DNA from: Bacteroides fragilis | Lineage (GTDB): Bacteria > Bacteroidota > Bacteroidia > Bacteroidales > DTGW01 | NCBI GenBank assembly: GCA_945889005.1 | Contig: CAMDBI010000018.1 | Span: 1-64,000, forward strand | Direction: 5' to 3' | DNA: 64,000 bases | Shown: piece by piece, positions 1-64,000 of the stretch | Numbering within the stretch: position 1 is the first letter of the stretch | Layout: each line of letters starts with the position of its first letter | Position numbers and translations under genes: made by a program | Notes under the pieces: model-generated | What the model was told of the DNA's origin: nothing | The model's database searches: none | Seen by the model: the letters and a program-made list of their open reading frames with translations, nothing else

Positions 1-477
1 GAAAGTATTCGCACAGGAGAGAATCAGTATCACATGCCTCGATATTTAAAAAATGGTATCATAGACATGCATTTACTATTGACTGATTTTCAAGAATTTT
101 GGCGCGAAAATGCTGCAATTTGGGTCGATAAATATGATTACAAAGAAGCCGCACCTCATTTAATATTAATGGCTTTCATACAAAGAGTTATTAATGGTGG
201 TGGTCAAATAATGAGAGAATTAGCAGCCGAACGAAAACGATTAGATTTATGTATCGTTTATAATAAAATGAAATATCCGATAGAACTTAAAATATTTAGA
301 TCAGAAAAAACTGTTGATGAAGGATATATACAATTAAGTAAATATATGAATTCATTAGGTGCAAAAGAGGGTTGGCTTGTGATTTTTGATAGAGATAGAA
401 ATAAAACCTGGGACGAAAAACTTTATTGGCAAACACAAATTGTTGACAATTATACAATTCATGTTGTTGGATGCTAG
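1..477 (+). CDS. C-terminal part of an AAA-ATPase-like protein with PD-(D/E)XK nuclease-like domain (partial)
   Basis: The reading frame is open to the first base of the window, so the ATG at 34 is internal and the gene begins upstream. The visible 158 residues match the C-terminal end of the Bacteroidota family of AAA-type ATP-binding proteins that carry a PD-(D/E)XK nuclease-like domain. The core is visible as RLDLCIVYN followed by YPIELKI, the D...ExK arrangement, and then a conserved tail containing GAKEGWLVIFDRD. The P-loop part lies outside the window. These proteins are often multicopy and their substrate is unknown. The family assignment is by recognition of the tail; function is not inferred beyond that. 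Confidence 0.72.
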   Translation, partial: ESIRTGENQYHMPRYLKNGIIDMHLLLTDFQEFWRENAAIWVDKYDYKEAAPHLILMAFIQRVINGGGQIMRELAAERKRLDLCIVYNKMKYPIELKIFRSEKTVDEGYIQLSKYMNSLGAKEGWLVIFDRDRNKTWDEKLYWQTQIVDNYTIHVVGC

Positions 478-744
478 TTGTTTGAAATAATGTAGTTGAG
501 GTAATTTGAGTGCCCAAGAATAAATGGCTAAGTAGCGAAAATATATTCAAAAAATTAATGTGCAAAATATTGGCATTAAAGCAATTGTATGCTTTTTGAT
601 TAAAATATTTATTGATAGAGTACGTAAACTTAATGAAGAAAGTGGTAAAATATACAAGAGAAAGGCTTTTGAATAAAGATTGCAATTAACTTTTAAGAGA
701 TATTCTCGTTATTTCTTTTTATCTTTTCGAAATAAAACACAGTA

Positions 745-2148
745 ATGAGAAAGGTGCTAATTCTGAATGTATTCATTTGCTTTGTGCTTTTTGCCAATGC
801 TCAGGTTCAGTTGAGGGGTAAGGTGGTGCCGGTCGCACAATCGTTTGTTAGTTTGCGATTCAATCCAGTAGGTTTGTTCGATACGCTTTCTTTGAAGCCT
901 TTTGTTATTCCGATTGATAAAAATTTTACGTTTACAACATCGATACCTGTCGATAGTTTTGTGCATGGTACAATAAGCTATGGAGGATTTTTTCATTCTT
1001 TTTATTTCGAAAAAGGCGACGATTTACAAATAGAGTTTAATGGCGATTATATCAATTACAAAGGAAAAGGAGAGGGTAATAACAATTTTTACTACCATTT
1101 TTTAGAGAAATATAAGGTATTTGATTTTGAAGTTATTTATAGAAAAAAATTAGAACCCGATTCTGCACTTAAAGCTTTTCAAGATATACTTGCTCGGCGA
1201 AAAGCGTTGTTTGTTTTAAATAAAGAAAAGTTTAGTGAAGGATTTAAAAAACATTTTGAACTTAATGATGCCTTTGAATACGAGTCGTTTTTAATCAAAT
1301 TTCCAAGCTGGTATGCTTCGTATAATTCGCCGTCAGCTACAAAAAAAGAATTTTCAAACAAAAGGGTTTCAATAAGTCAAATTGCAGGATATTCTAAAGA
1401 AGAACGGGCTAATCAACCATTTTATCTAGCCAATTTAGGGCAATTGATGTTTTTAAAAACAAAAAATTTAATATTCGAACGTTCTGATTTTGATTTCAGA
1501 ACAGCATATCTGAGTTTGGTGTTCGACTCGCTTTCTGGTAAGGTTCGAGAAAATATAATTGCCCAAATGTTGTTTAATAAACTCATATATGAGCAAATAC
1601 TAGATACTAACCTTTATCAACGTTTTTTAGCGATACATCCCGACATTGAATTAACAAGGCAAATAGAAAGTGTTATTGCCAATTTGGGAGAAAATTCGAG
1701 GGTTTTAGATCAAGATAGTTGGAAGAAATCGATAGTTAGTGATATTAGAGGTAAAGATACAACAATAGCCTCAATACTGGAAATTTGTAAAGGCAAGGTT
1801 GTTTATATCGATTTTTGGAGTTTGGGTTGTGGACCTTGTCGTGAGGAAATGCCCAGTTCAATTGCATTGCGCGAAAGGTTAAAGAATATACCAGTAGTGT
1901 TTTTATATATTTCGCTCGATCCGCCTTCGGCAGCAACCATTGGACGATCGATACAACTTATTAAATCGTCGCAGGGGCTTTATTATTTAAAAAATAAAAC
2001 GAACCCTCGCACACTAGATGTTTTAAACCTTGGTGCAATTCCCCGTTATGTGTTGCTCAACACGAAAGGCGAAATAGTTTCTAGATATGCTAACAGACCA
2101 GGTGATTTGGCAATTGAAAAACAGATTAAAGCTATATTGGGATACTAA
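745..2148 (+). CDS. Secreted thioredoxin-fold protein of the TlpA/ResA type
   Basis: This is a 467-residue protein with an N-terminal signal peptide (residues 1-20, ending near ANA-Q). A beta-rich region of roughly 90 residues resembles the DUF4369-like domain that often precedes thioredoxin domains in Bacteroidota. A helical middle follows, then a C-terminal thioredoxin domain (about 330-467) with a CGPC redox site at residues 362-365 inside FWSLGCGPCREEMP. Such proteins act in the periplasm as thiol-disulfide oxidoreductases, typically reductases for cytochrome c or other cysteine proteins. ResB/CcsA-type cytochrome c maturation genes lie about 9 kb away, which fits but does not prove that role. 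The ATG start gives a clean signal peptide. Confidence 0.85.
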   Translation: MRKVLILNVFICFVLFANAQVQLRGKVVPVAQSFVSLRFNPVGLFDTLSLKPFVIPIDKNFTFTTSIPVDSFVHGTISYGGFFHSFYFEKGDDLQIEFNGDYINYKGKGEGNNNFYYHFLEKYKVFDFEVIYRKKLEPDSALKAFQDILARRKALFVLNKEKFSEGFKKHFELNDAFEYESFLIKFPSWYASYNSPSATKKEFSNKRVSISQIAGYSKEERANQPFYLANLGQLMFLKTKNLIFERSDFDFRTAYLSLVFDSLSGKVRENIIAQMLFNKLIYEQILDTNLYQRFLAIHPDIELTRQIESVIANLGENSRVLDQDSWKKSIVSDIRGKDTTIASILEICKGKVVYIDFWSLGCGPCREEMPSSIALRERLKNIPVVFLYISLDPPSAATIGRSIQLIKSSQGLYYLKNKTNPRTLDVLNLGAIPRYVLLNTKGEIVSRYANRPGDLAIEKQIKAILGY

Positions 2149-2184
2149 AGCAAGGGATTAGTTTCTTCTATGTTATAGTTAGGA

Positions 2185-2250
2185 GTCGGAAGACGGAAGT
2201 CAGAAGTGAATTTGTTTCCAACTCACGACTTCCGTCTTCGGTCTTCCGAC
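2185..2250. repeat. Intergenic inverted repeat between convergent genes
   Basis: GTCGGAAGACGGAAGTC at 2185-2201 is answered by its reverse complement at 2227-2250, where the right arm carries a 7-base duplication (GTCTTCGGTCTTC). The repeat fills the gap between two convergent genes. It could act as a bidirectional terminator, but it lacks a T-run, so it is called only as a repeat. Similar 'GAAGTCGGAAG' palindromes are common in Bacteroidota intergenic DNA. Confidence 0.7.
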
Positions 2251-2254
2251 ATCT

Positions 2255-2947
2255 TTACAAAAGTCCTTCGTCGGCAAAGCTGTAAAAGCTATTGTAAGAA
2301 ACGATTACATGATCGAGAAGGCCAATGTCTAATAATTTGGCACCATCTTTTATTTTTTGTGTAATTTGAATGTCGCTTTCGCTGGGTTTTAGGTTGCCCG
2401 AAGGATGATTGTGGCAGGCAATGATAGAGCTAGCCGATTTTTCGAGTGCCAGTTTCATAATAATTCTTATATCGGTTACTGTGCCTGTAATGCCGCCCTG
2501 ACTTACTTTTTCTGAATCGATTACTATGTTTGCTCTGTTGAGAAAAAGTACCCTGAATTCTTCGTGTGGCAAATCTCCCATAAGCGGCCCGAGTATCGAG
2601 AATACGTCTTTGCTGGTCGAAATGCGAGGTCGCTCGGTGGTAGGCTCGCTATTTCTGCGCCGCCCAAGCTCTATAGCTGCCGTAATGGTAACAGCACGGG
2701 CATTGCCTATTCCTTTAATTTTGCAAAGATCGGCTATTCTCAATCGTGCCAAATCGTTGAGGTTATTGTTGACCGACGAAAGGATGTTTTTTGACAAATC
2801 GAGCGCCGATTCGTTTTGTGTTCCTGAACCAATAAGTATGGCAAGCAACTCGGCATTGCTTAGTGCTTGTATGCCTTTTGAAAGCATTTTTTCTCTTGGT
2901 CGGTCGTCCTCAGCCCAGTCTTTTATGGTGTTCTTGGTTTGGTTCAT
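2255..2947 (-). CDS. radC: RadC family JAB/MPN domain protein
   Basis: This 230-residue protein is of full family length. A helix-hairpin-helix region (about residues 70-95, KIKGIGNARA) is followed by an MPN/JAMM domain with the metal-binding set H179-x-H181 and D192, within HNHPSGNLKPSESD. RadC was once assigned to DNA repair, but that role is disputed and the biochemical function is unsettled. The JAMM residues imply a zinc-dependent hydrolase. The gene is convergent with the thioredoxin-fold gene and stands apart from rpsT upstream. The ATG at 2947 starts directly at the conserved IKDWAEDDRPREK motif, so the start is sound. Confidence 0.93.
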   Translation of the reverse strand: MNQTKNTIKDWAEDDRPREKMLSKGIQALSNAELLAILIGSGTQNESALDLSKNILSSVNNNLNDLARLRIADLCKIKGIGNARAVTITAAIELGRRRNSEPTTERPRISTSKDVFSILGPLMGDLPHEEFRVLFLNRANIVIDSEKVSQGGITGTVTDIRIIMKLALEKSASSIIACHNHPSGNLKPSESDIQITQKIKDGAKLLDIGLLDHVIVSYNSFYSFADEGLL

Positions 2948-3064
2948 TTTAAGTTAAATGTTCAATATTCAAGGCTTGTTTATATTTTTGTGTTGTTCAA
3001 ACAAATATAAACAAAAAAAGCCACTTCTTTTGGAAGTAGCTTCTTAAAATATTTTTTCAAAAAA

Positions 3065-3319
3065 TTATGCCAAGCTGTTAACGTGAACGCTAAGACTGCT
3101 TTTTATATTGGCTGCTTTGTTTTTGTGAATTACGTTTTTCTTTGCAAGTTTGTCGAGCATTGCTGTTACTTTTGGGAGTAATTCAACTGCTTCAGTTTTG
3201 CTGGTTATGCCACGTAGAGCTTTTACCGCGTTGCGGGTTGTACGTGAATGATATTTGTTGTCTAACCTACGAGTTTCGGTTTGTCTAATTCTTTTTTCTG
3301 ATGACTTATGGTTTGCCAT
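3065..3319 (-). CDS. rpsT: 30S ribosomal protein S20
   Basis: This 84-residue basic protein has the S20 N-terminus ([13 protein letters not shown]) and the helical body with alternating Lys/Arg runs. S20 binds the 5' domain of 16S rNA early in assembly of the small subunit. The length matches the family. A Bacteroidota -7 box, TATTTTTG, can be read on the minus strand at 3361-3368, about 40 bases ahead of the start. The -33 region there is poor, so that promoter is only suggested. Confidence 0.96.
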
Positions 3320-3405
3320 TGCGCTATATAATATCTTATTTGTTACTTATTTTGAGGCTGCAAAAATATAAAAAATTTTATTCTAAAAAAACTTTCCTAA
3401 TATTT

Positions 3406-3969
3406 TTATTCTCTAATTATTTTTATTTCTCCTTTTAGTCCAAGTTTAATGATACCTGAAGGCTTTGTTTTGTGGGTGTCGTCTTGTCTCCAGCCAACAA
3501 CAAAATCGACCGATTTTTTAATTTCATCTGATATATCATCGAAATTTGATGGTACTGGCATGTTGCTAATGTTTGCAGAAGTCGATACTATTGGTTTTTT
3601 GAAACGCGTAATTAGTTTTTGGCAAAATTCGTCGCTCGTTACTCTTATGCCAATACTGCCATCTTCGGCGATTAAATTTTGAGCCAGATTAATTGCGCCC
3701 GGGTAAATGATGGTAAGGGGTTTGTTTGACATGCTAATTAAATCGTCTGCCATGTCGGGTACCTGACGAAGATATAAGCTTAACTTGTCTATATGATCGA
3801 TAAGAGCGAGCATGTTTTTGTTGTTGTCGCGCTTTTTTAATGCATATATTTTGCTAACAGCTTTGTCGTTTGTAGCATCGCAGCCAATCCCCCATACGGT
3901 ATCGGTTGGATAAAGTATTGTGCCGCCTTTTTTGAGCACTTCAATGGCTTTCTGAATATCGTCGTTCAT
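3406..3969 (-). CDS. tsaC: Threonylcarbamoyl-AMP synthase (Sua5/YciO/YrdC family)
   Basis: This 187-residue single-domain protein belongs to the Sua5/YrdC family, which makes threonylcarbamoyl-AMP from threonine, bicarbonate and ATP for the t6A37 modification of ANN-decoding tRNAs. The N-terminal signature GGTILYPTDTVWGIGCDA and the KKRDNNKNM nucleotide-binding loop are present. STSAN near residue 130 is the other diagnostic motif. The protein lacks the C-terminal Sua5 extension, so it is TsaC-like. Its start codon overlaps the stop of the upstream glycosyltransferase gene (TAATG), which indicates translational coupling on the minus strand. Confidence 0.92.
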   Translation of the reverse strand: MNDDIQKAIEVLKKGGTILYPTDTVWGIGCDATNDKAVSKIYALKKRDNNKNMLALIDHIDKLSLYLRQVPDMADDLISMSNKPLTIIYPGAINLAQNLIAEDGSIGIRVTSDEFCQKLITRFKKPIVSTSANISNMPVPSNFDDISDEIKKSVDFVVGWRQDDTHKTKPSGIIKLGLKGEIKIIRE

Positions 3970-5084
3970 TAGGTGAGCTTTTCGTAAAGATTCATAAGGT
4001 TACGGGCTATGTGGTCTTGTCGGAATTGTTGCGCGTGAGCGAAGCCGTCGAGAATTATTTTACTGCGTAATGCCGAATCATTAAGTACGGTTTTTATTGC
4101 TTCGGCAATTTCGGCGGGCCATTCGGGATTAATATAAATTGACGATTTGCCTCCCGGTTCCGAGAAACAACTTCCCTTACTTGTAATGACAGGAACTTTA
4201 GAATTTAATGCTTCGAGTATGGGGATGCCAAAGCCTTCGAACAACGAGGGGTAAACGAAAACTTTTGCCATTTGATAAATAGCCGGTAAATCTTCGTTTG
4301 GAATGTTGTGGTAAAAAAATATGTTTCTTATTTTTTTCTCGAGTACATAGTTTACAACCGATTTAATATAGTTGGTTGCTCTGCCAACGACAACAAGTGG
4401 TTCTTGAATTTTTCCGATGTCAATGGCTTTAACGATGTTTAAAAGGTTTTTTCGTTCCTCAATTGTACCCACGTAGAGTATGAAATTGCTGGGAAGGCCG
4501 TATTTGCCGCTAACATCGGCTTTTTCTTCTAATGAAACATTTCTGTAAAAATTAGGATTGCAACCTTGGTAAATTACCTCAATCTTTTTTTCGTCAGCCT
4601 TGAGAAATTTAATTAAATCTTCTTTTGTTTGCTTGCTTACAGCAATTACTTTGTTGGCATGTTTGGCTGCCAGCGAAAATTTTGTTTCGTATATTTTTCG
4701 GTCAAAATATTTGTAATATTGAGGATACCTGAAAAATATTAAATCGTGAATAGTTACAATCGATGGTGTTTTTGCTTTTTCGATATGAGCCGGAAGTTCG
4801 TTGCTCAATCCATGATACAGATCTAGCTTGTCCTTTTTTATTTGTTTCGACAAGGTGTATGATCGCCAGTACCATTTGTTCTTCTTCTCGAGCCAGGTTT
4901 GAGGACCTCTCAAATTCAAACGGTCGAAATTGACAAATGGTTTGGAGTTTTCAATTTCGGGAGTATACAGTACATAGTCGTTGAAAGGGTAGTACTGGCA
5001 GAGCAAAGAGATGGTGTCGCGACTATAGTTACCTAAACCACTTGTGTTGAAAAATGCTCTTTTAGCGTCGAAACCTATTTTCAT
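3969..5084 (-). CDS. Glycosyltransferase, GT4 family (GT-B fold)
   Basis: This 371-residue glycosyltransferase has the GT-B layout. The N-terminal domain contains DLYHGLSNELP and VTIHDLIFFRYP. The C-terminal nucleotide-sugar domain has ILYVGTIEERKNL and the E-x7-E motif at E283/E291 in FEGFGIPILEAL. GT4 enzymes transfer sugars with retention, usually to lipid-linked or surface polysaccharides; donor and acceptor cannot be read from the sequence. It is the first gene of a two-gene unit, and its stop overlaps the tsaC start by one base. No other polysaccharide genes are adjacent. Confidence 0.88.
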   Translation of the reverse strand: MKIGFDAKRAFFNTSGLGNYSRDTISLLCQYYPFNDYVLYTPEIENSKPFVNFDRLNLRGPQTWLEKKNKWYWRSYTLSKQIKKDKLDLYHGLSNELPAHIEKAKTPSIVTIHDLIFFRYPQYYKYFDRKIYETKFSLAAKHANKVIAVSKQTKEDLIKFLKADEKKIEVIYQGCNPNFYRNVSLEEKADVSGKYGLPSNFILYVGTIEERKNLLNIVKAIDIGKIQEPLVVVGRATNYIKSVVNYVLEKKIRNIFFYHNIPNEDLPAIYQMAKVFVYPSLFEGFGIPILEALNSKVPVITSKGSCFSEPGGKSSIYINPEWPAEIAEAIKTVLNDSALRSKIILDGFAHAQQFRQDHIARNLMNLYEKLT

Positions 5085-5178
5085 ATTCTAAATATAGTAG
5101 ATGTGTAGTCGAGTAGTTGAGTAGTTGAGTAGGTGAATTTAATAATTTTCATTCTGTCAACTGTCAACTATTAACTAT

Positions 5179-6411
5179 TTATATTCCGGCTTTTTTTAAT
5201 CGATCCATAGCTTCCAATACGTTTTCGCGTGCGGCAAAAGCCGAGAATCTGAAATAACCCTCGCCCGAAGGACCAAAGCCCGATCCGGGAGTGCCAACAA
5301 TGTTAACCTCGTTGAGCAACTGGTCAAAGAAATCCCACGATTTAGTATTGTTTTTTGTTTTTAGCCATACATAAGGAGCATTTTCGCCACCAAAAACCGT
5401 AAAGCCTAATGTTTGTAGGCTTTCTTTCATAATGCGCGCGTTCTCCATGTAGTAGGCAATAGTTTCTTTTACTTCCTGTTGCCCTTGTTGGGTATATATT
5501 GCGGCAGCGGCTCGTTGTACGGGATAAGAAACACCGTTAAATTTTGTTGTTTGGCGACGCAACCACAGACTATTCAATGGGTGTTTGTTTCCTTTGCTGT
5601 CCGATGCCATCAATTCTTTGGGAACTAATGTGTAAGCGCAGCGAGTTCCAGTAAACCCAGCTGTTTTTGAGAAACTACGGAACTCAATGGCGCATTTTTG
5701 GGCGCCTTCTATTTCGTATATCGAATGTGGAATACTCGGATCGGTAATGTATGCTTCGTAAGCAGAATCAAATAATATTATAATGTCGTTTTTTAATGCA
5801 TATTCGACCCATTTTTTCAACATTTCGCGACTAGCTGTCATGCCGGTTGGGTTGTTGGGGAAACACAGATACACGATGTCGACTTTTTCTGAAGGTAATG
5901 CAGGTACAAAATTGTTGGCATCGTTACATGTCATATATGTTACGCCTCGGTAGTAGCCGTTTTCCATAGCTTCGCCAGTGCGACCATCCATAACGTTGGT
6001 GTCGTTGTATACCGGGTAAACAGGATCGGGTATCGCTATTTTATTTTCTTTGCCAAGTATATCGAGTATGTTGCCTGTGTCGCATTTCGATCCATCAGAA
6101 ATAAATATTTCGTCCAAGGCAATTTTTATGCCACGACTTTCGTAGTCGAACTTTGCAATGGCTTCGCGCAAGAAATCGTATCCCTGCTCTGGTCCATAAC
6201 CCTTAAAAGTTTCTACTTTGCCCATTTCGTCTATAGCATCGTGAAATGCTTTGATTACTGAAGGGACTAGGGGTTGGGTTACATCGCCAATACCCATGCG
6301 AATTATTTTTGCATCGGGGTGCAAAGTTTGAAATGCTTTTACACGTCGTCCTATTTCAGGAAATAAATATCCTGCTTTGAGTTTTAGATAATTCTCGTTT
6401 AGAAATGCCAT
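5179..6411 (-). CDS. dapL: LL-diaminopimelate aminotransferase
   Basis: This 410-residue fold-type I PLP enzyme makes LL-diaminopimelate from tetrahydrodipicolinate and glutamate in one step, bypassing the succinylase and acetylase routes. The N-terminus [20 protein letters not shown] is typical of DapL. The PLP lysine is K249 in [19 protein letters not shown] lies near residue 184 and DSAYEAY near 215. The gene diverges from dapF across 143 bases, and lysA follows dapF, so the three genes cover the pathway from tetrahydrodipicolinate to lysine. A TATATTTG box on this strand at 6443-6450 is a possible -7 element. Confidence 0.94.
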
Positions 6412-6483
6412 AAATGTTGTAAAATAATTACTGTTAAATCTACAAATATATTGTTTTCTTTATTTAATTATTCGTACTTTAAA

Positions 6484-6491
6484 TATTTTTG
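6484..6491 (+). promoter_or_regulatory. Possible -7 promoter box for dapF
   Basis: TATTTTTG fits the Bacteroidota -7 consensus TAnnTTTG and lies about 64 bases upstream of the dapF ATG, in the spacer between the divergent dapL and dapF genes. A convincing -33 TTTG at the right distance is not visible, so confidence is low. Confidence 0.35.
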
Positions 6492-6554
6492 CATGAAACT
6501 AAGTCGAAATTTGTAACTCCCTTTAAATAAATAGCAGATAAAATTTCTAATATA

Positions 6555-7412
6555 ATGGAAAAGAATAATTTTTTTGTGAAATCTCATGGATTAGGTAACG
6601 ATTATATTGTGTTAGACGAAGCTAATCTTAGTTTTGAGCTTGATGCGCATTTGATTCGTATTATTTGCGATTACCACTATGGAATTGGTTCCGATGGAAT
6701 TTTGCTAAAAGTACCTTCGATAAGAGCCGATTTTGGTTTGCGTATTTTTAATCCCGACGCTTCGGAAGCCGAAAAGAGTGGCAATGGACTTCGTATTTTT
6801 TCGAAATATCTTTACGATTACGGTATTGCTCAAAAGAAAACTTTTACCATAGATACTCCTGGGGGAGTTGTACATTCTTCGATTATTGAAGATTTTAATG
6901 GTAAAGCATCAATGGTATCGGTCGATATGGGTAAGGCTATTTTCAGTTCGTCGCTTATACCCGTAAAAACCGACAAATCAACGTTTATCAACGAACCATT
7001 GATGATTTTTAATAAAGAATATCATGTTAATTGTGTGTCGGTTGGAAATCCGCACTGTGTAATAATTAAAGAAAATCTTGATATCGACGAGATTAAGAAA
7101 TATGGACCGTATATAGAGTCAAATCATATTTTCCCGAACAAAATTAATGTTCAATTTGCAAAAGTACTTAACGATCACGAAGCTGAGATCATAATTTGGG
7201 AGCGTGGAGTAGGTTATACTTTAGCTTCGGGAAGTTCTGCGTCTGCTGTTGCCTCGGTGCTTCATAAACTTGGGTTGGTTTGCCCCAATGTCGATATACA
7301 CATGAAGGGCGGGGTGCTCAAAATCAATATCGACGATGTGTTCAATATTACCATGACAGGCCCGGTGAAACAAATTGCCGAAGGTTTTTTGAGCAGTGAA
7401 CTTTTCAGTTAA
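6555..7412 (+). CDS. dapF: Diaminopimelate epimerase homologue with both catalytic cysteines replaced by serine
   Basis: This 285-residue protein is collinear with DapF, the cofactor-independent epimerase that converts LL- to meso-diaminopimelate. Family landmarks are kept: HGLGNDYIVLD near residue 11, GIGSDGILL, NPDASEAE, SGNGLR (75-80), VGNPHC and WERGVG (215-220). The canonical enzyme uses two cysteines, in the motifs (M)CGNG and ACGTG. Here the codons are AGT (S75, EKSGNGLR) and TCG (S225, LASGSSAS), so both acid/base thiols are serine. Surrounding residues are well conserved, so this is not a decayed gene. Position between dapL and lysA argues that it works in lysine/peptidoglycan synthesis. 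It may instead belong to a functionally distinct subgroup of the fold. Confidence 0.85.
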   Translation: MEKNNFFVKSHGLGNDYIVLDEANLSFELDAHLIRIICDYHYGIGSDGILLKVPSIRADFGLRIFNPDASEAEKSGNGLRIFSKYLYDYGIAQKKTFTIDTPGGVVHSSIIEDFNGKASMVSVDMGKAIFSSSLIPVKTDKSTFINEPLMIFNKEYHVNCVSVGNPHCVIIKENLDIDEIKKYGPYIESNHIFPNKINVQFAKVLNDHEAEIIIWERGVGYTLASGSSASAVASVLHKLGLVCPNVDIHMKGGVLKINIDDVFNITMTGPVKQIAEGFLSSELFS

Positions 7413-7549
7413 ATCAATTATCTTTGCAAAAAGAGATAAAAGATATTAGACTATAGACAAAAGACAGTCGATTCATGATTCCTTTGTTGTAAAGGCTAAT
7501 CGTCAATTGTCAATAATCAATATTTAATAATCAATATTCAATTTTTCTA

Positions 7550-8809
7550 ATGAGTACAAAAATAATACCTTTTTCATTTAGTCAGATTCAGGATGTAATA
7601 GCAAAGTATCCAACGCCTTTTCATATTTACGACGAAAAGGCAATTCGTCTAAACGCTCAATATGTCAATAAAGCATTTTCGTGGAACGAAGGTTTTAAAG
7701 AATATTTTGCAGTGAAGGCTTTGCCAAATCCATATATTATGAAGGTGTTGAAAGAAGAGGGTTTTGGGTCTGATTGTAGTTCAATGGCAGAGCTTATTTT
7801 GTCGGAAAAAATAGGTGTAGTTGGCGACAATATTATGTTTACCTCGAACAATACTCCCGAATATGAATATAGAAAAGCTAAAGAACTAGGAGCAATTATC
7901 AATTTGGACGATGTTAGCCATATATCGTATTTGGAAATGAATTGTGGCTTGCCCGAGTTGCTTTGTATGCGCTATAACCCTGGCTCGCTCAAAGAAGGCA
8001 ATGCCATTATTGGGCATCCCGAGGAAGCGAAATATGGTTTTACACGCGAACAACTTATTGAAGGATATAGAATTGCTAAAGAAAAAGGTGTGAAACGATT
8101 TGGATTACACACCATGGTAGCTTCAAATGAGCTCGATTCGGCATATTTTGTCGAAACAGCCGAAATACTTTTCGATTTGGCTGCCGAATTGACCAAAAAT
8201 CTTGGAATTGAATTTGAATTTGTTAATCTTGGAGGAGGTATAGGTATACCTTATCTCCCTGAGCAAAAGCCGGTCGATCTTATGTATGTTAGCCAAGGAG
8301 TGCAGAATTTATACAAAAGCAAAATCGAGGGAAATGGCTTGAAACCATTGAAAATATTTCTCGAATCGGGGCGTATGATTACCGGACCTTATGGCTACTT
8401 GGTTACAAAGGTTGAACATATTAAAAAAACCTACAAAAATTATGTGGGTTTAGATTCAAGTATGCAAAACCTTATGCGTCCTGCTCTGTATGGTTCTTAT
8501 CATCATATAAGCGTTATGGGAAAAGAAAACCAGCCGCACGATTTTGTGTGTGATGTAACAGGTTCGTTGTGCGAAAACAACGACAAATTTGCCATTGATC
8601 GCGTTTTGCCAGAACCACAACAAGGCGATATCGTAGTTATACACGACACCGGAGCTCATGGTTTGGCAATGGGTTTCAATTACAACGGAAAGCTTCGTTC
8701 GGCTGAACTTATGCTTCGACCCAATGGCGATGTTACTCAAATAAGACGTGCCGAAACTATGGACGATCTTTTTGCTACTTTGGATTTTGAAGGATTGAAA
8801 AAGTTCTAA
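7550..8809 (+). CDS. lysA: Diaminopimelate decarboxylase (LysA, divergent subtype)
   Basis: This 419-residue fold-type III PLP decarboxylase converts meso-diaminopimelate to lysine. The PLP lysine is K56 in FAVKALPNP, the phosphate loop is GGGIG at 228-232, and the active-site partner motif is C341-E342 in SLCENNDKF. The usual HIGSQ segment is replaced by HTMVASN (187-193), so this is a side branch of the LysA/ornithine decarboxylase family. The substrate assignment leans on its place 137 bases after dapF. A TATCTTTG box at 7421-7428 could give it a separate promoter. The spacer is AT-rich with repeated CAATAATCAATATT words. Confidence 0.85.
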   Translation: MSTKIIPFSFSQIQDVIAKYPTPFHIYDEKAIRLNAQYVNKAFSWNEGFKEYFAVKALPNPYIMKVLKEEGFGSDCSSMAELILSEKIGVVGDNIMFTSNNTPEYEYRKAKELGAIINLDDVSHISYLEMNCGLPELLCMRYNPGSLKEGNAIIGHPEEAKYGFTREQLIEGYRIAKEKGVKRFGLHTMVASNELDSAYFVETAEILFDLAAELTKNLGIEFEFVNLGGGIGIPYLPEQKPVDLMYVSQGVQNLYKSKIEGNGLKPLKIFLESGRMITGPYGYLVTKVEHIKKTYKNYVGLDSSMQNLMRPALYGSYHHISVMGKENQPHDFVCDVTGSLCENNDKFAIDRVLPEPQQGDIVVIHDTGAHGLAMGFNYNGKLRSAELMLRPNGDVTQIRRAETMDDLFATLDFEGLKKF

Positions 8810-8818
8810 GATTCATTT

Positions 8819-8965
8819 GGAGTTCACTAAAAACTCGATTTTTTAGGCGAGCGAGTTTTTAAAAACCGTAGTTTACTGCTGTAAATGTGTTACACTTAGC
8901 GAAAACCGAAGTGAGGATTTTAAAAATGAAACTCAACGATAAAAATTCAGTTTTTCGAGATGCCC
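8819..8965. mobile_element. MITE-like element, copy 1 (diverged)
   Basis: This segment of about 147 bases is homologous, in inverted orientation, to the element at 15300-15471. Both copies share ACTAAAAACTCGATTTTTT at one end, GTAGTTTACTGCTGTAAATGTG-like DNA in the middle (one base differs) and a TTTTT(C/A)GAGATGCCC end. The left terminal inverted repeat of this copy is degraded. Possible target duplications are ATTT on the left and ATTA on the right. It carries no open reading frame and sits one base beyond the 3' end of the adjoining esterase gene. Confidence 0.7.
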
Positions 8966-8966
8966 A

Positions 8967-9911
8967 TTATTGGATTAATCCATGATATTTAAGCCAGTCT
9001 TTGCAAGGTGCACCCCAAAATGGAGCCGATGGTGAAAGGCCAAATCCATGTCCGCCATACGTAAAAATATGTAATTCGCAACCAACAATACCTTTGTCTT
9101 TCAATGCTTGGAAATAAAGAAGTGAATTTGAAACAAAGCTAGGTTTGTCGTTTTCGGCCAATACAATAAAGGTTTTCGGAGTTTGTGCAGTAACTTTTAG
9201 ATGACTAGAAAACTCATTGCAGATTTCAATGCTTGGATTTTCTCCTAATAAGGCCTTTTTGGAGTCTAAATGCGAAGAATTGTCGCCCATTGATATTACA
9301 GGGTATGCTAAAATAGCGAAATTGGGGCGAGCATTATACTCGTCGGTTGGGTCAATGGAATTGTAGACTTTTTTTGCAAAGTCGGTCGATAAGGTAGCCG
9401 CCAAATGACCTCCTGCCGAAAAGCCCATAATACCTATTTTGGAGGTGTCGAGTCTCCATTTCGATGCATTTGCTCTAATATGCCGAATGGCTCTTTGAGC
9501 ATCCTGAAGAGGAATATTTCGTCCTTCACCATTTTGCAATACGTCGGAAGGAAGTCGGTATTTCAATACAAAAGCCGTAATACCAAGTGTATTTAACCAT
9601 TTGGCTATGGTTGTGCCTTCTTTGTCTATAACTTCTCTTACGTAAGCTCCCCCCGGGCAAATTATTGCAGCCGATCCATTTGCGCTTTTGGGGATAAAAA
9701 CAGTTAATGTAGGAGTTTTTATTTTCGAAACAACTCGATCAATCGCTCCATTTTGACCCCTATCAATATTTTCTTCGGCTATTGTCGCCGATTCGTAACC
9801 AGGTGCAGTTGCTGGCCAAATATTGATTTCTTCATTCTTTTGGGGGAAAGCAATGGCTACAGATACTATTAATAAAATTGAGAAAATGATCAAAGACTTG
9901 TATAATTTCAT
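8967..9911 (-). CDS. Secreted alpha/beta hydrolase (esterase/acetylxylan esterase-like)
   Basis: This 314-residue protein has an N-terminal signal peptide (about 1-22) and an alpha/beta-hydrolase core. The nucleophile elbow is G-F-S165-A-G-G, the oxyanion segment is CPGGAYV near 85-91, and the remaining triad candidates are D255 (LAEND) and H288 (GGHGFGL). The INIWPATAPGYE start of the mature protein is typical of Bacteroidota esterases annotated as acetylxylan or carbohydrate esterase-like enzymes. The likely role is deacylation of a sugar or small ester outside the cytoplasm; the substrate is unknown. It stands alone on its strand. Confidence 0.85.
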   Translation of the reverse strand: MKLYKSLIIFSILLIVSVAIAFPQKNEEINIWPATAPGYESATIAEENIDRGQNGAIDRVVSKIKTPTLTVFIPKSANGSAAIICPGGAYVREVIDKEGTTIAKWLNTLGITAFVLKYRLPSDVLQNGEGRNIPLQDAQRAIRHIRANASKWRLDTSKIGIMGFSAGGHLAATLSTDFAKKVYNSIDPTDEYNARPNFAILAYPVISMGDNSSHLDSKKALLGENPSIEICNEFSSHLKVTAQTPKTFIVLAENDKPSFVSNSLLYFQALKDKGIVGCELHIFTYGGHGFGLSPSAPFWGAPCKDWLKYHGLIQ

Positions 9912-9999
9912 GGTTGGGAAATTAGAGTTTTTTTAGTAAATCTAATGAATTATTGCTAAAATGTCAACATCTAGATTCCGTATTATTGTAATTTAATGA

Positions 10000-10800
10000 C
10001 TAATTTGAATAAACATGTACCGAATTTTGTGCAGATGGCAAATAATTGATACCAAACCAGCAAAGTAGAAGTACAATAAAGAGTATGCTCAACAACCATA
10101 TATGAAGATGTACCTTGTTGTAGTGAAATTTACGTGTATGAAGGTAGACCAAATATGCTAACCAAGTTAGAAATGCCCATGTTTCTTTTGGATCCCAGGT
10201 CCAGTAATGTCCCCAGGCTTCTTTGGCCCACAAGGCGCCAAACAGCAAACCCATGGTTAGAAACGAGAAGCCAATATAAACGAGGTTGTCTGCTATATCC
10301 AGAAATTTCATTTGAAACTGTTTTTTGAATAACATGTATAGTCCGTATATCGAAAACACCCACGAAAAGCCCAACATAGCATAAGCAAATATGTAAACTA
10401 TTACATGAGGAATAAACCACGGGCTTTGTAAAGCCGGCATCAGTGTTTTTTCGTAAGCTTCGGGATGAAGCAGATCAATTAACAAAAACATGGTGGCAAA
10501 AAAGAAAATAATTGCCAATACCCATTTATATGCCCAACGAACAAATGTTATATAGCCAATTATGAGTAAGAAAAAGGCATACCACAATCTGGTTTCGCCC
10601 AAAGTGCGCATCGGCGGTCGATCGAGCTGTATCCACAAGATTACAATAAAACTCAAAAGAGTTGCAATGCCCAATAATAGACCGATGTGTCCAAATGGTT
10701 TCAAAAAGGGCTTACGTTTAGAACAATAGATAAAGGCAGTGCCTATGAGCCAAAAAATAGCTGTAATTAAGGCGTATAATGGGAAGTAGATCCAACTCAT
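10000..10800 (-). CDS. ccsA: Cytochrome c biogenesis protein CcsA/ResC-like
   Basis: This 266-residue integral membrane protein has about eight hydrophobic segments and the tryptophan-rich haem-handling motif of the CcsA/CcmC family (WGHYWTWDPKETWAFLTW, about residues 191-208), with conserved histidines around it. With ResB it exports haem and attaches it to apocytochrome c (System II). Its ATG overlaps the TGA of the ResB-like gene by four bases (ATGA), which indicates translational coupling. Confidence 0.92.
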   Translation of the reverse strand: MSWIYFPLYALITAIFWLIGTAFIYCSKRKPFLKPFGHIGLLLGIATLLSFIVILWIQLDRPPMRTLGETRLWYAFFLLIIGYITFVRWAYKWVLAIIFFFATMFLLIDLLHPEAYEKTLMPALQSPWFIPHVIVYIFAYAMLGFSWVFSIYGLYMLFKKQFQMKFLDIADNLVYIGFSFLTMGLLFGALWAKEAWGHYWTWDPKETWAFLTWLAYLVYLHTRKFHYNKVHLHIWLLSILFIVLLLCWFGINYLPSAQNSVHVYSN

Positions 10801-12059
10801 AATCTTTCATTTTTATCTTTTCCTATCCAAAATAAATACACAGAACCTGCTAATAGCAGGGCAATGCCAATGTAAACAACCGGTAGCCAAGGATCGTTAA
10901 CAGCTTCGATAATGCTCAAGGTCGACCATTTCCCTTTTTTATTGTCGTAACCAGATTGGTATAATTTCCACCCAGCGACTGAGTGAGGCTTGTTTACTTC
11001 GAGAATTATTGTGTCGGTTTGTTTATTTTCGTAAATTATCAATTTTGAGTAGTATTTTTTGGGGCTGGGAGGTAGTAGTATAAGAGCTTCCTTATTATTG
11101 ATTATTAGATATTTTGGGTCGGCAGCAAAGCTGCCCGATGTAATCCAACTTTGTATTGAATGGCCTGTAATTTTGTTTTTTGCCAGAATAAATGCTGCCG
11201 GGTTGCTGCCAACTGACTCGGAAGCTACAAAGCTGTCGTTTATAGCTATAGCCTGAGATATTAGGTCTTTTACTGTTATTTCCCAGTTCGACAGTTCAAT
11301 AGTTTTGTTTTTTGTGGCAAAAGGAAGCGATTCGCCTTTTTTTAATACATATTGATTGGTTTCATAATCAACGATAGCAATTTTAGGTTCGTATTGGTCT
11401 ACGTCAAAATCAATAAGTCTGAGTGAAAAAGGTAGTTGATGAAATTGTCCATTTTGGTCGGTAGCAATATTATTGGCAGCTTGTTTTTCGTTGAGATTTA
11501 AATATAGACGGCTCAGATCGGCCGAACCTAAGCCGGCAGATAGCAAAGTGAGCCATAAGCCAAAATGATTGAGCAGAAAGCCGATGTTTTTTTTCTTTAA
11601 GGGTATGGCTCTTTTGATGGTAACCATTCCTAATGTTGTAAGCAGGTACAATTGTATAAGTATAAATGGCCAACTGTTTTTGACATGTGTAAGCCCTAAA
11701 TAATGTAGAAAATCAGAGTTGTTTTCGGGAGCTTGGGGTATGAAACCCAGTAAAAGAACTAAAAACGCATAAATGCAGACTGAACTAATAGCCGCAGGAA
11801 TGCTCGAAAGCCATACTATAGCCGGCGATTCTTTATAATTTATAAAAAAGAAAACAAGTGCTGCAGCAAAAAAACAGATAATATAGAAATTGAAAGGTAG
11901 CCCCGGTAAAGTTATTCCATTGCCGCCAGATATTGCCTCAACAAAAAAGCCGGTAATTAATATTGCTATTCCAATAATGAAGCTCTCGGTGTATTTCCAA
12001 GGATAATTCCATAGTTTTTTGTTACCTTCGTTTGGAATACTGTTGCTAGATTGTATCAC
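10797..12059 (-). CDS. resB: ResB-like cytochrome c biogenesis protein
   Basis: This is a membrane protein of about 420 residues with four hydrophobic N-terminal segments, a large extracytoplasmic domain and a final transmembrane helix (WLPVVYIGIALLLAGSVYLFW). That is the ResB/Ccs1 architecture. It partners CcsA in System II cytochrome c maturation. No ATG is available near the N-terminus. A GTG at 12059 places the start just before NKKLWNYPWKYTES, where relatives begin, and a TTG at 12119 would add 20 residues of poorer character. I prefer the GTG, but the start remains uncertain. It is the first gene of the resB-ccsA pair. Confidence 0.82.
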   Translation of the reverse strand: MIQSSNSIPNEGNKKLWNYPWKYTESFIIGIAILITGFFVEAISGGNGITLPGLPFNFYIICFFAAALVFFFINYKESPAIVWLSSIPAAISSVCIYAFLVLLLGFIPQAPENNSDFLHYLGLTHVKNSWPFILIQLYLLTTLGMVTIKRAIPLKKKNIGFLLNHFGLWLTLLSAGLGSADLSRLYLNLNEKQAANNIATDQNGQFHQLPFSLRLIDFDVDQYEPKIAIVDYETNQYVLKKGESLPFATKNKTIELSNWEITVKDLISQAIAINDSFVASESVGSNPAAFILAKNKITGHSIQSWITSGSFAADPKYLIINNKEALILLPPSPKKYYSKLIIYENKQTDTIILEVNKPHSVAGWKLYQSGYDNKKGKWSTLSIIEAVNDPWLPVVYIGIALLLAGSVYLFWIGKDKNERL

Positions 12060-12215
12060 AAAGTGTATTTTTAAATTATTTATAATAAAATTTGCTATAT
12101 TGTATAATTGCAATTGCAATATATGACAATTATTCTTTTTTATTGTTGTAGATTTATTGTTGGTATTTATTAATTTTCATTTTTCTTATTAATTTAGCAT
12201 TCTTGTTATTTTACT

Positions 12216-13460
12216 ATGAGAAAATTGAGCTTTGTTTTTTTTGTTTTTATTGCCCTTTCGGCTTTTAGTCAAGGAAGGATGAAATTTCAATATAAAGGTG
12301 ATGCCTTTATATTGGGCAACGAATATCTGATAGATAGGCTCGACACTTTTAATATTGCCGATTTGCCCAATCCTAAACCTTTGTCGAAATTAGATGTTAA
12401 AAATGCAACACCACTTACCGAATGTTTTTGGCGTATGGCCTTGGCTGTGGTCGAAAACAATATGATAAGAACCGATAGTGGGAAAATAATTGCATCTTCT
12501 ATAAACAATATCGGATTTGCTGGTATTATTGGGCTCAACGAGGTGTATCCTCAGCAAATGAAGTGGTCGCTTAAGTATTCGGTTGCATCGTATCTCGATG
12601 GCGATGTCGAAACGCACTTGGACGAAGATGTTGTTTGGATTTGGGCTGCTGCCGAGCTTTTTAAAAGAAACCCGGGACTTGCCGATTGGAATTGGCTATA
12701 CTACAATGCTGAAAAGGCTTTTAAGCAATACTACAATGTAAAGTTCGATACCAATGATGGATTGTTTTGGGGCGATATGCCATTTATAAACATACATTCA
12801 ATAGAGAAAATAAAAGCAACATCAATAAATTGTCTGTATTTAAAAGCTTTTGAAGCAATGGAGTTGTCGGCTGATAGTATTGGTTTGTATTCTAAAAGTA
12901 TTGAATGGTCGAATCGGAAAAATAATTTGAGAGATTCAATACTAAAAAACCTCAGAAATTCAGATCATACTTTTAAATCATTTCTTACATCAAGTGGGTC
13001 AAATCTCCATTCGGTAGATGCAATGGGTTTTGCCTTTACTGTTATGTCCAATATAGCCTCTCCAAATGACACAAAAAGCGCTTTTGATAATTACAATTCA
13101 AATTATTATGGTATTGCGCTTTTACCTGAGACCGAAGATAGCGCGTTTATGATTTTTAATAAAAAATCAAAACCAATTTCCGATGCTTTGTTTTTGAATG
13201 CTCTCGAAAAAACATTTGGGGTAGATTATACTTCGTACAATGCAGCTTTATTGATAAGAGCTAGTAAAAAATCGCATTATATAAAAAATATTACTAATAT
13301 TGAAGCCGAATTTGCCGAAGGAAATACCTTTAATGCATTTTTTGAAAATATAAATTTAGAAACCGGATTTTCGAGTGGCGAACCAAATAACTTACTTAGT
13401 GCAACGGCATTTATAAATATTTGTATACGTGGTAAGCTTGTTGTATTAAAAGCCGAATAA
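12216..13460 (+). CDS. Secreted protein resembling (alpha/alpha)6 six-hairpin glycosidases
   Basis: This 414-residue protein has a clear signal peptide (1-19, ending AFSQ). The mature part has the periodic helix pattern and motifs of six-hairpin glycosidase-like proteins such as the GH63/glycogen-debranching group: DEDVVWIWAAAELF, DGLFWGDMPF, LYLKAFEAM, and LLSATAFIN near the C-terminus where those enzymes have an S-A-x-A-F segment. No catalytic acid is assigned with confidence. It ends two bases before apt, so the two may be cotranscribed, though no functional link is evident. Without a database search this remains a fold-level guess. Confidence 0.6.
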   Translation: MRKLSFVFFVFIALSAFSQGRMKFQYKGDAFILGNEYLIDRLDTFNIADLPNPKPLSKLDVKNATPLTECFWRMALAVVENNMIRTDSGKIIASSINNIGFAGIIGLNEVYPQQMKWSLKYSVASYLDGDVETHLDEDVVWIWAAAELFKRNPGLADWNWLYYNAEKAFKQYYNVKFDTNDGLFWGDMPFINIHSIEKIKATSINCLYLKAFEAMELSADSIGLYSKSIEWSNRKNNLRDSILKNLRNSDHTFKSFLTSSGSNLHSVDAMGFAFTVMSNIASPNDTKSAFDNYNSNYYGIALLPETEDSAFMIFNKKSKPISDALFLNALEKTFGVDYTSYNAALLIRASKKSHYIKNITNIEAEFAEGNTFNAFFENINLETGFSSGEPNNLLSATAFINICIRGKLVVLKAE

Positions 13461-13462
13461 AA

Positions 13463-13993
13463 ATGAATGAAATTGAAAAAGAGATAGCGAAACTAAAGTC
13501 TCATATAGCATTGTTTCCAGACTTTCCCAAACCGGGGATAATGTTTAGGGATCTTAATCCATTGTATAAAGACAAGAATTTGTGGACATTGTTGATCGAT
13601 ACTATGATTAAAAAGCTCGAAGGGTTTGGTTCGTTCGATTATGTTGCAGGTATTGAGGCTCGAGGTTTTATTTTAGGTTCAGCATTGTCACAAAAAATGG
13701 GCTGTGGATTTATTCCTGTTCGCAAAAAAGGAAAGCTTCCTGGAAAAGTAAGGTCTGTAGCCTACAATCTCGAATATGGTGAGGATACTCTTCAAATACA
13801 AAACGATGTATCGCTGTCAAATTCACGAATACTCATTGTCGATGATATTTTTGCAACTGGAGGAACTTTGAAAGCAGTTGTTGAACTTATTTCTCAAGTC
13901 TCAAAAGTAAAGCCGGCTATAGCGGTTGTATTAGATATTCAAATTGCCGATATAAAACAATTAAAACTTCCGTATGCCGTTATTATATCCTAA
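13463..13993 (+). CDS. apt: Adenine phosphoribosyltransferase
   Basis: This 176-residue type I phosphoribosyltransferase converts adenine and PRPP to AMP. Family signatures are FPDFPKPGIMFRD at 18-30, GIEARGFILGSA at 63-74 and the PRPP loop ILIVDDIFATGGTL at 123-136. The last 20 bases overlap the start of the downstream nucleosidase gene. That enzyme releases adenine, so the two genes form a salvage unit in which one product is the other's substrate. Confidence 0.95.
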   Translation: MNEIEKEIAKLKSHIALFPDFPKPGIMFRDLNPLYKDKNLWTLLIDTMIKKLEGFGSFDYVAGIEARGFILGSALSQKMGCGFIPVRKKGKLPGKVRSVAYNLEYGEDTLQIQNDVSLSNSRILIVDDIFATGGTLKAVVELISQVSKVKPAIAVVLDIQIADIKQLKLPYAVIIS

Positions 13994-14663
13994 GTCACTT
14001 GGAATAATTGTTGCTTTGTACGACGAAGCCAAAGATATCCTAGAAAACAAATTTTTTCAATGGGAGGTTTTGGGCAAAGATATTTACTATTCGTATCGAT
14101 TTGAAATTTGGCTTATTATATCAGGTATAGGCAAGGCCAATGCCTCATTTGCCTTGGGGCGTATGCTCGAGCATGTTACAGAGGTGTGGATTCTAGGAAC
14201 ATCGGGTGGTTTGGGCAACGAAACTATTGGAAGTATGTATTTGTCGACCGAGTTTGTTGAACACGATATGGATGCCACGGGGCTTGGGTTTGCTAAAGGT
14301 GTTACACCACTTTCCGAAATGACACAATATTTGATCTGTAATCCTCCTAACGATTCGGTTAATGCTTTAATTAGAGCTTGTGCCGATTTAGAAATAAAAT
14401 TATTCAATGGGCGAACTATGAGTGGAGATCAATTTATATGTCATCCTGAAGTGGTTGAACAGAAAAAAAGTGACTTTGGTGTACATATTGTCGATATGGA
14501 ATCGGCAGCAGTTGCAAAAATATGCCAACGCGAAGGGATTCCTGTATTGGCACTGAGAACCATTTCGGACAACGCCAATCACGAGGCTACCAACAATTGG
14601 AACGAAAACGTGAAACAATCGTCGCGTTATATGAATAAAATATTGCAATATTTGTTGGTGTAA
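13974..14663 (+). CDS. mtnN: 5'-Methylthioadenosine/S-adenosylhomocysteine nucleosidase (MTAN-like)
   Basis: This 229-residue purine nucleoside phosphorylase-fold hydrolase has SGIGKANAS (50-58), MSGDQFI (149-154) and the substrate-binding VDMESAA (173-179). A catalytic aspartate sits in TISDNANHEA (D199), equivalent to the ISDKAD motif of MTAN. It would cleave MTA, SAH and 5'-deoxyadenosine to adenine plus a ribose derivative. Futalosine hydrolase is a homologue and a possible alternative. The overlap with apt favours adenine recycling but does not separate the two, because both enzymes release a purine base. Confidence 0.82.
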   Translation: MPLLYPKSLGIIVALYDEAKDILENKFFQWEVLGKDIYYSYRFEIWLIISGIGKANASFALGRMLEHVTEVWILGTSGGLGNETIGSMYLSTEFVEHDMDATGLGFAKGVTPLSEMTQYLICNPPNDSVNALIRACADLEIKLFNGRTMSGDQFICHPEVVEQKKSDFGVHIVDMESAAVAKICQREGIPVLALRTISDNANHEATNNWNENVKQSSRYMNKILQYLLV

Positions 14664-14685
14664 ATTTGTTAAATAACAGGGTGTT

Positions 14686-15300
14686 ATGGTCAAGATTTTT
14701 TTCAATAACCGCAAAATTATACTTTCAGATACTCTGTCGGACTACAGTCTTATACATAAAACGACTTTTACCAATAAAGGTGATTTGCGAGATTTAGTTC
14801 ATAGTTTCGAAAAAAATATTGCCAAAGAATCATTGTATATTGTTCATTCCGATTTAGTTGAATTGCAAAATGCTTTCTTCTCGTGTTTTAGTCAATTGGA
14901 AGCATCGGGAGGCATGGTCAAAAACTGGTCGGACAATTATTTGTTTATATATCGTATGGACAAATGGGATTTGCCAAAGGGTAAAAGAGAAGTGGGAGAG
15001 TCGATTGAGCAAAACGCCATGAGAGAAATTGCTGAGGAAACAGGCGTTAGTTTGGCAAAACTTAGTATTAAAAAAGAATTGTCGCCTACATACCATACTT
15101 ATCAGCACAAAGGTGAATTGATATTGAAAAAAACCAATTGGTTTCTAATGGATTATTCGGGAAACGAAACATTAATTCCTCAAACCGAAGAACATATTTC
15201 GAAGGTGTGTTGGCTTGGGGCTGCCGATTTTAAAATGGTTCTTGAAAATACCTATGAGTCTATCAAAGAGGTGATAGCTGAAGTTGGCGCGTTTCTTTAG
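14686..15300 (+). CDS. Nudix hydrolase
   Basis: This 204-residue protein has a perfect Nudix box G-x5-E-x7-R-E-U-x-E-E-x-G-U at residues 99-121. An N-terminal extension of about 80 residues, typical of a Bacteroidota Nudix subgroup, precedes it. Substrates of such proteins are nucleoside diphosphates linked to another group; which one cannot be told here. It follows mtnN by 22 bases and is probably in the same transcript. Its TAG stop includes the first base of the MITE-like element, and the TTTA target site lies in its final codons, so the insertion occurred exactly at the end of the gene. Confidence 0.9.
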   Translation: MVKIFFNNRKIILSDTLSDYSLIHKTTFTNKGDLRDLVHSFEKNIAKESLYIVHSDLVELQNAFFSCFSQLEASGGMVKNWSDNYLFIYRMDKWDLPKGKREVGESIEQNAMREIAEETGVSLAKLSIKKELSPTYHTYQHKGELILKKTNWFLMDYSGNETLIPQTEEHISKVCWLGAADFKMVLENTYESIKEVIAEVGAFL

Positions 15301-15471
15301 GGCATCTCTAAAAACTGCTTTTTAGCTACGCTGAGCCCTTCGGGGGTTCTTTGTTGGACTTCATTTTTAAACTCCTCACTTTGGCTGTCGCTCAGTGTAA
15401 CACATTTACAGCAGTAAACTCCGGGTTTAAAAATTCGTCCGCCTCAAAAAATCGAGTTTTTAGAAACGCCC
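15300..15471. mobile_element. MITE-like element, copy 2 (intact ends)
   Basis: This 172-bp non-coding element has imperfect terminal inverted repeats. The left end GGGCATCTCTAAAAACTG matches the reverse complement of the right end, GGGCGTTTCTAAAAACTCG. It is flanked by an identical 4-bp duplication TTTA (15296-15299 and 15472-15475). A second, inverted copy lies at 8819-8965. These are the hallmarks of a miniature element mobilised in trans; no transposase is present in the window. The region to 15600 holds only AT-rich DNA beyond it. Confidence 0.82.
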
Positions 15472-15600
15472 TTTAATAATTTAGTCTTTTGCGAATTTAA
15501 ATTGAAATAAAAGGTTACTAATAATAAGAAAGCTACAGTCCCTATTTTGAACTGAAGCTTCCTTTTTATCTAATTTTATTAAATTCTTCTTGTCTTTCGA

Positions 15601-16608
15601 TTACAACATTCTGTTTTTCACCATATACTCGGCAATCTGCACTGCATTAAGTGCAGCACCTTTTTTAATCTGATCGCCTACACACCAAAAGGTAATACCA
15701 TTTGGATTGGCTATATCTTTACGCAAACGGCCTACAAATACAGGATCGGTTCCGGCAACCATCAAAGGCATAGGATAAACGCCATTTTTGGGGTCGTCTT
15801 GTACAACCAAACCTTCTGCTTTTTCGAATGCCGAACGAACTGTCGATATTTCAAGCGCTTTTTCGGTTTCGACCCAAACAGCTTCCGAATGTGCTCTTAA
15901 TACAGGTACTCGAATAGTAGTAGCGCTTACATCTATTGCAGCATGCATAATTTTGCGTGTTTCGTTATGCATTTTCATTTCTTCCTTGGTGTAATCGTTG
16001 TCCAAAAACACATCGATCTGAGGAATAAGATTGGTTGCAAGTTGGTATTTAAATTTGTCGACTACCACTTTTTCGTTATTAACCACTTGTTTCATTTGGG
16101 CAAAAAGCTCGTCCATAGCTGCAGCACCAGCACCACTAGCTGCTTGGTAAGTAGCTACATGAATACGTTTGATGGGCGACAAATCGTGAATTGGCTTAAG
16201 AGCAACCACCATAATAATAGTCGAACAATTGGGGTTTGCTATAATATTGCGTGGGCGAACTTTGCAATCCAATGGATTTACTTCGGGAACAACCAATGGC
16301 ACATCGGCATCCATACGAAATGCACTCGAATTGTCGATCATTACAGCTCCAAACTTAGTAATATCGGGGGCAAATTCTTTCGAAATACTTGCACCGGCCG
16401 AAGTTAGAGCAATATCAATACCTTTAAAATCGTCGTTGTGTTTTAGCTCTTTAACTGTAAGGCTTTTGCCTTTGAAATTATAGGTACTTCCTGCACTACG
16501 CGACGAACCAAACAAAACCAACTCGTCCATAGGAAAATTGCGCTCGTCGAGCACATTTAAAAACTCTTGACCAACGGCGCCACTAACGCCTACTACCGCT
16601 ACTTTCAT
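15601..16608 (-). CDS. asd: Aspartate-semialdehyde dehydrogenase
   Basis: This 335-residue NADP-dependent enzyme reduces aspartyl phosphate to aspartate semialdehyde, the branch point for lysine/diaminopimelate, threonine and methionine. It has the nucleotide-binding loop [10 protein letters not shown] (7-16), the catalytic Cys128 in NPNCSTI and the [12 protein letters not shown] segment. Full length and intact. It supplies the pathway completed by dapL, dapF and lysA about 7 kb to the left, but is a separate single-gene unit. Confidence 0.95.
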
Positions 16609-16754
16609 GTTTTTTTGTGTTATTTCTTATTATATTACTTCCTCTGCTAAAATGGTATAAACCATTATTATTAAAAATTTGAAAAATTAAATTGATTTTT
16701 ATAAATTAGAGATTGAAAAAGATAGACCATCATTTCATGGTCAAAATATCTTGA

Positions 16755-16782
16755 CACCCCTTCCCATTTTGGGGAAGGGGTG
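16755..16782. repeat. Intergenic palindrome, 11-bp stem
   Basis: CACCCCTTCCC at 16755-16765 pairs perfectly with GGGAAGGGGTG at 16772-16782 around a 6-base loop. No T-run follows. It resembles the CCCCTT...AAGGGG element between the two ABC transporter genes at 51648-51736, so it is probably a dispersed palindromic repeat rather than a dedicated terminator. Confidence 0.65.
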
Positions 16783-16865
16783 CGCTGTATATGTTTGTGA
16801 TATTGAGTTTTCGATCACTTGTATTTTAATTGATTTTTCAATGTGTGCAAAAATATTAAAAATAT

Positions 16866-19376
16866 ATGATGAACCAAAGACCCATTTTAAAAAATATTCT
16901 ATTTATTCTGTTGAATTTATTAGTGTCGCCTATTCAATCGCAAATTGCATTTGACTTTGAGAATCAAAATCTTTCTCAATGGTTCATGAGTAATGCTAAG
17001 GCATGGGATACCGCTTCAAAAGATCCATTAAGTGGGAATTATTCTCTCAAACATGTCTTGGATACTAACAAAACAAGCCACGATCAAATATCGTATCCAT
17101 TAAACTTCGGACAAGCAAACGCATTAGATATTACATGGACCTTTTTGGTGCGACATGCCTACAATCCATCGGCCGACAATAATTGGAATTTCTTTCTAAT
17201 GGCCAATAACAATGCAGACAGCATGTTCAACGGATTTGCAATAAACGCCTATGTAATTGGTGTAAATCTCTCGGGTTCTGACGATTCGCTTAGGCTTTGG
17301 AAAGTAACTAATGGTAAAGTTGCTAAAGTCTTGAGTACAGGTGTTCATTGGGAAAGAAGTGTAGGAACTAATCAAAAAGCTTCAATTAAAGTTCACCGCT
17401 CATTCGATGGTTGGTGGGAAGTGTCATTTCACGAAAGAGGAAAAATAGACTCTTTACGTATACTAAACAGTACAAGAGATACAAACCATTTAACTGCAAA
17501 TCATGTGGGAGTGCTTTATAAATATACTGCAACACATGACATGAAACTTTGGATCGACGATATTCTAATCGACACACTACATATCAAGCCTATTGTAAAA
17601 GAAGACACATTGAACAATAATCTCAATAAACCTGCTGAACCTAACGATTCGATAACCACTAAACCTGCTGAACCTGACATTAATTTTATTGACACAATTG
17701 CATTTGTAGGCAAAACCAACAACTTCAAAATATTCGATGTATTAGTTACCGAAATAATGGTTGATCCGGAACCCACTATTGGTTTACCTGTCGGCGAATA
17801 TATCGAATTATTCAATCGAACAGCAGATACCATCAATTTAAAGGATTGGCGAATAAGTATAGGCTCAACAACGAAACTTATACCCGAAATCTGTTTTTTA
17901 CCCAACAGCTACTTAGTTATTTGTCATAAGGACTTGCTCAATGACTTTTTGGAATTTGGTAAGGCAATTGGTATACTTACGTCGTCGACTACGCTCACCA
18001 ATACAGGACAAACGATCAGATTGCTCGACAATACCAACAAACTCATCCACCAAGTTGCCTATAGCGACACTTGGTACAATAGTAATTACAAAGCACAGGG
18101 AGGCTGGTCGCTAGAAATGGTAGACGTTGCTAATCCGTGCAACGAAACAAGCAATTGGCAGGCGTCTATTGGCCAAATAGGAGGAACTCCGGGAGTTTTA
18201 AATTCTGTTGCTGCCGAAAATCCAGACGTTGAGGCTATTTCAATTTCTCAATTTGCTCTAATAAGCGATTCGTCTATCCGATTGGTTTATAGCGAGTACT
18301 TCGATAGCATAAGTGTTTCGAATAATGAGAATTATATTGTTTCAAATATTGGAAATCCCTCTAAAATTGTATTGAACGATCGAAAAACGCAGACGCTAAT
18401 TTTCGACATAAAGTTTCAATTAAAACAATTGTATACCCTAAGCGTAACAAACAATATTTCAGACTGTGTCTCGAATACGCCTAAAAACGAATACCATCAA
18501 CAGTTTGCAATACCCGAAACTGCCGATTCGGCCGATGTAATTATCAACGAAGTTCTTTTCGATGCTTTTCCATACAGTTCAGACTTTGTTGAAATATACA
18601 ATCGTTCCTCCAAAACACTGGATGCTGGGCAATTGTTAATTGCACTGGAAAACGAGCAGGGGGTTGTAACTAGCACTGTGTCGCTCGGAACGACAGGAAC
18701 ATTGCTGTTTCCAAAGTCGTATTTGGCAGTTACCGAGAATATCGAAATGCTTAGGATATTTTACAAAGTGCCGTACCAACAAGCCATATTCTCTAACAAT
18801 GAAATGATAAGTCTTCCCGACAAAAATGGACGTTTAATTCTAATGCGAAAAAACATGAGCATACTCGACAGAATAGTCTACAATGAAAGTATGCATATTG
18901 GCTTGATTTCGAACAAAGAAGGGGTTTCACTGGAACGACTCAATCCCGACTTTCACGGAATAAGTGCTTCTAATTGGCATTCGGCTGCTTCGACTGTTGG
19001 CTGGGCTACACCAGGTTATAAAAACTCCCAATATTTACCTAAAGATTCTTTGCAATTTTCAAGTAAATTCAAAATTTTGAACGATGCTATTTCGCCTGAC
19101 AATGATGGTGTCGACGATATTTTAAACATTACATATCAAATGCCCGAAGCAGGTTACCTTGCCAATATAGTTATTTTCGATGCACAAGGGAAACTCATAA
19201 GAAAACTTGAAAACACTGCCTTACTTAGCACATCGGGCAGTTTTACATGGGATGGAACTTTTGCAAACAACCAAGTGGTTCGAAATGGTATCTATATATT
19301 TTATTTCGAAATATATAATCTCAAAGGGAATATTGAGAGATTTAAAAAAGTTTGTGTGGTTGCCAGAAAGTATTAA
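16866..19376 (+). CDS. Secreted lamin-tail-domain surface protein with C-terminal FlgD-like/gliding-type domain
   Basis: This 836-residue protein has a signal peptide (about 1-28). Residues 29-235 form a beta-rich, lectin-like region beginning AFDFENQNLSQW. A linker with the repeated phrase NKPAEPNDSITTKPAEPD follows. A lamin tail domain occupies about 290-410 (VTEIMVDPEP, GEYIELFNR), and a second about 550-680 (VIINEVLFDAF, DFVEIYNRS). The C-terminal 100 residues (ISPDNDGVDDILNITY through ARKY) match the FlgD Ig-like/CHU_C-type domain common on exported Bacteroidota proteins and often linked to type IX secretion or surface display. A structural or adhesive surface role is inferred. It stands alone on its strand. 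Confidence 0.85.
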   Translation: MMNQRPILKNILFILLNLLVSPIQSQIAFDFENQNLSQWFMSNAKAWDTASKDPLSGNYSLKHVLDTNKTSHDQISYPLNFGQANALDITWTFLVRHAYNPSADNNWNFFLMANNNADSMFNGFAINAYVIGVNLSGSDDSLRLWKVTNGKVAKVLSTGVHWERSVGTNQKASIKVHRSFDGWWEVSFHERGKIDSLRILNSTRDTNHLTANHVGVLYKYTATHDMKLWIDDILIDTLHIKPIVKEDTLNNNLNKPAEPNDSITTKPAEPDINFIDTIAFVGKTNNFKIFDVLVTEIMVDPEPTIGLPVGEYIELFNRTADTINLKDWRISIGSTTKLIPEICFLPNSYLVICHKDLLNDFLEFGKAIGILTSSTTLTNTGQTIRLLDNTNKLIHQVAYSDTWYNSNYKAQGGWSLEMVDVANPCNETSNWQASIGQIGGTPGVLNSVAAENPDVEAISISQFALISDSSIRLVYSEYFDSISVSNNENYIVSNIGNPSKIVLNDRKTQTLIFDIKFQLKQLYTLSVTNNISDCVSNTPKNEYHQQFAIPETADSADVIINEVLFDAFPYSSDFVEIYNRSSKTLDAGQLLIALENEQGVVTSTVSLGTTGTLLFPKSYLAVTENIEMLRIFYKVPYQQAIFSNNEMISLPDKNGRLILMRKNMSILDRIVYNESMHIGLISNKEGVSLERLNPDFHGISASNWHSAASTVGWATPGYKNSQYLPKDSLQFSSKFKILNDAISPDNDGVDDILNITYQMPEAGYLANIVIFDAQGKLIRKLENTALLSTSGSFTWDGTFANNQVVRNGIYIFYFEIYNLKGNIERFKKVCVVARKY

Positions 19377-19388
19377 TATTTTACCTAA

Positions 19389-19450
19389 AAAACAAAGACA
19401 CAAAGTCACAAAGAAATAATTTTCTATGCGTCTTTGCGTCTTTGCGTAAA
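19389..19450. repeat. Intergenic inverted repeat of the CAAAGACACAAAG type
   Basis: ACAAAGACACAAAGTCACAAAG on the left is imperfectly complementary to CTATGCGTCTTTGCGTCTTTGCG on the right. The repeat fills the gap between two convergent genes (the lamin-tail gene and sdhB). Related words occur at 53187-53210 and 53989-54013. It may serve as a terminator for both genes, but no T-run is evident. Confidence 0.6.
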
Positions 19451-19457
19451 AATTGTA

Positions 19458-20213
19458 TTAAAAAACCTTGGCAGTAATAAACTGACGGTTCATACGAGCA
19501 ATATTGGTCAATTTGATTTCTTTAGGGCACTCAGCTTCGCAAGCGCCTGTATTAGAGCAATAGCCAAACCCTAGTTCGTCCATTTTTGCAACCATATTCT
19601 GTACTCGCTGGCGTGCTTCAACTTGACCTTGAGGCAACAATGCCAAATGCGAAACCTTAGCCGAAACAAACAACATCGCAGATGCATTTTTACAAGCCGC
19701 TACACAAGCACCACAACCAATACATTGTGCAGCATCCATCGAAAGGTCAGCTTCTTTCTTGCCAATAGGAATAACATTGCCATCGGGTACTCCACCGGTA
19801 TTGACCGATACGTATCCACCCGATTGAATAATCTTATCGAAAGCCGAACGGTCGACCACTAAATCGCGAATAATCGGAAATGCTTTTGCTCGCCATGGTT
19901 CAATTGTAATTGTGTCGCCATCTTTGAACTTGCGCATGTGCAACTGGCAGGTTGTAACCGCCGAATCGTTTCCATGTGGGCGTCCGTTGATGTACAACGA
20001 ACACATGCCGCATATACCCTCTCGGCAATCGTGATCGAAGCATACAGGCATTTGAAATTTATCGACTAATTGTTCGTTCAACTGGTCGAGCATTTCTAGA
20101 AATGAACAATCGGGAGAAATATTGTTAATTGTATATGTTTCGAATCGTCCTTTTGCTTTGGCGTTCTCCTGACGCCAGATTTTAAGCGTGAGATTCATAT
20201 TTTTATGTTCCAT
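19458..20213 (-). CDS. sdhB: Succinate dehydrogenase/fumarate reductase iron-sulfur subunit
   Basis: This 251-residue protein has all three iron-sulfur cluster motifs. The [2Fe-2S] ligands lie in [14 protein letters not shown] (about 59-72), the [4Fe-4S] set begins in [13 protein letters not shown], and the [3Fe-4S] region includes [14 protein letters not shown]. It passes electrons between the flavoprotein and the quinone site. It is the last gene of sdhC-sdhA-sdhB, two bases after sdhA. A second ATG five codons in is an equally possible start. Sequence alone does not tell succinate oxidation from fumarate reduction. Confidence 0.94.
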
Positions 20214-20215
20214 GT

Positions 20216-22153
20216 CTATTTGTAATTTCTTTGTTTTACTTCAATGTTCTCGTACACCAGTTCTTCTTTGTGCATTACAGGTGCTTGACCTTCGCCTTTA
20301 TACTCCCAAGCTGCCACATATTTGAACAAATCGTCGTTACGTAAAGCTTCACCTTCTTCGGTTTGGAATTCTTCGCGGAAATGACCTCCACAAGATTCTT
20401 CGCGTTGCAGAGCGTCGCGTGCCATAAGATCGCCCAATTCTAAGAAATCGGCTACACGAAGTGCTTTTTCCAATTCTGGGTTAAACGAATTCGCTTCACC
20501 GGGGATACGAACATTTTTCCAGAACTCGTCACTAACTGCCTTTATTTCTGCTATTGCTTGCGTAAGACTTTCTTTTGTACGAGCCATACCAACTTTGTCC
20601 CACATAATTTTTCCTAATTGCTTGTGGAAATGATCTACAGAGTGAGCTCCTTTAATGCTCATCAGTTTTTCAATTCGAGCTTTCACATCGCCTTCAACTT
20701 TTGCAAACTCTGGCAAATCGGTACTTATGCGGGGAGTTTTGATATCTGTAGAAAGGTAACTCTGAATAGTATAGGGCAATACGAAATAACCATCGGCTAA
20801 ACCTTGCATAAGAGCCGAAGCGCCAAGTCGATTGGCTCCGTGGTCTGAGAAATTTGCTTCTCCAGCTGCAAAAAGTCCAGGAATAGTAGTCTGTAATTCA
20901 TAATCGACCCAAGTTCCGCCCATACAGTAGTGAATGGCAGGGTAAATCATCATTGGAGTATTGTATGGATTTTCGTCTACGATTTTCTCGTACATCTGAA
21001 AAAGGTTGCCATAGCGCTCTTCGATTACTTTTTTGCCCAAACGCTTGATGGCCGATGAGAAATCGAGGTAAACAGCCAATCCTGTAGACCCAACACCAAA
21101 ACCGGCATCACAACGTTCCTTGGCTGCTCGCGAAGCTATATCGCGAGGCACTAAGTTGCCAAATGCCGGGTAACGACGTTCCAAGTAATAGTCTCGATCT
21201 TCTTCCTTTATATCGGTAGGTTTCAACAAACCTTTACGTACTTTATCGGCTGCATCTTTATCTTTTGGTACCCAAATACGTCCATCGTTACGCAACGACT
21301 CCGACATAAGTGTCAATTTGCTTTGATAGTCGCCGTGTACGGGAATACATGTAGGGTGAATCTGAACATAACAAGGGTTTCCGAATAATGCACCTCTTCT
21401 GTATGCTTGCATAGCTGCACTTCCATTTGATCCCATAGCATTGGTCGAGAGGAAGAATACATTTCCGTAACCACCGGTAGCCAACACAACTGCATGAGCA
21501 GAGTGACGTTCGATTTCGCCAGTAACCAAGTTTCGAGCAATAATGCCTCGAGCTTTTCCATCGACAATAACAAGATCTAACATTTCTGTGCGAGCATGTA
21601 ATTCGACAGTACCTGCATGTATCTGACGGCTAAGCGCCTGATATGCACCAATTAAAAGTTGTTGGCCGGTTTGTCCACGAGCATAGAATGTACGACTTAC
21701 TTGTGTGCCGCCAAACGATCGGTTGTCGAGCAAACCGCCATATTCACGTGCAAAAGGAACACCTTGAGCCACGCATTGGTCTATTATGCTACCACTCACT
21801 TCGGCCAAACGATGAACATTGGCTTCGCGAGCGCGGTAATCGCCTCCTTTTATAGTATCGTAAAACAAGCGCGATACACTATCGCCATCGTTACGGTAGT
21901 TTTTTGATGCATTGATACCACCCTGAGCAGCAATACTATGTGCACGACGCGGACTGTCTTGATAGCAGAATACTTTTACATTGAAACCGAGTTCGCCTAA
22001 ACTTGCAGCAGCTGCCCCACCTGCAAGTCCTGTGCCTACTACTATTACATCCATCTTCAGCTTATTGGCTGGGTTTACAAGTCCTTGTGTAGATTTGTAA
22101 TGTGTCCACTTTTCGGCAAGTGGACCTTTTGGTATTTTTGATTCTAACTTCAT
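20216..22153 (-). CDS. sdhA: Succinate dehydrogenase/fumarate reductase flavoprotein subunit
   Basis: This 645-residue FAD protein has the dinucleotide fold [19 protein letters not shown] near residues 36-54 and the [11 protein letters not shown] segment that carries the covalent flavin histidine. The substrate-site motif HPTCIPVHG and the [11 protein letters not shown] region follow. It catalyses interconversion of succinate and fumarate. It is longer than the E. coli SdhA/FrdA class and matches the type B enzymes with a single di-haem membrane subunit, consistent with the adjacent sdhC. Confidence 0.95.
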
Positions 22154-22168
22154 ATCTTGAAAAAATTA

Positions 22169-22837
22169 TTAACAATTGTAAAAATAGAGAAAATACAGAG
22201 GAATGATGCTAAATCCGACCGCTATAACAATAGAATAGATTGTTCCAACCCATTTAATAATTGGGGTATAAAGTGGATGATTCCATCCCATAGTTTGAAA
22301 TGCACTTTGAAATGCATGATTGAGGTGAAACCCAAGAATAACCATAATAGCAACATACAACCATGTATAAAATGGGTTGCTAAATAATGCTATAGCCATA
22401 CTATAGAAATCGTGCGAATTGCCATTGGCAGCTTCTGGAATTGGAACAATACCAAGTTTTACAAAATAAAAATTAATGAAATGCAATACCAGAAATAGGG
22501 CAATAATGATACCGGTATGTGTCATATACTTTGAAAAAAAGGACGTTTGCTTGTTGTTTGCCACAGCATAACCCACTGGACGGGCAATTCTGTTTTTTAT
22601 TATGGTTACAAACCCATAAATCATGTGAAGCGCAAAGCCTCCAAACAAAACTATTTCCAAAATCTTCATTACCGGATTGCCCATAAATTCAACAGCTTCG
22701 CTAAAAAGCGCCCCGTCATCGGGCAACAGCATAAAGAGATTAATTGTTAGGTGTATTACCATAAATACACACAGAAATAAGCCCGCGAGGGCCATCATTA
22801 GCTTCTTTCCAATAGAGGAATTGATCAAGTTACTCAT
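22169..22837 (-). CDS. sdhC: Succinate dehydrogenase cytochrome b subunit (type B)
   Basis: This 222-residue membrane protein has five hydrophobic helices and histidines placed for two b haems (VIHLTINLFM, GFALHMIYGF, THTGIIIALFLVLHFINF, LGFHLNHAFQS). It matches the single-subunit SdhC of Bacteroidota type B complexes and anchors SdhAB to the membrane at the menaquinone pool. It is the first gene of sdhCAB, and a good promoter lies upstream at 22887-22917. Confidence 0.93.
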   Translation of the reverse strand: MSNLINSSIGKKLMMALAGLFLCVFMVIHLTINLFMLLPDDGALFSEAVEFMGNPVMKILEIVLFGGFALHMIYGFVTIIKNRIARPVGYAVANNKQTSFFSKYMTHTGIIIALFLVLHFINFYFVKLGIVPIPEAANGNSHDFYSMAIALFSNPFYTWLYVAIMVILGFHLNHAFQSAFQTMGWNHPLYTPIIKWVGTIYSIVIAVGFSIIPLYFLYFYNC

Positions 22838-22886
22838 ACACTTATTTTGAATAATGTTTAATAATGTGTTACAAAAAAAAGAAGCA

Positions 22887-22917
22887 CAAATTTATTGGCT
22901 TAGATTTGTTTTTCCAA
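22887..22917 (-). promoter_or_regulatory. Promoter of sdhCAB (Bacteroidota type)
   Basis: Read on the minus strand, TTGG at 22917-22914 is followed after 19 bases by TAAATTTG at 22894-22887. That fits -33 TTTG / -7 TAnnTTTG with the normal 19-21 base spacing. Transcription would start about 45 bases ahead of the sdhC ATG. Confidence 0.6.
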
Positions 22918-22959
22918 TTAAATAATTAACTTGGATGTAATTTATAATTAGTCTAATCT

Positions 22960-24258
22960 ATGGCACTTGTACATTTAACAAGCTCATTATTTGAACGAAA
23001 CAGGCTCAAATTGTCTAGAAAGCTTCAAAAACACACCTTTGTAGCAATACATTCAAATCAGTCGATGCTAAAAAGCCGCGACCAAAACTTTGTTTTTCAC
23101 CAGAACTCCGATTTGTTCTATTTTTCGGGCATTGAACAAGAACGGACAACTTTATTCATCTACTACGATACACTGAATGAGCGATTTCTCGATGTGCTTT
23201 TTATCGAAAAACCCGATCCGGCCAAAGAAGTATGGACTGGGCGAATGCTTACCATTGAACAAGTAGCCTCAATTAGCGGAATTGCCGATATTCGTTGGCT
23301 CGATCAAATGGAGGCTTTTATCCGGGAGCAAATTGCTAATTCCGAACTCTTATTCTTAAATTTTACAGAGAAATACGATTCCGAAGACCTTAAATACCTT
23401 TACCCAAACCGATTTGCATTGGACTGGGAGCGTGTTTTGCAAAGCAAAAAATTTGAACCTCTTTCGCTTATTAGCGATTCGCTTCGTCAGGTCAAAGAAG
23501 CTGTCGAAATTGAAGTAGTTCGAAAAGCTATCAATATCACTTATTGTGCTTTTTTAAAAATGCTTCCAGCTGTAAAACCAGGCAATAAAGAACATGACAT
23601 AGAAGCCTTAATTAATGCTGAGTTTACTCGTTCTGGAGCAAAAATTGCATTTGACACAATCGTTGCATCAGGCGAAAATGCTTGCATTCTGCATTATATT
23701 GACAACAATATGCCCATGAACGATGGCGAACTTGTGCTTGTCGACTTTGGCGCAAGCATCGATGGTCTCAATGCCGACATAACCAGAACCTTACCTGTCA
23801 ATGGAAAGTTTACTGAACGACAAAAGGAAGTATATACTTCGGTTCTAAATATTCAAAAGGAAGTAACTAAAAACATTAGGCCGGGCATTTCAATTACTGA
23901 CTTAGTACGACTAGCCGGAAATTTATGCGAACAAGAACTTACTAAGCTTAAATTGCTTAAAAAAGAGGAGATTCAGAAGCAAGATCCCGAGAAACCTCTA
24001 TACAAAAGGTATTTTATGCATGGTATTGGACATTACTTGGGAATAGACGTTCACGATGTGGGTCAAAAAGACGACATTCTGAAACCCGGAATGCTTATAA
24101 CTTGCGAACCTGGCATTTATATACCAGAAGAAAAACTAGGCATTCGACTCGAGAACGACATTTTGATAACCGAAAATAGCTGCGAAAACCTTTCAGCCAC
24201 TATCCCCATTGAGATTGATGAAATTGAAAGATTATTGTATAAAAATACAAACTACTAA
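22960..24258 (+). CDS. pepP: Xaa-Pro aminopeptidase (aminopeptidase P family)
   Basis: This 432-residue M24B metallopeptidase has an N-terminal AMP_N domain (about 1-150) and a pita-bread catalytic domain. The metal ligands are visible in VDFGASIDGLNADITRT (two aspartates), HGIGHYLGIDVHDVG (histidine), CEPGIYI and IRLENDIL (glutamates). It removes N-terminal residues that precede proline, probably in the cytoplasm since no signal peptide is seen. It diverges from sdhC across 122 bases. Confidence 0.94.
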   Translation: MALVHLTSSLFERNRLKLSRKLQKHTFVAIHSNQSMLKSRDQNFVFHQNSDLFYFSGIEQERTTLFIYYDTLNERFLDVLFIEKPDPAKEVWTGRMLTIEQVASISGIADIRWLDQMEAFIREQIANSELLFLNFTEKYDSEDLKYLYPNRFALDWERVLQSKKFEPLSLISDSLRQVKEAVEIEVVRKAINITYCAFLKMLPAVKPGNKEHDIEALINAEFTRSGAKIAFDTIVASGENACILHYIDNNMPMNDGELVLVDFGASIDGLNADITRTLPVNGKFTERQKEVYTSVLNIQKEVTKNIRPGISITDLVRLAGNLCEQELTKLKLLKKEEIQKQDPEKPLYKRYFMHGIGHYLGIDVHDVGQKDDILKPGMLITCEPGIYIPEEKLGIRLENDILITENSCENLSATIPIEIDEIERLLYKNTNY

Positions 24259-24388
24259 CAATTTAATACACTTCAACAAAAACCCTTGTTATACTTCTCA
24301 AGTAGAGCCCAAATTATTTAATTCTTAAAAAAATTAAAACTGAAACCTTTTGCAATTATCTTTCGTTAATTTTTCGAAAAAGCTTAAA

Positions 24389-24787
24389 ATGAGAATTGTT
24401 CGTCAAATAATAAGTCAAGCACTCATTGTTGTTTGTTTGGTCTCCTTTGTGGGAGTTACTTTTCAGGCACACACATGCCTGTTGATGAACAAAACCAGCT
24501 ACTCAGTCGCTCCTTTTCCAAGCAATTCTTGCTGTTCCGACGAAGACGCACATCATACCAACAACTCTGTAGAAGAAAAATGTTGCAGCGACTTGTTGCT
24601 TTATTTAAAAATTGAAGATAGCTTTACTTGTCAGCCATCCTTTCAAGTGCAAACAACTAATCTTTTTGCCGAAACAAACACTTGCAACAAATCAAATCTA
24701 TTCCTTATAACAAATTTGCTTTTCGCCAACAAATCAAATCAAGCTTCTTTACCTATTTTGCAAAAACACAGGGTTTTACGTTGTTGA
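24389..24787 (+). CDS. Cys-rich HYC_CC_PP-type exported protein
   Basis: This 132-residue protein starts at the ATG 24389; a TTG 13 codons upstream is less likely. It has a signal peptide (MRIVRQIISQALIVVCLVSF) and then an array of cysteines and histidines: AHTCLLM, SNSCCSDEDAHHTNN and EKCCSDLLLYLKI. That pattern fits the HYC_CC_PP family of Bacteroidota, whose members usually sit beside TonB receptors and heavy-metal proteins. It precedes a TonB-dependent receptor and an HMA-domain protein on the same strand. A role in binding or sensing a soft metal such as copper in the periplasm is inferred from composition and context only. Confidence 0.72.
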   Translation: MRIVRQIISQALIVVCLVSFVGVTFQAHTCLLMNKTSYSVAPFPSNSCCSDEDAHHTNNSVEEKCCSDLLLYLKIEDSFTCQPSFQVQTTNLFAETNTCNKSNLFLITNLLFANKSNQASLPILQKHRVLRC

Positions 24788-24973
24788 GATTTCTTGTCTT
24801 GTATATTTTACTAAATAGTTTTTTGCACCCACACTTTACAGCACATATTATGCTGTGTTGTAACTAAATAATTAATAAATGAAATCCACATGTTCTTTGC
24901 CAATAAAAACATGTATGTATTTATTTGAAAACATGCGCGGTTTCATCATATCTTAATAATCAAAAAAATAAAT

Positions 24974-27175
24974 ATGATGAAAAGAATTATTATATTACTA
25001 ATCATAAACAGTCTTTTTATTTCTATATACTCATCGCAGAAATTGAAAGGACGGGTATTTCATATAAATGAAAACAAAGATACAGTTTCACTGGGTTTTG
25101 CTCAAGTATACTGGGATCATTCAAAAATAAACACACAAACTAATGACAGTGGATTTTTTGAAATTGAAAAACCTCAAAAGGGCCATCTTCATTTAGCTGT
25201 TTCTTATGTCGGATTTAAGTTATTTATTCAGGAAATTGAAAAAAAGACAGAATTTCTAAACGTAATATTAATCCCCGACAATGTTATTGAAGAAGTTATT
25301 GTAAACAAGCGAACTGAAGGTACCGTTTTTTCGACATTAAAACCCATTAAGACAGAAATGATTACTCAAGCAGGACTTCAAAAACTTGCTTGTTGCAATT
25401 TGTCGGAAAGTTTTCAGAACAATGCCAGTGTAGATGTTGGGTATGCCGACGCAGTTACAGGTGCTCGTCAAATTCAAATGCTCGGACTGTCGGGGATTTA
25501 CTCTCAGTTGCTTTTCGAAAACCTTCCATCGATGCGTGGATTGGCAGTTTCAAATAGTATGAGCTACATTCCCGGCTCTTGGATGGAATCTATTCAAATT
25601 TCAAAAGGCTCGTCTTCTGTTATCAATGGTTACGAGTCTGTAACCGGACAAATCAATGTCGAATTCAAAAAGCCCGAAGATTCGCCTATTGTTTTTGCAA
25701 ACATTTATGGAGGCGACAACTCACGGCTCGAACTCAATACAAATGTTGTATTATTGAACGACGAGCATCTTAATGGCATGTTGCTTACTCATGTATCGGG
25801 CAATTTTAAACCCATGGACGAAAATGGCGATATGTTTGTCGAGTCGCCCTTGCAACGACAGGTAAACTTATATAATCGATGGAAAATAGTCTCGCACAAC
25901 GACCAGATTGAGCAACAGTTTGGAATTCGATACTTCAACGATTTCAAACAAGGCGGACAGATGGATTATCGACAGAAAAGCGACATGGATAAAGGAATTT
26001 ATGGCTTTGCTTCAGATATTAACAATTTACAAATATATTCAAAAACAGGCATCGCTTTAGATACCACTTTTTACAATAGTATAGCACTGTATGGCTCGTA
26101 CAACCTATATAACAACGATGCCTATTATGGTCGCAATGAATACATAGGACAACAACACAATGTCAACTATAATTTGGTATATCAAACACATTTATTTTCA
26201 GAAGACCATAGCATGAGTAGTGGAATTGGGATCAATTACGACAACATAAATCAATCGTTCAACGATTCGGCGTTTAATAGCGTAGAGTATGTTCCTGGTA
26301 TTTTTTCGCAGTATACTTGGATGCCAAACGAAAAAACGTCAGCCATTATTGGATTGCGATACGATTATCATTCTCAATGGGGCTGGTTTTTAATTCCTCG
26401 TGTACATATAAAACATGAACCATTTTGGGGTGTTATATTTAGAGCTTCACTTGGACGTGGACTTCATACTGCACACGTTTTAGCTGAGAATCAGAACCTG
26501 CTCGTAAATTCACGTATTTGGCGTACATTGGAGCAACCCGAACTCGAAAAGGCATGGAATACGGGCATTAATGTTACAAAAAAGTTTGAGCTAAATCAGA
26601 ATAGAAGCATTCAGTGGTCAGCCGATTTTTATCACACCAAATTCGACAATCAGGTAATAGTAGATATTGATGCATTTAGTAATGCTGTTCAGGTTTACAA
26701 TCTCGATGGTCGCTCCTACTCCAATGCTTTTCAAACCGATATTATTTTACAGCCATCAAAAGGTCTCGAAATAACCGCTGCTTATCGCATAAACGACGTA
26801 AAACAAACTCTTCACGGCGAATTGAAGAGTAAGCCATTTGTTGTTAAACATAGAGGATTGGTTTCGTTTTCTTATGCAAGTAAATTTAAAAAATGGCAAT
26901 TCGACATAACTTCACAATTCAATGGACGGGCTAGTTTGCCTCAATATATTGGCAAACCGTATTCTCCTATTTACATAAACCTTATATCGCAGATAACAAG
27001 GAGGTTTAAAAGTGTTGAGTTGTATGTTGGAGGCGAAAATCTTACAAATTTTGTACAGGATAATCCCGTTGTTTCTCCTCACGACCCATTTAGTTCTAGT
27101 TTCGATGCTAGTATGGTGTGGGGGCCGGTTATGGGGCGCATGTTTTATGGAGGATTGAGGTATACATTGAAATAA
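24974..27175 (+). CDS. TonB-dependent receptor with carboxypeptidase-like N-terminal domain
   Basis: This 733-residue outer-membrane receptor has a signal peptide and a CarboxypepD regulatory-like beta domain (about 22-105, LKGRVFHINENKD...VSYVGFKLFI). A plug domain follows (about 120-230; MLGLSGIYSQLLFENLPSMRG, SVINGYESVTGQINVEFK), then a 22-strand barrel ending in the aromatic-rich terminus. Such receptors import bound nutrients by energy from the TonB complex. Its neighbours are a Cys-rich exported protein and an HMA-domain protein, so the cargo may be a metal or metallophore. It ends 17 bases before the HMA gene, which makes cotranscription very likely. Confidence 0.9.
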   Translation: MMKRIIILLIINSLFISIYSSQKLKGRVFHINENKDTVSLGFAQVYWDHSKINTQTNDSGFFEIEKPQKGHLHLAVSYVGFKLFIQEIEKKTEFLNVILIPDNVIEEVIVNKRTEGTVFSTLKPIKTEMITQAGLQKLACCNLSESFQNNASVDVGYADAVTGARQIQMLGLSGIYSQLLFENLPSMRGLAVSNSMSYIPGSWMESIQISKGSSSVINGYESVTGQINVEFKKPEDSPIVFANIYGGDNSRLELNTNVVLLNDEHLNGMLLTHVSGNFKPMDENGDMFVESPLQRQVNLYNRWKIVSHNDQIEQQFGIRYFNDFKQGGQMDYRQKSDMDKGIYGFASDINNLQIYSKTGIALDTTFYNSIALYGSYNLYNNDAYYGRNEYIGQQHNVNYNLVYQTHLFSEDHSMSSGIGINYDNINQSFNDSAFNSVEYVPGIFSQYTWMPNEKTSAIIGLRYDYHSQWGWFLIPRVHIKHEPFWGVIFRASLGRGLHTAHVLAENQNLLVNSRIWRTLEQPELEKAWNTGINVTKKFELNQNRSIQWSADFYHTKFDNQVIVDIDAFSNAVQVYNLDGRSYSNAFQTDIILQPSKGLEITAAYRINDVKQTLHGELKSKPFVVKHRGLVSFSYASKFKKWQFDITSQFNGRASLPQYIGKPYSPIYINLISQITRRFKSVELYVGGENLTNFVQDNPVVSPHDPFSSSFDASMVWGPVMGRMFYGGLRYTLK

Positions 27176-27192
27176 ATTAAATTTGAAAAGTT

Positions 27193-27519
27193 ATGAAAAA
27201 CATTGTAATTCTTATCGTTTCGCTGTTTGTCGGAAGTCAGTTATTGTCTGCTCAAAAAACAGATACCATAAAGATTGAAACATCTGCACAATGCGAGATG
27301 TGTAAAGAGCGCATTGAGACGGCACTGGAGTATGAGAGTGGGGTCAAAAGTGCAATTCTCGATGAAAAAACAAAAGTTTTAACAGTAGTTTTCAATTCGG
27401 CAAAAACAAAGCCCGAGAAGATTAAAACTGCAGTTTCAATGACAGGTTACGATGCCGACGAAATGGCTGCCGACCCAAAAGCGTATAGCAAGCTTCCTGG
27501 ATGCTGCAAAAAACCTTAG
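27193..27519 (+). CDS. Exported heavy-metal-associated (HMA) domain protein
   Basis: This 108-residue protein has a signal peptide (1-20, ending LSAQ) and one HMA domain with the metal-binding CEMC motif (C34/C37) at the usual place near the start of the ferredoxin-like fold. A second Cys pair (PGCCKKP) lies at the C-terminus. Periplasmic HMA proteins bind Cu(I) or related metals. It completes the three-gene cluster with the Cys-rich protein and the TonB receptor. Its stop overlaps the stop of nuoN on the other strand by four bases. Confidence 0.88.
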   Translation: MKNIVILIVSLFVGSQLLSAQKTDTIKIETSAQCEMCKERIETALEYESGVKSAILDEKTKVLTVVFNSAKTKPEKIKTAVSMTGYDADEMAADPKAYSKLPGCCKKP

Positions 27520-28889
27520 ATTAATCGGTATATTACAGACGGGAAAAGTCCTAAAACTATAGAAAGAGCAATACTTATAAATAGAAATATTTTGTATGAT
27601 GTTGTTATTTCTATAGTTTCGGCATTTTCATTGTCTAGAGTATATGCCTGACTAGCTATACGCAAGTAATAGTAAACTGCTACCACGGCTGCCAATATCG
27701 CGAATACCGACAAACCAAGCATTCCTTTGTTAATGGTGTTGAAAAAGAGATAGTATTTTCCAAAAAAGCCCATAAACGGAGGTATGCCCGAAAGCGACAA
27801 CAGCGAAACCGTTAATGCAATTGCCATTAGCGGTTTTTTTATAAATAAACCTTTAAAAATACTAAAATCCGCTTTGCCTGTTTTTTCTTTTAAAACTATA
27901 AATATCGAGAGCACTGTGATAGTTGCTAATGAATAGGCTGCAACATAATATAAAACTATTGCATTGGAAAGCGGCGAATAGGTAAGTATTGCCAATAACA
28001 GAAATCCACTATTCGAAACTCCAGAATAGGCTATCAATCTCTTAAAATCGGTTTGCCAAAGTGCTGTAATGTTCGATAACAAAAGCGTGGCTATAATTAG
28101 CCCTATTAAAACACCTGCCCATTGGTGCGAAACCTCGAAAGGAAATATTGAGGTAAACCTAAGTAAAGCTCCAAATCCGGCAATTTTCACAACGGTTGCC
28201 ATAAAAGCAGTTGCGAAAGCAGGGGCACCTTGGTACACGTCGGGAGCCCAGAAATGAAAAGGAACTGCTGCAATCTTAAATCCAAATGCTACCAAAATCA
28301 ACAAAACCCCAAGCTTAAACAACGACGAAACATCTGCATTACTTGAAAAAATAGATTTCATAACTCCAATATCGAAGGTATTTGTAGTGCCATATACAAA
28401 TGCAATACCCATAACCAGCACTGCCGACGAGAAAGCTCCTAAAATAAAGTATTTTAGCCCAGCTTCTGCCGAGCTTGCATCGTAACGTTTGCTGGCTACC
28501 AATATATAGAGTGGTATCGACAATATTTCTATGCCTAGAAACAGCATCACTAGATTGCTATACGAAACCATTAATATTCCTCCTACAAGTGAGAAAATAA
28601 GCAAGGTCTGAATATCGGCAAAATGCTCAAATTCGTGTTTATACAAAAACAACAAAAGCAGTACAGCTATTGCGACTAAAATTTGAAGCGAAGCAAATGC
28701 CAATGCCATATTGTCGAACAAAAGCATATTGTTAAAATAGCTAATATTAGTAGACCATTCAGATATGCCTAACCATAGAGCTATTACACTGCCTATTATT
28801 CCTAATGGCAACGACCATTTTCGAAGGTCAAACAAGCCACTGAACAATACAACAATTCCGGTAACCGATAATACAATAATTGAATTCAT
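27516..28889 (-). CDS. nuoN: NADH-quinone oxidoreductase subunit N
   Basis: This 457-residue antiporter-like membrane subunit of complex I has about 14 transmembrane helices. The proton_antipo_M core shows LGIEILSIPLYILVAS and the functional lysine region FGFKIAAVPFHFWAPDVYQGAP. It is the last gene of the nuoA-N operon, which runs on the minus strand from 40652 to this point. It overlaps the 3' end of the HMA gene on the opposite strand. Confidence 0.96.
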   Translation of the reverse strand: MNSIIVLSVTGIVVLFSGLFDLRKWSLPLGIIGSVIALWLGISEWSTNISYFNNMLLFDNMALAFASLQILVAIAVLLLLFLYKHEFEHFADIQTLLIFSLVGGILMVSYSNLVMLFLGIEILSIPLYILVASKRYDASSAEAGLKYFILGAFSSAVLVMGIAFVYGTTNTFDIGVMKSIFSSNADVSSLFKLGVLLILVAFGFKIAAVPFHFWAPDVYQGAPAFATAFMATVVKIAGFGALLRFTSIFPFEVSHQWAGVLIGLIIATLLLSNITALWQTDFKRLIAYSGVSNSGFLLLAILTYSPLSNAIVLYYVAAYSLATITVLSIFIVLKEKTGKADFSIFKGLFIKKPLMAIALTVSLLSLSGIPPFMGFFGKYYLFFNTINKGMLGLSVFAILAAVVAVYYYLRIASQAYTLDNENAETIEITTSYKIFLFISIALSIVLGLFPSVIYRLI

Positions 28890-28929
28890 TTTTTTTATCT
28901 ATATTACGCTATGCATTTGTTATCAATAC

Positions 28930-30375
28930 TTATAAAAATTTCAACACGCCGGCAATCGATGGGTCGGTGAGTTTAAGAAAAATACCCGGGAAAAGCCCTA
29001 CAATAAATACAATCAGTATCACTATGGCAAATATTATGAGCTCTCTCGTGGTCAAATCTTTAAACACAAATAAATATGACTTTTCTGGACCAAGCATTAC
29101 TGCTTTGTACGACAGGAGCATGTATACAGCCGATAGAATAATACTCAATCCTGCAAATGCAGCCATCCATGCATTGTGTCCAAAAATGCCTGTTATCATA
29201 AGGAATTCTCCAGCAAAACCTGCTGTAAGTGGCAAACCTACAGCCGATAGCAACACAACAAGATAAACTCCCGAAAATTTTGGTGCAATATTTTTAATAC
29301 CCCCCAAATTGGCTATCTCATTTGTGTCAGTTCGGGTTTGTATAATGTCTGCAATATAAAACAAGCCAAATATTGCAATACCATGCGCAAACATTTGAAT
29401 CAATCCTCCTTGAATAGCAATAGGGTTTAACGAAAAGAAAGCCGCTGCAATCAAGCCGGCATGAGCCATTGACGAATAAGCAAATAGAGTTTTTAGATTC
29501 TTTTGACTAATGGCTATTACTGAAGCATAAACAACCCCAATTAATGACAATACAATAACAAAATCTCCATAATGCTGCGATGCATAGGGTAAAATTGGAA
29601 TTACCCATCGTAAAATACTATATAGCCCCATTTTCAACATTAGAGCCGAAAGCAACATCGTTCCTGCTGTTGGTGCCATGGTATAGGTTTGTGGTTGCCA
29701 GGTATGTAAAGGAAAAACAGGGATCTTTATCATAAATGCAGCCATCATGAAAGCAAACAAAAAGCCTTGTTTACAGCCACATATAGGGTAATTGATTAGT
29801 AAATCGTAATCAAACGAATGTGCGCCATACAGATAGATAAATATGAATGCTATAAGCATGAGCACACTGCCGGTCAATGTATATATAAAAAACTTAAGGG
29901 TAATAAATTTACGACCTTCGCCTCCCCAGAGTATCAAAATAATATAAGCTGGAATAAGGGTCAACTCCCAAAAAATGTAATACATAAAGGCATTCATGCT
30001 CAAAAAAACGCCCATCAGTGCACCCTGCATAAGTAATATCATACCAAAAAACAATTTTGGCGAATCCATTTCTTTGCGCCAACTCGACAATATAATTAAT
30101 GGGACAATAATTCCGGTCAATAATACCATCAAAATACTAATACCATCGACCCCAACGAAATAGTTAATACCCAAATCGCTAAGCCATTCGTGCTTCACTA
30201 CAAATTGTAGTTGGTTCGATTGTTGAAACAAAAAGAATAATGCTATTGTAATGCACATTTCGATGAGAACAAACACAAATGCAACGGCTTTAGCCGCCTT
30301 CTTATTGAAGAAACTAAGTAAAATGCCGGCTACAAACGGCAAGAATATAAGTATTGTTAGTATCATTCTGTCCAT
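28930..30375 (-). CDS. nuoM: NADH-quinone oxidoreductase subunit M
   Basis: This 481-residue antiporter-like subunit of complex I has the conserved FWELTLIPAYIILILWGGEGR, the lysine/histidine proton path FMIKIPVFPLHTWQPQTYTMAPTAG (not all shown) and LFAYSSMAHAG. It lies between nuoL and nuoN, three bases after nuoL. Confidence 0.96.
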   Translation of the reverse strand: MDRMILTILIFLPFVAGILLSFFNKKAAKAVAFVFVLIEMCITIALFFLFQQSNQLQFVVKHEWLSDLGINYFVGVDGISILMVLLTGIIVPLIILSSWRKEMDSPKLFFGMILLMQGALMGVFLSMNAFMYYIFWELTLIPAYIILILWGGEGRKFITLKFFIYTLTGSVLMLIAFIFIYLYGAHSFDYDLLINYPICGCKQGFLFAFMMAAFMIKIPVFPLHTWQPQTYTMAPTAGTMLLSALMLKMGLYSILRWVIPILPYASQHYGDFVIVLSLIGVVYASVIAISQKNLKTLFAYSSMAHAGLIAAAFFSLNPIAIQGGLIQMFAHGIAIFGLFYIADIIQTRTDTNEIANLGGIKNIAPKFSGVYLVVLLSAVGLPLTAGFAGEFLMITGIFGHNAWMAAFAGLSIILSAVYMLLSYKAVMLGPEKSYLFVFKDLTTRELIIFAIVILIVFIVGLFPGIFLKLTDPSIAGVLKFL

Positions 30376-30378
30376 TTG

Positions 30379-32253
30379 TCAAAGAATATTTAATGAAAGA
30401 ATCAATATAAGACCGACCACCATCATCAACAAGTAAAACGAAATCTGTCCATTCTGAATAAACCTCAAATAGCCCGAAGCAGATTGCAACAATTTGCCTG
30501 TTCCATTTACCATGGCATCTATTATTTTGTTGTCGAAAACATTGGAAAACCAACTCGATAATTTTTTTATAGGTTTTACAATAATGACTTCATAACCTTC
30601 GTCTAAATAATATTTATTAGCCAAAACTTTAGCAAAACCGGTAGCTTCTGTAGCTTTGTATGTATTACGTACATATTTTTTATAGGCAAAAAATATGATA
30701 GCCACAATCATTAATGTAGTGAGCCCCATTAAAATGTATTCTAATTTGTGGTTTGCTTCAAACGAATACTCAGTTGCTATGCCCAAGAAGCTTTTCAGTG
30801 CATGATGCCCTCCTAAAGCACCTGGAACATTGAGCAATCCGCCAAAGACCGACAAAATTGACAAAACAATCAATGGAACATACATCGAAGCCGGAGACTC
30901 ATGCGCATGCTCGTATTTATGCGAATCGCCCCTGTATGCACCCATAAATGTAAGAAAAAACAGGCGAAACATGTAGAACGCTGTAAATGCCGATACTACT
31001 ATTCCTAACCCCCACAATAAAGGACTTTGATGAAAGGCTGCAGCCAATATTTCATCTTTCGAGAAAAAACCAGAGAAAGGCGGAATGCCAGCAATGGCAA
31101 TGGTTCCTATCAGGAAACACAGAAATGTAATAGGAATTTTCTTTTTCAACCCACCCATTTGGCGAATATCTTGCTCGCCATGCAATGCATGTATTACACT
31201 GCCTGCCGATAAGAACAACAGTGCTTTGAAAAAGGCATGGGTCGTAAGGTGGAACATAGATGCCGTAAATACTCCCAGACCAGCAGCAAAGAACATAAGT
31301 CCCAATTGGCTCACTGTCGAATAAGCGAGTATTTTCTTTATATCGTTTTGTTTAAGAGCAATGCTTGCAGCAAACAGAGAGGTTACAATACCTATGCTGG
31401 CAATAATGCTCATAGTTATTGGCGATAAACTAAACAATGCAGCATTTCTTACCACCAAATAAACACCTGCCGTAACCATAGTAGCAGCGTGAATAAGTGC
31501 CGATACCGGTGTTGGGCCAGCCATAGCGTCGGGCAGCCATGTATATAGAGGCAACTGTGCACTTTTTCCTATGGCGCCAACAAAAAGGAGTAAGCAAATA
31601 GTGGTAACCATTGCTTCAGATGGCTGATTAGTAGCAATGCTTCCAAAAACTACATCGTAATTGAAACTTCCAAACAAATAAAAAATAAAAAACAAACCCA
31701 ATAGAAAACCCAAATCGCCTATTCGGTTCATTATAAATGCTTTGTTGGCTGCATCGTTGTATTCGTTGTTTTTAAACCAAAATCCAATAAGTAAATATGA
31801 ACAAAGACCTACGCCTTCCCATCCGGCAAACATAACCAAATAGTTGTCGCCCATTACTAGCAGCAACATAAAGAATACAAAAAGGTTCATGTATGAGAAA
31901 AAGCGATTGTAGCCTTCATCGTCGTGCATATAACCAATGGAGTATACATGAATAAGGAAGCCTACACCGGTAATTACCAGTATCATAAGTATCGACAAGC
32001 TATCGACAACAAACGAAAAGTTAACCTGCATGTACGAGAACGATATCCACTCGAACATACTTGTCGAAAGCACCAAGCCTGGCTGATTCTGTATCTGGAA
32101 AAATAAAATAAGTCCCAGTACAAAAGACACCAAAACAAAAGCACTTGCCAAAATTCCACTTATGCTTTTGGGCAAAAGCTTTCCCGACAAAGCAAGCAAC
32201 AGAAAGCCTATCAGTGGCGCAATGGGTATTATTGGAATTAAACTATTCAACAT
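30379..32253 (-). CDS. nuoL: NADH-quinone oxidoreductase subunit L
   Basis: This 624-residue subunit is the largest antiporter-like protein of complex I. The core includes FAGWEGVGLCSYLLIGFW, IGKSAQLPLYTWLPDAMAGP and ILAYSTVSQLGLM, followed by the long lateral helix and terminal anchor. Full length. It starts four bases after nuoK. Confidence 0.96.
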   Translation of the reverse strand: MLNSLIPIIPIAPLIGFLLLALSGKLLPKSISGILASAFVLVSFVLGLILFFQIQNQPGLVLSTSMFEWISFSYMQVNFSFVVDSLSILMILVITGVGFLIHVYSIGYMHDDEGYNRFFSYMNLFVFFMLLLVMGDNYLVMFAGWEGVGLCSYLLIGFWFKNNEYNDAANKAFIMNRIGDLGFLLGLFFIFYLFGSFNYDVVFGSIATNQPSEAMVTTICLLLFVGAIGKSAQLPLYTWLPDAMAGPTPVSALIHAATMVTAGVYLVVRNAALFSLSPITMSIIASIGIVTSLFAASIALKQNDIKKILAYSTVSQLGLMFFAAGLGVFTASMFHLTTHAFFKALLFLSAGSVIHALHGEQDIRQMGGLKKKIPITFLCFLIGTIAIAGIPPFSGFFSKDEILAAAFHQSPLLWGLGIVVSAFTAFYMFRLFFLTFMGAYRGDSHKYEHAHESPASMYVPLIVLSILSVFGGLLNVPGALGGHHALKSFLGIATEYSFEANHKLEYILMGLTTLMIVAIIFFAYKKYVRNTYKATEATGFAKVLANKYYLDEGYEVIIVKPIKKLSSWFSNVFDNKIIDAMVNGTGKLLQSASGYLRFIQNGQISFYLLMMVVGLILILSLNIL

Positions 32254-32257
32254 TTTG

Positions 32258-32572
32258 TTACCATTTCAGCTTGTTAAACAAATCAATATCTATCGATTTT
32301 AAATTGCGCTGCATCAAAACAATCAACGCAAGACCTACAGTTACTTCGGCAGCCGCTACTACCATAATAAAAAAGACGAAAACCTGCCCATTGCCATTGC
32401 CATTGTATGCCGAAAATGCAGCAAACAAAAGATTGGCAGCATTGAGCATAATTTCTATGGACATTATAAGTGTTATAGCATTGCGACGGTATATAAGCCC
32501 AACAATACCGATACAAAACAAAACGCTACACAATATAATGTACCAATTAAGCGGAATTTGTGTTAATACCAT
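32258..32572 (-). CDS. nuoK: NADH-quinone oxidoreductase subunit K
   Basis: This 104-residue subunit has three transmembrane helices and the buried glutamates of the proton channel, in MSIEIMLNAANLLF and MVVAAAEVTVGLAL. The family normally has 100-110 residues. It lies 79 bases after nuoJ in an AT-rich spacer. Confidence 0.96.
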   Translation of the reverse strand: MVLTQIPLNWYIILCSVLFCIGIVGLIYRRNAITLIMSIEIMLNAANLLFAAFSAYNGNGNGQVFVFFIMVVAAAEVTVGLALIVLMQRNLKSIDIDLFNKLKW

Positions 32573-32651
32573 AATTTTTTAAATTACAAATGTGCAAATG
32601 CAGAAATAAAACAATTTTCATTTTCAAATCTCCACATTGGTCATTTCTACA

Positions 32652-33149
32652 TTATTTTTTTTCTTTTTTAACCAATATCATAGCCCCAATCATTGCAGAT
32701 AGGAACAACAAAGCTGTTAGTTCAAAAGGCAACACAAACTCGTTGAAAAGCAAGCTGCCTAAATATTTTACTGTGCCAAAATCGGCAGCTAATGCGCCCG
32801 ATGATACAATTGTTTTATACTTACCAATAGCTGTTAGCAATGTAAACAACAGCATGCCACCCGAGGTTGCCGCAGTAACCAATGCCAATAAATGAAACTT
32901 TGGCTTGTCCTGTTTATTGAGGTTCAACAACATTACTACAAACAGAAACAACACCATGATGGCTCCTGCATATACAATAATATTTACAATCGCTAAAAAT
33001 CCGGCGTGTAACATTACATAATGCCCTGCAACTGCAAAAAAACATAGTATCAAAAACAGAATGCTATGCATATAATTGCGCGAAATCACTGTCATTACAG
33101 CTGAAAACACAACCAAAAAGGACAATATCAGAAATATAATTTTTGCCAT
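32652..33149 (-). CDS. nuoJ: NADH-quinone oxidoreductase subunit J
   Basis: This membrane subunit of about 165 residues has five helices. The start is set at the ATG 33149 (MAKIIFLILSFLVVFSAV), which begins at the first helix as in relatives; an ATG 14 codons upstream (33191) is also possible. The TM3 region with the pi-bulge is present (IVNIIVYAGAIMVLFLFVVMLLN; one continuous helix). It sits between nuoI and nuoK. Confidence 0.94.
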   Translation of the reverse strand: MAKIIFLILSFLVVFSAVMTVISRNYMHSILFLILCFFAVAGHYVMLHAGFLAIVNIIVYAGAIMVLFLFVVMLLNLNKQDKPKFHLLALVTAATSGGMLLFTLLTAIGKYKTIVSSGALAADFGTVKYLGSLLFNEFVLPFELTALLFLSAMIGAMILVKKEKK

Positions 33150-33242
33150 AACAACTATTAATGTGTAAATTACGAATGAGCAAATATGCAAATGAAAAAA
33201 GAAGTATACATTTTCAAATTCTCACATTTCCACATTTTCATA

Positions 33243-33773
33243 TTAACTTTTTCTTTTATCTATATCTATTCGTTTGTCTTTATCTATGGGTTCTACCAAA
33301 ATATTTTTTCCATATATAAAGCTTTCGCGATCGTTAGCAGGCGGAGTAATGCGGTCGGTCAGGTAAATAGCTTGTTTTGGACAAGCCTCCTCGCACATTC
33401 CGCAAAAAATACAACGCAGCATATTTATCTCGTACACAGCGGCATATTTTTCTTCCCGATACAAATGATCTTCTTCTTTTTTGCGTTCAGCAGCAACCAT
33501 CGTAATGGCTTCGGCAGGGCACGAAAGAGCGCACAAGCCACATGCAGTACAACGCTCACGTCCTTCGTCGTCGCGTTTCAATACATGCATTCCTCTATAT
33601 ACTGGGCTAAAAGGACGTTTCTTCTCAGGGTAATTTACAGTCGCCTTTCGGAGTCTGAAAAAGTGCTTTATAGTTATCCACATGCCAGCCAATATAGCAG
33701 GCAAATAGAGGCTTTCTTTAAAGCTCATTTTTTTGTCCGATACAATTTTACTTCTATTTGTAAGCCTTTGCAT
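33243..33773 (-). CDS. nuoI: NADH-quinone oxidoreductase subunit I (2x[4Fe-4S])
   Basis: This 176-residue ferredoxin-like subunit has two complete cluster motifs, CTACGLCALSCPAEA and CIFCGMCEEACPKQA, the N6a and N6b sites of complex I. The ATG at 33773 lies six bases after the nuoH stop. A later ATG (MSFKESLYLP) would shorten the protein by 15 residues. Confidence 0.95.
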   Translation of the reverse strand: MQRLTNRSKIVSDKKMSFKESLYLPAILAGMWITIKHFFRLRKATVNYPEKKRPFSPVYRGMHVLKRDDEGRERCTACGLCALSCPAEAITMVAAERKKEEDHLYREEKYAAVYEINMLRCIFCGMCEEACPKQAIYLTDRITPPANDRESFIYGKNILVEPIDKDKRIDIDKRKS

Positions 33774-33779
33774 AGTCGT

Positions 33780-34814
33780 TTATTTGAAAAAAGTGATCCA
33801 TCCACCTGTCAATAATATATTAATAATGGCAAATGGAATAAGTATCTTCCATCCAAGTTTCATCAACTGGTCGAAACGGAAACGAGGCAATGTCCAACGT
33901 ATCCACATGAAAAGGAAAATAAAGAAAAATATCTTTGCAAACAGCACGGCTGTTCCTATAAGCGTAACTACATTGTGCGAAAATGGCAAACTATCCATAA
34001 ATGGGAAGTTGTATCCCCCAAAAAACAACGATGAAATCAATGCTGCCGATACAAACATATTGATATACTCTGCAAACAGAAAGAAACCAAGACCCATACT
34101 ACTGTATTCGGTATGGTATCCGCCAATTAGCTCTGTTTCACACTCGGGCAAATCGAATGGTGCACGGTTACATTCAGCCAACGTACTTATCAGAAAAACC
34201 AGAAAAACTAGTGGAGCTATCGGACTGCTAAAAATATACCAGTTCATGCCATGTTGACCGGCTACAATCTCGCTAATGCTCATAGTTCCTGTACTCATAA
34301 TAAGCGCCACCAACGAAAGGCCCATAGCCAATTCGTAGCTAATCATTTGCGACGATGCGCGTATTGCACCTAAAAGCGAATATTTGTTGTTAGATGCCCA
34401 TCCCCCTATGAGTATCCCGTACACACCCATCGAAACAACTCCAAAAATATAGAGAATCGCAATGTTGATATCAGCTACCGCAAGACTAAACTCGTGTCCG
34501 GCTATAGTCAATGTGCTGCCCCATGGTATAACAGCACTTGTAATACAGGCTGTAAACATCGATATGCCTGGAGCAATTACAAACAGGAATTTATCAGAAG
34601 GATTGGGAACAATTTCTTCTTTTGTAAAAAACTTGACACCATCGGCCAAAGGCTGAAAAATACCCATAGGACCTGCACGATTCGGACCAAATCGGTCTTG
34701 CATCCAACCGGCCACCTTGCGCTCGCCATAAGTGCTGTACAATGCTATAATCATAGTAATTGCAAATATTACTACTACCAACACTATTTTAAATATAATT
34801 AGGGCTATATCCAT
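33780..34814 (-). CDS. nuoH: NADH-quinone oxidoreductase subunit H
   Basis: This 344-residue subunit has eight helices and forms the quinone-chamber entrance with NuoB and NuoD. Conserved blocks include YGERKVAGWMQDRFGPNRAGP, LIGGWASNNKYSLLGA, AECNRAPFDLPE and MWIRWTLPRFRFDQ. It starts two bases after nuoG ends. Confidence 0.96.
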   Translation of the reverse strand: MDIALIIFKIVLVVVIFAITMIIALYSTYGERKVAGWMQDRFGPNRAGPMGIFQPLADGVKFFTKEEIVPNPSDKFLFVIAPGISMFTACITSAVIPWGSTLTIAGHEFSLAVADINIAILYIFGVVSMGVYGILIGGWASNNKYSLLGAIRASSQMISYELAMGLSLVALIMSTGTMSISEIVAGQHGMNWYIFSSPIAPLVFLVFLISTLAECNRAPFDLPECETELIGGYHTEYSSMGLGFFLFAEYINMFVSAALISSLFFGGYNFPFMDSLPFSHNVVTLIGTAVLFAKIFFFIFLFMWIRWTLPRFRFDQLMKLGWKILIPFAIINILLTGGWITFFK

Positions 34815-34816
34815 TT

Positions 34817-35857
34817 TTAAATTTTTTTCCTTTCATTGTCCCGGTTGCTGAGCGGCGGTTGCTGAGCGAAGTCGGAGCAAGGGCTTAATATATCAGTTAT
34901 CTTTTTGCCATCTTCACGTTTCAAGAAATCTGGAATCTCTGGAATCACAGCACTTACATAATGATTTTGAGAAATTACCGATTGCCTATGAACTTTCGAC
35001 GGTCCATCGATTTTCCAGTCCGATGTTTTCTTCTTTTCGAAACGACATTCGTTGCAAATAAAATCTGCCACCTCGCCCCATTCATCTTTGCGCCCTGTAA
35101 CTCTCAATACTTCATCGCCCTGATACCAAAGTGTTACCTTTCCTGAGCATTTGGGGCAATCGCGGTGTGCTTCAAATGGTTTGGTAAACCATACACGGCT
35201 TTTGAATCGAAATGTTTTGTCGGTCAAAGCCCCAACTGGACAAACATCGATTACATTTCCTGAAAACTCATTGTCTATTATCTTTGACACGTATGTACTT
35301 ATCTCTGCATGGTCGCCACGATACAACACCCCATGTACCCGTTCGGGAGTAAGTTGCTCGGCTACTTTTACACATCTATAACACAGAATACATCTGTTCA
35401 TGTGCAGCTGTATATATGGACCAAGGTCTTCTCTTTCAAAAGTGCGTCTTTCAAACTCGTAGCGAGTGTTCTCGGTACCATGCTCGAACGACAAATCTTG
35501 CAAATGACATTCGCCTGCCTGATCGCACACAGGGCAATCGAGAGGGTGATTGGTCAGAAGAAACTCTACAATGGCTTTGCGAGCTTCAAGCACCTCGGGC
35601 GAAGTGTTGTTGGCAACAACCATGCCGTCTTGCACGGGAGTGCTGCACGATGCTACAAGCTTTGGCATAGGGCGTGGGTCATTAGCCGAACCTTGTGTAA
35701 CTTTTACAAGACACACCCTGCATTTGCCTCCTGAGCCTGGCAACTTGCTATAATAGCACATAGCGGGCGGTACATTCTTGCCTATCTTACGAGCAGCATT
35801 CAGAATGGTTGTCCCGGGTTCTACATCTACCTCTATTCCGTCTATTGTTACTTTCAT
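34817..35857 (-). CDS. nuoG: NADH-quinone oxidoreductase subunit G, short form
   Basis: This 346-residue protein retains the N-terminal electron-transfer half of NuoG. The [2Fe-2S] ligands are in CYYSKLPGSGGKCRVC plus a later Cys (SCSTP). The N5-type motif is HPLDCPVCDQAGECHLQ, and the N4-type set begins CILCYRCVK. A remnant of the molybdopterin Fe-S domain follows (CPKCSGK ... ICNECRF). The large molybdopterin domain of proteobacterial NuoG is absent, as in other Bacteroidota. The last 20 or so residues (from about SPCSDFAQQPPLSNRD) are encoded by an intergenic-type repeat, so the true C-terminus has been extended or replaced. Confidence 0.92.
   Translation of the reverse strand: MKVTIDGIEVDVEPGTTILNAARKIGKNVPPAMCYYSKLPGSGGKCRVCLVKVTQGSANDPRPMPKLVASCSTPVQDGMVVANNTSPEVLEARKAIVEFLLTNHPLDCPVCDQAGECHLQDLSFEHGTENTRYEFERRTFEREDLGPYIQLHMNRCILCYRCVKVAEQLTPERVHGVLYRGDHAEISTYVSKIIDNEFSGNVIDVCPVGALTDKTFRFKSRVWFTKPFEAHRDCPKCSGKVTLWYQGDEVLRVTGRKDEWGEVADFICNECRFEKKKTSDWKIDGPSKVHRQSVISQNHYVSAVIPEIPDFLKREDGKKITDILSPCSDFAQQPPLSNRDNERKKI
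34843..34886. repeat. GGTTGCTGAGC repeat inside the 3' end of nuoG
   Basis: GGTTGCTGAGC occurs twice, at 34843-34853 and 34857-34867, and is followed by GAAGTCGG. Similar 'GCTGAGCGAAGTCG' words belong to dispersed intergenic repeats of this phylum (compare CCTTCGACTCCGCTCAGGG at about 50628-50646). Here the repeat is translated as the end of NuoG. Confidence 0.6.
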
Positions 35858-35920
35858 TTTATGTTGTTTTCCGTGAACCGTGTGCCGTTTTCAGTGCATT
35901 ACTTCGGTAACTCTTCACGA

Positions 35921-37258
35921 TTATATTGTTGTAAGTAAATGACAAACATGATTTTTATCCTTTACCTTTTCAGGATTCAAAATATGAAACTCAAATTCGT
36001 GCCTGAAATGTCTTATGGCGCTTGCCACAGGCCAAGCTGCTGCATCGCCCAGAGGACAAATGGTATTGCCTTCTATTCGTTTCGAAATATTTGTCAATAG
36101 GTCAATGTCGCTAAGTTTTCCTTCGCCATTTACGAGTCGGTGAAGCAATTTTTCCATCCAACTAGTTCCTTCGCGGCAAGGACTACATTGTCCGCACGAC
36201 TCATGTCTATAAAACCTAGTAAAATTAAGAGTATTACGAACTATACATTGATCTTCGTCAAATACTATAAACCCTCCAGAACCCAACATTGTTCCAGATT
36301 CTAATCCCCCTTCGGAAAGCGATTCGTACGACATAAGGCGAGGCTCGCCCTTTGCAGACTTTAGAAATAATTCTCCAGGTAAAATTGGAACCGAAGAGCC
36401 TCCGGGAATAACAGCCTTTAGTTTCTTGCCATTGGCTATTCCGCCACAATATTCTTCTGAAAACAAGAACTCTTCAACGGGCAATCCCAACTCTATTTCG
36501 TATACACCGGGCTTTTTAATATTTCCACATGCTGAAATAAGCTTAGTGCCGGTACTTTTGCCTACTCCAATTTTGGAGTATTCGCTTCCGCCATTATTGA
36601 TAATCCAACAAACAGTTGCTAATGTCTCAACGTTGTTTACAACTGTTGGCATATCGTACAAGCCTTTTACAGCTGGGAAAGGGGGTTTCATGCGTGGATT
36701 GCCACGTTTTCCTTCCAACGACTCGATAAGTGCAGTTTCTTCGCCACAAATATAAGCTCCACCGCCCGAATGTACATATATGTCTAATGAATATCCAGTG
36801 TTCAATATGTTTTCACCTAAAAAACCATTGGCTTTTGCTTCTGCAATGGCTTTTTCTAGAATACCTATAATCCATTTATATTCGCCCCTGATGTATATGT
36901 ACGATGTGCGGCAACCAAGAGCATAACTAGCCACTATCATGCCTTCGATAAGCAAATGGGGCAAGTATTCCATTAGGTATCGATCCTTAAACGTGCCCGG
37001 TTCGCTTTCGTCGGCATTACAAACAAGGTAATGAGGCCGACCTGGTGTTTTGTCGATAAAACTCCATTTCATACCTGCCGGAAAACCAGCACCTCCACGA
37101 CCTCTAAGTCCCGAGAGTTTTACTTCGTCGGTAACCTGATCGGGCGTGAGTGTTTTAAGGGCTTTTTCTACAGAGTTATAACCACTATGTTTGCGGTAGA
37201 CCTCAAATGTGTTGATGCCCGGCACGTTGATATGTTCTAAAAGTATTTTTCTTGCCAT
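35921..37258 (-). CDS. nuoF: NADH-quinone oxidoreductase subunit F
   Basis: This 445-residue NADH- and FMN-binding subunit has GLRGRGGAGFPAGMKW (FMN loop), YICGEETALIESLEG (NADH site) and the N3 cluster ligands ESCGQCSPCREG plus NTICPLGD. It is the electron entry point of complex I, working with NuoE and NuoG. The ATG starts two bases after nuoE. Confidence 0.96.
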   Translation of the reverse strand: MARKILLEHINVPGINTFEVYRKHSGYNSVEKALKTLTPDQVTDEVKLSGLRGRGGAGFPAGMKWSFIDKTPGRPHYLVCNADESEPGTFKDRYLMEYLPHLLIEGMIVASYALGCRTSYIYIRGEYKWIIGILEKAIAEAKANGFLGENILNTGYSLDIYVHSGGGAYICGEETALIESLEGKRGNPRMKPPFPAVKGLYDMPTVVNNVETLATVCWIINNGGSEYSKIGVGKSTGTKLISACGNIKKPGVYEIELGLPVEEFLFSEEYCGGIANGKKLKAVIPGGSSVPILPGELFLKSAKGEPRLMSYESLSEGGLESGTMLGSGGFIVFDEDQCIVRNTLNFTRFYRHESCGQCSPCREGTSWMEKLLHRLVNGEGKLSDIDLLTNISKRIEGNTICPLGDAAAWPVASAIRHFRHEFEFHILNPEKVKDKNHVCHLLTTI

Positions 37259-37259
37259 G

Positions 37260-37745
37260 TTATTTCTTTCTCAAATCTTCTAACAGTGCATCTATTTTTT
37301 CTTCGTTCAAAAATTCATGATAGTTATTGCCAATCTGAATAACGGGTCCATAGCCACATGCACCAAGGCATTCAACGGTTTTTATAGTAAAAAGCCCATC
37401 GGAAGTTGTTTCTCCTTCTTTAATGTTGAGCTTACGTTCCAAATGTTCAATAAGTCTTTCAGCTCCTACCAAGCAGCAAGGTCCTGTACGACAAACTTCC
37501 AATACATATTTGCCCACAGGTTTGAGATTGAACTGCGAGTAAAAAGAAGCTACTTCATAAACCTCAATAGGCGTGATTTTTAAAAGCTCAGCTACAAAAT
37601 CCATTACAGGTGTATCGAGCCATCCGTCGTTTTCTTCCTGCAAAACATGCAATACGGGGATCAATGCCGACTTCTGCTTCCCCTCGGGGTAGTGGCTAAT
37701 GAGTTCCTGTACTCGTGCTTTTGCTATATCGCTGTATTTTACCAT
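37260..37745 (-). CDS. nuoE: NADH-quinone oxidoreductase subunit E
   Basis: This 161-residue thioredoxin-fold [2Fe-2S] protein has the N1a ligands in VCRTGPCCLVG and VECLGACGYGP. It belongs to the NADH-input module with NuoF and NuoG. The 135-base gap before it (37746-37880) contains only short GGACTGTAGTCC-type repeats. Confidence 0.95.
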   Translation of the reverse strand: MVKYSDIAKARVQELISHYPEGKQKSALIPVLHVLQEENDGWLDTPVMDFVAELLKITPIEVYEVASFYSQFNLKPVGKYVLEVCRTGPCCLVGAERLIEHLERKLNIKEGETTSDGLFTIKTVECLGACGYGPVIQIGNNYHEFLNEEKIDALLEDLRKK

Positions 37746-37880
37746 AATTTAAATCGTGCTTCGTTATTCGTGGACCGTGGACTGTAGTCCGTAGTCCGTG
37801 GACTGTGTTTAGTGACTCTTAAAAAACATTCAATAACTATTTCTTTTTCACATTTTTACACTTGTCATTTTCACATTTAT

Positions 37881-39062
37881 TTACGCATCCAGCTCTCCTG
37901 CAATTACATTTAAACTACTCATGCTTACAATAATATCTGAAAGCATTTGTCCTTTAATCATATCGTCGGCAAAAGCCTGATAATAAATAAAACAAGGACG
38001 ACGAAAGTGCAGCCTGTATGGTGAGCGTGTTCCATCGCTAACCAAATAAAAGCCCAACTCTCCATTGGCGCCTTCAACCGCATGATAAATTTCACCTTTT
38101 GGAACAGGCACTTCGCCCATTACAATCTTGAAATGCCAGATGAGCGCTTCCATTTTGGTGTATACATCGTGCTTTTGAGGCAAATAATATTCGGGTACAT
38201 CGGCATAATGCTTGCCCGATGGCATTTTGGCTAATGCCTGTTGAATAATCTTAAGGCTTTCCCATATTTCGGTGTTTCGTACACAATAGCGGTCGTATGT
38301 ATCGCCTTGTGTGCCAATAGGAACTGTAAAATCAAAATCGTTGTATGAACAATAGGGATTCGAAATCCGCACATCGTAATCGACCCCGGTAGCACGAAGA
38401 TTAGGACCTGTAAATCCATAGTTCATCGCTTTTTCGGCAGTAATTGCACCTACATTGATTGTCCGATCCATAAATATACGGTTACGCGACACCAATGCCT
38501 CAAATTCCTTCATTACTGTGGGGAAAGTCTTGATAAAATGGTCGAGTTTTTGGTAAAAAGATGGGCTAAAATCGCGTTCGAAACCTCCGATTCGTCCCAT
38601 ATTGGTTGTGAGGCGCGATCCGCAAACCTCTTCGAACATTTCATAGATTTTTTCACGTTCCTGAAATACATAAGTGAACCCTGTTAAAGCGCCTGTATCG
38701 ACCGCCAACACCGAGTTGCAAACCAAATGATCGGCTATACGTGCAAGCTCCATCACAATAACACGCATATAATCAACTTTTTTGGGCACCTCAATTCCAA
38801 AGAGTTTTTCGGCAGTCAACAGCCATCCGGTATTGTTGATTGGGGCTGAGCAATAGTTGAGACGGTCGGTAAGTGGAGTAATCTGGTAGTATGCACGATG
38901 TTCGGCTATTTTCTCAAACGCACGGTGTATATAGCCAATAGTAGACTCGCCACTTACACAAATTTCTCCATCCATTTTCAGTACATTCTGAAACACGCCA
39001 TGTGTCGCAGGATGCGTTGGTCCTAGATTTAATGTATTATATTCTTTTGTCTCTATTTCCAT
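37881..39062 (-). CDS. nuoD: NADH-quinone oxidoreductase subunit D
   Basis: This 393-residue 49-kDa-type subunit lines the quinone cavity. The conserved LGPTHPATHG start, IGYIHRAFEKIAEHR, DRLNYCSAP and the C-terminal SLNVIAGELD are intact. It is a separate gene here, not fused to nuoC. Confidence 0.96.
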   Translation of the reverse strand: MEIETKEYNTLNLGPTHPATHGVFQNVLKMDGEICVSGESTIGYIHRAFEKIAEHRAYYQITPLTDRLNYCSAPINNTGWLLTAEKLFGIEVPKKVDYMRVIVMELARIADHLVCNSVLAVDTGALTGFTYVFQEREKIYEMFEEVCGSRLTTNMGRIGGFERDFSPSFYQKLDHFIKTFPTVMKEFEALVSRNRIFMDRTINVGAITAEKAMNYGFTGPNLRATGVDYDVRISNPYCSYNDFDFTVPIGTQGDTYDRYCVRNTEIWESLKIIQQALAKMPSGKHYADVPEYYLPQKHDVYTKMEALIWHFKIVMGEVPVPKGEIYHAVEGANGELGFYLVSDGTRSPYRLHFRRPCFIYYQAFADDMIKGQMLSDIIVSMSSLNVIAGELDA

Positions 39063-39140
39063 TTTTTTTAAATCGTTGTTCGTGCTTCGTTGCTCGTGCT
39101 TCGATTTCCGGCTTTCATTTTCAAATTAGTCATTTGCATA

Positions 39141-39641
39141 TTAACGACCAAAGTACTTATCCTCCTTGTCTATTCGTGAAGCATCTTCGAGCGGATATTG
39201 TTTCATCATGGGGTGATAGGTCATATCGTCCATGTTGAGTATGCGCTTGAGATTGGGATGCCCCTCAAATTGTATTCCATAAAAATCGAATGTCTCGCGT
39301 TCCATCCAGTTCGCCGATTTGAAAATCGATGTCAATGAAGGAACTGTCGGATTTGACGACTGTATGAAAACTCTAATTCGCAGCCTTACATTATTGGTAA
39401 AGCTATGAAGATGATATATAACTCCCAGATCACTGCTTTGTTCGGGATAGTGCACACCACACAAATCTGTTAAAAACTGAAATTGAAGGTCGTCGTTATT
39501 GTAAAGATATTGAATGAGCTCAATAAGTTTATCTTTCTTAATATCCAAACTTAGCATTCCGAACGGCTCGTCGATGCCAAGCAATGAATCGCCTAGCAAT
39601 GAAGGTAAAGTTTCTTTCAAATATGTATTATCTAAAGCCAT
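39141..39641 (-). CDS. nuoC: NADH-quinone oxidoreductase subunit C
   Basis: This 166-residue 30-kDa-type subunit has the diagnostic LTDLCGVHYPE, WMERETFDFYGIQFEGHPNL and YPLEDASRIDKEDKYFGR tail (each part visible). It scaffolds the peripheral arm with NuoD. It starts six bases after nuoB. Confidence 0.95.
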   Translation of the reverse strand: MALDNTYLKETLPSLLGDSLLGIDEPFGMLSLDIKKDKLIELIQYLYNNDDLQFQFLTDLCGVHYPEQSSDLGVIYHLHSFTNNVRLRIRVFIQSSNPTVPSLTSIFKSANWMERETFDFYGIQFEGHPNLKRILNMDDMTYHPMMKQYPLEDASRIDKEDKYFGR

Positions 39642-39647
39642 AAATGT

Positions 39648-40193
39648 TTATTCAATTCCGTAAAATGCCAACAAACTTTTATATTCAGGCGAACTGCGTC
39701 GACGCAACGATTCGTTTTGACACAGTTCCTGAACTTTCATTACTCCTTCGAGTATTTGTTCTGGTCTAGGCGGGCAACCCGGCACATAAACATCGACCGG
39801 AACTACCTGGTCAATACCCTGCAAAACGCTATATGTATCGAAAATGCCTCCACTCGAAGCACATGCTCCAACAGCCATTACCCAACGGGGCTCTGCCATT
39901 TGAGTATAAACCTGACGAACAATTGGAGCCATTTTTTTGGAGATCGTGCCCATGACCATAAGCATATCGGCCTGTCGGGGCGAAAAACTCATGCGTTCGC
40001 TGCCAAATCGACCCAAATCGTAGTTCGATGCCATAGTAGCCATAAACTCAATACCACAACATGAAGTTGCAAAAGGTAATGGCCAAAGCGAATATGAACG
40101 AGCTAAGCCAACAGCCTGATCCAATTTAGTGGCAAAAAAACCTTGTCCTTCAATTCCTTCAGGTGGCGGAACTATATTTATTTTTCGAGTCAT
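39648..40193 (-). CDS. nuoB: NADH-quinone oxidoreductase subunit B
   Basis: This 181-residue PSST-type subunit carries cluster N2. Its ligands are the tandem cysteines in TSCCGIEFM plus VGACASSGG and VPGCPPRPE. The fold and length match the family. It sits at the quinone site and is the second gene of the operon. Confidence 0.96.
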
Positions 40194-40271
40194 TTTTTTA
40201 AAGACAAAAGATTTAAGACAATGAACAAATTATAATTAATTGGTCATTTGTCATTAGTAATTAGTCATTAT

Positions 40272-40652
40272 TTATTGGTCATTAAATTTCAAAGCCCCCT
40301 TCTTTAGTACATAATAAAATCCCAACAAAAGTGGTATAATAAAAATGATCATTTTAAAAAAACCAGAACTGCCAAGATCTCTAAAATTTACAGCCCATGG
40401 ATAAAAGAAAATTACTTCGACATCGAACAAAACAAATAAAATTGCAGTAAGAAAATACCTGACAGAAATTGGAAATCGGGCATTTCCTTGCTGTTCAATA
40501 CCGCATTCGAAATTTTCGAGCTTTCTATTTGCTTTGCGCCTTGGACCCAAAAAGGGACTTATAAATATTACAAGCGCTACAAAGGAAAAAATAAAAATAA
40601 TCTGAAAAATTATTCCTGCATATTGATTTAGAAATCCTAGATGTTCTGTCAT
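40272..40652 (-). CDS. nuoA: NADH-quinone oxidoreductase subunit A
   Basis: This 126-residue, three-helix membrane subunit has the conserved FECGIEQQGNARFPISVRYFLTAILFVLFDVE region (several short motifs: FECG, RFPIS, FDVEVIFFYPW). It is the first gene of the complete nuoABCDEFGHIJKLMN operon. A possible promoter lies at 40706-40736. Confidence 0.95.
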   Translation of the reverse strand: MTEHLGFLNQYAGIIFQIIFIFSFVALVIFISPFLGPRRKANRKLENFECGIEQQGNARFPISVRYFLTAILFVLFDVEVIFFYPWAVNFRDLGSSGFFKMIIFIIPLLLGFYYVLKKGALKFNDQ

Positions 40653-40705
40653 TTATTCAATGTCAATTAGTTCTGTTATTGAAATAACGATGAATACTTA
40701 CTAAA

Positions 40706-40736
40706 CAAAGTTGACGAAAAAGAGTTGAAATAACAA
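40706..40736 (-). promoter_or_regulatory. Possible promoter of the nuo operon
   Basis: On the minus strand TTG (40736-40734) is followed after 20 bases by CAACTTTG (40713-40706), close to the -7 consensus TAnnTTTG. Spacing is ideal, but the first base of the -7 box deviates. It would start transcription about 45-50 bases before the nuoA ATG. Confidence 0.4.
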
Positions 40737-40761
40737 GTGTTTTTTCTCAAATTCTGCATTA

Positions 40762-42063
40762 TTATTTAATTTGACGAATCAACAAACCTGGGTATAGCTT
40801 ACTACTGCCGCCTTTAAACAATGTGCGATCGATTGAAGTGTCAGCATTTGCAACAACTCCAGCCATATATCGGTTGTCCCATATTTGAGCGCCGTCCACT
40901 TTGATAGTACCTAAACGCACATACTTTGTCTTGCCTGTTTTTTCGTCAATTTGTTGTTCGAGAACTTCAAATTTGTCGCCTTTTTCAAGACTCTCTTTCA
41001 GACCAATTTTTGCAGTGATAGGCTCTGTTGTAAACAAAGGTGTTTTGGTTTTGAAAACATCATATTTTTTCTGCAACTTGGCAATAACTGCATCTATTGC
41101 ATTAACAGTTGCAATGCGCACCAGGTCTTCTTCTGTTTTTTTTGTAAAAATAGTCGATTGTACATCGGCCCATGCTTTCTCTGTTCCAACAGGGATAAGT
41201 CTAAAAAGATTAGTTGTATCGAATGCTTCCTTTTTCTTTGGGTCTATACTTTTGTCGTCCATCCAATATGATTGGTAAAAAACAGCTGCAACCGAATCGT
41301 TCCATTCGAGTTTGTAGAGGTACGATGTTGTTTGAACAACATAGCCTTTGGCAGCTACCGATAGCCCAGTCGATACAATATCGGCAACATCGGTCGAAAC
41401 ACCTCCCAGTTGTGCAGCAACCGACAATAATCCCTTTGAAGCTTCTGCAACTTCTTTTTTGTCAACATACTTAAAACGTGTAACCACTACAAATGTATTT
41501 CCAATTAGTTCTTCACCGGCATCGGCAAGCATCGAAAGGCCACGGGTTGTTTTCTTTGCAACATTGGCACTCATTTCGGTAGCATCCCACATGCCTCGAT
41601 CGCCAATGAGACTCATGTCAAATGCGCCGTTTTCTTTGCGGTTGAACCATTTAGCAACCATGCCTGATGCAATACGGTTAGTTTTCAAAAACTTCTCAAT
41701 CTTAACAGGAATTTCTTTCGTATTTGTTGTATCTACCATTCCACCGGTGCCGGCATCCAGCAGTTCTTTGCCCCAGCTTTTTATTTCATTATCATCTTTT
41801 GATATACGCTCTTCGGGAGTCAAAACAACATCGGTTAATTTAAATGTTCTAATAGGCAAGTTGTGATCGTTGTATTTGTCGGGAACTGGCGATGCCAAGA
41901 AAGATCGCTTAATAGTATCGGCTTTTACAAGCCCTGCATCGTCTATCATGATGGTATAGATAGAGCTGCGGCGATATTTAATACTCATTTTGTCTGCTTG
42001 AGCCATTAAAACTGACGAACAAAAAAACAAAACAATTGCAAGTAACGATTTTGACAATTTCAT
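40762..42063 (-). CDS. Conserved exported protein of unknown function
   Basis: This 433-residue protein has a signal peptide (1-21, ending SVLMAQA). The mature part has no motif I can name. It contains a repeated small-residue region (MLADAGEELIGNTFVVVTRFKY and LSVAAQLGGVSTDVADIVSTG) and an SH3-like C-terminal stretch around GDKFEVLEQ and YVRLGTIKVDGAQIWDN. Similar proteins are common in Bacteroidales genomes. A good -7 box (TATATTTG, minus strand, 42097-42090) supports expression from its own promoter. Function is not inferred. Confidence 0.8.
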   Translation of the reverse strand: MKLSKSLLAIVLFFCSSVLMAQADKMSIKYRRSSIYTIMIDDAGLVKADTIKRSFLASPVPDKYNDHNLPIRTFKLTDVVLTPEERISKDDNEIKSWGKELLDAGTGGMVDTTNTKEIPVKIEKFLKTNRIASGMVAKWFNRKENGAFDMSLIGDRGMWDATEMSANVAKKTTRGLSMLADAGEELIGNTFVVVTRFKYVDKKEVAEASKGLLSVAAQLGGVSTDVADIVSTGLSVAAKGYVVQTTSYLYKLEWNDSVAAVFYQSYWMDDKSIDPKKKEAFDTTNLFRLIPVGTEKAWADVQSTIFTKKTEEDLVRIATVNAIDAVIAKLQKKYDVFKTKTPLFTTEPITAKIGLKESLEKGDKFEVLEQQIDEKTGKTKYVRLGTIKVDGAQIWDNRYMAGVVANADTSIDRTLFKGGSSKLYPGLLIRQIK

Positions 42064-42123
42064 AAAATTTGATTTTATAGGTTAAAGTTCAAATATAGTG
42101 AAAATTTGTTTTGCTAAACATAA

Positions 42124-42154
42124 TTTGCATTTCAAATCAGAAATTGTATTTTTG
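42124..42154 (+). promoter_or_regulatory. Strong Bacteroidota-type promoter for the O-antigen ligase-like gene
   Basis: TTTG at 42124-42127, a 19-base spacer and TATTTTTG at 42147-42154 fit the -33/-7 consensus exactly. Transcription would begin near 42161, leaving a leader of only about 24 bases. This supports the unusual TTG start at 42185. Confidence 0.7.
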
Positions 42155-42184
42155 ATTTATCGATAACATCTTACACCCATTATT

Positions 42185-43741
42185 TTGAAAAATTTTTTAA
42201 AAACCATTTTAGGTCCAAATACTTTCGTTCTTGCGCTTATTCTTATAGCGGCAGGCCTTCCGCTTTCTCCATTTTTGATAAGTGCTGGCATTGTGATTCT
42301 TGTGCTTAACTGGCTTGCAGAGGGCAATTTCAAATACAAGAGTAACGAATTGTTCCAAAACAAAGCTCTCTGGGCATTTTGCGCTATTTATATTATTCAT
42401 TTAGTCTGGTTATTCATTACTTCCGACTTTCAATACGGTCTCAAGGATATTAAAATCAAACTCCCTTTACTGCTCATTCCATTGGTCGTAGCAACTTCTG
42501 AGTTTCCTAGTGCTAAAAGTATTCGTTGGATTTTTGGGGTATTTATTGCATCTACTATTATTTCAACTATAATTATTACACTTATCGTTTTTGGGTTTAT
42601 CGACTTCAACTATACCGATATTCGCCATGCGTCAATCTTTATCTCGCACATTAGGCTTTCGCTTTATATCGCACTTATTGTCATTGCATTGCTTTATGCA
42701 ATCTGCGAAAATATTGTTACTTTTAAAGCAACTTCCATTGCTATTATTATTTGGCTTATTTCTTTTTTAGTTCTTCTTCAGGCAATGACCGGGATTGTAG
42801 TATTGTTAATTACTTCTACACTTCTGTTTTTTATCTTTTATTATAAAAAATCGACATTTGCCATCAGACTATTAGCAATATGTGTCTTTGTTTTGCTATT
42901 TGTAAGTTGTGCTATATATATAAGGTGTGTTTATCAAAATTTTATCAATTTCGACACTCGCGATACTCAAAATTTGGCAACTAAAACCATTAATGGAAAC
43001 CCTTATATCCACAATTCCGACGATCCAAATTTCGAAAACGGACATTGGACGGGTTATTTCTATTGCGCTAAAGAATTAGAAAATGAGTGGGTGCGCCGAA
43101 GCAATTTTCCAATAGATAGTCTCGATCGCAAATCACAGCCTATAAGGTATACTTTAATGAAATATATGACCTCGCTAGACTTGAAAAAAGATTCTGTTGG
43201 CATTTGGGCGTTAAGCGATATGGACATTCGAAGCATAGAAGATGGAACGACCAATTTTATTGCGAACAAAAAATTTTCGCTTTACTCAAGAATTTATATC
43301 ATTATTGAAGAATTCTATTGGTACAACAAAGGGCGTTTACCTGTTGGTAATTCTGTTACTCAACGTTTTCTTTTTGGAAGTATTGCGCTGGAAATTATTA
43401 AAAAGAATCCCCTTTTGGGTGTTGGTACTGGCGATGTTAGTAAATCTTATGCGGAAGTTTATAAAATTAAATACCCAACAATTCCCGAAAAATTCAGACT
43501 TAGAGCGCACAATCAGTTTTTAACATTTGCCATAGCATTTGGCATTCCTGCAATGCTTATTATTATTGTTTTTTTTCTATTTCCTGTATTTTCTCGTAAA
43601 AAAGATTTTTTACAGTATAGTATTTTGATTATTATGATGTTGTCGTTTGTCAACGAAGATACACTTGAAACACAGAGCGGGGCAACGTTTTTTGCGCTCT
43701 TTTATGCATTATTCGTGTTTGCCAAATCAAAATCGACATGA
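42185..43741 (+). CDS. O-antigen ligase/polymerase-like membrane protein (WaaL/Wzy family)
   Basis: This 518-residue polytopic protein has about 11 hydrophobic helices and one large extracytoplasmic loop (about residues 240-395). After the loop come GVGTGDV and RAHNQFLTFAIAFG, the position where Wzy_C family proteins keep the conserved Arg and His used in glycan transfer. It would ligate or polymerise an undecaprenyl-linked glycan in the periplasm. The start is a TTG; no ATG is available, and the promoter at 42124-42154 leaves little room for another start. The neighbours are not glycan genes. Confidence 0.82.
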   Translation: MKNFLKTILGPNTFVLALILIAAGLPLSPFLISAGIVILVLNWLAEGNFKYKSNELFQNKALWAFCAIYIIHLVWLFITSDFQYGLKDIKIKLPLLLIPLVVATSEFPSAKSIRWIFGVFIASTIISTIIITLIVFGFIDFNYTDIRHASIFISHIRLSLYIALIVIALLYAICENIVTFKATSIAIIIWLISFLVLLQAMTGIVVLLITSTLLFFIFYYKKSTFAIRLLAICVFVLLFVSCAIYIRCVYQNFINFDTRDTQNLATKTINGNPYIHNSDDPNFENGHWTGYFYCAKELENEWVRRSNFPIDSLDRKSQPIRYTLMKYMTSLDLKKDSVGIWALSDMDIRSIEDGTTNFIANKKFSLYSRIYIIIEEFYWYNKGRLPVGNSVTQRFLFGSIALEIIKKNPLLGVGTGDVSKSYAEVYKIKYPTIPEKFRLRAHNQFLTFAIAFGIPAMLIIIVFFLFPVFSRKKDFLQYSILIIMMLSFVNEDTLETQSGATFFALFYALFVFAKSKST

Positions 43742-43757
43742 ACTCCTGATAAATTTA

Positions 43758-44477
43758 TTATTTCATAAAATTCTTTTCTACATATTCGTCGAACGTTTTC
43801 TTGTATTGGTCTCCAATAGGGATAAAAACTTTTTCGTCAAAAATGATGCGATTGCGTTCTATGGTTGTAATACGATCGAGATTAACAATGTATGATCTGT
43901 GAACTCTCATGAAATTTGAACCTGGCAAGTTTTCTTCCATACTTTTCATGCTCATAAGAGTCATTACAGGCTTTTCGTTCAATATGTGTATTCGTACATA
44001 CTCACGCATGCCTTCTATGTATTTGATATCGTTAAGTTTAATGCGCACAATTTTATATTCGGTTTTGAAAAAAAGACTTTGGTCATTATGCTCAAGTTTC
44101 GAAGGCAATTGAGCAATTAAATCGAAATGTTTTTTGGCTTTATTGGCAGATTTGAGAAACATCTCGTAAGAAATTGGTTTTAGCAAATAGTCTAAAGCAT
44201 CGACTCTAAAGCCCTCAATAGCATGCTCTTGGTATGCGGTTGTGAATATCACCTCTGGCCTAACCTCGAGCGATTTTACAAAATCAACACCATTCAGATC
44301 GGGCATATTAATGTCGAGAAACATGAGATCTACATCTTTCTCAGACAATATCGAAAGAGCATCTAAAGCACTATTGCACTCAGCTACACTCTCGAGAAAT
44401 GGTGTTTTCTTTATATAATCGCTTATTTGCGTTAATGCCAATGGCTCGTCGTCTATAGCTATGCATTTTATTGTCAT
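43758..44477 (-). CDS. LytTR-family response regulator
   Basis: This 239-residue protein has an intact receiver domain (acidic pair D9-D10, phospho-acceptor D55 in LMFLDINMPD, conserved Lys in YLLKPIS) and a C-terminal LytTR DNA-binding domain (about 135-235; MREYVRIHI, RVHRSYIVNLDRI). It would be phosphorylated by the adjacent LytS/YehU-type kinase, whose stop codon overlaps its start by four bases. Targets are unknown. Confidence 0.94.
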   Translation of the reverse strand: MTIKCIAIDDEPLALTQISDYIKKTPFLESVAECNSALDALSILSEKDVDLMFLDINMPDLNGVDFVKSLEVRPEVIFTTAYQEHAIEGFRVDALDYLLKPISYEMFLKSANKAKKHFDLIAQLPSKLEHNDQSLFFKTEYKIVRIKLNDIKYIEGMREYVRIHILNEKPVMTLMSMKSMEENLPGSNFMRVHRSYIVNLDRITTIERNRIIFDEKVFIPIGDQYKKTFDEYVEKNFMK

Positions 44478-45538
44478 ATAGGCAATGTTAGTTTAACACT
44501 AAATTCTTTAACAGTTTCAACAATTTCGAGCGAGTATTTATTACCATATATAAGATCGAGTCGCTTTCGTGTGTTTTGTAAACCTATACCCGAACCATTA
44601 TCTTTTATTTTGTTTTGGACGTGCCTGCTATTGAAAATTAAAAAAACTAAATTGTTTTCTTCTCTACTTAAAAAAATATTGATAAATGAAGTCTCTTTGT
44701 TGCTTATACCGTGTTTGTATGCATTTTCGATAAACGACACAAACAGCAATGGAGGTACTTTGAAATCGCCGATCGAATTGTCGACTTCAAATGTAATATC
44801 TACATCTTTACTAAGTCTAAGCTTCATAAGATCGATATAACTATTGATAAATTCGATTTCTTTGCTGAGCATTGTAAATTGACCTTCCGAATCGTAGAGC
44901 AAATAACGCATCAACATCGAAAGTCGAATAATCGAATCCTTTGCATACACTGTGTTTTGATCGATCAAAGCATGAATATTGTTTAACGTATTCATAAAAA
45001 AATGAGGACTGATTTGGTATCGCAAAAAAGCAAGTTTCGATTCAATATTTTCTTTTTCAAAATCTTTGCGTTTTTGATCATCGGCCATCCACTTGCCGGT
45101 AAGTTTCAGCGCAGTATTGAAACCTACTACAAGCAACGAAATTACAAAATTATTGAGCAAGATCAACTCTTTCGATTTATGAAAGGGAATCATCTTGGGG
45201 TGCGGTATTTTTACATTTCTTATGTTGTGCGATTCAGAAAAAGCTCGCTCTATAAATAACTTGAGATTGTGGTCGATAAAAACAACAACTACGACAACAG
45301 CAAGGGTTAAAAGAAAATATAAGCGTGTTTTTTCTTTAAAAAAAACCTTTGGGACAAGTATGTAATTATTGATAAGAAAAATTACAAAAAAAGGTAGTAT
45401 TCTAATAAAAGTCCGATAGAAATATTTGTTAAAGTTAAAATCTTGCTGAGTTACAAGTATTGGGGAAAAAAGCAAAACACTCCAAAGTATTGTGTAAATC
45501 GATATTTCTGTCCATTCCCAACGTTTGGTGCTTTGCAT
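44474..45538 (-). CDS. LytS/YehU-type sensor histidine kinase
   Basis: This membrane histidine kinase of about 354 residues has four N-terminal transmembrane helices, a short cytoplasmic linker, the His_kinase domain with the phospho-acceptor in LRYQISPHFFMNTLNNIHA, and a HATPase domain (FIENAYKHG; GSGIGLQNTRKRL). The start is set at ATG 45538; a GTG at 45571 would add 11 residues. It forms a two-gene operon with the LytTR regulator. No sensor domain is present beyond the membrane helices. Confidence 0.93.
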   Translation of the reverse strand: MQSTKRWEWTEISIYTILWSVLLFSPILVTQQDFNFNKYFYRTFIRILPFFVIFLINNYILVPKVFFKEKTRLYFLLTLAVVVVVVFIDHNLKLFIERAFSESHNIRNVKIPHPKMIPFHKSKELILLNNFVISLLVVGFNTALKLTGKWMADDQKRKDFEKENIESKLAFLRYQISPHFFMNTLNNIHALIDQNTVYAKDSIIRLSMLMRYLLYDSEGQFTMLSKEIEFINSYIDLMKLRLSKDVDITFEVDNSIGDFKVPPLLFVSFIENAYKHGISNKETSFINIFLSREENNLVFLIFNSRHVQNKIKDNGSGIGLQNTRKRLDLIYGNKYSLEIVETVKEFSVKLTLPI

Positions 45539-45742
45539 AATCTGTGTTTCAATTTTTGTCAAAGTTAACACCCAACAAAAAACCCCACAAGTATAATCAA
45601 CAAGCAGGGCGTTTTTATCAATATAAAGTATATTTCAAAAAGTCAAAAGTAATTCAAAAAAATAATTTGATTAGTCCATAACCTTTCACATCTAATTATT
45701 TAGATGTGAAAAAACAAATCCGATTATTTAAGAATAAAAGTA

Positions 45743-45871
45743 TTAAGAATTTGCCTTTTGTTCTACCTTGACATTTTTGCTATATGCAGGACATACATGG
45801 CTGCTTTTGCACGATGCAAACAAAAAAGAAATTAATAATACACCTACAACAAACTTCACAATTTTTTTCAT
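45743..45871 (-). CDS. Small lipoprotein with CPAY motif
   Basis: A 42-residue frame on the minus strand starts at ATG 45871 and ends at TAA 45743. It encodes a charged N-terminus (MKKIVK), a hydrophobic core (FVVGVLLISFLFA) and a lipobox-like SC, giving a mature lipoprotein of 22 residues with the phrase VCPAYSK and a Lys-rich tail (VEQKANS). Small lipoproteins with a C-P-A-Y motif recur in Bacteroidota genomes; no function is known to me. The frame is short, but the signal peptide features and the lack of competing frames make it credible. Confidence 0.72.
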   Translation of the reverse strand: MKKIVKFVVGVLLISFLFASCKSSHVCPAYSKNVKVEQKANS

Positions 45872-46072
45872 GACCAATATTTTAATATCTGAATTCTATT
45901 GTAAAAATAAATAAAAATAATTTAATAACAACAAAGTTTAATATTATTTTTTTGTTACCAAACATGAGCAATAACAGTATAAAATACAAAAATATTCTTT
46001 AAAAAACAAGTATCTGAATTATTATTTAACAATCAGTTTTAAAATAGAATGTTACAAAAAGGACGAATAAAT

Positions 46073-46080
46073 TAACTTTG
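46073..46080 (+). promoter_or_regulatory. -7 promoter box for the ABC-F gene
   Basis: TAACTTTG matches TAnnTTTG and lies 19 bases before the ATG at 46100, so the transcript would have a leader of only about 12 bases. The -33 region is weak. The 228 bases upstream (45872-46099) otherwise hold only AT-rich sequence. Confidence 0.45.
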
Positions 46081-46099
46081 CGCTTCGAAATTTAAAAAT

Positions 46100-48088
46100 A
46101 TGATATCAGTAAATCAGGTAAGTCTCAATTTTGGGGCTTTTGAGTTATTTAAAGACATAACTTTTATGATCAATGCTCGCGATCGCATAGGTTTAGTTGG
46201 GCGCAACGGAGCAGGTAAGTCTACTTTATTGAAAATGATAGCCGGGCTTCAGAAATACGATACCGGTGTTATTGCTTCGAACGATGGCATTACAATTGGT
46301 TATTTGCCTCAACAAATGATTTTCTCTGAAAAACGCACAGTTTTTGAAGAGTCGAAACTAGCATTTTCCGAATCGATCAATCTACAAACCGAAATCGACT
46401 ATTTAAATAAGCAATTAGAAACTCGCCAAGATCACAATAGCAAGGAGTATCTCGATCTAATCCATCGCATGTCTGATGCAACGGAGCGTTACCAATTGCT
46501 GGGCGGCAGCTCTATTGAAGCCGATATTGAGAAAACTCTTCTCGGACTCGGCTTCTCGGCATCCGATTTTACAAGGCCTACAACAGAGTTCTCGGGCGGA
46601 TGGCGCATGCGAATTGAACTTGCAAAAATACTTCTTCGTAAACCCGATCTATTTCTGCTCGACGAGCCAACCAATCACTTGGACATTGAATCGATTCAAT
46701 GGCTCGAAAACTACCTAGCCAACTATCCGGGGGCTGTGGTGCTTATATCGCACGACAGGGCATTTCTCGACAACGTTACCAATCGCACCATAGAACTCTC
46801 GCTCGGGCGCACAACCGACTATAAAGTTTCGTACACTAAGTATATGGAACTTCGCACCGAACGACGGGTACAGCAAATGGCTGCTTATCGCAACCAACAG
46901 AAAATGATGGAGGATACACAAGACTTTATCGATCGGTTTAGATCTAAGGCTACAAAGGCTGTTCAGGTGCAATCGCGCATTAAGCAGCTTGCTCGTATCG
47001 ATGTTATTGAGATTGACCCCGAAGACACCTCGTCGATCAATATACGCTTTCCATCGCCCATAAAATCGGGAAAATTGGTAGTCGAAATAAAAGGTTTGGG
47101 AAAATGCTATGGCCCAAAAGCCATTATTGAGAATATCGATCTTGTTGTCGAAAGCGGGCAACGAATTGCATTTGTTGGTAAAAACGGCGAAGGAAAGTCT
47201 ACGCTTTCAAAAATAATTGTTGGAGACCTCGATCATACTGGGCATCTGAAAATTGGGCACAATGTTAAAGTCGGTTATTTTGCTCAAAACCAAGACGAGC
47301 TTATGGACGAAAATCAAACCGTGTTTGATACCATCGATAAAGTTGCTGTTGGCGACATACGCACCAAAATACGCGACATTTTGGGAGCATTTTTGTTTGG
47401 AGGCGAAGATGTCGATAAAAAAGTGAAAGTTCTTTCGGGGGGCGAGCGCTCTCGTCTGGCTATTGCAAAGCTCATGCTGGAGCCATACAATCTTTTGGTT
47501 CTCGATGAGCCTACCAACCACCTCGATATGCGCTCGAAAGACGTGCTTAAACAAGCACTTTTGAAGTATGAAGGAACTCTTATAATGGTGTCGCACGACC
47601 GAGACTTTCTCGATGGACTGGTCGACAGGGTATATGAGTTTACCAATATGCGCATTAAAGAACACCTTGGCGGTATTTACGATTTTATGAAAACCAAAAA
47701 AATCGATTCATTCAAAGAAATTGAACGCAAAACCGACCCTCAGCCCCAAGTCCAAACTAAGACACAACAAACTAAAGAAAACGACAAAAAAACAATAATT
47801 GAAGTTAAAAAACAAACTCCTTCGAAAGTAAACTATACCGATCGTAAAGAACAAGAAAAACTTGTTCGAAAAGCAGCCAACAAGGTAAAAGAATCGGAAC
47901 AAAAGATTGAAAATCTTGAAAAAAGCATCAAAGAAACAGACGACATAATTGCAAATCCCGAACTATTCGCAAAAATTGAAGATACTGTTCTCTTTTTCAA
48001 AAAATATGAAGACCAAAAACGCCAACTCGATATTGAAATGGCATATTGGGAACAATATCAAATGGAACTTGAAGAATTGAAGAACTAA
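46100..48088 (+). CDS. ABC-F family ATPase (ribosome-associated type)
   Basis: This 662-residue protein has two ABC ATPase domains and no membrane segments. Walker A motifs are GRNGAGKST (about 36-44) and GKNGEGKST; signatures are FSGGWRMRI and LSGGERSRLAIAK; both domains have DEPTNHLD. The interdomain linker is the P-site tRNA-interaction motif of ABC-F proteins, and the C-terminus (about 540-662) is a Lys/Glu-rich coiled coil. The layout is closest to Uup/YdiF-like housekeeping ABC-F proteins that act on the ribosome. Antibiotic resistance is not implied. Confidence 0.92.
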   Translation: MISVNQVSLNFGAFELFKDITFMINARDRIGLVGRNGAGKSTLLKMIAGLQKYDTGVIASNDGITIGYLPQQMIFSEKRTVFEESKLAFSESINLQTEIDYLNKQLETRQDHNSKEYLDLIHRMSDATERYQLLGGSSIEADIEKTLLGLGFSASDFTRPTTEFSGGWRMRIELAKILLRKPDLFLLDEPTNHLDIESIQWLENYLANYPGAVVLISHDRAFLDNVTNRTIELSLGRTTDYKVSYTKYMELRTERRVQQMAAYRNQQKMMEDTQDFIDRFRSKATKAVQVQSRIKQLARIDVIEIDPEDTSSINIRFPSPIKSGKLVVEIKGLGKCYGPKAIIENIDLVVESGQRIAFVGKNGEGKSTLSKIIVGDLDHTGHLKIGHNVKVGYFAQNQDELMDENQTVFDTIDKVAVGDIRTKIRDILGAFLFGGEDVDKKVKVLSGGERSRLAIAKLMLEPYNLLVLDEPTNHLDMRSKDVLKQALLKYEGTLIMVSHDRDFLDGLVDRVYEFTNMRIKEHLGGIYDFMKTKKIDSFKEIERKTDPQPQVQTKTQQTKENDKKTIIEVKKQTPSKVNYTDRKEQEKLVRKAANKVKESEQKIENLEKSIKETDDIIANPELFAKIEDTVLFFKKYEDQKRQLDIEMAYWEQYQMELEELKN

Positions 48089-48143
48089 AGAACTAAAGAA
48101 AAAGCTTGTAAATAATATGCGAATAAAAAATATGCAACAAATT

Positions 48144-48175
48144 CTTGTAATTTATTTTTAAAAATAATATATTTG
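48144..48175 (+). promoter_or_regulatory. Promoter of the RRM protein gene
   Basis: CTTG at 48144-48147, a 20-base spacer and TATATTTG at 48168-48175 fit the -33/-7 consensus. Transcription would begin near 48182, giving a 5' leader of about 125 bases before the ATG at 48306. That is long for a small RNA-binding protein gene and might be used in autoregulation. Confidence 0.55.
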
Positions 48176-48305
48176 TTATGAAACAGTAAATAAGTTTTTT
48201 GCAGTTTTAGTTATTATTTTTCGATCAAGAAAAGTCTTTACCATTTCCTGCCTAATACCATTTCCTGTAAAAATTAAAAACTCATTTTAATCATTATTTG
48301 AATTT

Positions 48306-48632
48306 ATGAACATTTTCGTAGCAAATTTGAATTTTAAAATTCAGAACGATTACTTAAAAGAAATCTTTGAAGAGTATGGCAAAGTCGATGTGGCCAAAAT
48401 AATTATGGATCGAACTACAGGCAAATCTAAAGGTTATGGTTTTGTAGAAATGCAAAACGAAACGGAGGCACTTACAGCCATTAAAGAACTCAATGGAGCC
48501 GAAGTTGAAGGTAAAGTTGTAGTTGTAAAAGCAGCCAACGACCGCGAAAAAACCGGTGGCAACCAAGGTGACAATCGACGCGAAAACCAACGTTTTACTC
48601 CTCGAAGACCAAATTTTAGAGCACAGAATTAA
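48306..48632 (+). CDS. Small RRM-domain RNA-binding protein
   Basis: This 108-residue protein consists of one RNA recognition motif with RNP2 (IFVANL, residues 3-8) and RNP1 (KGYGFVEM, 42-49), followed by a basic, disordered tail rich in Arg, Asn and Gln. Bacteroidota use these proteins as general RNA chaperones or post-transcriptional regulators. It is a single-gene unit with its own promoter and a clear terminator. Confidence 0.94.
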   Translation: MNIFVANLNFKIQNDYLKEIFEEYGKVDVAKIIMDRTTGKSKGYGFVEMQNETEALTAIKELNGAEVEGKVVVVKAANDREKTGGNQGDNRRENQRFTPRRPNFRAQN

Positions 48633-48665
48633 GAATAAATTGATTGATTTTTACACTTAAACATC

Positions 48666-48697
48666 AAAAACCCTTCTATCGATGAAGGGTTTTTTTT
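48666..48697 (+). terminator. Rho-independent terminator after the RRM gene
   Basis: AAAAACCCTTC pairs with GAAGGGTTTTT around a 7-base loop and is followed by further T residues. It lies 33 bases after the stop codon. Confidence 0.9.
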
Positions 48698-48823
48698 TAT
48701 GTCATTTTGTCTTTTTTTTAATCTGTTTTATATTGTTGATATTCTTTTGATTAGCATTATTTGTGCTGCAAATCAAATTTGGCAAAGTATTTGTAAAGCT
48801 GCAATTGAAAAATTTGAAACAAT

Positions 48824-49444
48824 ATGTTACGGAAAGATAAAGCAAAGAAAAAGATGAGCGAAGAACAAATAAACCCAACTGACAATATTGCTGATGCCAG
48901 TCAAAAAGCTGAAGAGACAACTGAAAATTCGGCAGATAACAAAGAAACTTCTACAGGGGAAGAAAATCCAGATAATATTCAACCCGAAAACCAGTCGAAC
49001 GATGAATTATTGTCACTTCAAAAACAAGTCGACGAAAACAAAGACAAATACCTGCGTTTGTCGGCCGAGTTTGACAACTACCGCAAACGTACTCTGAAAG
49101 AGAAGATGGATCTTACCAAAACAGCTGGTGAAGACATATTGAAAGGTTTACTACCTGTAATGGACGATTTTGAAAGAGGTTTAAAACACATTGACGAAGC
49201 TAGCGATGTAGATGCTCTGAAAGCAGGTATTTCGCTCATTTATAATAAATTCAAAGACTATCTTTCTCAAAAAGGTATTAAAGAAATTGAAGCATCAAAT
49301 GCTGTATTTGATACCGATTTGCACGAGGCAATTACCAAAATTCCAGTACCAGATATGTCGGGCAAAGTTGTGGATGTAGTAGAAAAAGGATATTTTCTTC
49401 ACGATAAAATAATTAGATATGCCAAAGTAGTGGTAGGAGAATAA
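48824..49444 (+). CDS. grpE: Nucleotide exchange factor GrpE
   Basis: This 206-residue co-chaperone promotes ADP release from DnaK. An acidic, disordered N-terminus (about 1-60) precedes the coiled coil and the conserved [28 protein letters not shown] and the beta domain ending [20 protein letters not shown] second ATG at 48854 (MSEEQ) is a possible start. dnaJ follows after ten bases; dnaK is not in the window. Confidence 0.95.
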
Positions 49445-49454
49445 AACTAAAAAA

Positions 49455-50612
49455 ATGACAAAACGAGATTTTTACGAAATATTAGGTGTATCGAAGGGAG
49501 CATCGAAAGACGAGCTGAAAAAAGCGTATCGCCAATTGGCTATGAAATTTCACCCCGACCGCAATCCGGGCGACAAAACGGCCGAAGATAAGTTTAAAGA
49601 AGCAGCCGAAGCATACGAGGTGCTTAGCGACGACGAAAAACGAGCCCGCTACGACCGATTTGGACATGCTGGCATGGGCAACCAAGGTGGTGGCGGATTT
49701 AGCGGCGGTGGCATGACCATGGACGACATATTCTCCCATTTTGGCGATATATTTGGCGATGCTTTCGGTGGTGGCGGCGGATTTAGCGGATTTGGAGGCG
49801 GACGAGGAGGTCAACGTGTCAATAAAGGCTCGAACCTTAGAGTAAAAGTTAAACTTACACTCGAAGAAATTGCAAAAGGTACCGAAAAGAAACTTAAAGT
49901 AGAAAAATACACTTCATGCGATTCGTGTCATGGGTCGGGTGCCGCAAGTGGATCGTCGCACTCTACATGCTCTGTGTGCAGAGGAAGCGGCATGGTTACG
50001 CGCGTGCAACGTACCATTCTTGGACAAATGCAAACATCGGCACCATGCGAACATTGTGGGGGCGAAGGAAAAATTATTACTCAAAAATGCACCAAATGTT
50101 ATGGCGAAGGAATCGTAAAAGGTTCTGATGTGATTACCATAAATGTGCCAGCCGGTGTTGGCGAAGGCATGCAAATGAACATGCAAGGCAAAGGAAATGC
50201 AGCCCGACGTGGTGGTGTAAACGGCGATTTGCTCGTGGTATTTGCCGAAGAACCACACCCAGAACTCAAACGCGAAGGAAACGAACTGTTTTACAACTTG
50301 TTTGTAAGTATTCCCGATGCTGTTTTGGGTGCAAATGTAGAAGTGCCAACCATCGATGGCAAAGTGAAGATTAAAATTGAACCCGGTACACAGCCCGGAA
50401 AAATATTGCGACTTAAGGGCAAAGGACTGCCCGAAGTGAATAGTTATGGCGTAGGCGATATGTTGGTTTTTGTCAATGTGTGGATTCCTCAAACTTTGAC
50501 TAAAGACGAAAAGAAAATAGTAGAGAAATTTGCCGAATCGCCCAATTTTACACCAAACCCAAATAAAGAGGACAAGTCGTTTTTCGAACGTATGAGAAAT
50601 TTCTTCGAGTAA
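49455..50612 (+). CDS. dnaJ: Chaperone protein DnaJ
   Basis: This 385-residue type I J-protein has a J domain with HPD (about 1-70), a Gly/Phe-rich stretch (about 75-125) and a zinc domain with four CxxCxGxG repeats ([32 protein letters not shown]). The client-binding C-terminal domain follows. It delivers clients to DnaK and stimulates its ATPase. It forms an operon with grpE. Confidence 0.97.
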
Positions 50613-50697
50613 GCCTTCGACCCTTCGACTCCGCTCAGGGACCGAAGACAGTCCACGGTCCACGAAGTATGACGCACTAATTTAGAAAATAAAGCAC

Positions 50698-51615
50698 ATG
50701 TCAATTATTCAGGCTACAAACATCGACAAAACCTATGGTTTGCATAAAGCCTTAGACAATGTTAGTATTGAAATTCCAGAATCCTCTATTTACGGGCTTC
50801 TTGGGCCCAATGGTGCAGGGAAAACCACTTTCATCCGCATAATAAACCAAATAATAGCTCCCGACAAAGGCGAAGTGCTTTTTATGGGTCGTAAATTGAA
50901 TCCCAACGACATTGCCCACATTGGTTATTTGCCCGAAGAACGAGGTTTGTATAAAAAAATGAAAGTGGGCGAACATGCTATTTATCTTGCCCGACTCAAA
51001 GGTCTCGATCAAAGCCAAGCTATTAAACAAATTAGATATTGGTTCGCTAAGTTTGAAATGCAGAAATGGTGGGACAAAAAGGTAGAAGAGCTTTCGAAAG
51101 GCATGCAACAGAAACTGCAATTTGTTTGCACAGTATTGCACGAGCCCCAATTACTCATTTTCGACGAACCCTTTAGTGGCTTTGATCCCATAAACGCTCA
51201 ATTACTCAAAGACGAAATACTAGAACTCAAACAAAAAGGGGCTACTATAGTTTTTTCGACTCACAATATGGCTACCGTCGAAGATTTGTGCGACTATATA
51301 AGCCTTATCGACAAGTCGAAGGTGGTGCTCAATGGTTCGGTTGCAAATATAAAGCAAAGTTTCAAAAATGGATTGTTCGAAATCGGATTCTCGGGCAATC
51401 CGAGCGACTTTGAAACGTCGATACACAAAAGCTTTGAAATTATTGAAATAAAAAAAGAACACGACAATTATATCGCTTCTGTTCGGTCAAACAAAATGAC
51501 CGGCAACAATGAATTGCTCAAATCGCTATTCGACAAAATACATGTTACTTCGTATCGCGAAATACTGCCTAGCATGAACGAAATATTTATTAAAGCAGTT
51601 AATAACAAGAATTAA
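50698..51615 (+). CDS. ABC transporter ATP-binding protein (NatA-like)
   Basis: This 305-residue ATPase has Walker A GPNGAGKTT, the signature ELSKGMQQKLQ and Walker B LLIFDEPFSGFDP. The C-terminal 80 residues form the DUF4162-type extension found in NatA-like exporters. It pairs with the ABC-2 permease at 51772. NatAB systems have been linked to Na+ or drug export; the substrate here is unknown. Serine-lysine in the signature (LSKGM) is normal for this group. Confidence 0.92.
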   Translation: MSIIQATNIDKTYGLHKALDNVSIEIPESSIYGLLGPNGAGKTTFIRIINQIIAPDKGEVLFMGRKLNPNDIAHIGYLPEERGLYKKMKVGEHAIYLARLKGLDQSQAIKQIRYWFAKFEMQKWWDKKVEELSKGMQQKLQFVCTVLHEPQLLIFDEPFSGFDPINAQLLKDEILELKQKGATIVFSTHNMATVEDLCDYISLIDKSKVVLNGSVANIKQSFKNGLFEIGFSGNPSDFETSIHKSFEIIEIKKEHDNYIASVRSNKMTGNNELLKSLFDKIHVTSYREILPSMNEIFIKAVNNKN

Positions 51616-51647
51616 TCATCCAATGTTGTTTTGTTTAAAAGTATACA

Positions 51648-51736
51648 AAAACCCTAACCCCTTAAGAAGGGGCAATAACAGTTCGGTACGCAAGTTTCCC
51701 CACTTTTTAAATGAGGGGCAGGGGTGGTTTAAAATG
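51648..51736. repeat. Palindromic intergenic element between the two ABC genes
   Basis: CCCTAACCCCTTAAGAAGGGG on the left and CCCCAC...GTGG-type words on the right (CCCCACTTTTTAAATGAGGGGCAGGGG) fold into nested hairpins. The element splits an otherwise natural natA-natB operon. It resembles the CACCCCTTCCC palindrome at 16755 and is probably one copy of a dispersed family. Confidence 0.6.
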
Positions 51737-51771
51737 CTAAACTTAACGATATTGACTAATAAACTTTTGGC

Positions 51772-53154
51772 ATGTTAAAAATTCAATTTAAAAAGATTTC
51801 TATCATTATCGAAAGAGAATTTTCGACCCGTGTGCGTAAAAAATCATTTATTGTAATGAGTCTATTGGGTCCGCTGTTGTTTGCTTCTATATTTATACTG
51901 CCAACGTGGTTTGCCAAAATGGAAGACACATCGGTCAAAAATATTGTAGTTGTTGATAGTTCGCATTTATTTGTTGGTAAAATACCCGACACCGAAACCA
52001 TGAAATTTCATTGGGTTTTTGACCAAAATATAGAAGATGTAAAAAAAAACTTTAAAAAAGATGGCTATTGGGGCGCACTTTATGTTTCTCACATAATCAC
52101 ATACACCCCCAATGCTGTTGAGCTTTACACATATTCGCAACCAGGTTTAGGTGTTAGGCTTCATATACAACAAGCCATAGAGAAAGAATGTGAACGCCAA
52201 AAAATATTAGCCAACAACATTGTCGATTTCGACCGCATATTGCAATCGGTCAAAACCAATATCGAAATACGCACATTTCAACTCGAGGACAATGGGATGC
52301 AGAAAGAGGGAAACTCCGAACTAGCTACAGCCGTAGGATATATAAGCGGTTTTTTGATCTATATGTTTATTTTTATGTTTGGAGCCCAAGTGATGCGCGG
52401 AGTGTTAGAAGAAAAGTCGAGCCGCATTATAGAAGTTATGGTATCGTCGGTAAAACCCATTGAGCTTATGGCAGGGAAAATTGTAGGTATTGCACTAGTA
52501 GGGCTCACACAATTTGCAATATGGGCAGTGTTAACACTTGGAATCGTTGCCGTTGCTCAGAAATCGCTGTTTCCCGACCTTTCAAAAACACAGACCGAGA
52601 AAGCCATTTCGCAAGATATTATGAATGGCGGCACATTTAAAGAACTTAAGGCCGACGAACAGACCCAGGAAATGCTCGACAACAAGAAAACGAGCGAATT
52701 GCATAATGTTTTTGGATCGTTTAAATACATCAATTTTGGAGTGATAATAGCCTCATTTATATTTTTCTTTATTTGCGGATACTTGCTCTATGGCAGTTTA
52801 TTTGCAGCTATAGGAGCCATTTCGGAAGCCGAAACCGATACCCAGCAGTTTATGCTGCCTGTAACCATTCCGCTGGTGTTGGCAATATTTGTATTGATCA
52901 ACACCATACAGAATCCCGAAAGCTCCTTGTCTTTCTGGTTTTCGATGATCCCCCTTACATCGCCCATAGTTATGATGGCACGCATACCCTTTGGCGTGCC
53001 TTGGGAGCAAGTGCTACTGTCGTCGGTCATACTTATAGCCACAATAGTAGGTTTTATGGCAATAGCTGCCAAAATATACCGCACCGGCATATTGATGTAT
53101 GGCAAAAAGGTTACTTACGGCGAAATATGGAAATGGCTTAGGTATAAAAACTAA
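51772..53154 (+). CDS. ABC-2 family permease (NatB-like)
   Basis: This 460-residue permease has one N-terminal transmembrane helix, a large extracytoplasmic domain (about 45-185) and five or six C-terminal helices with the ABC-2 signature EEKSSRIIEVMVSSVKP. It forms the membrane part of the exporter with the ATPase at 50698. A Lys-rich extracytoplasmic insert (about 265-310) between helices is notable. The substrate is unknown. Confidence 0.9.
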   Translation: MLKIQFKKISIIIEREFSTRVRKKSFIVMSLLGPLLFASIFILPTWFAKMEDTSVKNIVVVDSSHLFVGKIPDTETMKFHWVFDQNIEDVKKNFKKDGYWGALYVSHIITYTPNAVELYTYSQPGLGVRLHIQQAIEKECERQKILANNIVDFDRILQSVKTNIEIRTFQLEDNGMQKEGNSELATAVGYISGFLIYMFIFMFGAQVMRGVLEEKSSRIIEVMVSSVKPIELMAGKIVGIALVGLTQFAIWAVLTLGIVAVAQKSLFPDLSKTQTEKAISQDIMNGGTFKELKADEQTQEMLDNKKTSELHNVFGSFKYINFGVIIASFIFFFICGYLLYGSLFAAIGAISEAETDTQQFMLPVTIPLVLAIFVLINTIQNPESSLSFWFSMIPLTSPIVMMARIPFGVPWEQVLLSSVILIATIVGFMAIAAKIYRTGILMYGKKVTYGEIWKWLRYKN

Positions 53155-53186
53155 AGAGGGGGTCTCCGAGTTTGGCGAAATAATAA

Positions 53187-53210
53187 ACACAGAGACACGA
53201 AGACACGGAG
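53187..53210. repeat. ACACRAAGACAC-type repeat, left of hicBA
   Basis: ACACAGAGACACGAAGACACGG (22 bases here are described in part: two copies of ACACgaAGACAC-like words) has an inverted relative at 53989-54013. The pair brackets the hicBA module. Confidence 0.5.
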
Positions 53211-53335
53211 TTTTGCTATTTGAAAAAAAATATCTATATTTATGTGAATCAGTGTTCAAACAATTTTTTCTATAAGTTTTTAAACGCTAAGGCTCCAAGT
53301 TGCAAAGTATCTAGAAACAGTTGCAATTACTTTTT

Positions 53336-53548
53336 TTAAAGTTCATCTTTATCAATACCAGCCTGTTTTAAAATAGCATATAAAGTGCCTTTGGCAAGGT
53401 CTTTGTTGTGCATTGGTACAACAGTAATTTTGCCGCTTTCGGGATGTACAAAATAATGATGGCTTCCGTGAATTCGCTTCAATATAAATCCCCTGCGCTC
53501 AAGTATCTTGATAAGTTCTTTTGGAGTTAGCGAAGGAATGTTGCTCAT
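53336..53548 (-). CDS. hicA: HicA-type toxin (mRNA interferase)
   Basis: This 70-residue protein has the HicA double-stranded RNA-binding-like fold. It begins SLTPKELIKILERRGF and has the catalytic histidine region RIHGSHHYFVHP, then VVPMHNKDLAKGTLYAILKQAGI. HicA toxins cleave mRNA and are neutralised by HicB. The gene follows hicB by three bases, the reverse of the classical hicAB order but common in this family. Confidence 0.92.
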   Translation of the reverse strand: MSNIPSLTPKELIKILERRGFILKRIHGSHHYFVHPESGKITVVPMHNKDLAKGTLYAILKQAGIDKDEL

Positions 53549-53551
53549 GAT

Positions 53552-53773
53552 TTAGGAAGCTAAAGTTAGAGAATATTCAAGTGAACGACTGTCGTCGGGT
53601 ATATCTTCTCCCTGTTCTTTTAAAACTTTCAAATAACCTTCAATGGCTTCTTTTGCCATATCGATAGCATGGTTCACATTGTCGCCATAAGTTATACAAC
53701 CTGGTAGAGCCGGAACAACTACAGTATAACCACCTTCTGGTTCTTGTGTCAATATAATACGATAAGTATGCAT
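53552..53773 (-). CDS. hicB: HicB-type antitoxin
   Basis: This 73-residue protein starts at ATG 53773 (MHTYRIILTQE); an upstream ATG at 53851 would add a 26-residue tail not seen in relatives. The partial RNase H-like HicB fold shows GGYTVVVPALPGCITYGDNVNHAIDMAKEAIEGYL (motifs VPALPGC and EAIEGY). No C-terminal DNA-binding helix-turn-helix is present, so autoregulation may depend on the complex. It is cotranscribed with hicA. Confidence 0.9.
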   Translation of the reverse strand: MHTYRIILTQEPEGGYTVVVPALPGCITYGDNVNHAIDMAKEAIEGYLKVLKEQGEDIPDDSRSLEYSLTLAS

Positions 53774-54178
53774 AAAAATTTGTTTATAGGGTAAATGATT
53801 GCTCTTAATATGTAAAAGGGCAACAAATATTGTTGCTACTTTTACAAGCATGCCCGAAAAATATAATTGTAAAGATAATTCACAATTATATTTTTAACAA
53901 TACAAATTTTAAAGACCTCCTTCACAATGCTTTTTTAGCTATGCGGGAAGAGTTATGAGAACCTGAGTTATTCATCAATGTTTTATTCCTTTGCGCCTTC
54001 GCGTCTTTGCGTTCAAAAACTCCTAATGCATCTTAGCTCTTTTGTATTAATTTATAAAAAATTTATAAATTTTTAACAATCGTTTTAGAAATAATTTTTA
54101 TTTTCGTAGCGAACTTTTCAATCTTTAAATTGAACAAGTAAGGATGCATTTAAAGCCAATGCAGCCATTATCAGACCT
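53774..54178. other. Intergenic region without a confident gene
   Basis: This stretch is AT-rich. It contains the CTTTGCGCCTTCGCGTCTTTGCG repeat at 53989-54013, which is inverted relative to the one at 53187-53210. It also holds a weak promoter-like pair (TTTTAG, then TATTTTCG near 54102-54109) pointing toward the tandem repeat at 54295. No supported coding frame was found. Confidence 0.6.
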
Positions 54179-54294
54179 ATGAAAGCAAAAACAACTATAC
54201 AACTAAGCCACAATCAAACTTCAAAGATTCATTCTTGGTTTTTTGCAAACCGCAAACATTCAGTTAGCCATAATTATTGTATTAACATAAGCAG

Positions 54295-54504
54295 TAACAC
54301 TACAGCATGCCATCTTTTGCATGCGGAGATAGGCAGTAATACTACAAAAGCCCTTCGCAACAAAACAATGGTATCTCGTACTATTACGAAACCCCACCGC
54401 AATACAAAAATCGTATCTCGGAGTATTACCGCCCTCCTCCGCAAAACAATAATAGCTTTCGGTAGTTCTACGAGCCTCCTCCGCAATATAACTACGGTCT
54501 GTCG
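54295..54504 (+). repeat. Five tandem 42-bp units, likely remnant of a Tyr/Pro/Gln-rich repeat gene
   Basis: Units begin at 54295, 54337, 54379, 54421 and 54463, each exactly 42 bases. In the frame starting at 54295 the later units encode YYYETPPQYKNRIS, EYYRPPPQNNNSFR and FYEPPPQYNYGLS, an obvious 14-residue Y-Y-x-P-P-P-Q repeat with coding-like codon choice. The first codon of units 1, 2 and 5 is a stop (TAA, TAA, TAG), and TAG follows unit 5. Another frame stays open (121 codons, from 54179) but gives a low-complexity Thr/Ser/Arg product. A decayed surface or secreted repeat protein is the simplest reading. Confidence 0.75.
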
Positions 54505-54569
54505 TAGCCTTGCAACGGCAAATAATACATTCGCAATTATATAACCCAACATAATAATCTTTAGAAACA

Positions 54570-55322
54570 ATGAAAACAAGCAAAATCAACCTTTCGCATC
54601 TTCACAACGAAGAACACCTACAGTTTGCCACCGAGTTTGCCGACCTTGTAAAGCAGTTTGGCGCCGCAGCACTTAATATTGAGCAAGTATTTGGCGCCTT
54701 CGTTGCCTGTGTAGAACAAGAGCAACAAGCCCTTCAGGTAATACTCAAGAGTGCCACCAGCCAGCAACTGGCCGATGCCGACAACCAGCGCGACCAGATA
54801 TTCCGCGGACTGAGCGATGCCCTCAAATCGGCTCTCAACCATTTCGACCCAGCCAAGCACGCTGCCGCTGTTCACTTGAAAATAGCTTTTGACCAGTATG
54901 GCAACATTGCCCGCAAACCCTACGACCAGGAAACAGCCGCCATCAACAAACTGGTGCAGGAGGCCCAAACGACCTACGCCAACGATATCAATCTACTCGG
55001 TTTGTCCGATTGGATAGCCGAGCTTGCCAATCGCAACCAAGCATTCGACACACTGATGAAAAGTCGCTATACCGAAGATGCCAACAAAACCGAGCTACGC
55101 ATGCAGCACGTGCGCACCGACGCCGATGCCTCCTTCCGTGCCATAGCCGACCGCCTCGATGCACTTATGCTCATCAATGGCACCGAAGCCCACGAGCCAT
55201 TTGTACGCGAGCTCAACAGCCGCATAGAAAAATACAACAACACCCTCGCCCAACGCAAAGGCCGATTCTCAGCAGCCAAGCAAACAGCCGAGAATGGAAC
55301 AGTCGGTACGGCGAAAGTTTGA
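54570..55322 (+). CDS. DUF6261-type protein of unknown function
   Basis: This 250-residue, predominantly helical protein starts MKTSKINLSHLHNEEHLQF, the characteristic opening of the Bacteroidota family DUF6261. It has no signal peptide or membrane segment and is rich in Ala, Gln, Asp and Asn. The gene is visibly GC-richer than its surroundings (many GCC, GAC, CTC and CGC codons), which suggests recent transfer or a different selection. It lies between a decayed repeat gene and a truncated toxin. No function is known to me, and the family name rests on recall of the N-terminus. Confidence 0.7.
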   Translation: MKTSKINLSHLHNEEHLQFATEFADLVKQFGAAALNIEQVFGAFVACVEQEQQALQVILKSATSQQLADADNQRDQIFRGLSDALKSALNHFDPAKHAAAVHLKIAFDQYGNIARKPYDQETAAINKLVQEAQTTYANDINLLGLSDWIAELANRNQAFDTLMKSRYTEDANKTELRMQHVRTDADASFRAIADRLDALMLINGTEAHEPFVRELNSRIEKYNNTLAQRKGRFSAAKQTAENGTVGTAKV

Positions 55323-55351
55323 GGGAGAGAAGAAACAGAGGCCAGAGGCCT

Positions 55352-55531
55352 TTAATGATACGGCGTAGTGGGACGATATGCCGAACGGGGGTTTTTCTTA
55401 ATGAGTGAGATTTGTTCTTTTACAGCTTTAAAGAAACGAACACCTAAGCCGGTTTGTTTTTCGTTATACCAATCAATATTTTGTTGGAGATCGTTGTAGA
55501 CTTCGGCCGCATATATCAATTTAAAATTCAC
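55352..55531 (-). pseudogene. ParE/RelE-type toxin, truncated
   Basis: A GTG at 55531, one base after the antitoxin stop, opens a 59-codon frame. It has the ParE N-terminal half: FKLIYAAEVYNDLQQNIDWY, EKQTGLGVRFFKAV and ISLIKKNPRSAYR. It then ends after an unrelated PTTPYH. Normal members have 90-100 residues and continue with the R-Y-x-x-V-R/K-C-x-x-L-x-K-F-P segment carrying catalytic residues, which is missing. The truncation coincides with the edge of the GC-richer DUF6261 segment. The toxin is probably inactive. Confidence 0.72.
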
Positions 55532-55532
55532 A

Positions 55533-55778
55533 CTACAACCGTATTTTGCGTTCTATATCTTCCCAAGTCATAGTGCATTCAGGATGTTCATCCATACGTT
55601 TTAACCGTTGCCTTACAATTTGTTTATATTCTTCAGGAACCTCAATATCGGTGATACTCTTTTCTGTCCAAATCACTTCACCTAGTTGCTGTTTTTCTTT
55701 AGGCGATAATTGTTTTACGATACCAATTACCTGTTTAAAACTGAGCGGTACATTTAACTGGATATATTGTGCATTCAT
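55533..55778 (-). CDS. Addiction-module antitoxin-like protein
   Basis: This 81-residue protein has a short N-terminal beta/helix segment (QLNVPLSFKQVIGIVKQLSPKEKQQLGEVIW; the phrase LSPKEKQQL is typical) and a charged C-terminal tail. It resembles the antitoxins that precede ParE/RelE toxins in Bacteroidota. The gene lies directly upstream of the truncated toxin on the same strand. It may now be an orphan antitoxin. Confidence 0.75.
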   Translation of the reverse strand: MNAQYIQLNVPLSFKQVIGIVKQLSPKEKQQLGEVIWTEKSITDIEVPEEYKQIVRQRLKRMDEHPECTMTWEDIERKIRL

Positions 55779-55970
55779 GTTTTTTAATTTTGGACATTAG
55801 CAAAATTAAATCATTAAAAGTACGATTTAACATATTCAATCATAGAAATACAAAAAGCAGACATTCGATGGAAAACAATATCATAGCAAAAGCTAATGAA
55901 AATACAAAATCGAAGTGCAGTTGAAGATTTTAAAAACTAATAATTATTATTAATATTGCAAAAAAATGAT

Positions 55971-56834
55971 ATGCAAAACGCTAATAACGTAAATTATAAC
56001 TGGCAAAATAAACTATCGCTTTTTCTTGAGAAATCATGGATTAAAAACACAATAATAACTCTTATAATTTTCAATGCCATAACCCTTGGTTTGGAAACCA
56101 ATCCATTTGTTATGAGTAGTTGTGGAGAACTATTGCGAATTTTGGATATAAGCATCCTTACTGTATTTGTTATTGAAATAATATTAAGAATAATTGCTTT
56201 AGGTACTAAATTTTTTAAAGATCCATGGTGCATTTTTGATTTTATAGTAATATTTATATCTCTACTGCCAAATAGTGGTTCATTTTCTGTATTACGATCA
56301 CTTAGAGTTTTGCGCGTACTTAGAATTTTCACGCTTATTCCATCTATGAAAAGAGTTATTGGAGCATTGTTATCTGCTGTTCCCGGTCTTTTGTCTATTG
56401 GAATAGTACTACTTATAATTTATTATGTATTTGCAGTTATTGCAACAAAATTATTTGGACCAGCATATCCCGAATGGTTCGGGGATATTGGCAATTCATT
56501 TTACACATTGTTTCAAGTTATGACTCTCGAAAGTTGGTCAATGGGCATTTCGAGACCTGTAATGACTACCTTTCCATATGCTTGGATGTTTTTTGTGCCT
56601 TTTGTTTTAATTGCCACATTCACTATGCTCAACTTATTTATTGCAGTAATTGTTAATGCTATGCAGAGTTATTCAGACGATGAAAACAATAGAAAAAAAT
56701 TAGGTATTGAGTCTGAAAACACAAGCATTGATCGTGAAAAAGATTTGAGTTCTGAAATTAGAATGATTAGAAATGAAATAATTGAACTCAAACAAATTAT
56801 CTCGAAATCTATTAATAAAGACCCTGATCGGTAG
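55971..56834 (+). CDS. Voltage-gated sodium channel, NaChBac family
   Basis: This 287-residue, six-helix channel subunit starts at ATG 55971; a TTG five codons upstream is less likely. S4 carries arginines at every third position (residues 109, 112, 115 and 118, within LRSLRVLRVLR). The pore selectivity filter is TLESWSM (185-191), matching the TLESW of bacterial sodium channels. S6 (MLNLFIAVIVNAMQ) and a C-terminal acidic coiled coil (EIRMIRNEIIELKQII), typical of the tetramerising tail, follow. It would form a homotetrameric voltage-gated Na+ channel. It is a single-gene unit. Confidence 0.93.
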   Translation: MQNANNVNYNWQNKLSLFLEKSWIKNTIITLIIFNAITLGLETNPFVMSSCGELLRILDISILTVFVIEIILRIIALGTKFFKDPWCIFDFIVIFISLLPNSGSFSVLRSLRVLRVLRIFTLIPSMKRVIGALLSAVPGLLSIGIVLLIIYYVFAVIATKLFGPAYPEWFGDIGNSFYTLFQVMTLESWSMGISRPVMTTFPYAWMFFVPFVLIATFTMLNLFIAVIVNAMQSYSDDENNRKKLGIESENTSIDREKDLSSEIRMIRNEIIELKQIISKSINKDPDR

Positions 56835-56892
56835 AATTTAATTGAAGCACAGTTGGGTGGTTTAGCGAAAAATTTGAGTTTATTGCAATGCC

Positions 56893-57894
56893 CTAAAGAA
56901 TATGTTCAGATGGATACACCAAATTCCATTGTTTGCGAATGGTGTCCATTATTCGAACTACATCGAGACTTAGTTGGTGTGTAATAATACTATTTTCGGT
57001 GGTTTTATTTTTCAAATCGGCTATTACCTGTCCAATTTCGTAATGATATCCAGTTCCTTTTCTTTTAAACGAATATTTTTTCTTTTTCCCCGAATGAGTT
57101 CTGAGTACAAAATAGTCGGGCTGATAAAAAAGAGGGATCTCAATATATCCCTCTGTACCATAAATAGTAGCGTGTTGTTTTGCTTGTGTTTTAAGCGAAC
57201 TGGTCAGAACAGCCAGTTGACCTTCTGAATATTTGAGTATTATAGCATTTTGTTCGTCGACACCTGTTTTGCCAAAGTATGCTTCTCCGGCTATGCTTTT
57301 GGGATATTGGTTCATTATTAATTGTGAAAGATAAATGCAATAAATACCCAAATCGAGCAAAGCGCCACCCGCCAATTCGCGGTTAAACCAACGCTCATTG
57401 TCTGTGGTTTGAGACAAAAAACAAAACTGAATATCTATTAAACGAACTTTTCCAATTTTACCGTCTTTGATTAATTCTAACATCTTTTGAGTGGCTGGGA
57501 AAAAAGCTGTCCACATGGCTTCCATAAGGAATAAATTTTTTTCCTTAGCCAAATTGTTCATTTCTTTAACCTCGTACTCGTTTAAGCCCATTGATTTTTC
57601 GCAAAGTACATGTTTCCTGTTAATTAACGAAGCCAAAACATCTCTTTTATGTAAATTGTGGGGAGTAGCAACGTAAACAATATCTAGCTCTTTGCAAGCT
57701 GCAAATTCTTCTAGAGAAGTAAAAACATTTTTAATTTTATATTCTTTGGCAAATTTCTCGCCTTTTTCGAGCGATCGAGAAAGGACAGCGGTAATCTCTC
57801 CTTCTTTCTTGAATAATTTGAGCGTATCTGCCATTTTGTGAGCAATATTGCCGGTTCCGGTAATACCCCAACGTATATTTGCTTTCATTGACAT
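56893..57894 (-). CDS. Gfo/Idh/MocA family oxidoreductase
   Basis: This 333-residue NAD(P)-dependent oxidoreductase has a Rossmann loop (GITGTGNIAHKMADTL, about 10-25) and a catalytic-lysine segment ATPHNLHKRDV followed by CEKSMGLNEYE, a variant of the usual EKP motif. The C-terminal domain is the MocA type. The layout is closest to the dihydrodiol dehydrogenase-like branch. The substrate, probably a sugar or polyol, cannot be named. It stands alone. Confidence 0.88.
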   Translation of the reverse strand: MSMKANIRWGITGTGNIAHKMADTLKLFKKEGEITAVLSRSLEKGEKFAKEYKIKNVFTSLEEFAACKELDIVYVATPHNLHKRDVLASLINRKHVLCEKSMGLNEYEVKEMNNLAKEKNLFLMEAMWTAFFPATQKMLELIKDGKIGKVRLIDIQFCFLSQTTDNERWFNRELAGGALLDLGIYCIYLSQLIMNQYPKSIAGEAYFGKTGVDEQNAIILKYSEGQLAVLTSSLKTQAKQHATIYGTEGYIEIPLFYQPDYFVLRTHSGKKKKYSFKRKGTGYHYEIGQVIADLKNKTTENSIITHQLSLDVVRIMDTIRKQWNLVYPSEHIL

Positions 57895-57980
57895 TACTTG
57901 TAAAATTTTGCTTGTAAACTTAATGGATTTAGTTTTTTATTCAATGTGATTTTTAATAAATTATTATTCTTTAACTTTAT

Positions 57981-57988
57981 TATTTTTG
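57981..57988 (+). promoter_or_regulatory. -7 box upstream of the FKBP pair
   Basis: TATTTTTG fits TAnnTTTG and lies 55 bases ahead of the ATG at 58044. A matching -33 element is not obvious. Confidence 0.4.
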
Positions 57989-58043
57989 TCAATCCAAGAA
58001 AAATCCATTAGGTTTGCACTTCAAATTTAAAAAATTGACTAAA

Positions 58044-58736
58044 ATGAAGTTATTATATTCAGTTTTAATGCTCTGCGTGTTTGCCGCAGGTTCGATATTT
58101 GCAAAGCCGAAAGAAAAAAATACTGAAGTAATGACCGCTTTAGATTCACTTTCGTATTCAATGGGAGTACTTATAGGGCAAAGCATTAAAGGAGCCGGCG
58201 TTTCAGAAATTAATGCCAAAGAATTTTCGAAAGCGATGCTCGATGTTTTAAAAGGTAATACTCCGCTTATTTCGCTCGAAAATGCCAATAAATTTGTTGA
58301 GCAATTTTTGCAAAAAGCTGCAATGGCAAAGAAGTTAGAGGGTGCAAAAAAAGGAAAAGACTTTTTGGAAGAAAATAAAAAGAAACCAGGAGTAGTTGTA
58401 CTTCCTAGCGGTTTGCAATATAAAATATTAAAAGACACCGTAGGAGAAAAACCAAGCGAAAAAGACAAAGTTACTGTTCATTATCATGGAACATTGATTG
58501 ATGGCACTGTATTTGACAGTTCGGTTCAAAGAGGTGAGCCAATTCAATTTCCTGTAAATGGCGTAATAAAAGGTTGGGTTGAGGCACTTCAATTAATGTC
58601 GCCCGGCTCGAAATGGATTTTATATATTCCTTCGGAACTTGGTTATGGCGAACAAGACATGCAATCGATTCCGGCAAATAGTGTGCTTATTTTTGAAGTT
58701 GAGCTACTTTCTCTCGAAAAATCTATTAATCAGTAA
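58044..58736 (+). CDS. FKBP-type peptidyl-prolyl isomerase, exported (Mip-like)
   Basis: This 230-residue protein starts at ATG 58044, giving a signal peptide (MKLLYSVLMLCVFAAGSIFA). The helical N-terminal dimerisation domain (about 28-115) and a C-terminal FKBP domain follow, with VTVHYHGTLIDGTVFDSS, NGVIKGWVEALQLM and IPSELGYG. It catalyses proline isomerisation in the periplasm. It is the first of two tandem paralogues 19 bases apart. Confidence 0.94.
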   Translation: MKLLYSVLMLCVFAAGSIFAKPKEKNTEVMTALDSLSYSMGVLIGQSIKGAGVSEINAKEFSKAMLDVLKGNTPLISLENANKFVEQFLQKAAMAKKLEGAKKGKDFLEENKKKPGVVVLPSGLQYKILKDTVGEKPSEKDKVTVHYHGTLIDGTVFDSSVQRGEPIQFPVNGVIKGWVEALQLMSPGSKWILYIPSELGYGEQDMQSIPANSVLIFEVELLSLEKSINQ

Positions 58737-58755
58737 TTAATTAATATAAATAAAA

Positions 58756-59436
58756 ATGAAAATACAAAAGTTTATTTTTGCTGCGCTTGCAATCGGTGTA
58801 GCATTCTCGTCGTGCAAGACAAGCGGTAGCAAATCTCTTAAAACAGAAATAGATACTGTTAGTTATTATTTAGGAATAGCTATTGGCAAACAAATGCAGC
58901 CATCGGGTATTAGCGGAGTCAACTATGAACTTTTTGCTAAAGGTTTTGAAGAAGCCATTACTCAAAATAAAGACCTAAAACTTACCGACGAACAAGTAGG
59001 TATGTACCTTCAAACTTATTTTCAAGATCTTCAAATGAAAGAGTCTGAAAAAAATGCAGAAGAAGGCAAAAAATATATGGAAGAAAACAAAAAGAAGCCG
59101 GGAGTTCAAACAACTCCAAGTGGTTTGCAGTACGAAGTAATTAAACAAGGAACCGGAGCAAAACCAGTTGCCGAAAGTGAAGTTACTGTTCATTACACAG
59201 GAACAACAATCGATGGTAATATTTTCGATAGCTCTATCGAAAGAGGTCAGCCAGCAACTTTTAAGCTTAACGAGGTTATTCCCGGATGGACAGAAGGAAT
59301 TCAGTTGATGTCGGTTGGTTCTAAATTTAAGCTGTACATTCCATCGGAATTGGCTTATGGTGCTAATCCTCAAAGTCCTAAAATTAAACCCAATTCAGTT
59401 TTGATTTTTGATGTTGAATTACTTGAAGTAAAATAA
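58756..59436 (+). CDS. FKBP-type peptidyl-prolyl isomerase, lipoprotein
   Basis: This 226-residue paralogue of the preceding gene has a lipoprotein signal (FAALAIGVAFSSC) that anchors it to a membrane, the same dimerisation helices and a complete FKBP domain (VTVHYTGTTIDGNIFDSS, IPSELAYGANPQSPK). The two probably serve soluble and membrane-tethered folding. A strong terminator follows. Confidence 0.94.
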   Translation: MKIQKFIFAALAIGVAFSSCKTSGSKSLKTEIDTVSYYLGIAIGKQMQPSGISGVNYELFAKGFEEAITQNKDLKLTDEQVGMYLQTYFQDLQMKESEKNAEEGKKYMEENKKKPGVQTTPSGLQYEVIKQGTGAKPVAESEVTVHYTGTTIDGNIFDSSIERGQPATFKLNEVIPGWTEGIQLMSVGSKFKLYIPSELAYGANPQSPKIKPNSVLIFDVELLEVK

Positions 59437-59452
59437 TTATTTTTATATTTTT

Positions 59453-59485
59453 CAAAAAATCCCCTTTAAATGAGGGGATTTTTTG
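59453..59485 (+). terminator. Rho-independent terminator after the FKBP genes
   Basis: CAAAAAATCCCC pairs perfectly with GGGGATTTTTTG (12 bp) around a 9-base loop. The T-rich arm serves as the U-tract. Confidence 0.9.
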
Positions 59486-59567
59486 TTTATATAGTTCTTT
59501 AAAAAGATTTTAATTTTTTTAATTTTTGTTTTTTAAATTTGCCGCCTGAAAAAAAACTAAAAATAAT

Positions 59568-60785
59568 ATGATGGACACAAATTTTATATCGATTGAAAAG
59601 TATATTGAAAATATACTGATGAATTGGGGGGTACATACTCAAATAGCATATTTGCTTAATATTGTAATTTTGCTTGGTATTATAGTTTTATTGGCAGTTA
59701 TTGCCAATTTTATTGTAAAGAAAATAATTGTTAAAATCATTAAACAATGGGTCGATAAGAGCGAAAACGATTGGGACGATATAATATATGAAAAAGGAGT
59801 GTTCAATAAGCTATCGCATCTCGCTCCGGCATTGGTTATTATGTATCTGTCGCCATTGGTTTTGCACGAATATGAAAGTTGGATAAAAGCTATTGAGAAA
59901 GCCTGTAGTATCTATATGATTATATCTATTCAAATGGTGTTAATCGCCTTTATTAATGCTTTGCACGAGATATTTCACAAATTGCCAATTTCTAAAGGAC
60001 GTTCGATAAAAGGCTATGTGCAAGTAGTAAAAATATTGGTGTATTTCATTTTCGCAATGCTTATTGTCTCGGCTCTTTTCAATACCAACCTTTCAAGTTT
60101 GTTTGCCGGATTGGGTGCCATGACTGCGGTTCTTTTATTTGTTTTCAAAGATGCAATTTTGGGACTTATTGCCGGTATACAAATTTCGGCAAACGATATT
60201 CTGAAAATTGGAGATTACATCGAGATGCCCTCCAAAGGTGCCGATGGCGTTGTTATCGACATTTCTTTAAACACAGTTAAAGTTTTGAATAGCAATAAAA
60301 CCATAACTCCTATACCTACCTATTCGTTTGTAAACGAATCGTTTCAGAACTGGCGTGGGCTTGAGCTTACAGATGGACGAAGAATAAAAAGGACTATAAA
60401 TATCGATATTCGTAGTATATGTTTTTGTCCCCAACCCATTATAGAAAAATGGTCAAAGCATTCATTAACTGAAACCTCGATAAACGAGCAAACAGACATT
60501 TCGACACTAACCAATATGCAACTTTTTAGAGTATATGCCGAAGCTTACCTTAAAAACCACAATGGAATACTGAAAAAAGAGGGCTATACTTTTTTAGTGC
60601 GTGAATTGCAGCCCGATGCCAATGGTTTGCCAATCGAAATATTTGTATATACAGTTGAAAAGGTTTTGGCAAGTCACGAGAAAATTCAAGCAGAGGTATT
60701 TGACCACCTATTTGCTGTTATTCCAGAGTTTGGATTGCGTATATTCCAGAACTATACTAATGATCAGTATGGTTGGAATAAATAA
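59568..60785 (+). CDS. Mechanosensitive ion channel, MscS family
   Basis: This 405-residue protein has about five transmembrane helices, more than the three of E. coli MscS, and resembles the YbdG/YnaI group. The pore-lining helix is LSSLFAGLGAMTAVLLFVFKDAILGLIAGIQI (key Gly/Ala face visible as GLGAMTAVLLF). The beta domain (GDYIEMPSKGADGVVIDISL) and cytoplasmic vestibule follow. It opens under membrane tension to release solutes. A TAAATTTG box at 59534-59541 may be its -7 element. Confidence 0.92.
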   Translation: MMDTNFISIEKYIENILMNWGVHTQIAYLLNIVILLGIIVLLAVIANFIVKKIIVKIIKQWVDKSENDWDDIIYEKGVFNKLSHLAPALVIMYLSPLVLHEYESWIKAIEKACSIYMIISIQMVLIAFINALHEIFHKLPISKGRSIKGYVQVVKILVYFIFAMLIVSALFNTNLSSLFAGLGAMTAVLLFVFKDAILGLIAGIQISANDILKIGDYIEMPSKGADGVVIDISLNTVKVLNSNKTITPIPTYSFVNESFQNWRGLELTDGRRIKRTINIDIRSICFCPQPIIEKWSKHSLTETSINEQTDISTLTNMQLFRVYAEAYLKNHNGILKKEGYTFLVRELQPDANGLPIEIFVYTVEKVLASHEKIQAEVFDHLFAVIPEFGLRIFQNYTNDQYGWNK

Positions 60786-60796
60786 GTTCTAAATAA

Positions 60797-60828
60797 TTTG
60801 CATATTTAAAAATAAAAAAATATATTTG
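60797..60828 (+). promoter_or_regulatory. Consensus Bacteroidota promoter upstream of the EamA leader
   Basis: TTTG at 60797-60800, a 20-base spacer and TATATTTG at 60821-60828 match the -33/-7 consensus perfectly. Transcription would begin near 60835, giving a leader of about 220 bases before the transporter ATG at 61058. Confidence 0.75.
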
Positions 60829-60834
60829 TTGTCT

Positions 60835-61022
60835 CATTGAATAAACTATGACTCATTGCACCATGCATATTTCAATTACAAGGTGGCTTTCTGCAACAAA
60901 GAAGACAAGCAGAGAGGCAAAGGGAATTGTATGCAGGTTGCTCATTATAAAGCAAATTTAAACAGCATTTGAATATTTAATATTCTCCCGAAGCCTCTCA
61001 GATACCCTGAGGGGCTTTTTTA
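60835..61022 (+). promoter_or_regulatory. Structured 5' leader with terminator/antiterminator (candidate riboswitch or attenuator)
   Basis: Four pairings can be drawn. A closing stem joins 60859-60869 (ACC, one bulged A, TGCATA) to 60930-60938 (TATGCAGGT). A hairpin joins CTTTCTGC (60887-60894) to GCAGAGAG (60909-60916). A terminator joins GCCTCTCAG (60993-61001) to CTGAGGGGC (61007-61015), followed by T residues. GAGAGGC at 60912-60918 is exactly complementary to GCCTCTC in the terminator, so the hairpin and the antiterminator exclude each other. That is the design of transcription attenuation. An odd-centred palindrome GAATATTtAATATTC (60971-60985) lies between. No known riboswitch class was recognised. 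Confidence 0.65.
60991..61022 (+). terminator. Intrinsic terminator inside the EamA leader
   Basis: A 9-bp stem (GCCTCTCAG / CTGAGGGGC, with one G-T pair) and a 5-base loop are followed by TTTTTTATTTT. It precedes the transporter start by 36 bases, so readthrough must be controlled for expression from the upstream promoter. Confidence 0.85.
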
Positions 61023-61057
61023 TTTTCACTTTTCTCAAACAATTAATTCATAGAGCC

Positions 61058-61981
61058 ATGAACAATCAACAAATCAAAACCAACATTCTTATTCCCGGAG
61101 CTATTGCTTTGGGAGGGGTCGTTTTGTTTTCGTCCAAATCGGTATTTGCCAAAATGGCTTATGCTTACAAAGCCGATCCACTTACAGTACTGTACTTTCG
61201 TATGTTATTTGCATTGCCCCTGGCTTTAATTATCGGTTATTACTTCGAAAAACGCAGAGAATGGCAGGGAATCAATACAAGGGATGTTGTTCTAACTGCA
61301 TTGATTAGTGTTTTGGGATATTATGTGTCGGCATTGTTCAATTTCTTTGGTCTTTTGTATGTCGAAGCAAGTATTGAACGGCTTATTTTATTTCTTTATC
61401 CAACAATGGTTATTGTGCTTTCGGCTGTATTTGCCAACAAGAAAATATCTTTTTACCAGGTATTGGCTATTAGCGTGTCGTATGCAGGTTTGTTTATTGC
61501 ATTTGCCGACAAGTTGATGATCGACAATAGTACCAAGTTTTGGTATGGTGCATTTCTAATACTAATGAGTTCTTTTACGTATGCTATATTTCTTACAATA
61601 GCCGATGGGCTTATTAGTCGTATGGGATCTGTGCGTTTTACAACCATAGCAATAGTATCGATGAGTGTATGTATTATTTTACATGTGATTATAGTAGGAA
61701 AAGCTCAGGTAAGTGGTTTTGATCAACACGTGTATTGGTATTGTCTAATAATGGGTGTTTTTTCGACTGTTATACCTGTGTATATGTTCAATGCAGCCAT
61801 CGAAAAATTGGGTTCTTCAAATATTGCAATTGTGAGTTGCTTAGGACCTATCTGTACACTTGCTTTCTCGGCTGCTTTGCTGAGCGAAAGTGTAAGTGTA
61901 TATCAGTTAATAGGCACTGTAGTGGTTATCGGTGGAATTCTAATTATTTATTTAAAAAAGAGAAATCATGCAAATACTTGA
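61058..61981 (+). CDS. EamA-family (DMT superfamily) transporter
   Basis: This 307-residue protein has ten transmembrane helices in two EamA repeats (about 12-145 and 160-302). These families export amino acids, nucleotides or other metabolites, or import sugars; the substrate cannot be read here. The upstream leader suggests that its expression responds to a small molecule or to translation of a leader. A small frame overlaps its last 14 bases. Confidence 0.9.
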   Translation: MNNQQIKTNILIPGAIALGGVVLFSSKSVFAKMAYAYKADPLTVLYFRMLFALPLALIIGYYFEKRREWQGINTRDVVLTALISVLGYYVSALFNFFGLLYVEASIERLILFLYPTMVIVLSAVFANKKISFYQVLAISVSYAGLFIAFADKLMIDNSTKFWYGAFLILMSSFTYAIFLTIADGLISRMGSVRFTTIAIVSMSVCIILHVIIVGKAQVSGFDQHVYWYCLIMGVFSTVIPVYMFNAAIEKLGSSNIAIVSCLGPICTLAFSAALLSESVSVYQLIGTVVVIGGILIIYLKKRNHANT

Positions 61982-62096
61982 AATAAAAGTCGATCCTGAT
62001 GAATGGTGGGCTGTTTTCAAAAAGATTTTTTGGTCTGAAGAATTGTGCCATAATGATACTAACGAAGGTACAGACAAGGAAACAGACATCGGATAG
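61968..62096 (+). CDS. Small hypothetical protein overlapping the transporter gene
   Basis: A 42-codon frame starts at ATG 61968 inside the 3' end of the EamA gene and ends at TAG 62096. The product is acidic, with MQILEIKVDPDEWWAVFKK and a Thr/Asp/Glu-rich tail. The overlap of 14 bases would allow translational coupling. The amphipathic opening looks protein-like, but no homology is recognised. Confidence 0.4.
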   Translation: MQILEIKVDPDEWWAVFKKIFWSEELCHNDTNEGTDKETDIG

Positions 62097-62175
62097 TATA
62101 AATACCATCTGACAAATAGTATATATACTTCAAAGATCTCGTATTTTCACTTAGTTGAACAATTTTGATGTGAAG

Positions 62176-62183
62176 TATTTTTG
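62176..62183 (+). promoter_or_regulatory. -7 box before the 81-residue ORF
   Basis: TATTTTTG matches TAnnTTTG, with TTG at 62155-62157 about 18 bases upstream. It would place the transcript start 20 bases before the ATG at 62210. Confidence 0.45.
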
Positions 62184-62209
62184 TAATGTAGAAACAAAAT
62201 ACAAGAATA

Positions 62210-62455
62210 ATGAAAACAAAATGCATAACCGGAATTGATGAAGTGATCATGCAGGGTATGTTTTTTTGCCCTTATGGTAAAGATTCTAGAAATTGTTTCT
62301 TTGGTTGGTTACACAAAAAAACTAGTAGCGAAAAGGTTGCTTGGTTCAAAAGCCTTTCGGTGCGCGATAAGCAAGATTTAATGTATTGCCATATGAAATG
62401 CCCATCGAAGGTAAGTGTCAATTATCAGAAAGTAAAGTACTTTCAGAACAATTAA
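62210..62455 (+). CDS. Small Cys-rich hypothetical protein
   Basis: This 81-residue protein has five cysteines (FFCPYGKDSRNCFFGW and YCHMKCPSK contain four of them) and many lysines. The spacing C-x8-C and C-x3-C could bind a metal, but this is speculation. A promoter box lies just upstream, supporting expression. I do not recognise the family. No signal peptide is evident. Confidence 0.6.
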   Translation: MKTKCITGIDEVIMQGMFFCPYGKDSRNCFFGWLHKKTSSEKVAWFKSLSVRDKQDLMYCHMKCPSKVSVNYQKVKYFQNN

Positions 62456-62816
62456 TAATAGTTAAAACAAAAAAGGAAGCTCGATACAAAAGTTTTAGAG
62501 CTACTTTTTTCAAACGATATTTTTTTAAATTTTCTCATAGGTTAGTTAGGTTTTATAGGTTAGTTAGTAATTTGAATTAAGCCCCGAGACATCGGGGCTT
62601 AATTCGTTTATACAGGATAATGCCAATATTGCAGCATTCGAAAATAGTATTTCTACTATGTTTTTGTAGTAAAATCCGAAACCAAAAACTTTTTTTTGCC
62701 ACTAACTTCGATTTTGAAATCTCATACCCTAATAGTTTTTTTACATAGTGTTTTGTGTTGTTGTTCAGTTGAATGCATTTGGGTTTGTAGCTGTATGGAA
62801 GTGGGGCGTAAATAAT
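62456..62816. other. Intergenic region with repeats and a palindrome
   Basis: The region contains a 13-base direct repeat ATAGGTTAGTTAG (62537-62549 and 62555-62567) and the strong palindrome at 62574-62605. No convincing gene is present. A GTG at 62748 would extend the following regulator upstream with an atypical hydrophobic N-terminus. Confidence 0.6.
62574..62605. repeat. Perfect 14-bp inverted repeat
   Basis: GAATTAAGCCCCGA and TCGGGGCTTAATTC flank the tetraloop GACA. The hairpin is very stable but has no T-run on either side. It may be a weak terminator for the upstream small gene or a dispersed palindrome. Confidence 0.75.
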
Positions 62817-63455
62817 ATGAAAATGTTGACAGGGGAGGAAATAGATAGCGATAGAGGCTTGAATATTATGTTGGTCGACAGTAAGCCATATTTCAGGAAA
62901 GGAATGCGAGATATGCTTTTGAGTGAGTTTGAAAACAGAATAAACGAAATTTCTGAAGCTTCCAATGGGAAAGAATTTCTTGAAAAAATAAAAGAGTTTC
63001 CAGCCAATATCGTATTTATGGAAACCGAGCAATCGGAAATAAATGGTGTAGATGCTACCTCAACAGCCTCAAAGCTTTTTCCCGATTTAAAAATATTTGC
63101 TCTGTCGGCATACGACGATAGTCAATATGTTACAGAAATACTCAACGCAGGTGCTTATGGTTTTTTGTCGAAAAATGAAAATGTTTTAGAACGAATCAGG
63201 AGCATAATCAATTCTTTTGAAATAGGATACAGTTCTGAAAGCGCAAAAAATCCCGAAGCAATTTTAAACGGTCTGATGTTTGAATGCCCAATGAGAGTTG
63301 AAACCAACAATTGCCCGATATTGAAGATACGACAAAAACAAGTTATTGAGCGTTTCAATCATTTGCGAATGCTTAGTTCTATAGAAAAAACAAGCCTATA
63401 CAACTTACATAAGGCTTGTTTGACCAATCGCGAAAGAAACAAAATATATCAATAG
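62817..63455 (+). CDS. Degenerate response-regulator-like protein (NarL-type receiver)
   Basis: This protein of about 212 residues has a receiver-like domain (about 15-140). The phospho-acceptor position is glutamate (E69, in IVFMETEQSEINGVDAT where NarL-type proteins have MDxxMPxMNG). Only one of the two acidic residues that bind Mg2+ remains (LVDSK, D21). The signalling Ser (FALSAY, S97) and Lys (FLSKNE, K119) are kept. The C-terminal region (about 185-212) may be a decayed LuxR-type helix-turn-helix. Such a protein is likely phosphorylation-independent. ATG 62817 is preferred over a GTG at 62748. Confidence 0.72.
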   Translation: MKMLTGEEIDSDRGLNIMLVDSKPYFRKGMRDMLLSEFENRINEISEASNGKEFLEKIKEFPANIVFMETEQSEINGVDATSTASKLFPDLKIFALSAYDDSQYVTEILNAGAYGFLSKNENVLERIRSIINSFEIGYSSESAKNPEAILNGLMFECPMRVETNNCPILKIRQKQVIERFNHLRMLSSIEKTSLYNLHKACLTNRERNKIYQ

Positions 63456-63465
63456 AATCGAAATA

Positions 63466-64000
63466 TTAAAATTCGAGAAAGAAGTCGTTTCCTTTGTCGT
63501 CGCAAATGATGAATGCAGGGAAATTTTCGATTGTAATTTTTCGAATAGCCTCCATTCCTAAATCTTCGAAATCGACCAATTCGACCGATTTAATGTTTTC
63601 TTTTGCCAAAATAGCCGCTGGCCCACCAATAGAACCGAGGTAAAAACCACCATGCTTTTTGCAGGCCTCGCGCACTTGAGCCGAGCGGTTTCCTTTGGCA
63701 ACCATCACCATCGATCCGCCATGTTGCATAAACAGGTCGACATACGAGTCCATACGTCCGGCTGTTGTAGGTCCAAAGCTTCCAGATGCCATTCCTTTTG
63801 GAGTCTTGGCTGGTCCGGCGTAGTATATTGGGTAACGTTTAAAATATTCGGGCATTGTCTTGCCTTCGTCGAGCATTTGTTTGATTCGAGCATGAGCTAT
63901 GTCGCGCGCTACAATAAGTGTACCCTTTAGATTGAGACGTGTTTTGACCGGATGATGCGAAAGTATTTTAAGAACATCTTCCATAGGCTGGTCGAGATCA
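63466..64000 (-). CDS. fumA: Class I fumarate hydratase, C-terminal part (partial)
   Basis: The frame is open to the window edge (before the internal ATG at 63984 it reads DLDQP), so the N-terminal catalytic domain with the [4Fe-4S] cysteines lies outside. The visible 178 residues are the beta domain, with [48 protein letters not shown] (motifs YAGPAKTP and [12 protein letters not shown]) and KGNRSAQV. This type hydrates fumarate to malate and is oxygen-sensitive. It complements sdhCAB in the window. Confidence 0.92.

Follow-up and report, generated by a model that had tools for sequence, protein, structure and literature searches.

The window, i.e. the complete stretch of 64,000 nucleotides analyzed here, contains a dapF homologue in which both catalytic cysteines of diaminopimelate (DAP) epimerase are replaced by serine (Table 1). 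DapF is the standard example of a thiol/thiolate two-base mechanism, in which a thiolate acts as the base and a thiol as the acid, both at the N-termini of helices. Either serine can serve in this essential enzyme of cell wall and lysine synthesis, or the pathway departs from the textbook. We favor, with a probability of about 60%, the reading that the Ser/Ser protein is a sole-copy epimerase converting LL-DAP to meso-DAP, with Ser75 and Ser225 as proton acceptor and donor; we infer its activity and the roles of the serines and of the adjacent Lys74, whereas the residues, their conservation, the sole-copy status, the exchange with Cys/Cys DapF and a predicted DapF fold are results of the analysis.

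Table 1. The dapF homologue of the window, its diagnostic codons and the adjacent genes.
Feature	Position	Strand	Basis
dapF homologue, Ser/Ser subfamily, 285 aa	6555..7412	+	ORF; TIGR00652; PF01678; AlphaFold2 model
Lys74 codon AAG, clade-specific, beside Ser75	6774..6776	+	sequence comparison
Ser75 codon AGT, aligned with catalytic Cys73 of E. coli DapF	6777..6779	+	sequence, alignment
Ser225 codon TCG, aligned with catalytic Cys217 of E. coli DapF	7227..7229	+	sequence, alignment
Ser228 codon TCT, clade-specific; glycine in Cys/Cys proteins	7236..7238	+	sequence comparison
dapL, LL-diaminopimelate aminotransferase, divergent upstream neighbor	5179..6411	-	TIGR03542, 633 bits (cut-off 364.7)
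lysA-like diaminopimelate decarboxylase gene, downstream	7550..8809	+	TIGR01048, 291.4 bits (cut-off 297.9)

The window protein is a DapF by family models, fold and substrate residues, but not an ordinary one. It scored 228.3 bits with TIGR00652 (cut-off 114.65) and 183.6 bits with PF01678 (cut-off 34.7), and 92 of 269 aligned residues are identical to E. coli DapF in a global alignment. Unchanged residues include the seven substrate-binding positions compared (Asn11, Asn64, Asn75, Asn157, Asn190, Glu208 and Arg209, E. coli numbering), which are also invariant across the Ser/Ser sequences, as well as Gly74, His159 and Gly218. The catalytic pair Cys73/Cys217 is absent. Instead, Ser75 and Ser225 are found within the motifs EKSGNG and LASGSS, and alignment with the E. 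coli enzyme confirmed the initial annotation in this respect. The protein also departs from the PROSITE signature of DapF, N-x-(DN)-(GS)-(SENGFT)-x(4)-C-(GI)-N-(GA)-x-R as quoted in PMC8225329. The window sequence NPDASEAEKSGNGLR deviates at Ala69 and Ser75, and nearly all other Ser/Ser sequences, which read NPDGSEAEKSGNGLR, deviate at the cysteine. Because both the catalytic pair and the signature are lost, the protein is classified as a variant. TIGR00652 accepts Ser/Ser genes despite the failed active-site signature, and the puzzle is therefore easily overlooked. The model of the bifunctional DapF/glutamate racemase, NF038284, was not matched (68.3 bits, cut-off 350), nor was the Pfam proline racemase family; PF01678 was the only match at E values up to 0.001.

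The distribution of the Ser/Ser form was assessed by several searches. Among 41 genomes of the family and order of the window's host, 37 yielded a match, and the best 30 distinct loci were taken. Ser/Ser residues occurred in three of these genomes (G001, G003 and G004) and Cys75/Ser225 in a fourth (G008), while the other 25 loci read were Cys/Cys. A scan with the window protein as single query retrieved nothing, but an alignment of four Ser/Ser sequences, run against an 84,980-species genome collection, retrieved 213 relatives; the search peptides contained no catalytic motifs. The best 80 of these 213 relatives, with 56-64% identity, were all Ser/Ser (80 of 80 loci read). They span Prolixibacteraceae and other Bacteroidota, Rhodocytophaga, Ignavibacteriae/Chlorobiota and Hydrogenothermaceae (Sulfurihydrogenibium, Persephonella), together with a Spirochaete, a Syntrophomonadaceae and a Clostridiales bin. 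Several hosts are bins with possibly incorrect names; isolates include Draconibacterium orientale with a complete chromosome. Ser/Ser DapF thus occurs in Bacteroidota, Aquificota, Ignavibacteria/Chlorobiota, Spirochaetota and Bacillota. An even sample of 395 Bacteroidota genomes contained only one further close relative (G118, Ser/Ser), which indicates that the form is a minority in this phylum overall. The Bacteroidota phylum search kept 30 loci including the window (L113); residues were read for 14, and the remaining 16 (L119-L122, L127, L128, L130, L132, L133, L135-L141) were excluded from the count.

A plasmid search with the window protein returned only relatives below 60% identity. A Ser/Ser homologue with the motifs MSGNG and PASGSG is located on plasmid NZ_CP108679.1 of Streptomyces sp. 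NBC_01216 (L262, L295; dapF OG393_RS34325). In this protein ERG at the substrate Arg/Glu site is changed to RAA (L262), and the gene cluster also encodes a 2OG-Fe dioxygenase, a molybdopterin oxidoreductase, an aldo/keto reductase, an aminotransferase and an ornithine cyclodeaminase. It looks like a separate case belonging to specialised metabolism. Intended as an outgroup and kept outside the 100 sequences considered below, L262 grouped with the Ser/Ser clade, but its branch is too long (2.63) to be trusted.

The pooled alignment comprised 105 Ser/Ser rows (100 distinct genes, five of them fetched twice), 83 Cys/Cys rows, mostly from Bacteroidota and Aquificota, and one Cys/Ser row. Both serines are invariant in all 100 distinct Ser/Ser sequences, for which the lowest pairwise identity is 49%. 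The codon class is fixed as well, with AGY for Ser75 and TCN for Ser225 in 105 of 105 rows each. The pattern is what a single origin of each serine would leave, with one nucleotide substitution in a TGY cysteine codon and no later loss. At a neutral or decaying site, drift to threonine, cysteine and other residues one step away would be expected. Chance or sequencing error was rejected as an explanation, as related loci from other records are Ser/Ser throughout (80 of 80, and 100 distinct sequences in all). A pseudogene or decaying copy was likewise rejected in view of the open reading frame and the recurrence of both serines in 100 distinct sequences.

Trees built without the catalytic columns and loops support a deep clade, the existence of which the initial annotation had raised as a question. 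In a tree of 73 rows, 37 Cys/Cys rows lie on one side of a branch with an SH-aLRT value of 99. In a more careful tree of 44 rows, Ser/Ser and Cys/Ser proteins together are split from six Cys/Cys rows with a support of 100/100, while the branch with 37 Ser/Ser rows on one side reached only 64/79. The Cys/Ser form deserves mention in its own right. The DapF of G008 (L005/L161) has the motifs ENCGNG and LASGSS, with Asn74 and a TGT codon for Cys75, and it is the sole DapF of this 98% complete genome. A second Cys75/Ser225 protein (L281, genome G531) is encoded at the same contig place. This form is either an intermediate on the way to Ser/Ser or a reversal from it.

The initial annotation had described everything around the catalytic sites as conserved. 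This holds for the substrate-binding residues, but the immediate surroundings differ, with Lys74, Ser75, Ile81, Ser225 and Ser228 being the positions at which Ser/Ser and Cys/Cys proteins are completely separated. Of the 100 distinct Ser/Ser sequences, 99 contain Lys74, whereas none of the 83 Cys/Cys sequences does; 82 of the latter harbor methionine or leucine at this position. Ile81 is likewise found in 99 of 100, at a position with cysteine in 80 of 83 Cys/Cys proteins, and Ser228 occurs in 100 of 100 where all 83 Cys/Cys proteins contain glycine. Position 221 is aromatic in every Ser/Ser protein and mostly glutamate in Cys/Cys proteins. E. coli DapF harbors glutamine at position 74 and glycine at 228. 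The co-variation is correlative and reflects a small number of evolutionary events. Lys74 is lacking from a single Ser/Ser sequence (L104, with Ile74), which belongs to a genome, G460, that also encodes a Cys/Cys DapF, and the clade member with Cys75 has Asn74. Position 74 is part of a loop that curves around the substrate (PMC12039745). Lys74 is a candidate helper because of this position, its absence alongside Cys75 and the Cys/Cys DapF in the host of L104. If the serines are the bases, we regard such a helper role as having even odds.

The same observations would also fit a mechanism in which Lys74 itself is the true base on one face and Ser225 that on the other, with Ser75 as a helper. A Lys/Ser pair of this kind, Lys-57 and Ser-82, is used by the PLP enzyme serine racemase (PMC8142540). 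However, Ser75 is invariant, though it would be free to vary as a bystander, and the loop residues make no hydrogen bonds to the ligand in the solved enzymes (PMC12039745). We therefore consider Lys74 unlikely to be a base. All 100 Ser/Ser sequences share two further cysteines, Cys160 and Cys168, which occur in only 5 and 1 of the 83 Cys/Cys sequences, respectively. They flank the conserved GNPH loop and might be thought to replace the lost thiols. However, E. coli and Arabidopsis enzymes that retain both catalytic cysteines harbor one or both of them (the cysteine of NPHC in E. coli, both in Arabidopsis), and they are thus no obvious substitutes. Furthermore, the predicted model places them in two strands around Asn165/His167 and not before the two catalytic helices. 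A relocation of the thiol function to this pair appears highly improbable.

The AlphaFold2 model of the window protein, based on 44 clade sequences, has a pLDDT of 94.1 and shows the two-domain DapF fold. Helices are predicted to begin at positions 76 and 226, directly after Ser75 and Ser225. Foldseek and VIA-align identified DapF entries as the nearest structures, with 8qzy at a Z score of 37.3 and an rmsd of 1.8 over 272 residues. Among the best structural matches were also the laboratory mutants C73S and C217S of Haemophilus influenzae DapF (2q9h, 2q9j), which carry serine at the same places. Unlike the natural Ser/Ser enzymes, these are single artificial changes without the clade-specific residues, and mutants of this type serve to slow catalysis (PMC12039745). 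The strict conservation of the serines and the changed neighboring residues would fit an enzyme adapted to hydroxyl bases, an adaptation that the laboratory mutants lack.

In Aquificota the two forms replace each other one for one. An even sample of 61 genomes of this phylum was surveyed and the residues were read in all of them. Exactly one DapF was found in 61 of 61 genomes, 42 being Cys/Cys and 19 Ser/Ser (16 plus G440, G443 and G451 with the genes L043, L049 and L074); no genome had both and none had neither. In the 73-row tree, the Ser/Ser proteins of Aquificota are placed inside the Ser/Ser clade and the Cys/Cys proteins of the same phylum far away. This indicates that the two forms replaced each other within Aquificota, probably by gene transfer. 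In the order of Draconibacterium, 54 of 59 genomes contain exactly one DapF, of which 50 are Cys/Cys, 2 Ser/Ser, 1 Cys/Ser and 1 shortened by a contig end. No DapF match was obtained in the other five (G528, G543, G561, G573 and G585), which may rely on meso-DAP dehydrogenase or have gaps in their assemblies. A different reaction, one of the explanations proposed in the initial annotation, is disfavored by the exchange in Aquificota together with the conserved substrate residues.

The copy number was examined in 42 genomes, 36 of which were picked from the 80 loci for spread and for isolates and 6 from genome searches. Ser/Ser DapF is the sole TIGR00652 match in 37 of these, including the window's own genome, and the Cys/Ser form is the sole match in G008. 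A second DapF elsewhere, one of the options of the initial annotation, is excluded within the limits of the assembly, since the window's genome contains one PF01678 gene and one TIGR00652 match; a missed copy is unlikely at a completeness of 99.42%. More than one DapF was found in four bins (G460, G461, G465 and G466), each with a Cys/Cys copy. G466 may be a mixed bin, as it also has two MurE over the cut-off. The Ser/Ser copies of Prevotella and Paludibacter (L107, L112) are sisters in the 44-row tree with a support of 99/95, so the coexistence of both forms is possibly real there, and the function of the Ser/Ser gene may differ in these cases. G460 and G466 additionally encode fusions of the large chain of carbamoyl-phosphate synthase (CarB) with a C-terminal DapF domain. 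The fusion of G466 (L152, 3174-7214, minus strand, 1347 aa) has Ser/Ala at the catalytic places (KMSGNA, LAAGTSA) and that of G460 (L155, 305-4351, plus strand, 1349 aa) has Phe/Cys (EMFGNA, ACGTGA). The lost catalytic cysteines suggest another role for the fused domain.

Other sources of meso-DAP were also considered. Replacement by a meso-DAP dehydrogenase was rejected, as the domain PF16654 is absent from 42 of 42 genomes. LysA matches were found in 38 of 38 sole-copy genomes, 25 of them over the cut-off, which indicates that meso-DAP is needed. MurE was over the cut-off in 40 of 42 genomes, the exceptions being G118 and G462, and its DNPR motif was present in 30 of 30 loci read; this motif alone does not distinguish meso-DAP from LL-DAP. 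The 99% complete genome G118 (L162) encodes a Ser/Ser DapF and MurI but no MurE over the cut-off, with two weak Mur-ligase-like matches (best E value 3e-10). It may lack ordinary peptidoglycan and use DAP for lysine only. A role as glutamate racemase was rejected, since MurI is present in 37 of 38 sole-copy genomes and the window's genome has a separate MurI. Alr was detected over the cut-off, with one match each, in 37 of 38 sole-copy genomes and was missing in G004 (83% complete). This counts against a PLP-dependent substitute of the DapF2 type, with the reservation that several Ser/Ser Bacteroidota show weak extra alr-like matches.

These data bear on the alternative that epimerase activity has been lost or changed, and that meso-DAP is formed by an unrecognised enzyme such as a DapF2-like PLP racemase, or that an LL-DAP wall is combined with an altered LysA. 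Cys-to-Ser substitution nearly abolishes the activity of relatives (PMC11602996 and PMC8225329), and for Staphylococcus and others a PLP-dependent DapF2 has been put forward (PMC9026213). The LysA of the window is slightly below its family cut-off, four genomes retain a Cys/Cys DapF beside the Ser/Ser form, and the weak alr-like matches in some Ser/Ser Bacteroidota point in the same direction. However, the window's genome and all Hydrogenothermaceae-type genomes searched have a single Alr match, and canonical LysA proteins with 532-566 bits occur in 10 Aquificota Ser/Ser genomes, G462, a fragmented bin, being below the cut-off. Moreover, the exchange among the 61 Aquificota genomes would demand a hidden replacement in each Ser/Ser case, and a non-catalytic protein would be unlikely to retain both serines and all substrate residues. 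Loss or change of activity is thus considered improbable, and the Ser/Ser protein is very probably a working DAP epimerase.

The position of dapF between dapL and lysA, noted in the initial annotation, was borne out by TIGR03542 over its cut-off and TIGR01048 just under it. The genome contains a second LysA-like gene (G000:C26:46045-47265; 223.6 bits, below the cut-off), and many of the searched Bacteroidota genomes likewise harbor a pair of LysA-like genes. In the set of 80 loci, dapL (more than 300 bits to that of the window) is present in 35 and lysA (more than 200 bits) in 36, with at least one of them in 59. One of the two directly adjoins dapF in 46 loci, counting L082, whose dapF was missed by ORF picking, as non-adjacent. 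The proposed link to DapL therefore applies to many Bacteroidota loci but not to Aquificota, whose loci have neither gene near dapF; the Ser/Ser form is thus independent of dapL adjacency. A glycosyltransferase-like gene (3969-5084, minus strand) is located near dapL in the window, followed by a 187-aa ORF that appears by eye to be of the Sua5/YwlC type. Of the loci compared, 38 have a relative of the first gene near dapF and 32 a relative of the second, frequently in the order dapF-lysA-glycosyltransferase-like/187-aa pair.

In the mechanism proposed for the Ser/Ser epimerase, the DapF fold and its grip on the substrate would remain unchanged. Ser75 and Ser225, each positioned just before a helix on one of the two active-site halves, would serve as the proton acceptor and the proton donor. 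The pair, possibly assisted by lysine, would remove a proton with a pKa near 29 from an amino acid and re-add one on the other face. Lys74 beside Ser75, and Ser228 and the aromatic residue 221 near Ser225, would probably make up for the lower acidity of the hydroxyl group. The arrangement may have evolved stepwise, with Cys/Ser forms like that of G008 as possible survivors of the path. Given a working epimerase, the serines are probably the direct bases. The broader proposal of a branch-wide, thiol-free and cofactor-independent epimerase, either Ser/Ser or Lys-assisted, that arose stepwise and passed between phyla while displacing Cys/Cys DapF, is in our estimate as apt to be wrong as right. 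The hydroxyl group of serine is much less acidic than a thiol, and cysteine is preferred for its lower pKa (PMC8142540). Cys-to-Ser mutants of PddB had activities below 0.1% (PMC8225329), those of HisR were greatly reduced (PMC11602996), and Cys-to-Ala mutants of Corynebacterium glutamicum DapF were almost dead (PMC5296763). These nearly dead mutants of relatives, together with the Cys/Cys DapF in 4 of 42 genomes, argue against the Ser/Ser epimerase. A hydroxyproline epimerase of the proline racemase superfamily uses serine and cysteine as bases (PMC4113996, in which text and legend differ in accession and cysteine number) and would provide, by analogy, an example of a hydroxyl group acting as a base in this fold.

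If the reading is true, a natural sole-copy Ser/Ser form would mean that the thiol is not required, and it would provide a natural control for the handling of protons on weak carbon acids by proteins. DapF is a proposed antibacterial target, and covalent inhibitors attack its cysteines. The Ser/Ser form would also identify bacteria expected to escape DapF inhibitors directed at cysteine. No description of a natural Ser/Ser DapF was found in searches of the open-licence PMC literature.

Compared with known systems, the Ser/Ser form shares fold, length and substrate residues with canonical DapF (TIGR00652, PF01678; E. coli, H. influenzae, Anabaena and Arabidopsis), as well as the dapL and lysA neighbors and the place of a sole copy. 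It differs in the serines for both cysteines and in the residues that change in step with them, Lys74, Ile81, the aromatic residue 221 and Ser228. The Ser/Cys hydroxyproline 2-epimerases have a related fold (Z about 24-27) and a natural serine as one base (PMC4113996), but they have lost one cysteine only, act on another substrate and show 12-20% identity in structural alignments. The aspartate/glutamate racemase EcL-DER belongs to a different fold family. It is natural and cofactor-independent and harbors threonine for one catalytic cysteine, but unlike Ser/Ser DapF it has lost only one cysteine and works in one direction (PMC8142540). DapF2 of Staphylococcus has likewise been proposed to substitute for canonical DapF (PMC9026213), but it is an alanine-racemase-like PLP enzyme whose sequence is unrelated to that of Ser/Ser DapF.

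Follow-up and report, generated by a model that had tools for sequence, protein, structure and literature searches.

A probable trp-type leader-peptide attenuator upstream of an EamA-family transporter gene in Bacteroidota

The window (the whole stretch of DNA analyzed here, 64,000 nucleotides) encodes an EamA-family (DMT) transporter of 307 aa at 61058-61981, and the leader that precedes this gene raises the question of whether its transcription is conditional and, if so, on what signal. All window features given below are on the forward strand. An earlier note read the leader as a consensus promoter, a multi-stem fold and an intrinsic terminator, with a two-state architecture typical of riboswitches or attenuators and the transporter's substrate as a possible ligand. 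The promoter (60797-60828) is borne out and is of the Bacteroidota type, with a −33 TTTG (60797-60800), a 20 nt spacer and a −7 TATATTTG (60821-60828). The consensus of sigma-ABfr, the primary sigma factor of Bacteroidota, is TAnnTTTG with a −33 TTTG (PMC7366714), and the window promoter fits it more closely than the sigma-70 consensus. Judged from the position of these boxes, the transcript would start at about 60833-60836. The terminator (60990-61021) is also where it was claimed to be and consists of a 12-pair stem (60990-61018, −18.9 kcal/mol) followed by a U run.

What the earlier note had missed is a leader-peptide ORF of 37 codons (60848-60961), uninterrupted from ATG to TAA and translating as MTHCTMHISITRWLSATKKTSREAKGIVCRLLIIKQI. 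Both strands of the leader hairpin, including the GAGAGGC at 60912-60918, lie within this ORF, which makes a ribosome-mediated attenuator likelier than a riboswitch. The sole Trp codon of the ORF, codon 13 (60884-60886), is the putative control codon, given the recurrence of Trp among the 19 leaders described below. It is the first codon of segment 1 (60884-60894), which pairs with 60909-60919, so that the control codon is held in the 5′ strand of the protector stem (1:2, −13.3 kcal/mol). Segment 2 (GCAGAGAGGC plus GGGA, 60909-60925) can partner either segment 1 or segment 3. Segment 3 (60986-60999) comprises TCCC (60986-60989) and the GCCTCTC at 60993-60999, and serves as both the antiterminator partner and the 5′ arm of the terminator (3:4). 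The order of these pieces is that of a trp-type attenuator. A run of adjacent control codons is usual in such attenuators, though not universal; the window leader has a single Trp codon.

The folding calculations support the two states. The leader folds at −56.9 kcal/mol, against −46.6 kcal/mol for shuffled sequences (z −2.4; 2/200 shuffles equal or better), in agreement with the multi-stem fold proposed earlier. The complement of the terminator arm exceeds chance, with a duplex of −21.4 kcal/mol where shuffles average −10.9 (p = 0.002), and the 2:3 pairing is longer than first described, as GGGA (60922-60925) and TCCC (60986-60989) add to the stem. In the partition function of the unmasked, complete leader, P(1:2) is 0.86 and P(3:4) is 1.0, which is the off state. 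When the RNA is masked to 60900, to mimic a ribosome whose A site holds Trp13, and segment 4 is absent, P(2:3) is 1.0. When a ribosome further along covers segment 2, the terminator forms (P = 1.0). Antiterminator and terminator are thus mutually exclusive in the window leader, and the claim that GAGAGGC pairs either in the leader hairpin or with the terminator arm is upheld. The equilibrium fold of 60834-61002 carries a caveat: 2:3 also prevails before segment 4 is made in the absence of a ribosome (0.99). The off state therefore needs either timing or ribosome coverage, as it does in other attenuators.

These elements suggest the following mechanism. The leader would be transcribed and the short ORF, presumably a translated one, would be read at once. 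With charged tRNA-Trp plentiful, the ribosome would clear Trp13 and segment 2 would be covered or would return to segment 1; with segment 2 unavailable, the 3:4 terminator would form and no transporter would be made. With Trp-tRNA scarce, and tRNA-Trp uncharged, the ribosome would stall once Trp13 enters the A site, thereby masking segment 1. A ribosome covers about 12 nt downstream (PMC4833913, where the figure is given for a stop codon), and one stalled at Trp13 would leave GAGAGGC, 28 nt downstream, free. Segment 2 could then join segment 3 before segment 4 emerges, giving antitermination and read-through into the EamA gene. We regard it as very likely that the leader is a leader-peptide attenuator, a reading whose computed support lies in its elements, the exclusive pairing, the recurrence with co-varying pairing at orthologous genes, and the enrichment and placement of Trp. 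That it is a trp-type ribosome-mediated transcription attenuator, with Trp shortage switching the transporter on, is probable. The signal would then probably be the charging of tRNA-Trp, in place of the transporter substrate as ligand.

Might the leader instead be a metabolite-binding riboswitch, with the ORF incidental? Its multi-stem fold, better than that of shuffles, and its terminator and anti-terminator would suit one, yet a riboswitch leaves the open frame, the Trp codon and the fixed spacing from stop codon to terminator unexplained. An Rfam scan, proposed earlier as a check, matched no family in the window. At loose thresholds there were sub-threshold matches only, most of them over the terminator (the best was trpB, RF04312, at 23.7 bits vs. 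59), and the T-box model had no match in the leader even up to E = 5. No conserved unpaired, aptamer-like core is present among the 19 leaders, which instead conserve the hallmarks of a translated ORF. We therefore find no support for a riboswitch with a ligand, and consider it very improbable. A comparable case is the Corynebacterium ilvB-II leader, which was initially a riboswitch candidate and proved to be a uORF attenuator (PMC10272879, PMC11109978); it differs from the EamA leader in its branched-chain codons, its biosynthetic operon and its host phylum, Actinobacteria.

Related leaders had to be located via their genes, as the leader sequences are too diverged. A DNA search with the whole leader against its own genome and 60 relatives returned short chance matches only, and querying 198 genomes with the leader peptide at the protein level gave no convincing relative. 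Among approximately 393 genomes from the order, five proved to have a close orthologue of the transporter (E below 1e−30), in each case directly preceded by an ORF and a terminator. A single-protein scan of genome contigs with the transporter gave no relative; a profile scan of GTDB genomes, with an alignment as query, gave 80 homologues, and 69 of the 194 genomes searched in the Arcicella order contained matches. Homologous leaders, whose absence would have counted against the earlier reading, are thus present upstream of EamA orthologues across Bacteroidota. Curated by eye, the set comprises 19 leaders of shared plan: the window, L096, L039, L040, L097, L110 (Carboxylicivirga), L140 (Marinilabiliaceae), L144, L166 (Flectobacillus), L167 (Pseudarcicella), L125 (Arcicella), L213, L216, L221, L266, L267, L273, L106, and L157. 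Terminators before EamA genes in Aquimarina, Arcicella (L131, L146, L150) and Bernardetiaceae were judged to be the ends of preceding genes and were not counted.

The plan is an ORF of 17-37 codons, with in-frame start and stop, followed by an intrinsic terminator whose 5′ arm is complementary to an upstream segment; the sequences themselves differ. The distance from ORF stop to terminator is 20-35 nt (28.0 ± 3.9 nt, 19 leaders). The peptides have little sequence in common except among close relatives (xxxWQLILxxxGRxLY in L213 and L221, WQLWL in L110 and L140, TLWLNSFLL in L144 and L166), and the conserved features are the start, the Trp codon, and the stop at a fixed distance from the terminator. 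Many copies have the leader ATG only 2-8 nt past the TAnnTTTG box (e.g., L110:2340-2455), and the transcript from which their peptide would be translated may be almost leaderless. The L039 leader lacks a visible promoter of its own, and its ORF starts 4 bases past the stop codon of the upstream gene. The leader is restricted to 19 of the roughly 136 distinct EamA homologues. On a FastTree tree of the 136 proteins its carriers cluster (7 changes vs. 18 in shuffles), with 14/19 in one half of the tree. This pattern would suit either an old origin with losses or several gains.

The leaders align too poorly for a covariance model, so co-variation was assessed by swapping pairing partners. Segment 3 varies among leaders (CCTCTC, CCTTCC, CCTCCC, CCCGCC, CTTTCTC, etc.) and segment 2 changes with it. 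Own pairs sum to −269 kcal/mol, compared with −220 ± 12 kcal/mol for swapped segments 3, and 5/200,000 permutations were equal or better. Against shuffled leaders, the combined p for pairing is about 1e−12 (17 leaders). The exception is L039, which has no convincing segment 2 (duplex −5.9, p = 0.96). The two-state attenuator of the earlier note is supported by these compensating changes between leader segment and terminator arm in homologous leaders. They also bear on the idea that no regulation exists here, i.e., that the structure is the strong terminator of the upstream gene joined by a chance ORF. That gene, which encodes a mechanosensitive channel, is on the same strand and ends at 60785, and orthologues outside the leader-bearing groups have no leader, both of which would fit. 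Nevertheless, a consensus promoter separates the channel gene from the leader, leaders of this plan with co-varying pairing stand behind different upstream genes, and the plan is not seen at other terminators in the loci. An unregulated terminator is extremely improbable.

Which amino acid would the attenuator sense? Trp codons occur in 17/19 leaders, where 7.5 are expected from dinucleotide shuffles that stay open (p = 4e−6), and in 13 of the 15 non-redundant leaders (p = 8e−5). After correction for 20 tests, Trp is the only amino acid still enriched. An automated selection blind to Trp gave 11/13 leaders with Trp, duplicates, upstream-gene tails and one wrong-strand locus having been removed from this set by eye. 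The codon is also fixed in place. Among the 17 Trp-bearing leaders, 13 have Trp at codon 12-13 (in L144 and L267 only via a chosen internal ATG or GTG start), and in 15 the Trp codon is 18-28 nt from segment 2. As a negative control, we took 145 other terminators from the same loci; five have an ORF and pairing and none of these has Trp in that geometry, which is found in 15/18 EamA leaders (Fisher p = 0.002). Most leaders, the window included, have one Trp codon, while L110, L140 and L273 have two or three that are not adjacent. L040 places its Trp codon nearer to segment 2 than the other leaders do, 9 nt upstream of the CGGGAGG core, and part of the segment would be masked by a ribosome stalled there. 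L106 and L157 are related leaders with the usual ORF-terminator spacing, weaker pairing and no Trp codon (MKNRSRYSQPCSLQISMMSGLEEA and MKKRSHIDILKSLHYKTESGVVE); a change of signal may have taken place in their branch.

On this evidence Trp is likely to be the signal. A leader-peptide attenuator could also respond to another amino acid (Cys or Arg) or to a general slowing of ribosomes, e.g., by an antibiotic. Trp codons are mostly single and two leaders lack them. Five order-level leaders have Cys near the end of the peptide, yet Cys is unenriched over all leaders, and Cys sensing, an idea prompted by the initial five leaders, was abandoned when the set grew. Arg comes next after Trp (18/19, p = 0.003 uncorrected, not significant once corrected), but its codons sit where the purine-rich segment 2 forces AGG or AGA. 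Trp alone survives correction, at a fixed place and in a geometry common to the trpE leaders described below. A signal other than Trp is accordingly rather unlikely.

The position of Trp brings to mind TnaC, a peptide of 24 codons with Trp at codon 12. An arrest peptide of this kind, in which free Trp and a nascent peptide with Trp12 stall the ribosome near the stop codon, would explain why most leaders have Trp at codon 12-13, and three leaders (L213, L216, L221) have both 24 codons and Trp12. However, the distance from Trp to stop ranges from 6 to 24 codons across leaders, which implies no fixed position in the exit tunnel, and a stall at the stop would mask segment 2 in many leaders, leading to termination and not induction. 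Escherichia coli TnaC resembles the EamA leader peptides in its shortness and its Trp12; its Trp-to-stop spacing is fixed and it is Rho-dependent, whereas the EamA leaders have variable spacing and an intrinsic terminator. TnaC-type fixed arrest was rejected on the spacing, and we consider a TnaC-like mechanism highly unlikely.

Leaders of trpE provided a positive control for trp-type attenuation in the same genomes. Leaders with 2-4 Trp codons precede trpE in 12/12 Bacteroidota genomes checked, including that of the window, where the leader (L182:731-791, G000:C28) encodes MITINKIWWWQLFLMNPWG with a WWW run; the other loci are L180, L181, L183, L185-L189, L192, L194, and L196. In the six measured, the main Trp codons are 18-33 nt from segment 2 and the terminator begins 24-43 nt past the stop. 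With Trp runs in such a geometry, these genomes probably employ ribosome-stalling trp-type attenuation. The EamA leader resembles these trpL-type leaders in its short ORF with Trp, its alternative 1:2, 2:3 and 3:4 stems, and its layout. It differs in usually having one Trp codon and no run, in controlling a transporter and not biosynthesis, and, in the window copy, in having segment 2 well within the ORF. As a second Trp leader, of weaker codon content, beside that of the trp operon, it would allow one and several control codons to be compared in one cell. The trpE Trp-run leaders of Bacteroidota are themselves a family that merits its own model.

In the literature searched, this leader is undescribed and no study is dedicated to Trp attenuators in Bacteroidota. 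Leader peptides have been reported at amino-acid biosynthesis operons of Flavobacterium (PMC9723704) and leader sORFs in Bacteroides (PMC7366714); such leaders are noted in Bacteroidota but little studied in that literature. What could have been taken for an orphan riboswitch becomes a testable prediction, namely that shortage of Trp-tRNA controls an uncharacterized EamA transporter in many Bacteroidota.

The leader is also a regulatory clue to substrate in a transporter family that is hard to annotate. Membership of the EamA family is clear (PF00892, E = 1e−34, 120.1 bits vs. a Pfam gathering threshold of 28.2). The NCBIfam models 2A78 (under cut-off) and YddG (NF050091, 29.4 bits of 300; PRK11689, 35.2 of 194) were not reached, and a PDB profile search with the transporter gave no match. 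From the proposed regulation by the leader and a weak likeness to YddG, our guess at a substrate would be an aromatic compound, whether Trp or another, or else a precursor. EamA proteins are usually labeled exporters, and an exporter turned on during Trp shortage is not intuitive. Contrary to that label, the protein could conceivably be an uptake or precursor-recovery permease induced by Trp shortage, a doubtful proposal that we offer tentatively; if true, the leader would mark a Trp-salvage transporter across Bacteroidota governed by a single Trp codon. Bacillus subtilis YcbK, which we take to be an EamA-family protein, is encoded in one operon with the T-box-controlled anti-TRAP gene. It is described as "a putative efflux protein" and is repressed by Trp-bound TRAP (PMC3971595, PMC13170310). 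In rtpA-ycbK, a precedent for the control proposed here, a transporter-like gene is tied to Trp supply (PMC3971595, PMC11255114, PMC13170310); the means there are a T-box for tRNA-Trp and TRAP with no leader peptide, unlike the EamA leader.

Two other features of the window were noted. A small Trp-rich ORF (61968-62096, MQILEIKVDPDEWWAVFKKIFWSEELCHNDTNEGTDKETDIG) overlaps the EamA gene by 14 nt at that gene's 3′ end; it has no Pfam match and no relative among 60 genomes of the order. At 58014-59436, two adjacent genes encode similar proteins of 240 and 226 aa which, from a by-eye reading of their translations, look like FKBP-type peptidyl-prolyl isomerases.
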